A program made the position numbers and the translations under genes. This document shows positions 1 through 30,672 of a stretch of DNA of 30,672 nucleotides, piece after piece. The notes beneath the pieces are model-generated. The model had not been told where the DNA came from. It did not search any database and saw only the letters and a program-made list of their open reading frames with translations. The DNA comes from a virus, in IMG/VR virus record IMGVR_UViG_3300046794_000204, positions 1-30,672 of that record; one strand, written 5' to 3'. Each line of letters opens with the position of its first letter. The first letter of the stretch is position 1.

Positions 1-2
1 CC

Positions 3-131
3 GTCCCCAGCAGCCTGTCGAACCTGGAGCGTCCCCGCCACATCGAGAAACTTTATCATGACATCAGCGCTGCAGTTTCTCGAAAGAATACTGCCACAAG
101 AAGGTTACAAATGCGCGACGGTGTTCAATGA
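3..131 (+). CDS. C-terminal end of an upstream gene (partial)
   Basis: An open frame enters from the left edge and stops with TGA at 129-131, overlapping the start of the primase gene by about 74 nt. Before the primase start, 15 of its 18 codons (3-56) end in G or C, which is the usual pattern of coding DNA in this genome. The visible residues are polar and charged, with Arg, Lys and Glu, and match no family I recognise. A second open frame ends with TGA at 59-61 and would give a tidy ATGA overlap with the primase start. That frame has poor third-position composition, so it is the weaker reading. Neither can be settled without the sequence to the left. Confidence 0.3.
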   Translation, partial: VPSSLSNLERPRHIEKLYHDISAAVSRKNTATRRLQMRDGVQ

Positions 132-2964
132 AGAAGTTCAGTACAACAAATTCTTTCCAACCGTCTCCGCGCTGGCAGACTTTGTTACCCAGCAAGATGC
201 TCTCGGTCGGACCGTCTACCATGCCTGCGCCGTCTACCGGGTTCCGCAATCTGATCCTAAGGGCACACCTCGCAACCAGCGAACTCTTGGCCGGACGAAA
301 TCCAACGCGCTCGGGAGTTCCGCTTTCTGGCTTGACGTCGATTGCGGAGAGAAAAAGCCGTATCCAACTGCCGCTGATGCAGCGCTCGCAGTACAAGCTT
401 TCGTTCACAGCGCAGGACTTCCTCGACCTATTTACGTGGGGTCAGGCCAAGGTCTTCATATCTATTGGCCCCTGGTCGAGATGGTGGACCGTGCGACGTG
501 GGAACGATACGCGGAGGGACTCAAACGTCTGTGTCGTGTGCAAGGTCTGGAAGCTGGGCCGGAGCGAACTGCGGACATATCGAGTATTCTTAGAACTCCC
601 GGAACCCACCACCGAAAAGGTCTAGAGCCAAAGTTAGTCCGCGCCGGCGAGCTCGTCGGGCCGTACGACATCGAGGATTTCAAGTGTTTTTTGGAAGGGG
701 AAGCTAATGAGCATGTTCATGCCGTGTTGCCCAGTGTGCCACGAAATGCACGACGCGCTGATACCGTGCCGTCCGTCATCTCAGCCGCAGCCAACATCTA
801 CGCCGACGAGCCCAATTACACCGAACCTGTCGTCAGAGGTTGTGGACAAGTTGCACGCTTGCCTCTCACTGGCGGACGGCTTGCAGAACCGGATTGGTAC
901 GCTGCGCTCGGTGTGCTTGCAGCTTGTACAGATGGCGACCGATACGCACACCACTGGTCCAGTGGATACGCTGGATACACCGCAGGCGAGACGCAGGCGC
1001 GGCTTGATCGAAGCCGGGAATTTGGACCTACCACCTGCGCCAAGTTCGAATCAGTCAACCCCGGCGGGTGCGAAGGTTGTCCGTTTAAAGGACGAATTAC
1101 TAGCCCCATTCAGCTGGGAAGAGTTCGTCCACAATCTGGCACTGCAGGGCTTCAAGCCGACCCAGGAAGGATATCAACGCTACCTGAACCTGACCAAGGC
1201 AGCGCAGCAGATGATGAAAGAGCCAGGCTCCCGAAAGGCTACGAGTGGGACGGCAAAGCGCTCGTCGTCAGGACGGAAAAGAACAACGTCCCGGGCGTCG
1301 AAGTAATATCGACCTACCCGATCTACCTCGACGCGGTACAGACCGGAGAAGTGGCCGGTGGTTACAGTCTCTCGATGAAGCTGGAGCTGCCGCACGAACC
1401 AATACAGTCGATCATCATGTCGGCGAAGACCTTCTTCTCGGCATCGGGGCTGAGTGAGATCGCCGGCCAGGGTGTCATGGTGCACTCGCCGGACCTGTTC
1501 AAGAAGTTCGTGCGCGACTCGGTCGACATGTGGAACGGAGCAAATAAATTGGAGCGCAGGTACGACCAGTTCGGATGGAAGGATGAGGACAAAAACTTTC
1601 TCTATGGAACCTCTCTGTACATGGCAGATTCAGTCCGACAAGTCATCGGGTCGGATGAAGTACAAGCTCGAAGCCAGTATCTCGGACCACGAAGGAATGG
1701 ATCAATTGGAGGCTGGGCTGGCGCGGCTAATAAGCTCTTTGCCGTCGGACACGAGGTCCAGGCTTTTGCTCTCCTTAGCAGTTTCGCTGCCCCCCTCATG
1801 CGTTTCCATTCTTCCGGAGAAGGGGGGGCTATCGTCAGCCTTGTCAGCGATAAAAGCGGTACAGGAAAGACCACCGCACTTGAAGCTGCTGCTTCAGTCT
1901 GGGGAAGACTGAAGGGCACCCAGATCATCGACGACGACACCGCCGTCGCCAAGGGGCTGAAGCTCGGCGTGTTCGGCAACATCGCCTGCACCTACGACGA
2001 ACTCTACAACCGTGACCCAGAGTCAATCAGGCGCTTCGTGCTGATGTTCACCAACGGAAGGGACAAGGACCGTGGAACAGCTGACGGTACGCTTCGACAC
2101 GTTCGAGCTGAGTGGCAGACCATTCTGCTTTTGGCGTCTAATAACTCAATTGTCGATATTCTATCTTCTATGGATGGCACGGATGCCCCAGCCTATCGTG
2201 TGCTGGAGTTTATCATGGATACTCCGGCATCCATGGATAAAAGACGCGGTGACGTCCTCAAACAACAGCTTGACGCTAACAGTGGCTATGCCGCAGACCT
2301 GTATCTGCGTAACCTCGTCCAGCCGCAAACCCTGAACTACATCAAGGAGGCGCTCCCCAAATGGACAGACAACGTGTGGCAGCGGACGGGACTGGACAAG
2401 GAGCATCGGTTCTGGGTGCGGACGATCGCGAGCGTCATGGCAGCTGGCGTCATTGTGAAGCATGCTGGACTGCTGGACTTTTCGGTCGACCGGATCACTG
2501 GATGGGCGATCGAGCAGGTGCAGAGCAAGCGGACGCTGCACTCCGAGCTGAGTGGGCACCGCAACCCGATCTCGATGTTGGTAAGCTTCCTGGATCAACA
2601 CTTGCTGGATACAATTGTCGTCCCGAAGGCGTTCAAGCCGGGGCCGAATCAGTCGTCGCACGTCCTGCTGGAGCCGCGACGAAGCCTCCTGATCCGACAC
2701 GAACTGACTGACCATCGGATCTACATCGACGAGCAGACACTGAAGAAGTGGCTGGTCAAGGTTGGCGTCAACACCGAAGGGTTCTACCGCGATCTCAAGG
2801 ACAAGGGCATCCTCGGCACCACGCGGCGGATCACGCTGGGTGCTGGCACGCCGCACTCCACTGGCCAGGTGACCGCGCTCGAGATCATTGCCAACCACCC
2901 GCTGATGTCGGGGCACCTGGCATCGGTGGAAACGATCGTGTCACCAGTTGTAAAGAGAGCGTAG
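58..2964 (+). CDS. Primase-polymerase / DUF927-type helicase fusion
   Basis: This is probably the phage replication protein, making primers and unwinding DNA at the fork. The N-terminal part (about 1-210) looks like an archaeo-eukaryotic primase/PrimPol fold: it has D93 and D95 in a FWLDVD motif and a GSGQGLHIYW motif at 128-137. A middle segment (about 275-355) resembles a PriCT/zinc region with C327, C338 and C341. A linker of roughly 40 residues follows. The C-terminal half is a DUF927/SF3-like ATPase with Walker A SDKSGTGKTT (597-606), a Walker B-like TYDELY (645-650) and a sensor-like LLASNNS (691-697). The ATG at 58 fits the usual start of this family, although the frame stays open to the left edge. 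Third-position GC is about half in the N-terminal codons 61-213, 39/50 in codons 2341-2490, and only 9/33 in the linker codons 1117-1215, where another ORF overlaps. Confidence 0.88.
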   Translation: MTSALQFLERILPQEGYKCATVFNEEVQYNKFFPTVSALADFVTQQDALGRTVYHACAVYRVPQSDPKGTPRNQRTLGRTKSNALGSSAFWLDVDCGEKKPYPTAADAALAVQAFVHSAGLPRPIYVGSGQGLHIYWPLVEMVDRATWERYAEGLKRLCRVQGLEAGPERTADISSILRTPGTHHRKGLEPKLVRAGELVGPYDIEDFKCFLEGEANEHVHAVLPSVPRNARRADTVPSVISAAANIYADEPNYTEPVVRGCGQVARLPLTGGRLAEPDWYAALGVLAACTDGDRYAHHWSSGYAGYTAGETQARLDRSREFGPTTCAKFESVNPGGCEGCPFKGRITSPIQLGRVRPQSGTAGLQADPGRISTLPEPDQGSAADDERARLPKGYEWDGKALVVRTEKNNVPGVEVISTYPIYLDAVQTGEVAGGYSLSMKLELPHEPIQSIIMSAKTFFSASGLSEIAGQGVMVHSPDLFKKFVRDSVDMWNGANKLERRYDQFGWKDEDKNFLYGTSLYMADSVRQVIGSDEVQARSQYLGPRRNGSIGGWAGAANKLFAVGHEVQAFALLSSFAAPLMRFHSSGEGGAIVSLVSDKSGTGKTTALEAAASVWGRLKGTQIIDDDTAVAKGLKLGVFGNIACTYDELYNRDPESIRRFVLMFTNGRDKDRGTADGTLRHVRAEWQTILLLASNNSIVDILSSMDGTDAPAYRVLEFIMDTPASMDKRRGDVLKQQLDANSGYAADLYLRNLVQPQTLNYIKEALPKWTDNVWQRTGLDKEHRFWVRTIASVMAAGVIVKHAGLLDFSVDRITGWAIEQVQSKRTLHSELSGHRNPISMLVSFLDQHLLDTIVVPKAFKPGPNQSSHVLLEPRRSLLIRHELTDHRIYIDEQTLKKWLVKVGVNTEGFYRDLKDKGILGTTRRITLGAGTPHSTGQVTALEIIANHPLMSGHLASVETIVSPVVKRA
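707..1306 (+). CDS. Candidate overprinted gene inside the primase gene
   Basis: This 199-codon ORF lies entirely inside the primase gene in another frame. It starts at ATG 707, six bases after GGAAGGGG (693-700), a good ribosome binding site. The product has a cysteine/histidine-rich start (CCPVCHEMH at residues 7-15, then C21), a helical middle, and a Ser/Arg/Lys-rich basic tail, which would fit nucleic-acid binding. Position-specific GC supports translation. Over primase codons 1117-1215 the primase frame reads 25/33, 21/33 and 9/33 GC at positions 1, 2 and 3. Re-phased to this ORF, the values are 64%, 27% and 76%, typical of a real high-GC gene. In the first 60 codons, third-position GC is 43/60 here against 31/60 in the primase frame. 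I recognise no family. It could still be a chance frame over a fast-evolving linker. Confidence 0.5.
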   Translation: MSMFMPCCPVCHEMHDALIPCRPSSQPQPTSTPTSPITPNLSSEVVDKLHACLSLADGLQNRIGTLRSVCLQLVQMATDTHTTGPVDTLDTPQARRRRGLIEAGNLDLPPAPSSNQSTPAGAKVVRLKDELLAPFSWEEFVHNLALQGFKPTQEGYQRYLNLTKAAQQMMKEPGSRKATSGTAKRSSSGRKRTTSRASK

Positions 2965-3006
2965 CCCGGAGTTTCAAACAGTCCGCCACATGAACGGAGA
3001 ACGAAA

Positions 3007-3177
3007 ATGGGACGCAGAAAGGGCGGGAAGCGAGGAGCGCACCCGAGCTATAGCGTCATGATGACATCGAAGCCGAAGCACAAGGGCCCAGGGCGTAACG
3101 GTAAGGGTGGCGGGAAGAGTTTCGCAAAGGCCGGACCAAAGCCCGTCGGGCTTGGCAAAAGAGCTCGATATTATTGA
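3007..3177 (+). CDS. Small, very basic 56-residue protein
   Basis: This short gene begins at ATG 3007 behind GGAG (2996-2999), 42 nt after the primase stop. The product is extremely rich in Lys, Arg and Gly (GRRKGGKRG near the start, GKGGGKSFAKAG later), with no hydrophobic core or signal peptide. Such composition suggests binding to nucleic acid or condensation of DNA, but no family is recognisable. Its leader (GGAGAACGAAAATG) resembles those of the genes at 3472 and 3725, which supports translation. An alternative 23-codon frame starts at 2991 but lacks a ribosome binding site. Confidence 0.6.
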   Translation: MGRRKGGKRGAHPSYSVMMTSKPKHKGPGRNGKGGGKSFAKAGPKPVGLGKRARYY

Positions 3178-3214
3178 CCGGAGTGGCCGGCAATCCGAAA
3201 CACAGGAGAGAATG

Positions 3215-3445
3215 ATGACTGAAGAAATCGGCTGGGTGATTGAGGCGGGTTGGACCTCTACCGCCAAGCCAAAGTACTGGTGCGGCATAGAAGGTAGCGG
3301 CGACGGACTTCTGCATGAATGGCGCAACGACTCCTACCGAGCCATTCGTTTTTCCCGCAAGAAAGACGCGGAAAAGATTGCGCGCCAATTAATCGACCCG
3401 CAAGCCTGGCGCGCGGCCGAACATGCTTGGGCTGTCTCAACTTAG
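3215..3445 (+). CDS. Small conserved-looking phage protein, 76 residues
   Basis: The start at 3215 is six bases after AGGAG (3204-3208). An ATG at 3212 is also possible, but its spacing is tight. The frame stays open further upstream, to 3107, only because it runs over the preceding small gene. The protein opens with a WVIEAGW segment, has a YWCGIEG stretch, and ends with an R-A-I-R-F-S-R-K-K-D-A type helix that describes itself as AIRFSRKKDAEKIARQL. This resembles a group of small phage proteins of unknown function that end in a short basic helix, but I cannot name a family. It has no membrane segment or signal peptide. It sits in a run of small genes behind the replication gene and is probably co-transcribed with it. 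Confidence 0.7.
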   Translation: MTEEIGWVIEAGWTSTAKPKYWCGIEGSGDGLLHEWRNDSYRAIRFSRKKDAEKIARQLIDPQAWRAAEHAWAVST

Positions 3446-3471
3446 TCCAGACTGGCAAGGAGAGCGAAACA

Positions 3472-3714
3472 ATGGATAAGCGCGAAGTCAGAATTTCACA
3501 AAGCGGGTTTGCGCGTATGCAGGAAACCCTGCTCCGGTCGGAGTGTGAGGGTTACGGCCCTGATGCCTGCGCGGCCCACGCGCTGCATAGCGTTGGGCTA
3601 GGTGCCAAGCCGGGAGTTGAAACCGTGCTGATTGTGGACCCCACCCTTGACGGACCAATCTACCCGTTCATGGAATGGCCCGCCGAACTCCGGGCTAAGT
3701 CCGGTCATCAGTAG
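3472..3714 (+). CDS. Hypothetical small protein, 80 residues
   Basis: The ATG at 3472 follows AAGGAGAG (3458-3465) with a six-base gap, so I prefer it to the longer upstream frame that begins inside the previous gene. The protein is acidic to neutral, with two cysteines close together (C24 and C32), a helical N-terminal half, and a proline-rich C-terminal half around PTLDGPIYPFMEWP. No catalytic motif, membrane segment or known domain is apparent. It belongs to the early-side cluster of small + strand genes after the primase. The leader GGAGAGCGAAACAATG is nearly repeated before the next gene at 3725. Confidence 0.7.
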   Translation: MDKREVRISQSGFARMQETLLRSECEGYGPDACAAHALHSVGLGAKPGVETVLIVDPTLDGPIYPFMEWPAELRAKSGHQ

Positions 3715-3724
3715 AGAGCGAAAC

Positions 3725-3985
3725 ATGAAACGAGAGCAGATTATCAAGGAGCTTGACGGGGTTGGCGATTGGACCTCCGACAAATGCTGGGAGCAGCATC
3801 CCATTGCAGCCGAAGCTCAGCGCGCTATCAAGACGCTAGAGGCCAATCACGAATGGTATTCGAAACCCCCGCGATCAAGCGGGCGTAAGGAGGGCCACAT
3901 GGCCAAGAAAACAAAGCCACCCCCGTTCGCAAAGAAGGGTGATAAAAAGCCCGACGACAAGAAGATGCCGAAGAAAAAGAAATGA
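3725..3985 (+). CDS. Small protein with lysine-rich tail
   Basis: The 86-residue product starts at ATG 3725 behind GAGAGCGAAAC, a leader shared with the gene at 3472. The first 58 residues form a mixed helical region (MKREQIIKELDGVGDW). The last 28 residues are almost entirely Lys, Pro and Asp and end in PKKKK. A strong internal ribosome binding site (AAGGAGG) precedes an in-frame ATG at 3899, so the tail may also be made alone. The stop at 3983-3985 directly abuts the stop of the opposing gene at 3986. Function is unknown; the basic tail suggests nucleic-acid binding. Confidence 0.65.
   Translation: MKREQIIKELDGVGDWTSDKCWEQHPIAAEAQRAIKTLEANHEWYSKPPRSSGRKEGHMAKKTKPPPFAKKGDKKPDDKKMPKKKK
3899..3985 (+). 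CDS. Possible nested in-frame 28-residue basic peptide
   Basis: An ATG at 3899 in the same frame as the gene from 3725 follows AAGGAGG (3887-3893) by five bases. This is the best ribosome binding site in the + strand small-gene cluster. The peptide begins MAKKTKPPPFAKKGDKK and is nearly half lysine, like other tiny phage proteins with MAKK-type starts. It may be an independently translated product, or the site may be chance in a purine-rich stretch. Confidence 0.35.
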   Translation: MAKKTKPPPFAKKGDKKPDDKKMPKKKK

Positions 3986-4378
3986 TCAGGCGTTAATAAC
4001 TTTAAGGTTCGCATCCTCGCGATCCATGCGCTGAAGAAGCTGCGCCAGGGTATCCGTCGTACGCTTCTTCAGCCTTGAATCGTCCACCCGAAGCTGGGTA
4101 GTCAGCGTCAAGCGCACAGCGTCCATCATGATGGCGTCAACCTTGGGATCGCCGGTCCAGTCTTCATCCAGCACTTCTGATAGTCGAGTCAGCGCCTTGT
4201 TGGTGATGTTGTCCAGCACCGCTGAATTGTCCAGCACCGCCTCACGCCCCTTCGGCTCAATGATTTCCGCCGCAGTGTAGATGGCAACACCAGGCAGGCG
4301 CAGATCATCGAGCGCCCCGATCGAGGGGACGTTCTGCCGATGTCGCTTGCGCAGGTACTCTGGCATCTCGCCGAACAT
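3986..4378 (-). CDS. Hypothetical protein at the end of the late operon, 130 residues
   Basis: This is the last gene of the leftward late operon. The ATG at 4378 shares one base with the TGA of the ejection-type gene before it, and GGAGG lies nine bases upstream. A GTG at 4381 is an alternative start. The product is mainly helical and charged: a basic N-terminal part (EYLRKRHRQNVP), an acidic centre, and a C-terminal segment with basic helices (RLKKRTTDTLAQLLQRMD). No membrane segment, signal peptide or known domain is seen. Position next to the ejection-type genes suggests a small virion or assembly protein, but this is inference. Its stop abuts the stop of the converging gene. Confidence 0.7.
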   Translation of the reverse strand: MFGEMPEYLRKRHRQNVPSIGALDDLRLPGVAIYTAAEIIEPKGREAVLDNSAVLDNITNKALTRLSEVLDEDWTGDPKVDAIMMDAVRLTLTTQLRVDDSRLKKRTTDTLAQLLQRMDREDANLKVINA

Positions 4379-7347
4379 CACTGCGGCCCTCCGTACTGCC
4401 GCTCCTGTTTTTTATCAGCCCGGACCTTGGACTTCCAGTCCCGCTGGCCGATCCCCTTCTTCATCTTATCGTAGCCCTCAGGGTCCTGCAGCTGCGCTGG
4501 CGCCGGGCGCAGCCCCAACAACGCTTCGCCCGTGGTAATGTTCGACCCGATCTTCTGCCCTTTAGCCATCTGCTTCAGCGAGATTGGGCCCAACGATCGG
4601 TAGACGTATTCGAAATACTGACGCAGCTGGTCGGGCGTTGGTGCGTTCTCGTCGCGGATGGGCTTATCGCGCCAGTCCTTGTTCACCAAGGTCTCTCCGA
4701 TCATACGCGGCAGGGTGGCCATCTTGTTCTTGGCCTCCTGCACCGGGTGGTAGTACCAACCGAACACATCCTTCATGTAGCCGGGCATCATCGCCCGCTC
4801 CTTGACTTCACCCTTGCCGCCGACACCGGGCGCCGTGCCACCAGTCAACCCGCCACGCATCAGGTCGTTGATGCTCTCCGGGTCCTTCCCGGTCTTGATC
4901 TTCTGGTAGACTGCGTTCAGCGTGGCGTAGACGATCGGCAGCGCAATCACGTAAGCTGACTTCGGGTTGTAGTGTTGTGACTTCGGCGACAGGCTGGACG
5001 GGTGGCGCGCGAGCGCCGCGGCGCCACCGCCGATCTCCTGGATGGTGCCAAACGTCCACGAGTAGGAGCGCAGCGAAATCTGCAGCGCTTGCTTGAGCGT
5101 CTTGTTCCAGAAGATGTTGTCCTGCACGGTCTCGCCGAACCGGTTGTCGATCGAGTCCCAGATCTTGCGCGCCGCCTTGAGCTGCTCCGGCTTGGTGGCC
5201 GCCGGGTTGGCTTCCATCCACGACGCCATGTTGTCGTAGAACGCCCCGTTCTTCAGCTTGGGGATGGTGTATTCAAACAACGGTTTTGCAAAGGTCTGCA
5301 GGATGCGGCCGACCTGGCGAAAGGGGTAGATGGCCGCGGTCTTCAACGGCGCCTGGGTGAACTCTTTGCCCAGCGCCTTCGCCTCCATCAGCGCGGTGCC
5401 GTGCTTGAAGCTGTCCCAATAGGAGCCTCCGGCCGAGTACTCGTACTCCGGCGCGTGCTTCATCCCCTTGGCGCGGCCACCTGCTTCGGTAAGGAGATCC
5501 GTGATCTCGCGCATCAACGGCGTGCCCCGCGTCTTGCCGAGATACACATGCTCAACCGCGCGACCGCGCAGCACGTTGGTGACAGGCTTGGCTGGCGTCA
5601 GCACCAGCGACTTCACCGCGCTGACCGGCTTGCCGGCCGCTAGCTCTCCGATCGCCTTGGCCACGCCGTTGACCAGCGCCTCCTGCGCCATGGTCGACAT
5701 GTGGAAGCCGGAGATGCCGAGCTCGAGCGCAGTCACTGAGTTGGTTGCTTTGCGCGCTGCGTCGTAAACAGCCCCCAGATCCTCTGACCAGCCATGGATG
5801 CCACGATCGACAAAGTTGTTGTAGACCCGGGCCCAGTCCGCTGGTGCATAGACAGGTCCGCCGGCTTTGCGGGTATTGACCTCGACCCAGCCAAGTGGCT
5901 GCTCGCCGGGGGTGTAGTGTTTGAGGGTGCCTTCCTTCAGGCCCTTGTCCAGCACCTGCTTGGTAGCGATGAAGCGATCCATCGACTGGACGTAGCGCAT
6001 GGTGACTTCGAGCGGGTTGAGGCTGACCGGCTCGAGCCCGCGCGCGAGGCCTTCGGCCACCGTCGGCACGGAACGTTCCTTGAGGAAGCGGCCGGTACCT
6101 TCCTTGGCCGGACCCGTGAACGCCTGCGCCGCAGCTTCCGGGTCCTTCCACAGATGGGTGTAATAGTCCTGGACGAACTGGGCCTTCTCGGCTGAGTCGA
6201 GGGCTTCGATCTTGGAGCGGCGCAAGTCCATCGACTGCTTGACGGCGTCGGCCACCGGCATCAGATCCTCGCGCAGCGGCGCGGCACCTTCCTTGGATCG
6301 GGTCTCGATGTAGTCGATCAGCCCCAACTTCTCAGTATCGGAGAGCGCCGCCACCTTGCGGCTCTCGGCGTCGAGCGCGGCGCGCGTGGTCTCGGTGTCG
6401 CGGGCAGCCTTGCCGCCAGCCTGTCGGATGTCGGCCGCGGCGGATCGCGCCGTCGGCGATACTTCGTCGGGGTTGAGGATGTTCTGGACGACGCGCGCGG
6501 CCTTGCGGGCCCCGGTCAGCTGCTGCGGGCTGGGCTCGGGATGAGCGAGAGGGTCAGGACCACTTACTGATTCGGGGGGCTTAGTAAGTCCTGCGAACTC
6601 ATCGGCAGAAGCTTCCCGCGACAACTTACCAACGGTCTCTACATCAGGGATCGAGTACGGCTCCCCTGGCGTCATTTTCTTGTTGGACAGCACTTTGCCC
6701 GTGCGCGTGTCGAGCGCTTCCTTCGGGAAGGCACTCTCTTTGGCCGCAAAGACGTGGCCACCGGGGCCGCTGTACTGCTTCGCCAGCTCAAGATCCGTTG
6801 TCCAGTAATCCGACACCGGCTTGTCACCAGCCTTGGAATGCACTCCCTGATACCACAACGTCTCAGGTGCGCCTTCCGGTGGTGCCAACGGATCAGCAAC
6901 CACAGGCTCCACGCGCGGCGGCGCCACGGCATCTGTCGGGTGCGCGCGCACGCCGCCCACCGTTTTACGCAGCGGCATGGTGGCCAGTGCAGCCTCAGTG
7001 GCTGGCTCCACGCTCTCCTTGGGCGCACCGCTGCCCATGATAGCGACGTCCTGATGGCTGCCTTCGATCGCGCGCTGCGGCAGGCCCAACAGCGACGTCA
7101 GCATGCGCCCGACACTGGCGCCCACGCCGCCGATGATTGGCTCCGGGTCGATCTTCTCGTGGACCTTTTGGAGGAAGGTAGGCTCAGAACTGCCCGCTGG
7201 TGCGGTTTGCGGGGCGATGGCTGCCTGGATAGGTGCCTGCGACACCGGCTTCCACGGGTCCTGTTGCGCGGTCTCCTCGACCACAGCCCAGCGATCCTCG
7301 AACTGAGGGGCGGCCGGCTCCTGGCTGACAACCTCCCATCCGGCCAT
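4378..7347 (-). CDS. Large internal virion / ejection-type protein with an ART-like segment
   Basis: At 989 residues this is one of the largest late proteins. It is the third of three consecutive ejection-type genes, the place where short-tailed phages encode proteins injected with the DNA. Residues 1-160 are Pro/Gln/Ala-rich and weakly structured. Residues 163-215 carry LWYQGVHSKAG and YWTTDLELAKQYSGPGGHVF, which resemble the ADP-ribosyltransferase-like fold of phage polyvalent proteins. The large remainder is helical, with long charged stretches (about 290-430) and a hydrophobic segment near AYVIALPIVYATLNAVY. The C-terminal end is basic. The start overlaps the previous stop by one base (TGATG). 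The ART assignment rests on a short pattern and catalytic residues are not certain. Confidence 0.75.
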   Translation of the reverse strand: MAGWEVVSQEPAAPQFEDRWAVVEETAQQDPWKPVSQAPIQAAIAPQTAPAGSSEPTFLQKVHEKIDPEPIIGGVGASVGRMLTSLLGLPQRAIEGSHQDVAIMGSGAPKESVEPATEAALATMPLRKTVGGVRAHPTDAVAPPRVEPVVADPLAPPEGAPETLWYQGVHSKAGDKPVSDYWTTDLELAKQYSGPGGHVFAAKESAFPKEALDTRTGKVLSNKKMTPGEPYSIPDVETVGKLSREASADEFAGLTKPPESVSGPDPLAHPEPSPQQLTGARKAARVVQNILNPDEVSPTARSAAADIRQAGGKAARDTETTRAALDAESRKVAALSDTEKLGLIDYIETRSKEGAAPLREDLMPVADAVKQSMDLRRSKIEALDSAEKAQFVQDYYTHLWKDPEAAAQAFTGPAKEGTGRFLKERSVPTVAEGLARGLEPVSLNPLEVTMRYVQSMDRFIATKQVLDKGLKEGTLKHYTPGEQPLGWVEVNTRKAGGPVYAPADWARVYNNFVDRGIHGWSEDLGAVYDAARKATNSVTALELGISGFHMSTMAQEALVNGVAKAIGELAAGKPVSAVKSLVLTPAKPVTNVLRGRAVEHVYLGKTRGTPLMREITDLLTEAGGRAKGMKHAPEYEYSAGGSYWDSFKHGTALMEAKALGKEFTQAPLKTAAIYPFRQVGRILQTFAKPLFEYTIPKLKNGAFYDNMASWMEANPAATKPEQLKAARKIWDSIDNRFGETVQDNIFWNKTLKQALQISLRSYSWTFGTIQEIGGGAAALARHPSSLSPKSQHYNPKSAYVIALPIVYATLNAVYQKIKTGKDPESINDLMRGGLTGGTAPGVGGKGEVKERAMMPGYMKDVFGWYYHPVQEAKNKMATLPRMIGETLVNKDWRDKPIRDENAPTPDQLRQYFEYVYRSLGPISLKQMAKGQKIGSNITTGEALLGLRPAPAQLQDPEGYDKMKKGIGQRDWKSKVRADKKQERQYGGPQ

Positions 7348-8591
7348 CAGTCTACCTTCTTGGGCTGCCCGTCAGGCCCGACGGTCCACTTCTGGCCGTT
7401 GGCAAAGGTGGTGACGGTGTTCGGCTTGAGCATGGCGAGCGGCGGGGCGTCAGCCGCGGCAGCGCCACCGGTGACCAGCGGGGCGTTCTGGGGCACCTGG
7501 CCCTGCACCTTCGGAGCCGCCGGTGCGCCAGGCGCAGTTGCGCCACCTGTCGGCGTAGACGTCCCCATTCGTACGCGCATCCCGGAGATCGCCGTCTCGT
7601 AGCCCTGACGCTGTTCGGCCAGCAGGGCGTCCTTATCAGCCTTGGACAGGTTGGAGTTCACCGAGTTGGACTGGATGATCTCGGTGGCACGCTTATGCAT
7701 TGCGTCAACCGTCGCGCGCCATTCACCCAGTGCCTTCTTGTCGCCGGTGGCCTGTGCGCGCTCAGCCAGGGCCTGCGCCTGCAGCTGGAGCCGCTGGTAA
7801 CCTTGATCCTGTCGCACCGCGGTGCTCGCGGCCAAGCGCGCTTCTCGCGTATCGAACCGCTGGTTGCGCCCTGCCTCGGTGGCTTGGGACCGGGTGTTCT
7901 TGCCTTCTTCACCAGCTTGGAACCGGCCGTTGCGTCCGATCTCCTCTGCTTCGCGTTGGTCGCCAGTGCGCTTGCGGTACGTCTCCAGCGACTCCTGCGC
8001 GTCATCACGCTGGTCAGCACGACGATCGGCGCGGGCACCCTGTGCACCCCGCCACGCCTCCAGCCCCTGTTGCCGAGCGCGAGCAATCTCGCCGGCCTGC
8101 GTCAATCGCTCCGTGGCCATCTGCTTGCGCAGCTCCATCAGATCTTCCTTGGACTGCCGATCGAGCAGCGGCGCTGCGCGCTCCAGCGCGGCCATCAGGA
8201 TCTCCGGGTGGCCCTGCACCTGCGGCGTGGTCTGCAGGATGCGCTGCGTCAGCGCCTGCAAGCTGATCTCCGGCATCCCTCCGCCGCCTTGCGCGACGGG
8301 AGCCCCGACAGGACCAGCGGCGGGAGGTGCCTGCGGCGCAGGAACGGGAGGTTGCGCCTGTGCCGGAGGAGCGTTTGGAACGGATGCCTGCCCCGGGTTG
8401 GGCGCGAGCGGCTGACCGGGGTTCGGGGCTGGCGGAGGTTGCGCCCCGGTCAGCGCGCGGCCGAGCACCTGCGCACCCAGCAGCTTGTTGGCCGCCTCCT
8501 TGGCGGCAGCCTGGTTCGTTTCGGTAGTCGCAGTGGCGCTCTCCTGCGCGGAGTAGCCGGGGTAAACTGCCGAGAAGCCTGACAAATTCAT
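7347..8591 (-). CDS. Coiled-coil ejection-type virion protein, 414 residues
   Basis: This is the second of the three ejection-type genes. After a short N-terminal region come about 60 residues of Pro/Ala/Gln-rich sequence (45-105), then a long helical charged region (about 150-300) full of Arg, Glu and Gln. That region has repeated RxxxRF-type units, such as GRNGRFQAGEEGKN followed by GRNQRFDTREARL. A second Pro/Ala/Gly-rich linker leads to a small C-terminal segment ending GQKWTVGPDGQPKKVD. The composition fits a soluble internal core or ejection protein. Its start directly abuts the stop of the preceding gene. The family is not identifiable by eye. Confidence 0.7.
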   Translation of the reverse strand: MNLSGFSAVYPGYSAQESATATTETNQAAAKEAANKLLGAQVLGRALTGAQPPPAPNPGQPLAPNPGQASVPNAPPAQAQPPVPAPQAPPAAGPVGAPVAQGGGGMPEISLQALTQRILQTTPQVQGHPEILMAALERAAPLLDRQSKEDLMELRKQMATERLTQAGEIARARQQGLEAWRGAQGARADRRADQRDDAQESLETYRKRTGDQREAEEIGRNGRFQAGEEGKNTRSQATEAGRNQRFDTREARLAASTAVRQDQGYQRLQLQAQALAERAQATGDKKALGEWRATVDAMHKRATEIIQSNSVNSNLSKADKDALLAEQRQGYETAISGMRVRMGTSTPTGGATAPGAPAAPKVQGQVPQNAPLVTGGAAAADAPPLAMLKPNTVTTFANGQKWTVGPDGQPKKVD

Positions 8592-9545
8592 TTAGAACCC
8601 CAGACTGGCCCCGCTGCCACCCTTCCACCAGTTACCTAGGCCGGAGATGCCAGACCCCAAGTTCGACCCCAGCTTCTGCTGCTGATTAAACTGGTTGTTC
8701 TGCGCCGTGAGCTGGTTCGCGTAAGCCTGATTCTGGACACCTGCGGCCTGGTTGCCAATGCCGAGGTATTTCAAATAGTCCTCGATCGCCGTCTGCGCGG
8801 TGTTGGTAGCGCCGGCGCCGTACTGCCCAAACTGGCCAAGCGCGCCCAGCTGGTTGCCACTGATCGTGTTGGCCGTGGCATAGGGCAGCCCAGCGGCATT
8901 CGTCAGCGTCTGCAGCCCCAGCGTCGACACGTTCTGGCCAAGGTTGATGGCGTTGCCGCCGGAGTTGGCGAGGTAACCGGCGCCCTGCGCGGCGGTGTTC
9001 TGCCGGTTGAGCTGCGCGTTCTGCCAGTCGATATTGAAGTCTGACAGCCCCTTGTTCTCAACCCCGGCGCCGTAGGGTGACATCGTGATGCCACGCGCGC
9101 TCTCGCCGGCGCGGATCGAATCGGTCAGCTGCTGCTGGGTGCGGTCACGCAGCGCGTTTTGAGGATCGAAGCCGGTCTGCAGGATGGACTGCGCGTAGGG
9201 CAGCATGCCCTGGCCCGCAGACATCAAGTCCATGCCTGCGCCGATCTGCCCCTGGCCTACGCCCCAACCCGCACCTGCCGTAGCATTTGCGCCCTGCTGG
9301 TACAGCCCTGCGTAAGGGTTGTTGACCATGTTCTGGGTGATGCCGGCAGCCTGGCCGTAATTCTGCCCATAGGCGTTGTACCCCGGCAGCTGGCTGATAC
9401 CCGCCATCGCGCCCTGATCTGCCTGGCCTTGGAACTGGGGCTGGTAGGAAGGCGGGGGCGGGGGTGGAGAGTTGTTACCGCCAAACATCCCCGCAAGGGA
9501 GCCTGCGATGCTCAACCCGGCGCCGACAGCTGGTAGGAAGCTCAT
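8592..9545 (-). CDS. Gln/Asn/Gly-rich ejection-type virion protein, 317 residues
   Basis: The first gene of the ejection-type trio starts at 9545 in an ATGA overlap with the GNAT-like gene. It opens with a hydrophobic Gly/Ala helix (VGAGLSIAGSLAGMFGG, about 7-23) that could insert into a membrane. A run of six prolines follows, and the rest is low-complexity Gln/Asn/Gly/Ala sequence with many short helices. This architecture matches DNA-transfer proteins of P22-type podoviruses, such as the gp7/gp20 class, in general character. There is no clear sequence motif. The C-terminal end reads SGISGLGNWWKGGSGASLGF, ending in aromatic residues. Confidence 0.7.
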   Translation of the reverse strand: MSFLPAVGAGLSIAGSLAGMFGGNNSPPPPPPSYQPQFQGQADQGAMAGISQLPGYNAYGQNYGQAAGITQNMVNNPYAGLYQQGANATAGAGWGVGQGQIGAGMDLMSAGQGMLPYAQSILQTGFDPQNALRDRTQQQLTDSIRAGESARGITMSPYGAGVENKGLSDFNIDWQNAQLNRQNTAAQGAGYLANSGGNAINLGQNVSTLGLQTLTNAAGLPYATANTISGNQLGALGQFGQYGAGATNTAQTAIEDYLKYLGIGNQAAGVQNQAYANQLTAQNNQFNQQQKLGSNLGSGISGLGNWWKGGSGASLGF

Positions 9546-10108
9546 CCCAGTTTCCTCGAGTGGATGGTTTCGACGGGTCTAAAGCCCAGTCGTTGTAACA
9601 TAGTTGCGAGGCGCCCGTCCATGACATGCAGTTCCACCGGCACGGCAAACTCTTTGGCGCCCCATTCAGTGGCAGCGCGTGTCGCCTCCTTGAACAGCTT
9701 GACGCCTGTCCAGCCTTGCCGGAACACGGGGTCGAGCCAGAACTTCTCGGCCTGTGCGTAGAGGGTGGTCTTGTGATCCACATGCGAACTGAGCAGCAGG
9801 AACAGGTAGCCAACCAGAACGCCCTCGGCGCGCACTGTCAGGACACGAAGAACGCCTTGGACATCCCACGCATAGTAAAGGTCCCAATCAGGATCGAGCG
9901 GGCGGTGGTCAAGGGAAGACTCCCGCCAGTGTTCGAGGAACAGTGGCGGGAGCTCGTGAGCGATCTGGTTGAACCTCTCCCAGGCAAACTCAGGCGCAGC
10001 GGGGGCCGAGGGTGCCGGGGCTGGAGGCTGGGGATGTACGAGTTTCAGTGTTGACGCTCGGGCTCTTGGGGAGCTTCGTGGACGCGTCATTGGAGCTGGC
10101 ACTGTCAT
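9542..10108 (-). CDS. GNAT-like acyltransferase, 188 residues
   Basis: The first 40 residues are a Pro/Ala/Arg-rich linker. Residues 43-186 look like a GNAT fold: strands at about 86-107 (VLRVLTVRAEGVLVGYLFLL), a motif A-like turn RQGWTGVKLF (130-139) and its helix, and a final strand-helix-strand region with RLGFRPVETIHS. The acetyl-CoA loop is not the canonical Q/RxxGxG/A, so activity is uncertain and it may be a structural or head-assembly relative. The ATG at 10108 follows AAGGGG. Its first 119 nt overlap the 55-codon ORF in another frame, and it joins the next gene by ATGA. GNAT-like genes are known in podovirus virion operons; substrate is unknown. Confidence 0.7.
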   Translation of the reverse strand: MTVPAPMTRPRSSPRARASTLKLVHPQPPAPAPSAPAAPEFAWERFNQIAHELPPLFLEHWRESSLDHRPLDPDWDLYYAWDVQGVLRVLTVRAEGVLVGYLFLLLSSHVDHKTTLYAQAEKFWLDPVFRQGWTGVKLFKEATRAATEWGAKEFAVPVELHVMDGRLATMLQRLGFRPVETIHSRKLG

Positions 10109-10157
10109 TGGTCAGCCCCTTCAGAATATCGCCACCGGGGGCGCCTTGCTTAGCCAT
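9990..10157 (-). CDS. Small 55-residue protein overlapping the GNAT-like gene
   Basis: This short gene begins with ATG at 10157 behind a strong AAGGAG six bases upstream, just after the stop of the secreted protein at 10168. The product begins MAKQGAPGGDILKGL and continues as Ser/Thr/Asn/Pro-rich sequence with no membrane segment. Its last 119 nt overlap the start of the GNAT-like gene in another frame. I recognise no family; the ribosome binding site is the main support. Confidence 0.5.
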   Translation of the reverse strand: MAKQGAPGGDILKGLTNDSASSNDASTKLPKSPSVNTETRTSPASSPGTLGPRCA

Positions 10158-10167
10158 GGTGATCTCC

Positions 10168-10677
10168 TTAGTTGACGCAGTTGAGCGCGAGGGTGCCGGT
10201 GGTAACCGCGTTGGTGGTCGGCCCGGCGTTCGCAAACAGGATCGCCAGGGAGCCCGCGGTTGGCGTGTACGTCTGCGGCATGACGTTCGAGCCGGCGGTG
10301 AAGGGGGTCAGCCACCATGCTTGGCAGATCGAAGACGTGTTAATGGTTGAATTGGTGATGGTCAGAGTCTGCGACGTGCCAGTGGCTGCCACGGTGATGG
10401 TGGTGAACAGGACCGTACCGCGCTGGCCGTTGCAAATCTGCGGCGAAGCGCCGGCCGCACCGTTGGTGCAGAACTGACCGAGGCCCAAAGCGCCGTTGCC
10501 CGCGGTTGCATACCCGGCTTGGCCGTTGAGCTGCTGCACCAAGGCATTGATGGTGCCAACGATCTGCGACGGCTCGCTGTATTGCGAAGTCGACGGGACC
10601 AGCGGGATAGTCGTAGAGAACGCCAGGACAGCAGAAGCAACGAGGCCCGTGAGGGCGTAGGCGATTCGTTTCAACAT
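10168..10677 (-). CDS. Secreted beta-rich tail-type protein, 169 residues
   Basis: The ATG at 10677 is preceded by GGGAG (GAGGGAGACTACC), so I prefer it to the upstream frame start at 10692. The product starts with a Sec-type signal peptide, MLKRIAYALTGLVASAVLA, with likely cleavage after VLA. The mature part is Ser/Thr/Gly/Ala-rich and beta-prone, with four cysteines: QFC, QIC, SIC and a C-terminal LNC. It lies directly after the glycine-rich tail fibre gene and is likely an accessory of the same tail structure. No enzyme motif is seen. A virion protein with a cleavable export signal is unusual. Confidence 0.7.
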   Translation of the reverse strand: MLKRIAYALTGLVASAVLAFSTTIPLVPSTSQYSEPSQIVGTINALVQQLNGQAGYATAGNGALGLGQFCTNGAAGASPQICNGQRGTVLFTTITVAATGTSQTLTITNSTINTSSICQAWWLTPFTAGSNVMPQTYTPTAGSLAILFANAGPTTNAVTTGTLALNCVN

Positions 10678-10739
10678 GGTAGTCTCCCTCAAGGCCCCTA
10701 TGGGCGGTTCACACTAACAGTTCCGCTTGAAAACTCAAC
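10678..10739. other. Short intergenic spacer
   Basis: The 62-nt gap between the glycine-rich fibre gene and the next secreted gene holds the GGGAG ribosome binding site and a minor GCCC/GGGC hairpin. A TTGAGT/TAGTGT pair on the - strand is too poor to call a promoter. Confidence 0.4.
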
Positions 10740-12188
10740 TCAGTAGTGTTCTTCAACAATAATGATGCCCGCAGCCCCGTTGCCGCCGTCACCGCCGCCC
10801 GCACCGCCGCCGGACGCTCCGACACCGCCGGTACCCACCGTGTAGGTGTATGTAGCTGCCGGTGCGTTGATGATGTGCTCAATGCACGCCCCGGCGCCAC
10901 CGCCAGCTGCTGAAGTGCCGCTCTGTGAACCGCCGCCGCCGCCACCGCCCGTGTTTGTCGCCCCCGCCAAGCCGTTCAGCGTACCGCCCGCAGCACCGCC
11001 ACCGCCACCGCCAAGGCACGAATTGCCACCATTGCCGCCTGTGCCGTTGGTCGCACCGTTAGAGCCCCCGCCTGATCCTCCAGGGATACTCAGAACATTC
11101 CCGTTGGATGGAGTGCCGCCAGCGCCGCCGGCAGTGTTATTTGCCGCATTACCCCCACCGCCGGCGGAAAGGGTTCCGCCGCTAAACGTGCTGGCTACCC
11201 CAGCGCCCGAAAGGGCAGTGTTGCCAGCTTCGCCACCGCCGGCGCCACCGCCAACCATGCGGATGCGTATCCAGCGAACGTTGGCCGCCGTGGTGTAGGT
11301 CGCAGCCGTGCCGGACAGAAAGCGCTGCACGGTCGGGACGGCGGTGGCGACCGCCACGCCGCTGGCCTTGCTATAGCTGATCAGCTGCCAGTTTCCGCTG
11401 CCGTTGTAGGCCGCGATCGCCGTGTCATTCGCTGCAGTAGTGATATTTGCCGCCCCGGGCAGGATCAGGCTCGTGCCGTTGTGCGTTAGAATCGAAGCGC
11501 CGGAGAAGATCAAATTGTACAGCGGGTAGGTCGTAATCGCCGTGCTGCCAAAGCTGGTAATGGTCGCAGTGCCAGTAATGACCACGTTGTGGGAAGGTAC
11601 GGTCCCGAGATCGGTGGTAGCCGCTCCTGCCAGCACCGTGTAGTTCGTCGTCATGATGCCAGTCGCGTTCGTGTAAAGCACAAAGCGCGTTCCGTCGTAG
11701 ACGGCTTCGACATAATTATTGAGAACCACTTCGCCACCAGTCAGGGCCAGCGGGCCAGCGGGAGTGTACCGGTTAACCGCAGTGGCGCCGGTCCCGTTCA
11801 CGTTCAGCGTCATGGCGCCGGTGTTCGTGAAGCCGGCGATGAATGTGACCCGCTTGCCTACCGACAAAGTGAAGCCCACGGGGGAAGGCGACGCCACTGT
11901 TTGGGCGTTGGCAGTGCCTGCCGACGTCGATGCGAAGTACACCGTAGAACCACCCTGCACCGGCGTGATCGGGGTCACCAGCGCATTGAGCGCCGTGATG
12001 TCGGTGTTGACCCCGTTCTTGGCGGCGTTGATGTTGACGTCGTTCAGGATCTTGTTGAAGTCCGCCATCACTTGGGTGGCGTCGGCCGTGGTGCCGTTTT
12101 GCAGCTGGAAAGGCAGCGTGCCGACGATCTGCGCCTGCGCCGCGCCCGCCCAAAACATGAACAAACCTGTGAGAATCTTTTTCATCAT
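10740..12188 (-). CDS. Glycine-rich tail fibre/adhesin with signal peptide, 482 residues
   Basis: The start at 12188 overlaps the tail hub stop in an ATGA. A Sec-type signal peptide, MMKKILTGLFMFWAGAAQA, precedes an IVGTLPFQLQNGTTADATQV segment (20-39), of the kind seen at the base of phage tail fibres. Beta-rich repeats follow (40-295). Residues about 308-470 are a glycine-rich region with GGGxGGG blocks separated by polar loops, ending in GIIIVEEHY. Polyglycine-rich tips form receptor-binding surfaces in some phage adhesins, such as the S16-type gp38. I infer a receptor-binding tip. The glycine-rich region is repetitive in DNA, so it may vary between relatives. Confidence 0.75.
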   Translation of the reverse strand: MMKKILTGLFMFWAGAAQAQIVGTLPFQLQNGTTADATQVMADFNKILNDVNINAAKNGVNTDITALNALVTPITPVQGGSTVYFASTSAGTANAQTVASPSPVGFTLSVGKRVTFIAGFTNTGAMTLNVNGTGATAVNRYTPAGPLALTGGEVVLNNYVEAVYDGTRFVLYTNATGIMTTNYTVLAGAATTDLGTVPSHNVVITGTATITSFGSTAITTYPLYNLIFSGASILTHNGTSLILPGAANITTAANDTAIAAYNGSGNWQLISYSKASGVAVATAVPTVQRFLSGTAATYTTAANVRWIRIRMVGGGAGGGEAGNTALSGAGVASTFSGGTLSAGGGGNAANNTAGGAGGTPSNGNVLSIPGGSGGGSNGATNGTGGNGGNSCLGGGGGGAAGGTLNGLAGATNTGGGGGGGSQSGTSAAGGGAGACIEHIINAPAATYTYTVGTGGVGASGGGAGGGDGGNGAAGIIIVEEHY

Positions 12189-13813
12189 GACACCTGTTGA
12201 AGGTAGCCGAGCTGCTGATAGCGCATGAACATGTCGCCGATCTTGATGCCGGATGCACAGTTACCGGTGACGCCAATATACAAACGTCGAAAGACGATGG
12301 GTATGATCCAGTTGAGCGGGCGAGGCGCCAGCGCGTTTGCTGCCCCCTGCCAGAGCGCCGCGCCCCAGGTGAAGCCACCCCAGATCGTCGTGGTCCCGGG
12401 AGCGACCAGAAGAATGCTGTCAAACAAAGTTCCGTTCTCGTCGCCGCAGAAGGCGTTGTAGATACCCGCAGCAGCGTAAGACATGTTGATCGTGGACTCG
12501 ATCAATGCGTTCTCAGACATCTGCTGGGTGTCAGGCAGCATCGCCGACGCCCATGTGAAGGTCAGCTGGTTGCCGTTCTCGACGAAGGTTGACGTCAGTC
12601 CCTGCGCACCGTCCGACTGGTAGAGCGCTCCTGTTACGCTCACAGGCGCCATTATGAACGTGTTATTGTAAGGTTTGATCTGCGCTGCAGGGAAGGTATG
12701 GGGGCCTGACCAGCAACCACGGGGGATATCGTACCAAAACTCCTGCACCGGGCTGCCAGTGCCCGCGCCGTTCTGCACGGTGATTCGGTAGGTCTTGGCA
12801 TTGGCTGCCGCCGCCATCCGTGACGGCGCGATCGCATAAATGAAGGGCGTGGTAACGCCGCTGCCCGCATCGCCAATCGGGTCAGAGATCGTACCGTTGA
12901 ACATGATCACCCGCAACCCATCAGGCGCGATGAAGGCAAGCCCCTTGGATGTCGCGCAAATCGAGTTCGGCGCCAGTGTGCCTGTGGCCACGTTCATGGC
13001 GTTGACATTGAGCGGGTTGCTGCTTAGCGCCGCGTCGCCGGTAATCTGCCACATCTGAGCCGCGCCCTTGAACACGATCAAGGACTGGATCACACCGCCA
13101 GTCAGTTGCGAGTTCAGCGGCAGCGCGCCGATCGCCGTCAGCTTGACGTTGTCGCCGAAAGTGATGATGTGGGTAGGGTCGGTGATCGTCAGCGTCAGCA
13201 CGTCGGTGAAGTACGCCGCCGGCTGTCCGGTCGGAGGGTTGACCAGGAAGTATGCGCGGTTGAAGAACTGCTTCACGGCAGTGGGCGGCGTAGGCAGCAG
13301 CGTGGTCACCGTGTTGCCGCCCTGCCAGGTAATGTTGGCCGGGTCCGAGATGTTGAACCAGCCGAACATCACGCCGCCGCCACCCGTGAAGCCCGGGTGG
13401 GTCACAATCAAATTGACCCCCACCAGGTCCATCGTCGGTGGCACCCAGTCGCCTGTCGTGGCCGGGCTGATTGGTGTGTTGGCGTTGGTGATGCCCGTGA
13501 TGGTGCTGAAAGTGTTGGTGACGAGATCGTAGGCGAACGGCTCGTCATGCCCAGGGTTGCGCCCGCTGGCGATCATGCCGTAGATCTTGGTACCCTGAAT
13601 GATCGCCGCAGAGATGTAGCCCGGCGTGGTGAAGCCAGCGAACACTGTGGTCGGAAGTGCTGCAGGGCGGCACTGCCACAGGTTCTTGGTGGTAGGGTCG
13701 GGGATCAGGTTAACCAGCTGCGAACACGCGCCAGGGAAGACGTTGGTGCCGTCCAGCGTATCGGACAGCCCAGCCGGAGAGAACCTGATTGGGGTGCCGT
13801 TGCGCAGTGTCAC
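12185..13813 (-). CDS. P22 gp10-like tail hub / DNA-stabilisation protein
   Basis: This gene lies directly after the adaptor gene, where P22-like phages encode the tail hub that closes the head-tail passage. The product is long and beta-rich with Gly/Asn/Thr loops and repeated strand-turn units, as expected of a beta-propeller. It includes RNGTPIRFSPAGLSDTLDGT near the start and FWYDIPRGCWSGPHTF, with aromatic residues, near residue 365. I start it at GTG 13813, which overlaps the upstream TGA as GTGA. A longer frame using GTG 13849 would add 12 residues. It has no signal peptide, unlike the tail proteins on either side in the operon. The call rests on position and overall form. Confidence 0.8.
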   Translation of the reverse strand: MTLRNGTPIRFSPAGLSDTLDGTNVFPGACSQLVNLIPDPTTKNLWQCRPAALPTTVFAGFTTPGYISAAIIQGTKIYGMIASGRNPGHDEPFAYDLVTNTFSTITGITNANTPISPATTGDWVPPTMDLVGVNLIVTHPGFTGGGGVMFGWFNISDPANITWQGGNTVTTLLPTPPTAVKQFFNRAYFLVNPPTGQPAAYFTDVLTLTITDPTHIITFGDNVKLTAIGALPLNSQLTGGVIQSLIVFKGAAQMWQITGDAALSSNPLNVNAMNVATGTLAPNSICATSKGLAFIAPDGLRVIMFNGTISDPIGDAGSGVTTPFIYAIAPSRMAAAANAKTYRITVQNGAGTGSPVQEFWYDIPRGCWSGPHTFPAAQIKPYNNTFIMAPVSVTGALYQSDGAQGLTSTFVENGNQLTFTWASAMLPDTQQMSENALIESTINMSYAAAGIYNAFCGDENGTLFDSILLVAPGTTTIWGGFTWGAALWQGAANALAPRPLNWIIPIVFRRLYIGVTGNCASGIKIGDMFMRYQQLGYLQQVS

Positions 13814-14538
13814 CAGCCAATCCTCTTGGTGTTCTTCAACCGGCTCCACGATCTCTGTCCGAAGAACCGACGGTCGAGTTCGACGCGCTTGGTGCCCGCG
13901 GTCTCTGGGTCATCCTTCATGTTCAAGTATTTTTTCAGCTGCGCTTGCCACCCCGTAGGCGCCGTCTCCGGCGGCCCGAGGAACGACGGCGCGCGGGCAT
14001 CGTCGGTGATCTGCATCAGCGAACCCGCCACATAGGTGATCAGGATGTCGCTGTTGGGGAACCAGGGGATGTCCGTCGTAATGACATCAGCCTTCTGCGG
14101 GTTGTAGCGCACCGTCGCAGCATAGGCACCGGCAGCGGGCACCCAAACATAGAGCTCCATCGGCGTCTTCGAGACGTCGACATAAAAGGCGTAGGGGTAT
14201 GCCTGGTTGCCTGCCTGCTGCACGAATCGATCGAATTGCTTCTGCTCGTAGCCGATCATGGTGTAGGGCACACCGTCGATTGTATAGAAGGCGCCGTCCT
14301 TGTGAGCGCGCAGAAAGTCCGTTGGCATCAAATTGGGGCCGCAACCGGCAACGTACCCATTGCCGGTTGCGGACGTGTTGAACGTGAAATTGAACGTCTT
14401 GCGGATGACGTCGAAGTCATAGTCCTGCGCAAGCGTCTGCAGAGCGTTGTTAAGGAACTGCAGACCTTGCGCAGTGTAAGCCGGGCACTTCGCGATCTGG
14501 CAGGCGAGACTAATGATTTGGGCTGCTGTTAGCGCCAT
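13810..14538 (-). CDS. P22 gp4-like head-tail adaptor protein
   Basis: The 242-residue product begins MALTAAQIISLACQIAKCP and continues with an FLNNALQTLAQDYDFDVIRK segment (28-47), a common pattern of podovirus gp4-like adaptors that bind below the portal. The C-terminal end is basic (RRFFGQRSWSRLKNTKRIGW), fitting a tail that enters the portal. It sits between the coiled-coil protein and the gp10-like hub, the usual order. The start overlaps the preceding gene by 29 nt. It probably mediates connection of the filled head to the tail. Confidence 0.72.
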   Translation of the reverse strand: MALTAAQIISLACQIAKCPAYTAQGLQFLNNALQTLAQDYDFDVIRKTFNFTFNTSATGNGYVAGCGPNLMPTDFLRAHKDGAFYTIDGVPYTMIGYEQKQFDRFVQQAGNQAYPYAFYVDVSKTPMELYVWVPAAGAYAATVRYNPQKADVITTDIPWFPNSDILITYVAGSLMQITDDARAPSFLGPPETAPTGWQAQLKKYLNMKDDPETAGTKRVELDRRFFGQRSWSRLKNTKRIGW

Positions 14539-14971
14539 CCCGGTTGCCTGCCTTCTTTCTCAGCTCGACGATCCGAGCCTCGCCGACCGCTACGCGCCGC
14601 TTGGCCTCCTCGAGGCTGTCGTACGCCTGCTTCTTCTGCATCTCCTCCTGCGAGGACAGCTTGAGCGGGTTGCGCCGCCCTTCAACAGAACCAGCCTTGA
14701 TGCGGATGTTGTCTTCGACTTCGGCAAGACGCTTGCTGACATTCGCCAGCACGTTCCTGTCAACCTCGAGCCGCTTCTCTTCTTCGTCGATCTCGTAGAA
14801 CGCCACCTGACGATCCAGCGAAGCGTTCAGCTTGTCCAGTAGGGTATCGATGTCGGCGCCCGGGGCGTCGCGATCGATGAAGCTCTGCATCGTAATCTGT
14901 CGTGTTGGCGCCACCTGCGCGTTGACCGAGATGCCAAGCGCCGGTGCAGTATCCCCTTTCGAATCGTCCAT
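14510..14971 (-). CDS. Coiled-coil virion-associated protein, 153 residues
   Basis: The product starts directly after the previous stop (TAAATG). The N-terminal third is Asp/Gln/Thr-rich and loosely structured. Residues about 40-145 form a long charged helix with heptad-like spacing and many Glu, Lys and Arg residues, ending in GEARIVELRKKAG and a short polar tail. It has no signal peptide or membrane segment. Location between capsid-related and adaptor genes suggests an assembly or completion role, but no family is named. Confidence 0.7.
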   Translation of the reverse strand: MDDSKGDTAPALGISVNAQVAPTRQITMQSFIDRDAPGADIDTLLDKLNASLDRQVAFYEIDEEEKRLEVDRNVLANVSKRLAEVEDNIRIKAGSVEGRRNPLKLSSQEEMQKKQAYDSLEEAKRRVAVGEARIVELRKKAGNRDGANSSPNH

Positions 14972-15421
14972 TTAAGCCCTCAATATATTGGAAGAGACCC
15001 CTCCATTGGCTGTGACATGAGTGCCACGGGTTCGACGGTAGAAGTTCTCGGATTTGCCGTCAATCTCCGACTGGTGCTTCCAGGTTGCTGACATCATCTC
15101 GTGCAGCAGCAACGCAACGCTCTCGCGCACGGTCTTGGTCTGACCGGCAAAATAGATAATACCGTCGATCATGGCGCGATCGGCGTATGGAGCGAAGTCA
15201 AGATAGACGTCGACCATGGGTTCGTCGATACCGCCCGCCTGGCGTTCCTCGTTCTCGAACTCCTCCAGCATCTTGGCTTCAGCAGCCTTGACCCGTTCGA
15301 GCTCGACCTTCTTGGCCGCTTGCAGGCGAAGCGCCTTAACGCGATCCTCACCAATGATGGAGGTGTCAACGATCGCCTTGGCCTTCTGCGGCCCCTTGGT
15401 GGTCTTCTTGTCGTCAGCCAT
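14972..15421 (-). CDS. Hypothetical structural-operon protein, 149 residues
   Basis: AAGGGGG before ATG 15421 supports the start. The N-terminal 60 residues are Lys/Glu-rich and helical. The centre contains VDVYLDFAPYADRAMIDGII (70-89), and the C-terminal part has RTRGTHVTANGGVSSN. It is soluble and without cysteine pairs or known catalytic motifs. Position close to the capsid gene points to a virion or assembly role, but function is unknown. Confidence 0.7.
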   Translation of the reverse strand: MADDKKTTKGPQKAKAIVDTSIIGEDRVKALRLQAAKKVELERVKAAEAKMLEEFENEERQAGGIDEPMVDVYLDFAPYADRAMIDGIIYFAGQTKTVRESVALLLHEMMSATWKHQSEIDGKSENFYRRTRGTHVTANGGVSSNILRA

Positions 15422-15432
15422 GTGGTCCCCCT

Positions 15433-15732
15433 TCAGGAATGCGCCCAGCTGGTACCGCCGGCCGCAATTGATTCGCGCGACACGACGATCGGCCAGCCGA
15501 AGCTGTCAATGAAAACATAGTCGCCCGGCAACAGGCAGATCTGGGAGTTCGGGCGGTTCGGGAAGTCGACGATGCCGTTGATCAGGCCGCCTGGGAAGAT
15601 TGCGTTGTTCTGAACGCCCTGGTTCTTGATGCTGTTGTTCAGCAGCGCGAGATCCGCGGCGAGCTTCATGGTGTTCCACGCCACGCCCGAGAGAACAGTG
15701 GTGCCGGTAGTGCCGCCCGTGATCAGCGCCAT
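15433..15732 (-). CDS. Small protein downstream of the capsid gene, 99 residues
   Basis: GAGGAG lies just before ATG 15732. The 99-residue product is Gly/Thr/Asn-rich and mostly beta, with a Pro-rich central loop (FPGGLINGIVDFPNRPN) and a hydrophobic C-terminal part (FIDSFGWPIVVSRES). It has no membrane segment. It directly follows the terminator after the capsid gene and likely depends on read-through. It could be a decoration or head-completion protein; no family is clear. Confidence 0.65.
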   Translation of the reverse strand: MALITGGTTGTTVLSGVAWNTMKLAADLALLNNSIKNQGVQNNAIFPGGLINGIVDFPNRPNSQICLLPGDYVFIDSFGWPIVVSRESIAAGGTSWAHS

Positions 15733-15744
15733 GTTGGCTCCTCG

Positions 15745-15772
15745 AAAGAGAGAAGCGGGGCCGAAGCCCCGC
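15745..15772 (-). terminator. Intrinsic terminator after the capsid gene
   Basis: In the transcript direction the sequence is GCGGGGC, loop TTCG, GCCCCGC (7 bp, 15772-15755), followed by TTCTCTCTTT. A UUCG-capped GC stem followed by a T-rich run is a classical rho-independent terminator. It lies about 11 nt after the capsid stop. No promoter is obvious before the next gene, so it probably attenuates rather than blocks transcription. Confidence 0.8.
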
Positions 15773-15783
15773 CGGATTGTTCG

Positions 15784-17136
15784 TTATCCGAAGGTGGTCG
15801 AGAAGGCCGACAATGATTCGATCCGCATGAAGAATTGTTGATTCTGAATCAATGTTCCATAGAAAACCTTCCAACCAACAACTCTTAGCTGATTCAGGGG
15901 ATCGGACTTGTCAGCTTCCTTCAGGTAAGTGAAGCGCGCATCGTCGAGCATGACCTGACCGTAAGCGCCGCGCCCGAAGATGTAGGTCGGGTACACAGTG
16001 AGGCCGGTCGCCGGCGGGGCGGGCGGGGTCTGCGCGGTGCCGATGCCCGTGATGATCACGGTCTGGCCGCCAGCCATCTGCGTCGCCTGGCCCGCTGCCG
16101 GACCAACGGTCGGTCCCGCGGCGGAGAGACCGAGGTTGGCAACCGCAGCCGCGGTGCCGGTGCCGATGTAGACGCTGAAGGTGTAACCGGGGAGCGACGG
16201 CAGCACCACGGAGATCGAGCCGTTCGGGCCGGTGACCGAGAGCGCGCCCGAGGCCTGGTAGATCTGGCTCTCGAACTGGTTCTGGGTATCGGACGCCGTG
16301 ACCTTGATGAAGTAGTTGGCGTTGGTCGCCAGCGCGCCGGCGGTGCCCGGGGTGCCGGTGATCTGGGCGATGCCGGTCCAGGTGGGGACCATGTTGCTCA
16401 GACAGAATCGGATGCCGCCCCACTCACCAGCCTCGTAGTTGTAGAGGCGGTTGATATCCGAGTAGGACCAAGCAGTTACAACCGTGGAGTTCTCGCGGAA
16501 GTCCTGCGCCACCAGCGGATGCATGATCGCCGCATAGTGCGGCATCGCGCGCGGATTGCTGGATGCCTTGGCGCCGCCGGCGTTGACCTCCAGCTTGGTG
16601 TCGGTCATCTCGTCGCCCATGTAGCGCGGGACTCCGAGGGTGTTGAGGATGCCGTAGGCCCGATTGATCTCGTGCGGGTTGATGACGTCGCCGGCCACCA
16701 GAGAGGCGCGGGCGCCGCGCGAGTTGACGTAATTGACCTGAGTGCCTGAGTTCAAGGTGTTGAAAGTGTTGCGTTCCAGGGTCTCGGCGATCTGGAGGGC
16801 CACCAGCTCGGTGGCCTTGACGAACAGCGGATGCTTGATCGTCATCTCGGCCACGTCAGTGATGGTGACCTTGTCGCCCCATTGCTGAGCAACTGCCGAG
16901 ACCTGCTGAATGGTCATGTTCTGCCCGATGGGCGGCACGCCTTCCGAGAGCGGCGCGAAGGGCAGCGGAACTCGGAGGTATCGGGTTGCCGTGTAGGTGG
17001 TGCCGCGCCCTTTGGGGAGGCGGAGGGGGTCGCCAAACTGGTAGGCGACGAGCTGCTTGCGGGCGAGGGGGAGGGTTTTGTCCGCGATATAGTTTTCGAT
17101 ATCGGCGGAAAAAGAGGCAGCTACGTTCGTTGCCAT
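15784..17136 (-). CDS. Major capsid protein, N4-gp56 family
   Basis: The product forms the head shell. It contains the family signature PLSEGVPPIGQNMTI (62-76), then VAQQWGDKVTITDVAEMTIK (82-101), and LERNTFNTLNSGTQVNYVN (120-138), typical of N4-gp56-like HK97-fold capsid proteins. AGGAGA lies eight bases before ATG 17136. About 120 residues (roughly 254-378), Gly/Thr/Ala-rich and beta, interrupt the region between the central fold and the conserved end. Residues 379-450 (VYPTYIFGRGAYGQVMLDDA) look like the conserved C-terminal part. The extra segment may be an Ig-like surface domain. It sits between scaffold and terminator. Confidence 0.9.
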   Translation of the reverse strand: MATNVAASFSADIENYIADKTLPLARKQLVAYQFGDPLRLPKGRGTTYTATRYLRVPLPFAPLSEGVPPIGQNMTIQQVSAVAQQWGDKVTITDVAEMTIKHPLFVKATELVALQIAETLERNTFNTLNSGTQVNYVNSRGARASLVAGDVINPHEINRAYGILNTLGVPRYMGDEMTDTKLEVNAGGAKASSNPRAMPHYAAIMHPLVAQDFRENSTVVTAWSYSDINRLYNYEAGEWGGIRFCLSNMVPTWTGIAQITGTPGTAGALATNANYFIKVTASDTQNQFESQIYQASGALSVTGPNGSISVVLPSLPGYTFSVYIGTGTAAAVANLGLSAAGPTVGPAAGQATQMAGGQTVIITGIGTAQTPPAPPATGLTVYPTYIFGRGAYGQVMLDDARFTYLKEADKSDPLNQLRVVGWKVFYGTLIQNQQFFMRIESLSAFSTTFG

Positions 17137-17178
17137 TCCAGTCGTCTCCTAAAATGGCAACGCAACAGTGCGCCGCCG

Positions 17179-17949
17179 TTAAATTGGCACGTTCAGCAGC
17201 CGGCTCTCCGGGCTGTCTCCCTGCTTCCCGCGCGCGGTAGCAGTATCTCCTCTGGCCGGCGCCGACCGAACCTGCTGGTTCGCGATCCGCTGCTGGCCCT
17301 CTTTCCTTGCCTTAGGCGCCGCTTTCGTTGCCGCCGCGCGCGCCGCGCGCCCGATCGCCAGGTCCAGCAGAACTTCCCGCGGTACAAAGACACCGCGATC
17401 TTCCTGCTCCTTCCGGATCTTCTCGACTTCCGAGTCGTACTTCTTCAGGTGCGGTGCGTCGCGCAAGATGCTGTTATACATCAACTTGTCGCTCGCTTCC
17501 TGCTGCTGGATGGCCTGCTGGCGGAGCAATGCTGCAGTGCGCTGCTCCGAGTCCTTCAGGTCTTCCCGCATCACTTCCATCGGGTCCATGAGCGCACGGC
17601 GCGCTGCACGGGTCTCTGCACTCTCTCCCTGGGGCTGCTGACGGGCGCGCTGCTCAGCGCGGAGCTCCATCAGCTCCCGGTCAATTCTCTGCCGCTCCGC
17701 CTTCTCCTGCGCGAGCGTCTGGGTAAGGGACTGGATGCGCGATTGCGCCCGATTGGGCCGCCGCGCCGGAGGTTCGTCGTCTACCGACCCCTCGTCGTCC
17801 CCTTCCGAACCTTCGGTTTCATCCGCCCCTTCGTCAGCGGAGGCATCTTGTTCCCCTGCTTCGAGGCCGTCATCCCCTTCTTGCCCTTGGGTATCGTTGT
17901 CTTCGACATGCTGATCTTCCCCTTCGATCGGCTCTCTCGGATCTGCCAT
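17179..17949 (-). CDS. Capsid scaffolding protein
   Basis: I use ATG 17949 because it follows AGGAG by six bases; the same frame starts at 17979 but lacks such a site. The 256-residue product has a very acidic N-terminal 60 residues (Asp/Glu-rich). A coiled coil at about 70-105 (IQSLTQTLAQEKAERQRIDR and following) leads to a helical middle. The C-terminal part is basic and Ala/Arg/Lys-rich (RKEGQQRIANQQVRS). Acidic start, coiled coil, basic end and position directly before the capsid gene are typical of scaffolding proteins, which guide shell assembly and leave the head. Confidence 0.82.
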   Translation of the reverse strand: MADPREPIEGEDQHVEDNDTQGQEGDDGLEAGEQDASADEGADETEGSEGDDEGSVDDEPPARRPNRAQSRIQSLTQTLAQEKAERQRIDRELMELRAEQRARQQPQGESAETRAARRALMDPMEVMREDLKDSEQRTAALLRQQAIQQQEASDKLMYNSILRDAPHLKKYDSEVEKIRKEQEDRGVFVPREVLLDLAIGRAARAAATKAAPKARKEGQQRIANQQVRSAPARGDTATARGKQGDSPESRLLNVPI

Positions 17950-17963
17950 TCTACTCTCCTTCG

Positions 17964-18027
17964 GTGGGCTTACGGCCACTAGTCGGCAGCACCTTCCGGG
18001 TGCAAGTCGGCAGCTGCTTACGGCAGC
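17964..18027 (-). repeat. Three tandem 15-16 nt hairpins in the scaffold leader
   Basis: In the transcript direction there are three hairpins: GCTGC-CGTAA-GCAGC (18027-18013), GCACC-CGGAA-GGTGC (18003-17989) and GTGGC-CGTAA-GCCCAC (17979-17964, one extra C). They are separated by TGCCGACTT and TGCCGACTA. The period is 24 nt. Stem bases differ but pairing is kept, and loops have the form CGNAA. The third hairpin ends three bases before AGGAG of the scaffold gene. Size is close to lambda-type boxB (15 nt, 5-bp stem, 5-nt loop), though the loop sequence differs. Confidence 0.7.
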
Positions 18028-18051
18028 AACTCGAAACTAAGTTGCGCGGAG

Positions 18052-18078
18052 ACTATGTTACGGGAACTATTATGTCAA
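18052..18078 (-). promoter_or_regulatory. Candidate sigma70-like promoter for scaffold-capsid
   Basis: On the - strand TTGACA (18078-18073) matches the -35 consensus exactly. CATAGT (18057-18052) matches 4 of 6 of the -10 after a short 15-nt spacer. A second -10-like CATAAT overlaps the -35. The predicted transcript would begin near 18045 and carry the hairpin array before the scaffold start. The short spacer lowers confidence. Confidence 0.4.
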
Positions 18079-18088
18079 ACAGGCAAAT

Positions 18089-18517
18089 TCACCAAAGGTA
18101 CAGCACGACCGACGTTGTGACGTAGCCGCCGGAGATCAGCGCTGCTATTTTCCATGGCCAGCCGCCGAAGCGCGGGCTGGTTAGCAGGCGAATCATCAGC
18201 AAAATCCCCGCCGACGTCATGAAGGCCCCCAGTAGCAGGAAGCTTGTTTCGAGATAGGTGAAGGGCACGGTGCCGCGGGTTGACAACCGCCACCCCCAAA
18301 CAGTTGCGCGCGTGATCAGCGTGCCCAATGTTTCGAGGTAAATGATGCTCGCTAATGCAAGCGCTGGGGGCAACCCGGTAAGAAGCGTTCGTAGCCGCGC
18401 CGGACGTTTGTAAACACGCCAATCCCAGAGATAAAAGCTCAGAAAAACAAGCAGGCAAAAGGTCAGTAAGGCTGCTGCACCGTTGATCTGCTCAAGAATG
18501 AAGTTCAGGTTTTTCAT
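18089..18517 (-). CDS. Four-helix membrane protein, 142 residues
   Basis: The product has hydrophobic segments at about 13-32 (AALLTFCLLVFLSFYLWDW), 46-66, 90-110 (TYLETSFLLLGAFMTSAGIL) and 122-140, so three to four membrane spans are likely. Basic residues lie between the first two. It overlaps the previous gene by 26 nt and is the last gene of the lysis-side cluster before the promoter and hairpin region. It may be a holin or another envelope-acting protein; no family is recognisable. Confidence 0.65.
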   Translation of the reverse strand: MKNLNFILEQINGAAALLTFCLLVFLSFYLWDWRVYKRPARLRTLLTGLPPALALASIIYLETLGTLITRATVWGWRLSTRGTVPFTYLETSFLLLGAFMTSAGILLMIRLLTSPRFGGWPWKIAALISGGYVTTSVVLYLW

Positions 18518-18725
18518 CTCTCCTGTCCCTCAGCTGGCGTCGATTGAACACGTCGGTCATCATCGCCACTAAAGGGTCATCCGCTTCATTGTAAGGCCGT
18601 AGTGTTGCGGATAAGTCTTCTATGCGCTGGGTCAAGCGTTCAGAAGCACGGGAAACCATCGCTGCGTTGTCGTGCCGGTGCGGCATTCCTGTGATTTTTT
18701 CAATCAGGCGCACGATCCACCCCAT
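18492..18725 (-). CDS. Small amphipathic/coiled protein, 77 residues
   Basis: The ATG at 18725 overlaps the previous stop by one base (TAATG), so I use it rather than an upstream start at 18947. It begins MGWIVRLIEKITGMPHRHDN, an amphipathic helix, then a charged helical region with AMVSRASERLTQRIEDLSAT and a basic C-terminal end (FNRRQLRDRRDEK). It has no clear membrane span. It belongs to the group of small genes after the endolysin, but role is unknown. Confidence 0.6.
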   Translation of the reverse strand: MGWIVRLIEKITGMPHRHDNAAMVSRASERLTQRIEDLSATLRPYNEADDPLVAMMTDVFNRRQLRDRRDEKPELHS

Positions 18726-18937
18726 TACGCCCCGCCGTTGGAACGAAATATGCTCGCGAGTTGCCCAACGCCAGCCTCCAACTTGGTCATAGTGGTAACC
18801 GTGTCTTTGGCTAATAGTTTCAGTTCGGCCTGGGCGTCCTTGCGCTCGTCCCGCTCCAGCCACCAGAGAATAGCAAAAATCGGGGCGAGAATGGCGCCGC
18901 CGGCTCTTACGTACTCCAAGATCTCCGGCAGCGTCAT
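18725..18937 (-). CDS. Small single-span membrane protein with coiled coil
   Basis: The 70-residue product has one membrane segment (about 12-27, AGGAILAPIFAILWW) followed by a charged helix (RDERKDAQAELKLLAKDTV). Such an arrangement occurs in small phage lysis-associated proteins, for example XhlA-like or short i-spanin-like proteins. No strong ribosome binding site is visible before 18937; GGTGCT is the nearest purine-rich stretch. It joins the next gene with a one-base stop-start overlap. A lysis accessory role is inferred only from its form and place. Confidence 0.6.
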   Translation of the reverse strand: MTLPEILEYVRAGGAILAPIFAILWWLERDERKDAQAELKLLAKDTVTTMTKLEAGVGQLASIFRSNGGA

Positions 18938-18974
18938 CTAGCACCATTTTGGCCCGCCCGCTGTATAATTCAGA

Positions 18975-19214
18975 TCACACTTCTGGTTGTATACACACCT
19001 GCAAATACAATTTTTCAGCCGTAAGAAGGCGTTTCTTGAACCCCAGTGGCAACTTAGTGGCCGCTACCGCATCCTGTTTGTCGCGTATCATTTTGGGGTA
19101 CAGCTGGCAGAAACTGTCTATTTGCTCTGGAGTGCATTGTTCAGGACTTGCGGCTAGGAGGAGAGCCCCCAAGGTCAATAAGCTCCTTGTCCACCTCTGC
19201 TTCATCCATGGCAT
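18975..19214 (-). CDS. Putative outer spanin-like protein, 79 residues
   Basis: The frame starts at 19214, or at a second ATG at 19205. A hydrophobic leader (RSLLTLGALLLAASPEQC) precedes a mature part with SFCQLYPKMI and a final cysteine in LQVC. The -SFC-...-C spacing resembles Rz1-like phage proteins, but there is no proper lipobox, so it may be a secreted rather than lipid-anchored form. Its first 74 nt overlap the preceding gene in another frame, as Rz/Rz1 pairs often do. This supports a spanin role that joins or breaks the outer membrane at lysis. Confidence 0.5.
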   Translation of the reverse strand: MPWMKQRWTRSLLTLGALLLAASPEQCTPEQIDSFCQLYPKMIRDKQDAVAATKLPLGFKKRLLTAEKLYLQVCIQPEV

Positions 19215-19383
19215 CGACGCGCTCCTTGATCTTGTCTCGGGTCTCCACCTTGGCCACGATCTTCATGGCGTACTCGGCAATGATCTGCCGACGTCCCTCG
19301 TTGATCATGCCGCGATCGTGCGCCCAGTTGATGACCACATTGATCACCTTGAGGGCTACGATCGCAAATTCAAGCCAAGCCAT
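19141..19383 (-). CDS. Putative inner spanin-like protein, 80 residues
   Basis: The product begins with a hydrophobic helix (about 1-21, MAWLEFAIVALKVINVVINW) that could anchor it in the inner membrane. A charged helix of about 45 residues with many Lys, Glu and Asp residues follows. This is the layout of an inner spanin, though shorter than usual (Rz is about 150 residues). It follows the holin-like gene by 3 nt and overlaps the spanin-like gene at 18975 out of frame. The pairing is inferred from this arrangement. Other small membrane-associated functions are possible. Confidence 0.5.
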   Translation of the reverse strand: MAWLEFAIVALKVINVVINWAHDRGMINEGRRQIIAEYAMKIVAKVETRDKIKERVDAMDEAEVDKELIDLGGSPPSRKS

Positions 19384-19386
19384 GGC

Positions 19387-19698
19387 TTACTTGGCGGCTT
19401 CGACTGCGCGCTTGATCTCGGGCGTGACCGCAATCACGTCCTTGTTGTCGGGGAGGGCCGCAGCGTTCTGGGGAGTCGTCACCACCGTGGTGCCCGGCTG
19501 GGCGCCGGCGGTGTCAAGCACGTTGGATGTCTTGGTGAAGAGGCCGAGCACAAGGGTAGTAGCCGCGCCCAAAACGGTGAACACCATAGTGTTCCATGTG
19601 GCCTGATCAACGCCGAGATAATTCAAATGCGTGGCCAGCCAGCCAGCGATGACCGCCGCGATCGGAGTGAGAATGGCTTTAAGGTTGATATCATTCAT
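19387..19698 (-). CDS. Holin-like membrane protein, 103 residues
   Basis: Two membrane segments at about 8-26 (AILTPIAAVIAGWLATHL) and 38-56 (MVFTVLGAATTLVLGLF) are followed by a hydrophilic tail of about 45 residues. The gene lies directly after the endolysin (30-nt gap) with AAAGGG before its start. Size, two spans and position fit a class II holin that forms pores in the inner membrane to release the endolysin. It is not matched to a named family. Confidence 0.65.
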   Translation of the reverse strand: MNDINLKAILTPIAAVIAGWLATHLNYLGVDQATWNTMVFTVLGAATTLVLGLFTKTSNVLDTAGAQPGTTVVTTPQNAAALPDNKDVIAVTPEIKRAVEAAK

Positions 19699-19728
19699 GT
19701 GTCACCCTTTCTATGTTGCGCAATATTG

Positions 19729-20391
19729 TTACGCGGGTTTTTCAATTGTGGCAATGATCTTCCACGTCTGCGGGCCAGCGATCCCGTCGGGAATAAGACC
19801 GTTTCGAACTTGAAGCAACTTCAAGGCAAACTCGGTCTCGGACAGCGGTTCGAATTTACCGGTAATCTTCACGCCAAGAGCACGCTGCAGCCGCTCCACA
19901 TCAGGACTGGCAGCACCGACCCGAATCGTTGGAGGCAGCGGTTTGAACTGGGGATCAGCGACTGTGACTACCCCGCTGAGATCCCACGGTCGAATGTCGT
20001 CACCGGGGTCCTGGCCATTGGGTTTCCGTGGCATCACCGAGATATGGCAGTGGTGGTCGTGAGGATTAGCGCCGTGATAATCGCGCCAAACACCGGGTGC
20101 CGGCCCCGCGGGTCCCGAACCTATCCGCCGGTTGGAGATCACATACTTCAAACGCGGGTCCTGCTTCTTCAGGATCAAATCCGCGAACCGGTAGGAATCA
20201 AAACCGTGGCCAGGATCGTGGGTAAAATCCTCACCACGAACGACGCCAAACTCGTCTGGGTTGTGGTCTGACGCCCGCGACGAATGGCTCTCGTCCCCAA
20301 TCGTGCCGTCGCTTCCCTTGCCGCGGTTAGGCCACTGCGCGTTGATCTGGCCCTGAAGAATCGTAAGGCTCTTTGCTACTCTCCAGCTCAT
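19729..20391 (-). CDS. Endolysin: M15-type peptidase plus peptidoglycan-binding domain
   Basis: This enzyme cuts peptidoglycan cross-link peptides at lysis. Residues 1-120 contain SDHNPDEFGV with H43, then GEDFTHDP with D55 and H58, and HDHHCHISV (111-119), a zinc-ligand-rich end. These fit an L-alanyl-D-glutamate/D-Ala-D-Ala type (M15-like) metallopeptidase. Residues about 156-213 have IRVGAASPDVERLQRALGV and LIPDGIAGPQTW, the standard peptidoglycan_binding_1 pattern. There is no signal peptide, so export would depend on the holin. AAGGGG lies before ATG 20391. The holin-like gene follows. Confidence 0.88.
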   Translation of the reverse strand: MSWRVAKSLTILQGQINAQWPNRGKGSDGTIGDESHSSRASDHNPDEFGVVRGEDFTHDPGHGFDSYRFADLILKKQDPRLKYVISNRRIGSGPAGPAPGVWRDYHGANPHDHHCHISVMPRKPNGQDPGDDIRPWDLSGVVTVADPQFKPLPPTIRVGAASPDVERLQRALGVKITGKFEPLSETEFALKLLQVRNGLIPDGIAGPQTWKIIATIEKPA

Positions 20392-20419
20392 GCCATTCCC
20401 CTTTGGTTAAAGTTTGATC

Positions 20420-23400
20420 TCAATTAGCGCTGAAGACACCGAACCCATAGTAGAGCTGATAGTAGGATGGGCTTGTGACGCTGTAGTTGGCATTCAATCC
20501 CCAGACCCCACCACCATTGATCAGTAGCCACGCCGGAGAGGAACTGTTGGGCACGGCATTATACGTGATCGTTCCGACAGCGGTGCCGTTCTGATTTTTA
20601 AGGAAATACTGCATGGTGGCACTGGCATACGAACTGTTTTTCCAGTTGACAATTCCTGTTGCAATCGTCCCGCTCGTCCCGCATGCGGCGGCCGAAATCC
20701 CGGAAAGCCCGATACTATTGCACGTCGAAATACTCGGCGCGGAAGGCTCCAGCGAAGCCTCGTATTGCCAAACTTCCGGCGTGCCCCCGGCCGGGGCTGG
20801 GCTAAATCCAGTGGCTGCAATCAATTCAAACTTGGTGAACGCCCCGCTCAACATCGTAAAAATTGAATTGCTGGAGTAGCAGCGGCCGCTTTGGGTATCC
20901 GTTCCGACGAAGCCAACCGTGGTCGTTCCGGTCCCGACACTGCCAGCGCTAACGGCGGAAGTCGGCACCGCTGAGACGCACTGTCCGGCTGTGAAATTGC
21001 AGGTCACCGCACCCGCACAACCAGCCGTCGAGGTGGACAAAACTTTATAAGTGCTCGGCAGCACCAAGCCGCTGTAGGACGTGCCTCCAGTCACCTGAAA
21101 CCGAACAAGGTCCCCGACGCTGTAATTGTGCGCAAGCGGCGTCGTAAACGTAGTCCCCGACGCTGTGACGTTCTGAACTCTATTCGGGCTGTCGCCACGG
21201 ATGATGCCGTCAATGATAGCGTTCGACGTGGCCGGATCGCCGCCGCTGGTAGCGTTGTGAATGTTTGTGAGGGCCGCGGCGTCATAGGTCGTCGGCGAAT
21301 AGTTGGCGTCCGGCGCACCTTCCGACAGAGCCGTTCCACCGCCTGTGTACGGCGCGTAGCAAATGACTTCCGTCTTATCTATCGGTCGGTTCGACGACAT
21401 ATTGTAGTTGACAGCAGAGCCGCCGACATAGGTCTGATAGGCCGCCGTTCCGGGACTGACAAGAAATGTACCGCGCAGGGCCTCACTGATCGGCGTGAAG
21501 TCACCGGCCGCCTGCGAGCAGAACAGGCGCTTGAGCCGCGACGGGGCGGCACTCCATGATGAGGCACCGAGCAAATCGGCAAACTGCTTGGTTCGAAGCC
21601 CCTGCCATGTCCAAGAGTTATTTGTAGAGATGCCGAGCGCGATCCCCATTTGCAGGGAGTATTGTGCCGCCTGTTGGTTAAAGTTGAAAAATTCGTTACC
21701 TAGCTCGAAGTACCCTTTCAGATTGCCGTTCAAATTCGAATAGATGCTGTTGGCAACACTGCTGGCAAAATTCGCGTTCGACCATGTCGGGAACGTGTAC
21801 CAGAGATCAGCATTGACAAGGTTGGCGAGTTGAACCTGCACCTCTATCGGGATGGCATTCGAAATGCCGCCCGTGATGTTGCCGGGCCGATCCTGCGACG
21901 TGATCGATAGAACGGCGTCGAGCGTGGCATTGTAGGTAAAGGTCACGTAACCAGCGGTAAGGCCACTGGTGTTTTGCGGAGCCCCGGTCAAGCCAAGAAT
22001 GAGCTTTGCCCCGCCGGATTTCCCGGTGATCGAGAGCGTCTGCCATCCAACGGTCGGGAAGCCGCAGGCGCTTGCAGTTGCGCACGTTCCGGCAAGAGTT
22101 CGGCTCGTGCTTGTGGTAAACTGCGTTGCGCTATCGACAGAGAAAACGGTCGTGTGCTGCGCATTACAGTCGCTTGCGCTAGTTCCACTATTGATACCAA
22201 ACACATGAAGCGGTGCGCTAACAGTCATCATGCTGGTGTCGGCTACCGTGATCTGGCACCTTCCGCCATTGGTCCCAACCGCAGTGGGAGCCAGACTTCC
22301 GGGGATGTCCGAGCCAAGGTCTCCAGAGAGTTGCTCGCCGTCCACCCAGCCAGCAAGCGACGTGTCGTCGGCCGGGGCCGATGTAACAACGCCGCCCGAG
22401 ACCGTCATCGTGCAGAAAGATGTGCCGCCACCGCACCGAACGCCAGGTGGGAAATCGGTACTCGCTGTGAACGAAAACGTATCAACGGTCCGCCTGTAGC
22501 CCCAATTCACGACATTGGTGCCGGTCTGCCCCGCCAACAGAAGCATGTTGAGGCCCATCGGGCGGATGGCTTTTGGGTGCAGGTTGATTTCCTGGTCAAC
22601 CTGCTCCTTCGTCCAATAGATGCCGTTGTCGCGATAGGCGATCAGATCGCTTTGACCATTCCAGCCGGTATTGGTCGATCGCGCCATCCAGAAACGGCCG
22701 GAGGTGTTCAAATTCCACTGCGTATAGGTGCCGTCGAAAGCATATGCAGCGGCATCCGTATTTACCCAATCGACGGTTACTGACCAAGCCCCGGGCTTTG
22801 CCGTAAGCGTCGTACTGATAACGGTTTGGTTGTTGTTGACGGTGTAGGTTCCCGTGCCGCCGCTGCCGGTGCCGAGCCCCGTGATTGTCGTCCCAGCAGT
22901 GACGCCAGTTCCCGTCACGGTTTGACCAACCACCAGCGTGCCGGTCCCGACCGCCGTAACCGTCATTGTCGTGCCAGAAATTGACCCAGTGACTTGTCCG
23001 CACACTCCGGTGATGGTGAAGTTACCGCTGCCGCTGAAATTGGCGAGCGTGATACCGCCGCTTGGAGCGCTGCCGGTGCCTGACTTCAGGAAGAAAATCT
23101 TGAAACACGACCGGCCCGCATCGCCGCCAAGGGCCAACGTGCCCGTAGGCAGTTTTATATCGGAGGTACCAATCGAGCCTGTGTAGCCGAAGCTTCCACT
23201 GAAATTGCGGACCGGGAACATGTTCGCGTCGAGCGCGGATGGCGTGTTGCCGGTGTTCGCTGCGACGTTTCCAGTATGGAATAGATTGGTGAACGATTGC
23301 GCTCCTGCCTCCGTGCCGCTCAAGCCAATTATGGCTTTGCCAACAGCGCCCGCTATCATAGGCGCTCCGCGCGTGCGCGCATGAGCTAACCCAGCAATAC

Positions 23401-23440
23401 AGACGAGAGCAGCAATTAGTGCGGCACGAAACATCTTCAT
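20420..23440 (-). CDS. Large secreted tail protein with glycosidase-like domain
   Basis: The 1006-residue product has a Sec-type signal peptide, [21 protein letters not shown]. Residues 148-213 are a beta repeat segment ([20 protein letters not shown] and so on), common in phage tails. Residues about 535-900 look like a TIM-barrel glycoside hydrolase: [16 protein letters not shown] (543-558) and [16 protein letters not shown] (579-594). E583 is a candidate acid/base, in a layout like the EYSNEVWN motif, and [10 protein letters not shown] offers E894 as a possible nucleophile. Residues 771-803 ([11 protein letters not shown]) form another small beta domain common in tail proteins. It probably degrades or binds a host surface polysaccharide. 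The start shares one base with the previous stop (TAATG). Confidence 0.72.
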
Positions 23441-24348
23441 TAGAAATTATACCCGTCGGCCGCGCTGTGCTGGTTTGTGTTCATGCTCGCGCTGTCACCA
23501 GCAGAGAGCAAAGGATAGATACCTGTTTCGCACCATTTACCGCGCCATGGATTGCCGAAGATGTCTCGAAGCAAAGCAACAGTCGTGGTGAGGCTCGCCG
23601 ATCCAGAACTAAGGCCAGTCGTCCCCGAACCATCCAAGTAAATGCTACTTGAAGCACCGTTAGCATTCATCTGTAAGGCATGGAAACTTGTATCGGCCGC
23701 TACGGAATTGGTGGCGTTTGCCGATGCGTAGAACCCCCAATTCGTTCCGACTGTGCCAAATCCTACACCCCCTCCACTGCCGCCGCCGAAAAATGAAGTG
23801 GACGACCCGGAGGTATAGGCGACAACCGCAGACACGCTGTACGGATGTGCCGGCCCAGTAAACGAAGCTCTCGTGGACCCTTGGCTAGTCCCACCAGCAG
23901 TCCCACAGGGCAGCGAGCCCAAGGCATTGACCACCAGTGTCATTCGATCGGCTATCGTTGAAACGGTCTGATCACACGCCCCTCCGCTACATGCGTTCGC
24001 CCCGCTTTGATCGTACATAATTTTAATTGTGCAAGTGACCACAGAGCAGTCCGACCCGCCAATCAGCGGCATGGTCACCTTGCCGTTAGTGCCGACGGTG
24101 ACGTCAGTACACGCCACGTCAGCCACATTGCAAATTTGACAAGCTTTGCCGGTGACAGCGGCCCATGCTGCGTTGTAAGCGCGTGCACACGAATGGAACA
24201 CGGTAGCGCCGGATTTGACGTCACCGGGACCAGTATAGGTTGCCGATGAGTGCGCCGTTCCCGGCCCTGGAAATTGAAGGCCGCCAGAAAGCTGCGCATT
24301 GGCAGTACCGCACAGCGCGAGCCACGCAATTAAAATAAATCGGACCAT
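23440..24348 (-). CDS. Secreted lectin-like (ConA/arabinofuranosidase-B-like) tail protein
   Basis: A signal peptide, [18 protein letters not shown], is followed by a Cys-rich region with [16 protein letters not shown] (48-63), an [13 protein letters not shown] stretch, and [20 protein letters not shown] (about 221-240). The order resembles jelly-roll lectin-like domains related to the alpha-arabinofuranosidase B family, which include ARAYNAAY and LYDQSGNG-type motifs. About a dozen cysteines are spread over the sequence. It is likely a carbohydrate-binding tail protein; hydrolase activity cannot be judged. Both ends join neighbours by one-base TAATG overlaps, making a coupled set with the glycosidase-like gene. 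Confidence 0.7.
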
Positions 24349-25457
24349 TATCGCACCGCCGACAGGTTGAGAGTGATCGCGCCCGGCGTAATCGAACTGG
24401 ACGTGTTGTTACACACTTTCACGTTAATGGTGTTCGCTGTCGGGTACATGACGATGGTCAGCATGCCGGCTGTCAGCGGTACGTAGCCGGTGACTGCGGT
24501 GGGATCGCCGTTGAACGAGCCGAGCACAATATCGGTGGTAACTACGCCGGTTGCCGTTAGGGTCTGCGCCGACGTACACGCGGCCGAACTGATGGCGCTG
24601 GTGGCAAGGGCAAGCACGCCCTTGGCTACGATGGTTCCACGCCCGCCTTGCGTGAAATAGTTCGTGCCGTCCGAATAAAGGTCAAGTCCTTGCCCAGGTA
24701 GCAAGATGAACGAGCCACCCGCTCCCCCGCCGTCAACAGACGAAGTGGTCGCAGTGCACGTCACCGTGCCGGCACCCAGGTTGCGCAGCGACACTGCCCA
24801 GCCCGCCACGAAGTTGCCACCGGAGCCGGCTTGCGCAATCGTGCAGGCGACCGCAGCGGCGTTGCTGAACGTCACCAGCTTGTTCTGGTCGCTGTTGGCG
24901 ACCGCTTCACTCGTCGTCGTGGTGGCGCGCACCGCCGACGTGTTCACGTAAGTCTTAGCCTGCGCCCCCGTGCACTTCCGGTCGGTCGTACCCGCACTCT
25001 GTGCGCAATAAACCAGATCGGTGTCGGACATCGCCGCACCAGCTGACATGGCTGCGACGGTGGCCGACGTGCCGCTTAACGGTTGGATGGCGCCGCCTGT
25101 GACGTTACCTGCTGTCAAACCCGCAGCCGTCCCGGTCAAGTTTGTCGCCACGCCCGAAGCTGGCGTGCCGAGCACAGGCGCGACCAGCGTGAGCGTCGTG
25201 CCGTTGGTCGTGGCGCCCGTGATCCCGCCAAACGAACCGGCGTTGTTGTATTGCACTTGGGTGTTTGAGCCTCCGGGGTTGCCGGCGCCCCCGCCTCCCG
25301 TGCCGCACAACTTACCCGTCGTATCGACCGTCAACAGTCGCGTGGCTCCGGGCGCGTAAGCCAACGGCAACGTGCCGCAAGTGGCTACGACAAGAGCGTC
25401 TTGCGCCTGCGCGGCGCCGCAGAACAGGAACGCCAGTATTGCGAGGACGTATTTCAT
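24348..25457 (-). CDS. Secreted tail fibre-like protein, 369 residues
   Basis: I start it at ATG 25457, which overlaps the previous stop as ATGA; a GTG at 25463 would add two residues. Signal peptide MKYVLAILAFLFCGAAQA is followed by a DALVVATCGTLPLAYAPGAT head segment, closely related to the small upstream protein. Next comes NTQVQYNNAGSFGGITGATT (65-84), a tail-fibre-type motif, then Thr/Ala/Gly-rich beta repeats and a C-terminal domain with GQGLDLYSDGTNYFTQGG. It is probably a receptor-binding or tail spike component. It has several cysteines. Confidence 0.72.
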   Translation of the reverse strand: MKYVLAILAFLFCGAAQAQDALVVATCGTLPLAYAPGATRLLTVDTTGKLCGTGGGGAGNPGGSNTQVQYNNAGSFGGITGATTNGTTLTLVAPVLGTPASGVATNLTGTAAGLTAGNVTGGAIQPLSGTSATVAAMSAGAAMSDTDLVYCAQSAGTTDRKCTGAQAKTYVNTSAVRATTTTSEAVANSDQNKLVTFSNAAAVACTIAQAGSGGNFVAGWAVSLRNLGAGTVTCTATTSSVDGGGAGGSFILLPGQGLDLYSDGTNYFTQGGRGTIVAKGVLALATSAISSAACTSAQTLTATGVVTTDIVLGSFNGDPTAVTGYVPLTAGMLTIVMYPTANTINVKVCNNTSSSITPGAITLNLSAVR

Positions 25458-25642
25458 TGGCACACCTGCCCGTTGATGTTGACGGTCAGCGACCGCGTGG
25501 CGCCGACTGCATAAGTCCCCGGCAACGTGCCGCAGGTAGCTACGACGAGCGCGCCGACGTTGCCTTGCGCCCGCGCGCCTATGTAGATGGAAGTCCCCAT
25601 CACTACTGCGAACAGCACCGCAAACAGCGTTACGATCTTCAT
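25454..25642 (-). CDS. Short secreted paralogue of the fibre head segment, 62 residues
   Basis: ATG at 25642 comes 2 nt after the portal stop, with GAGG about ten bases upstream. A signal peptide, MKIVTLFAVLFAVVMGTSIY and following, leads to a mature part of about 35 residues. From ALVVATCGTLP to the last cysteine it matches the head of the next protein at 22 of 31 positions. Both cysteines are kept. The stop overlaps the next start (ATGA). It may be a free-standing subunit equivalent to the fibre head, or the remnant of a duplicated fibre gene. Confidence 0.68.
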   Translation of the reverse strand: MKIVTLFAVLFAVVMGTSIYIGARAQGNVGALVVATCGTLPGTYAVGATRSLTVNINGQVCQ

Positions 25643-25644
25643 GG

Positions 25645-27852
25645 CTATAGCCTCGGGGGGACGGATGGATCTTTCAACTGGTCGTGCGGGATCATGCCGG
25701 GGGGTCCCTGTCCTCCGGTCGCCTGCGCGGGTTGTGCCCCTTGTCTCGGAGTGCCGGCGACACCCGGCTGCGGCTCGCCGCCCATCGCGCCGCCGGGAAT
25801 GCCCGGAGCGCCCTGGCCAGCTTGGACTTGCGCCTGCTGCTTCAGCTGCATCTGCTGCATGTGGGCGAAGATGTGCGCCTGGGTCTTCTTGGCGTTCGGC
25901 GCGTTCTTGCCCTCGGCGTCCTGCAGGATCATGGCGTGCGCCTTGATATGCCCCGCGTCGTCGTCCATCTCGTGGGTCGGCACCTCGAACCCGCTCAGCA
26001 GCAGCGTGTTCTCCTGGTCGACCGGCACCGGCATCTGCTGCTCCGGCGAGACCAGGATCTGCGGCGCCAGCCGCGGCCCGAAGGCGTTCTCGGCCAGCTG
26101 CACCGCCAGTGGCGCGATGTTCAGCTTGTAGCCGTTCATCTGTTGCGGCGGGATGCCGCGCAGCACGTTGACCATGGCGATCTGCTGCTGGATCTGCTGG
26201 GCGCTCCGCGCCTGCTCGACGCCAAACCATTTGTAGGTGTAGCGAGTATCGAACTGGGTCGGCGGCACCGCTTCCATCTGGGCCTCGAGGCCCATCTTCC
26301 CGTACTGCTTCACCATGATGTCGTCGTCGCGGTACTGGTGGTCCATCTCGACCATGAGCTCCAGCATCGGTGTCAGGATGCCGCCCTCGACGCCGGTGAC
26401 CGCGTCCGCCGTATTCAGGATGTCAATCTGCTGTTCCTGCGCCACCTCGGCCTGCGACGGTTTTGATTTGCTAGAGGCCCCACCCCCAGTAATCGCCGCT
26501 GGTGACACTGATAAAGTTTGCCCGATCTCCGCCTTGGCCGCCGCCACCATCTCGAAGCCGTGCTGCCACAACTGTGGAAACTGTGCGAACTGGGTATCCT
26601 GCGGCGAAGTCTCCCACACAGCCGCCAGCGACAAGACCATGGAACCCACCCGCGGATTCTTCTGCGGATCGGTCATCACGATCGGCAGCAAGGCGTAGGC
26701 TGCAGAGTCGGCGGCTTCGTTCACGGCGTCGTTTGCAAAATACTGGATGTCGCAGCATGGCTTCACCTTTGAGATGCCTTTGAACGCCCCCGCCACCTTC
26801 TCCACCGGCACCGACAGCACCGGCACCTTGTCCGACCACAGCGGGTTGCGCCGCGCGCCGAGCACCTGCTCCTCACCGCCGTAGAAGCACTCGCACAGCC
26901 GCCGCTCACCCTTGACCTTGAGGACCGACCATGTCTGGTAGACCAGCGCGAACGCCACCCCACCCTCGTGCTTGATGCCGGCCGCCTCGAGATGCACCTT
27001 CTTGCCGGGCTCCTTGGCTTCAGTCGACATCGCGCCGATCAGCGCTTCACCGGTGTCCTTGCGGATCACGCCTTCGCGAATCATCGTTCGCACTTTTGCT
27101 TTGGTCCAGCGCCGGATGATGGTGACCGACCCGCCCTGCGCGATCGCATCCACGATTGAGTCCGCGGTCTGGGGCAAAACAAGAACGTCGGCGTCCTTCA
27201 GCACTTCGACGCAAGGGTAGCTGTCGGTAATTTTCTTGTGCTTGATGGTCTCCACCGGCTCCGCGGCGGGATTGGGATCTTCCGAATCCTCCATCGGGGG
27301 CGCCTCGGTGGTCTTCCATGTGACGTGGCGTTCGCGCTTTACCCACTCGACATAAATATTGTACTGGCCCTCGATGTCGCCGTTGCGGATCAGCGCCGGC
27401 ATTACCTGGGTGCGCAGCTGGGCCTTGTGGATGTAATGCTCGAGCAGAGACATGGTCGCGTAGGGCAACTCGCCGTCCTGGCTGACTACTTCGACGTTGC
27501 GCCCGTTGGTCGGGAAGATCTGGTTGGTGAAGCGGGTCTTCCGGGCATTGATGGCATTGTGGACGATCGGCACGAAGATCTGCGAGTTGCCGTCGTAAAA
27601 CTGCTTGCCGGTCAGAAGACAGTTGTAAACGTCCCAGTAGTCCTGCTGGTCGTCGGCGCGCTCAGACTGGTCCTGGAACCCGGCTTCGACTTCAGCAAAC
27701 AGTTCGATCAGCTGCCTGGAAACGCCGGCGCGCTTTGAAATGTCCTCGTCGCGCCGCCCGTCATCCCCGCTGTTATGCCCTACACCGGGCGTATCTTCGT
27801 CGCGATCGTCGTCATCGCCGGCCGACTCTGCTCGATATGTATCGTCGGCCAT
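25645..27852 (-). CDS. Portal protein, 735 residues
   Basis: The portal forms the DNA entry ring at one capsid vertex. Size (735) and order after terminase fit a podovirus portal. The N-terminal 40 residues are acidic (Asp-rich) and include GVGHNSG. Residues about 60-560 form the mixed portal body, with DYWDVYNCLLTGKQFYDGNS and FVPIVHNAINARKTRFTNQI. The C-terminal 120 residues are Gln/Pro/Gly-rich after a helical segment (HIFAHMQQMQLKQQAQVQAG), a barrel-like extension. Its first 41 nt overlap the terminase end. I see no nuclease or ATPase motif. Confidence 0.87.
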   Translation of the reverse strand: MADDTYRAESAGDDDDRDEDTPGVGHNSGDDGRRDEDISKRAGVSRQLIELFAEVEAGFQDQSERADDQQDYWDVYNCLLTGKQFYDGNSQIFVPIVHNAINARKTRFTNQIFPTNGRNVEVVSQDGELPYATMSLLEHYIHKAQLRTQVMPALIRNGDIEGQYNIYVEWVKRERHVTWKTTEAPPMEDSEDPNPAAEPVETIKHKKITDSYPCVEVLKDADVLVLPQTADSIVDAIAQGGSVTIIRRWTKAKVRTMIREGVIRKDTGEALIGAMSTEAKEPGKKVHLEAAGIKHEGGVAFALVYQTWSVLKVKGERRLCECFYGGEEQVLGARRNPLWSDKVPVLSVPVEKVAGAFKGISKVKPCCDIQYFANDAVNEAADSAAYALLPIVMTDPQKNPRVGSMVLSLAAVWETSPQDTQFAQFPQLWQHGFEMVAAAKAEIGQTLSVSPAAITGGGASSKSKPSQAEVAQEQQIDILNTADAVTGVEGGILTPMLELMVEMDHQYRDDDIMVKQYGKMGLEAQMEAVPPTQFDTRYTYKWFGVEQARSAQQIQQQIAMVNVLRGIPPQQMNGYKLNIAPLAVQLAENAFGPRLAPQILVSPEQQMPVPVDQENTLLLSGFEVPTHEMDDDAGHIKAHAMILQDAEGKNAPNAKKTQAHIFAHMQQMQLKQQAQVQAGQGAPGIPGGAMGGEPQPGVAGTPRQGAQPAQATGGQGPPGMIPHDQLKDPSVPPRL

Positions 27853-29806
27853 CGGATGTGGTCTGCCAATTTATGGGCTGGTCTTCGCCAATAGACCCCA
27901 TTTTTAATAAAGAAGCAAAGCTTTCCAGCCCCTCGAAAAGGGTTTTGTACGGTCCTTCGGTCGGAAATTCCGAAAGTATCCCGTTTTTCAACACCTCTTT
28001 GCAATAACCGCCGGCGAACCCGTTCAGGGTCCAGCGGGCTTTGGAGGAGATCCTAAGCGCCGGGAGAGAGCGGATCGTGCGCCGCAGGAGGCCACGTATC
28101 TCGTCACGGCCGTCGAGCCCCAGCCCTGACTGGCCGAGGTCAACAGGAACTTTACGGGCAGCCCCCCTAAGGCCCACGGTATCGTAATTGCCGAAATGTT
28201 CTGGGGGGCAATATAGTTTGGGTCGAGTTCCTGCCTCCAGCCCAGCATCGGCCATAATGCCCGGGAGCACTGCACCCGGATCGCCTTCACGCACGGCATC
28301 CCAGAGGACATTGAACGCTCCGTCATTGATCTGCACCATCACGGCCGTGGTGAACATTGTCGTGGCATTGACCGCCAGATAGATCGGCTGGCGCGGCAGC
28401 TTGAAGATCTCCTCGACCACGTTCAGCCCGGAGAAGCCGTCATAGATCGGCTGACCCGGTCGCAGCAGCATAGCGTAGGCCAGCGCGTTGGGGATGTCGA
28501 TCGCACCGGTCGGGAACCCGAGCAGCTGCGCGCGCGCCTCCGGCTGGTCCTTAGCGAAGACCACCTCGCCAGCCTTGAAGAACGGCTGCATCGAGCGGAT
28601 GAAGTCCATCTTCCCCTTCGGCGCCTTCATTGGCCGGATCGGGATCGCATACCCTCTCCGCAGCTGCTCCTGCCGCAGCGGCTGCAGGATGAACTCCTCC
28701 AGACCGTCGCGCTCGACCCCGATGGTGATGGGCGTGAACTCGTCGTCGGTCTTGAACATGTCGGCGATGATCTCGTCGGGCTTCCACCTCTGGCCGGATG
28801 AGTCCCAGACGATCAGCTTGTTGTTGATCCAGCTCCACACCGCCTTCCCCGTGGTCGCCGATGTCGTCTTCACGGTTCGCGCCGGGTCGTACATGGCGTA
28901 GGTGGCATGCCAGGTCCGCACCGTCGGCTCGACCTTGATCAGGTCTGAAGTGAAGGCCTTTACCGCGGGGTCCTCGGCCTGGCACATGTACTCCTGGGCA
29001 AACTCCTGGGTACCGCCGGCCTCGCGGTAACTCTCCTCGAGCTCGTCGACCTTCTCCAGCGGGAACCGGGCCGGCCAGGTCGCCGTCCACTCCCCGTTCA
29101 CATCCTTGAACTTGATCGGGTAAGTCCTGGCCTTCCAGCCGGCGGAGCGCTTGAGCCGGACCAGCCAGCTCTCCGGGTGCAGCGGCGTCCCCGCCACCCG
29201 GAACTTGTGCTTGGGGTTGAGCGCCGGCATCACCACCTTGAGGAACCAGGCCTTGAACTTCTCCCGGTTCTCCGGCGAAGAGACGTCGTCCTCGCTCTCC
29301 ATGTCGTCGCCAAACACCATGTCCGGGCGTTCAGTGAGATGTTTTGTTCCACGCAGGGACTGCCCGCGGCCGACCGCGTGCAGCGCAACACCATTCTTGA
29401 GGACGATCTTGGTCTCGGTCCAGGTCTCGCCGACCTGGTTGCCAAACAGCTCCTCGATGAACTCGTTGGTCTCCAGCTCGTGCTTGATGCTGGTCAGGCG
29501 CTCCTTGGCCCGGGTCTCGTTGTCACCCAGGATGACGCCATTCTTGAACTGCCGCAGCAGCGCCATCCCGGTGATGGCCTCCTCGGCCACCGTCGACTTG
29601 GCACCGCCGCGGAACGCCTCGGTGATGACGTGGGGGTCGGGCGACCACCAGGCGTCGATCATCTCCATGTGGAAGCGGGGGGTCTCGTCAGGGTGGCGGT
29701 GGGGAAATAAAGTTGCGTGGAGCAGGCGCGGGTTGCGCGCCAGCCGCTCGATCAGGGCGTCACGCGGATCTGGCGAGCTTTGCCCAACGGAAATGGTTTC
29801 TGGCAT
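27812..29806 (-). CDS. terL: Terminase large subunit, with C-terminal extension
   Basis: This ATP-driven motor packages DNA into the head. The ATPase has Walker A FRGGAKSTV (65-73, T7-like), Walker B MVFGDDME (163-170), and a coupling-like FRVAGTPLH at 202-210. The nuclease domain follows with D307 (YDPART), E365 and D367 (GVERDGLEE) and D437 (AIDIPNALAYAM). After about residue 450, some 215 further residues remain, with beta-strand patterns, YDTVGLRGAARKVPVDLGQ (541-559) and LEGLESF-type motif LFEGLESFASLL near 623-634. T7 gp19 is 586 residues, so this is longer. No small subunit gene is recognised nearby. Confidence 0.9.
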   Translation of the reverse strand: MPETISVGQSSPDPRDALIERLARNPRLLHATLFPHRHPDETPRFHMEMIDAWWSPDPHVITEAFRGGAKSTVAEEAITGMALLRQFKNGVILGDNETRAKERLTSIKHELETNEFIEELFGNQVGETWTETKIVLKNGVALHAVGRGQSLRGTKHLTERPDMVFGDDMESEDDVSSPENREKFKAWFLKVVMPALNPKHKFRVAGTPLHPESWLVRLKRSAGWKARTYPIKFKDVNGEWTATWPARFPLEKVDELEESYREAGGTQEFAQEYMCQAEDPAVKAFTSDLIKVEPTVRTWHATYAMYDPARTVKTTSATTGKAVWSWINNKLIVWDSSGQRWKPDEIIADMFKTDDEFTPITIGVERDGLEEFILQPLRQEQLRRGYAIPIRPMKAPKGKMDFIRSMQPFFKAGEVVFAKDQPEARAQLLGFPTGAIDIPNALAYAMLLRPGQPIYDGFSGLNVVEEIFKLPRQPIYLAVNATTMFTTAVMVQINDGAFNVLWDAVREGDPGAVLPGIMADAGLEAGTRPKLYCPPEHFGNYDTVGLRGAARKVPVDLGQSGLGLDGRDEIRGLLRRTIRSLPALRISSKARWTLNGFAGGYCKEVLKNGILSEFPTEGPYKTLFEGLESFASLLKMGSIGEDQPINWQTTSDGRRYISSRVGRR

Positions 29807-30002
29807 AGACTACCCATAGGGCAATGTTGAGCGGGAGCAACCCCCATGTACCAGTCACCACGATCCAGACCAGCCACAGAAACTGATTCGCCAGGCCGAC
29901 CGACCACGCATTGCGGTGCATGTTGCCAGCCAGCAGCGTCATCCAAATGGTAATCGCAGACAACAGCCAGGGTAGGTATATCCTAATGGCTTCCGCCATC
30001 AC
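29760..30002 (-). CDS. Small membrane protein before terminase, 80 residues
   Basis: The product has two or three hydrophobic segments (about 8-24, LPWLLSAITIWMTLLAG; 36-50, QFLWLVWIVVTGTWG; 52-66, LPLNIALWVVYARN). The start overlaps the KTSC gene stop by ATGA, and its end overlaps the terminase start by 47 nt. No lysis or secretion motif is clear. Membrane proteins next to terminase occur in some podoviruses with unknown role. Confidence 0.68.
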   Translation of the reverse strand: MMAEAIRIYLPWLLSAITIWMTLLAGNMHRNAWSVGLANQFLWLVWIVVTGTWGLLPLNIALWVVYARNHFRWAKLARSA

Positions 30003-30202
30003 CCCTCCTCAAAAATACCCTTGATGTTGTTATTAAAAAACGCCCCCGGCGAAGACGCCTCCTTGAGGCCATCCACCACTGTGGGGTCGACATCCTGGTA
30101 GGAATAGGTCCGGCCCGACTGGAAGCGGATCTGGAGCACCCGCGTGCTTTCGTCGTACCTCAAGGCCGATAAGTTCGACGAGGCCAGCGGGGTCCAGTCC
30201 AT
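29999..30202 (-). CDS. KTSC-domain protein, 67 residues
   Basis: The whole protein fits the KTSC domain: ASSNLSALRYDESTRVLQI (about 7-25), FQSGRTYSYQDVDPTV (28-43) and ASSPGAFFNNNIKGIFEEG at the end. KTSC domains are about 60-70 residues and are common in phages and bacteria; function is not established. Start overlaps none, but comes 2 nt after the previous stop; the end joins the next gene by ATGA. Confidence 0.85.
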   Translation of the reverse strand: MDWTPLASSNLSALRYDESTRVLQIRFQSGRTYSYQDVDPTVVDGLKEASSPGAFFNNNIKGIFEEG

Positions 30203-30204
30203 GG

Positions 30205-30672
30205 TCAGCTCATGTTCTGCGTGGTGTTCACCACGCCGGGGTTGGGTTCGTTCTGACGGTGCGGCGGGGCGGAGTTGGGCATCGGGCTCGAGGCGGCCGG
30301 CACCAGCGGGTCGTAGCCCGGTCCGGTTGGCTTGTCGCGCGCGTCTGGCTGCTCCTGGTTAACGTTGACCACCGAGCCGTCCGGGTTGCGGTCCGGCTCA
30401 CCCGCCTGCCTGACCGGCTGGTTGAGGGAAGCCTGGTCCTTCTGAAGCTGCTTTGCCACCTGCTCCAGCTTCTCGTCGCGCTCCTTGCGCTCGCGCTCGA
30501 CACGGGCCTCCGGGGTCTCGTCCATCCGGGCGCGCTGCTCGTCGATGGCCTTTTGTGCATCGCCATGGGCCTGCTCGATCGCAGCCTTGCGCTGCTCGCG
30601 AGCCTCCTTCGACTGGCCACCGGGCTGCTTGAAGCCGGCAAACTGCCCATCGCGGTAGGCGCTGTCCGCATC
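30205..30672 (-). CDS. Coiled-coil, Gln-rich protein (partial, cut by right edge)
   Basis: The frame is open to the right edge, so the start lies outside; an internal ATG at 30525 is possible but the frame upstream also reads as a charged helix. The visible 155 residues have a charged helix rich in Gln, Glu, Arg and Ala (REQRKAAIEQAHGDAQKAID and following), then RVERERKERDEKLEQVAKQL. The last 75 residues are Pro/Asn/Gln/Asp-rich and disordered. The first late gene visible in this window; could be a small virion-assembly protein. No family recognised. Confidence 0.6.
   Translation of the reverse strand, partial: DADSAYRDGQFAGFKQPGGQSKEAREQRKAAIEQAHGDAQKAIDEQRARMDETPEARVERERKERDEKLEQVAKQLQKDQASLNQPVRQAGEPDRNPDGSVVNVNQEQPDARDKPTGPGYDPLVPAASSPMPNSAPPHRQNEPNPGVVNTTQNMS

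Follow-up and report, generated by a model that had tools for sequence, protein, structure and literature searches.

The window analysed here, a tailed-phage fragment of 30.7 kb (30,672 nucleotides in full), carries its structural genes on the minus strand. Inspection of the sequence indicated that three hairpins on this strand occupy the leader that runs from a sigma-70-like promoter to the ribosome binding site (RBS) of a putative scaffold gene. The features of the locus, in the direction of transcription, are:

29806-27812, minus strand: terminase
27852-25645, minus strand: connector/portal-like protein
18073..18078, minus strand: predicted -35 element of the scaffold promoter, TTGACA, from the sequence
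18050..18055, minus strand: probable -10 element, TAGTCT, with a 17-nt spacer, from the sequence
18013..18033, minus strand: unit 1, linker CGAGTT and hairpin GCTGC-CGTAA-GCAGC (18027-18013)
17989..18009, minus strand: unit 2, linker CGACTT and hairpin GCACC-CGGAA-GGTGC (18003-17989)
17964..17985, minus strand: unit 3, linker CGACTA and hairpin GTGGC-CGTAA-GC(C)CAC (17979-17964), with one unpaired C
17956..17961, minus strand: RBS of the scaffold gene, AAGGAG, from the sequence
17179..17949, minus strand: putative scaffold gene, 256 amino acids, named from its place directly before the major capsid gene and from its composition
15784..17136, minus strand: major capsid protein (MCP), 450 amino acids, matching phrog_1357 (major head protein, E 3.7e-33)
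15754..15773, minus strand: terminator-like hairpin directly 3' of the MCP gene, 8 bp, 7 of them G-C, with a T-rich tail

The putative scaffold protein, which has an acidic N-terminus and a conserved basic C-terminal stretch of about 60 amino acids, had no match in Pfam or PHROG, so that its name is taken from position and composition. A perfect TTGACA is present in 30 of the 48 relatives' leaders that were scored; the promoter of the window was not among the matches of a strict scan that demanded 9 of 12 letters with fixed -10 letters, and transcription is predicted to start at about 18042-18044. The terminator-like hairpin probably delimits the scaffold-MCP cassette, and similar features distal to the MCP gene were found in 20 of 68 relatives. 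Since the array is preceded by a promoter-like pair and the MCP gene is followed by this hairpin, the array would be the leader of a predicted scaffold-MCP transcript. At ten loci (L004, L006, L013, L015, L018, L056, L067, L068, L070 and L088), a similar reverse-strand sequence that resembles the end of a homing-endonuclease-type gene lies directly after the MCP stop codon.

The array had originally been predicted as three hairpins with a period of 24 nt at 17964-18027, and this description is correct, with the minus strand as the strand concerned. Their loops are CGTAA, CGGAA and CGTAA, respectively, the hairpins are separated by the linkers TGCCGACTT and TGCCGACTA, a partial linker (CGAGTT) lies 5' of hairpin 1, and a gap of only 2-3 nt separates hairpin 3 from AAGGAG. 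R1, a covariance model of the unit, matched unit 1 at 18009-18036 (33 bits, E 2.3e-6), unit 2 at 17985-18012 (30.7 bits, E 9.2e-6) and unit 3 at 17960-17988 (19.3 bits, E 0.006); the unpaired C of hairpin 3 recurs, bulged in the same way, in about ten relatives. When the leader of the window was folded alone, its stability was the same as that of shuffled sequences (z = 0.05), and thus folding energy alone could not reveal the array, whereas the comparative evidence does; the stability of the whole leader was therefore dropped as evidence. Within hairpin 3, a GTG at 17979 (minus strand) shares the reading frame of the scaffold gene and lies 10 codons before its ATG (17949), and the same GTGGCCGTAAG is kept in many relatives; this GTG has no Shine-Dalgarno (SD) motif and is probably just part of the stem.

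Relatives of the phage were represented by 80 loci with an MCP relative of 69-98% identity, and from one to three units precede the scaffold gene in nearly all of those whose region is preserved. Among 50 distinct leaders, one unit was found in 12, two in 18, three in 19 and an apparent four in 1, the extra match in the last case lying 98 nt upstream. The units are mostly spaced by 23-27 nt, and in the same 50 leaders the end of the -10 element mostly lies 7-16 nt before the first CGA, while 0-6 nt separate the last 5-bp stem from the SD motif. R1 was run on 30 records, 28 of which have the array at the scaffold locus, with weaker or chance matches elsewhere; in two bacterial assemblies of this survey only some of the candidates were scored. 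BLASTN of the array region against phage records gave no match.

For an unbiased view of pairing, every CGA-N8-CGKWA in the leader zone near a scaffold start was collected and pairing was ignored in the selection. In the 52 distinct stems obtained in this way, 85.8% of the positions are paired and 35 stems are fully paired, compared with 57% of positions and an average of 3.9 fully paired stems (maximum 11) in 2000 shuffles; away from the scaffold start, stems chosen by the same flanking letters gave 34.5% paired positions and not a single fully paired stem among 33. A separate count of full pairing yielded 70 of 106 near the scaffold gene versus 2 of 319 elsewhere. In an alignment of 76 units, which is biased in that the units were picked partly by pairing, double-sided changes occur at 6 of the 7 pairs and the covariation is 0.79 versus 0.28 after shuffling. 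The units chosen by flanking letters in relatives' leaders contain 33 GU pairs versus 7 A-C mismatches, and this excess argues that the scaffold mRNA is the functional strand. In 16 leaders folded whole, alternative pairings between the copies were predicted, with a median stem probability of 0.37. On the comparative evidence, a conserved RNA element almost certainly exists: the differing yet pairing stems of the original prediction recur as compensatory change across the 76 units and about 50 leaders, and the RNA function proposed from them is supported by this change together with the GU excess on the scaffold mRNA strand.

Loss of pairing in relatives with the same gene order would have counted against this function, and nearly all of these relatives do pair; the exceptions are L060, L063 and L047, where the arrays are degenerate, and L027/G008 (76% MCP identity), which has the promoter, the scaffold gene and the core genes but no hairpin array (best R1 E 0.19) and is a natural negative. 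A search for a trans factor missing from the array-less G008 found none. No array was seen in MW202637 and OR838459 (L085, L086), whose MCPs are distant relatives.

The unit is bipartite and consists of a single-stranded CGACU followed by a hairpin of 5-7 bp with a CGNWA loop, the consensus being Y-CGAC-U-N-GYNNN-CGUAA-NNNRC. The CG of the linker lies 11 nt before the loop; it should be noted that this CG and the CG of the loop were selection criteria, so that their invariance is partly by construction. The loop letters are C-G-[U>G>A,C]-[A>U]-A, with T at position 4 in 12 of the 76 relatives' units, and the closing pair may be C-G, G-C, A-U or U-A. The combination of variable stems with a fixed linker and loop suggests that some factor reads the single-stranded letters.

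The element is not confined to the relatives of the window phage. When viral contigs were scanned for CGACTNGYNNCCGTAAGNNRC alone, a pattern whose four NN positions are free, at least 120 stretches matched, and among the matches listed 96 of 104 distinct ones are fully paired. A scrambled-loop control returned 45 stretches (6 of 32 paired) and a scrambled-linker control 26 (1 of 17 paired). The rarity of pairing in these controls indicates that linker and loop belong together and that the element exists outside the group of array phages. Among the matches listed, tandem arrays lie before scaffold-like genes, and single units occur at 86 loci, for 43 of which the downstream gene was assigned: an SNF2-type helicase follows at 27 loci, and other units precede DNA polymerases A and B, SSB, nucleases and three further capsid families (P22-type coat, Phage_capsid_2 and Phage_capsid_3). 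In L096, L116, L136, L145 and Bordetella phage PHB04, about 6-12 nt lie between the hairpin and the start of a tRNA, and a tRNA-like sequence follows the unit in L161. PHB04 is an isolated phage (L383, MF663786, 2893-3093), and its perfect unit ends about 9 nt before tRNA-Pro. Usually one site is present per genome (25 contigs searched whole), and many of the single units lie within operons, between genes. When the pattern was given a CGGAA loop, paired matches came mainly from scaffold arrays, and the remaining ones, in coding sequence, are probably due to chance. R1 had no match in six isolates whose helicase or capsid relates them to single-unit phages.

Among known RNA elements, the families of Rfam 15 had no match in the window at their gathering thresholds, none in the leader at E <= 5 and nothing over the unit in the single-unit loci that were scanned. 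The array resembles mini-ykkC (the guanidine-II riboswitch) in having near-identical tandem hairpins, two in mini-ykkC, with short conserved loops and variable stems; however, the loop of mini-ykkC is ACGR instead of CGNWA, it lacks a conserved CGACU, its genes are unrelated and there is no Rfam match. With the boxB/nut sites of lambdoid phages the unit shares a small hairpin in a phage transcript and a pentaloop whose letters are read above a variable stem, but the boxB loop is GNRNA, boxB/nut sites lie in early operons, and the array comprises up to three tandem copies at a scaffold gene; inspection of the leader at 17956-18044 revealed no boxA (CGCTCTT-like), and no N-like protein was found. 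The operators of RNA-phage coat proteins (MS2, PP7, Q-beta) are likewise hairpins adjoining the RBS of a structural-gene operon, whereas the array is tandem, lies upstream of the SD motif, has a conserved linker and another loop, and belongs to a double-stranded DNA phage. The levivirus hallmarks, namely a hairpin carrying the start codon, a bulged A and an ANYA-type loop, were not found, and a bulged A is absent from most units. The view that the loop differs from those of boxB and of coat-protein operators thus holds for the CGNWA loops of the relatives as well.

The scaffolding protein of P22 has long been described to control its own synthesis post-transcriptionally, and P22 shares the order of scaffold before coat gene; the tandem arrays were found before an ORF with an acidic N-terminus that precedes a phrog_1357 MCP, or before a similar gene. 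We know of no RNA element of this kind in P22, and, in contrast to P22, the unit also occurs at unrelated genes and tRNAs. The putL site of HK022 lies just downstream of its promoter and comprises about 70 nt with two stem-loops in a V-shaped arrangement (PMC9378689). The array would share with put the position of cis-acting RNA hairpins at the start of a transcript, immediately downstream of a promoter that is predicted in the present case, and a protein-independent action like that of put is possible; put is, however, one two-stem RNA, and HK022 (AF069308) gave no match to R1. A resemblance to group I introns or HDV-like RNAs, mimicry of an anticodon loop and CsrA (GGA) sites were dropped, the defining letters being missing. 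No description of the motif was found in the openly accessible literature; few subscription papers were covered, and it could still be described. As judged from its sequence, the array would behave like a cis-regulatory phage hairpin and fits none of the boxB, put and coat-operator families.

The reading that we favour, with a probability of roughly 0.4, is that the unit is a general cis-acting RNA element that controls processing or stability and that the scaffold arrays are its multi-copy leader form. The array would then be the 5' leader of the scaffold-capsid mRNA, composed of one to three bipartite units, and the letters of linker and loop would be recognised by an activity that binds or processes RNA and that infected cells have in common; it would more likely be host-derived than scaffold-specific. 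Its target would be the RNA preceding the unit, or else it would leave a transcript that starts with the hairpin; the downstream RNA would thereby be matured or protected, or possibly elongation would be affected. Serial copies before the first RBS of a promoter-scaffold-MCP(-terminator) cassette would result in high and long-lived expression of scaffold and capsid. Several points speak against this reading: protection of a 5' end alone needs no conserved loop, L027/G008 keeps its core genes without an array, the copies within a leader are predicted to pair with one another in alternative ways, and the single units of other phages, which lie in larger structures, may serve another purpose. In 299 Pseudomonadota genomes, only 2 matches were found, probably by chance; the units are thus essentially absent there, and the factor would not be one that reads a common host leader like the array.

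By analogy with the P22 scaffolding protein and with RNA-phage coat proteins, for which such repression has long been described, the array could instead be a translational operator at which scaffold, coat or a dedicated phage RNA-binding protein, when in excess, represses scaffold-capsid translation. The stem end 0-6 nt before the SD motif, where a bound protein would block initiation, the multiple sites, which would suit cooperative binding, the location of the array at the scaffold locus in the array phages and the basic C-terminus of the scaffold protein are all in keeping with this mechanism. However, coat binding accounts for that C-terminus, as it does in other scaffold proteins, and the unit precedes capsid, replication and tRNA genes that have no protein product in common, each of which would need the same evolved specificity. 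These contexts, and foremost the tRNA genes, weaken a scaffold- or coat-specific operator and favour a general element. The suggestion that the array might bind a phage protein or regulate scaffold and capsid specifically is not supported as it stands: single units lie before different genes and before tRNAs in unrelated phages, and tblastn detected no phage protein common to seven single-unit phages and the array phages, although a small, fast-evolving RNA-binding protein could escape such a search. We regard the operator as a real but less likely alternative. Antitermination of the put or nut type, in which the nascent hairpins would load onto RNA polymerase and make it resist downstream pausing or terminators, appears slightly less likely still. 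Like HK022 putL, which lies just downstream of its promoter (PMC9378689), the array starts close to where transcription is predicted to begin, terminator-like hairpins follow the MCP gene in the window and in the 20 of 68 relatives, and single units before untranslated tRNA genes would fit; yet HK022 gave no R1 match, no boxA-like sequence is apparent, many single units lie inside operons, and a conserved downstream terminator is not general.

A leader that acts through structure alone, with hairpins ordering the 5' end and the RBS region for stability or ribosome standby and with no specific partner, is improbable. It would account for a strong promoter followed by a short hairpin-built leader ending at the RBS, for freely varying stems and for a copy number between 1 and 3, but not for a CGACU linker and a CGNWA loop that are invariant and common to unrelated phages, nor for scrambled linker or loop patterns that form hairpins no more often than chance. 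Operators often take the form of inverted repeats beside a promoter, and the array is promoter-proximal; nevertheless, an operator in double-stranded DNA, or a chance repeat, is very improbable. Here the arms vary while loop and flank are fixed, which is the opposite of a palindromic operator, the compensatory changes and the excess of GU over AC on the mRNA strand contradict it, and chance is excluded by the 35 of 52 fully paired stems versus shuffles and by the contrast near and away from the scaffold gene. The broader claim that CGACU with the CGUAA hairpin is an undescribed module of many unrelated phages, placed directly before major capsid, DNA-replication and tRNA genes, recognised by a single activity shared by infected cells (processing, protection or elongation) and present at scaffold genes in multi-copy form, comes close to an even chance.

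Scaffold and coat proteins are needed in high, balanced amounts, and little has been described of how tailed phages achieve this at the RNA level. The array is a compact leader element conserved across a phage group (dozens of related soil phages), and with its short exact motif the element can be located in other phages upstream of capsid, polymerase and tRNA genes. Should one and the same factor read the unit, it would offer a common handle on late or replicative gene expression of phages.

The replication module of the array phages (G001 40364-41899, minus strand, and relatives) consists of an SNF2 helicase, a small nuclease-like ORF and a DUF927 primase-like protein, and is 24-39% related to that of the single-unit phage G044, in which a single unit precedes the helicase gene; R1 found no unit upstream of the helicase of the array phages. 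In PHB04, about 170 nt further on from the unit, a block of about 84 nt shares 92% identity with the surroundings of the unit in L188; the block contains a degenerate unit, CGATTGGCCCCCGTTAACAGG, and a permuted tmRNA (RF04321) lies 3' of it at 3526.

A larger structure is common to about half of the single-unit loci: in it, UAAC..CA is followed by a covarying stem directly before CGACU and then by the hairpin, and single-copy elements within such structures may have a role other than that of the array. This larger RNA was seen at L106, L126, L139, L152, L160, L167, L169, L137, L140 and others, where genes for SNF2 helicase, DNA polymerase and nuclease lie downstream, and had no Rfam match in the loci scanned. 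At these loci it comprises UAACC..CAG and the covarying stem P1, with variants such as GTCAAGC/GCTTGAC, GCTAGG/CCTAGC and GTTAGGA/TCCTAAC.
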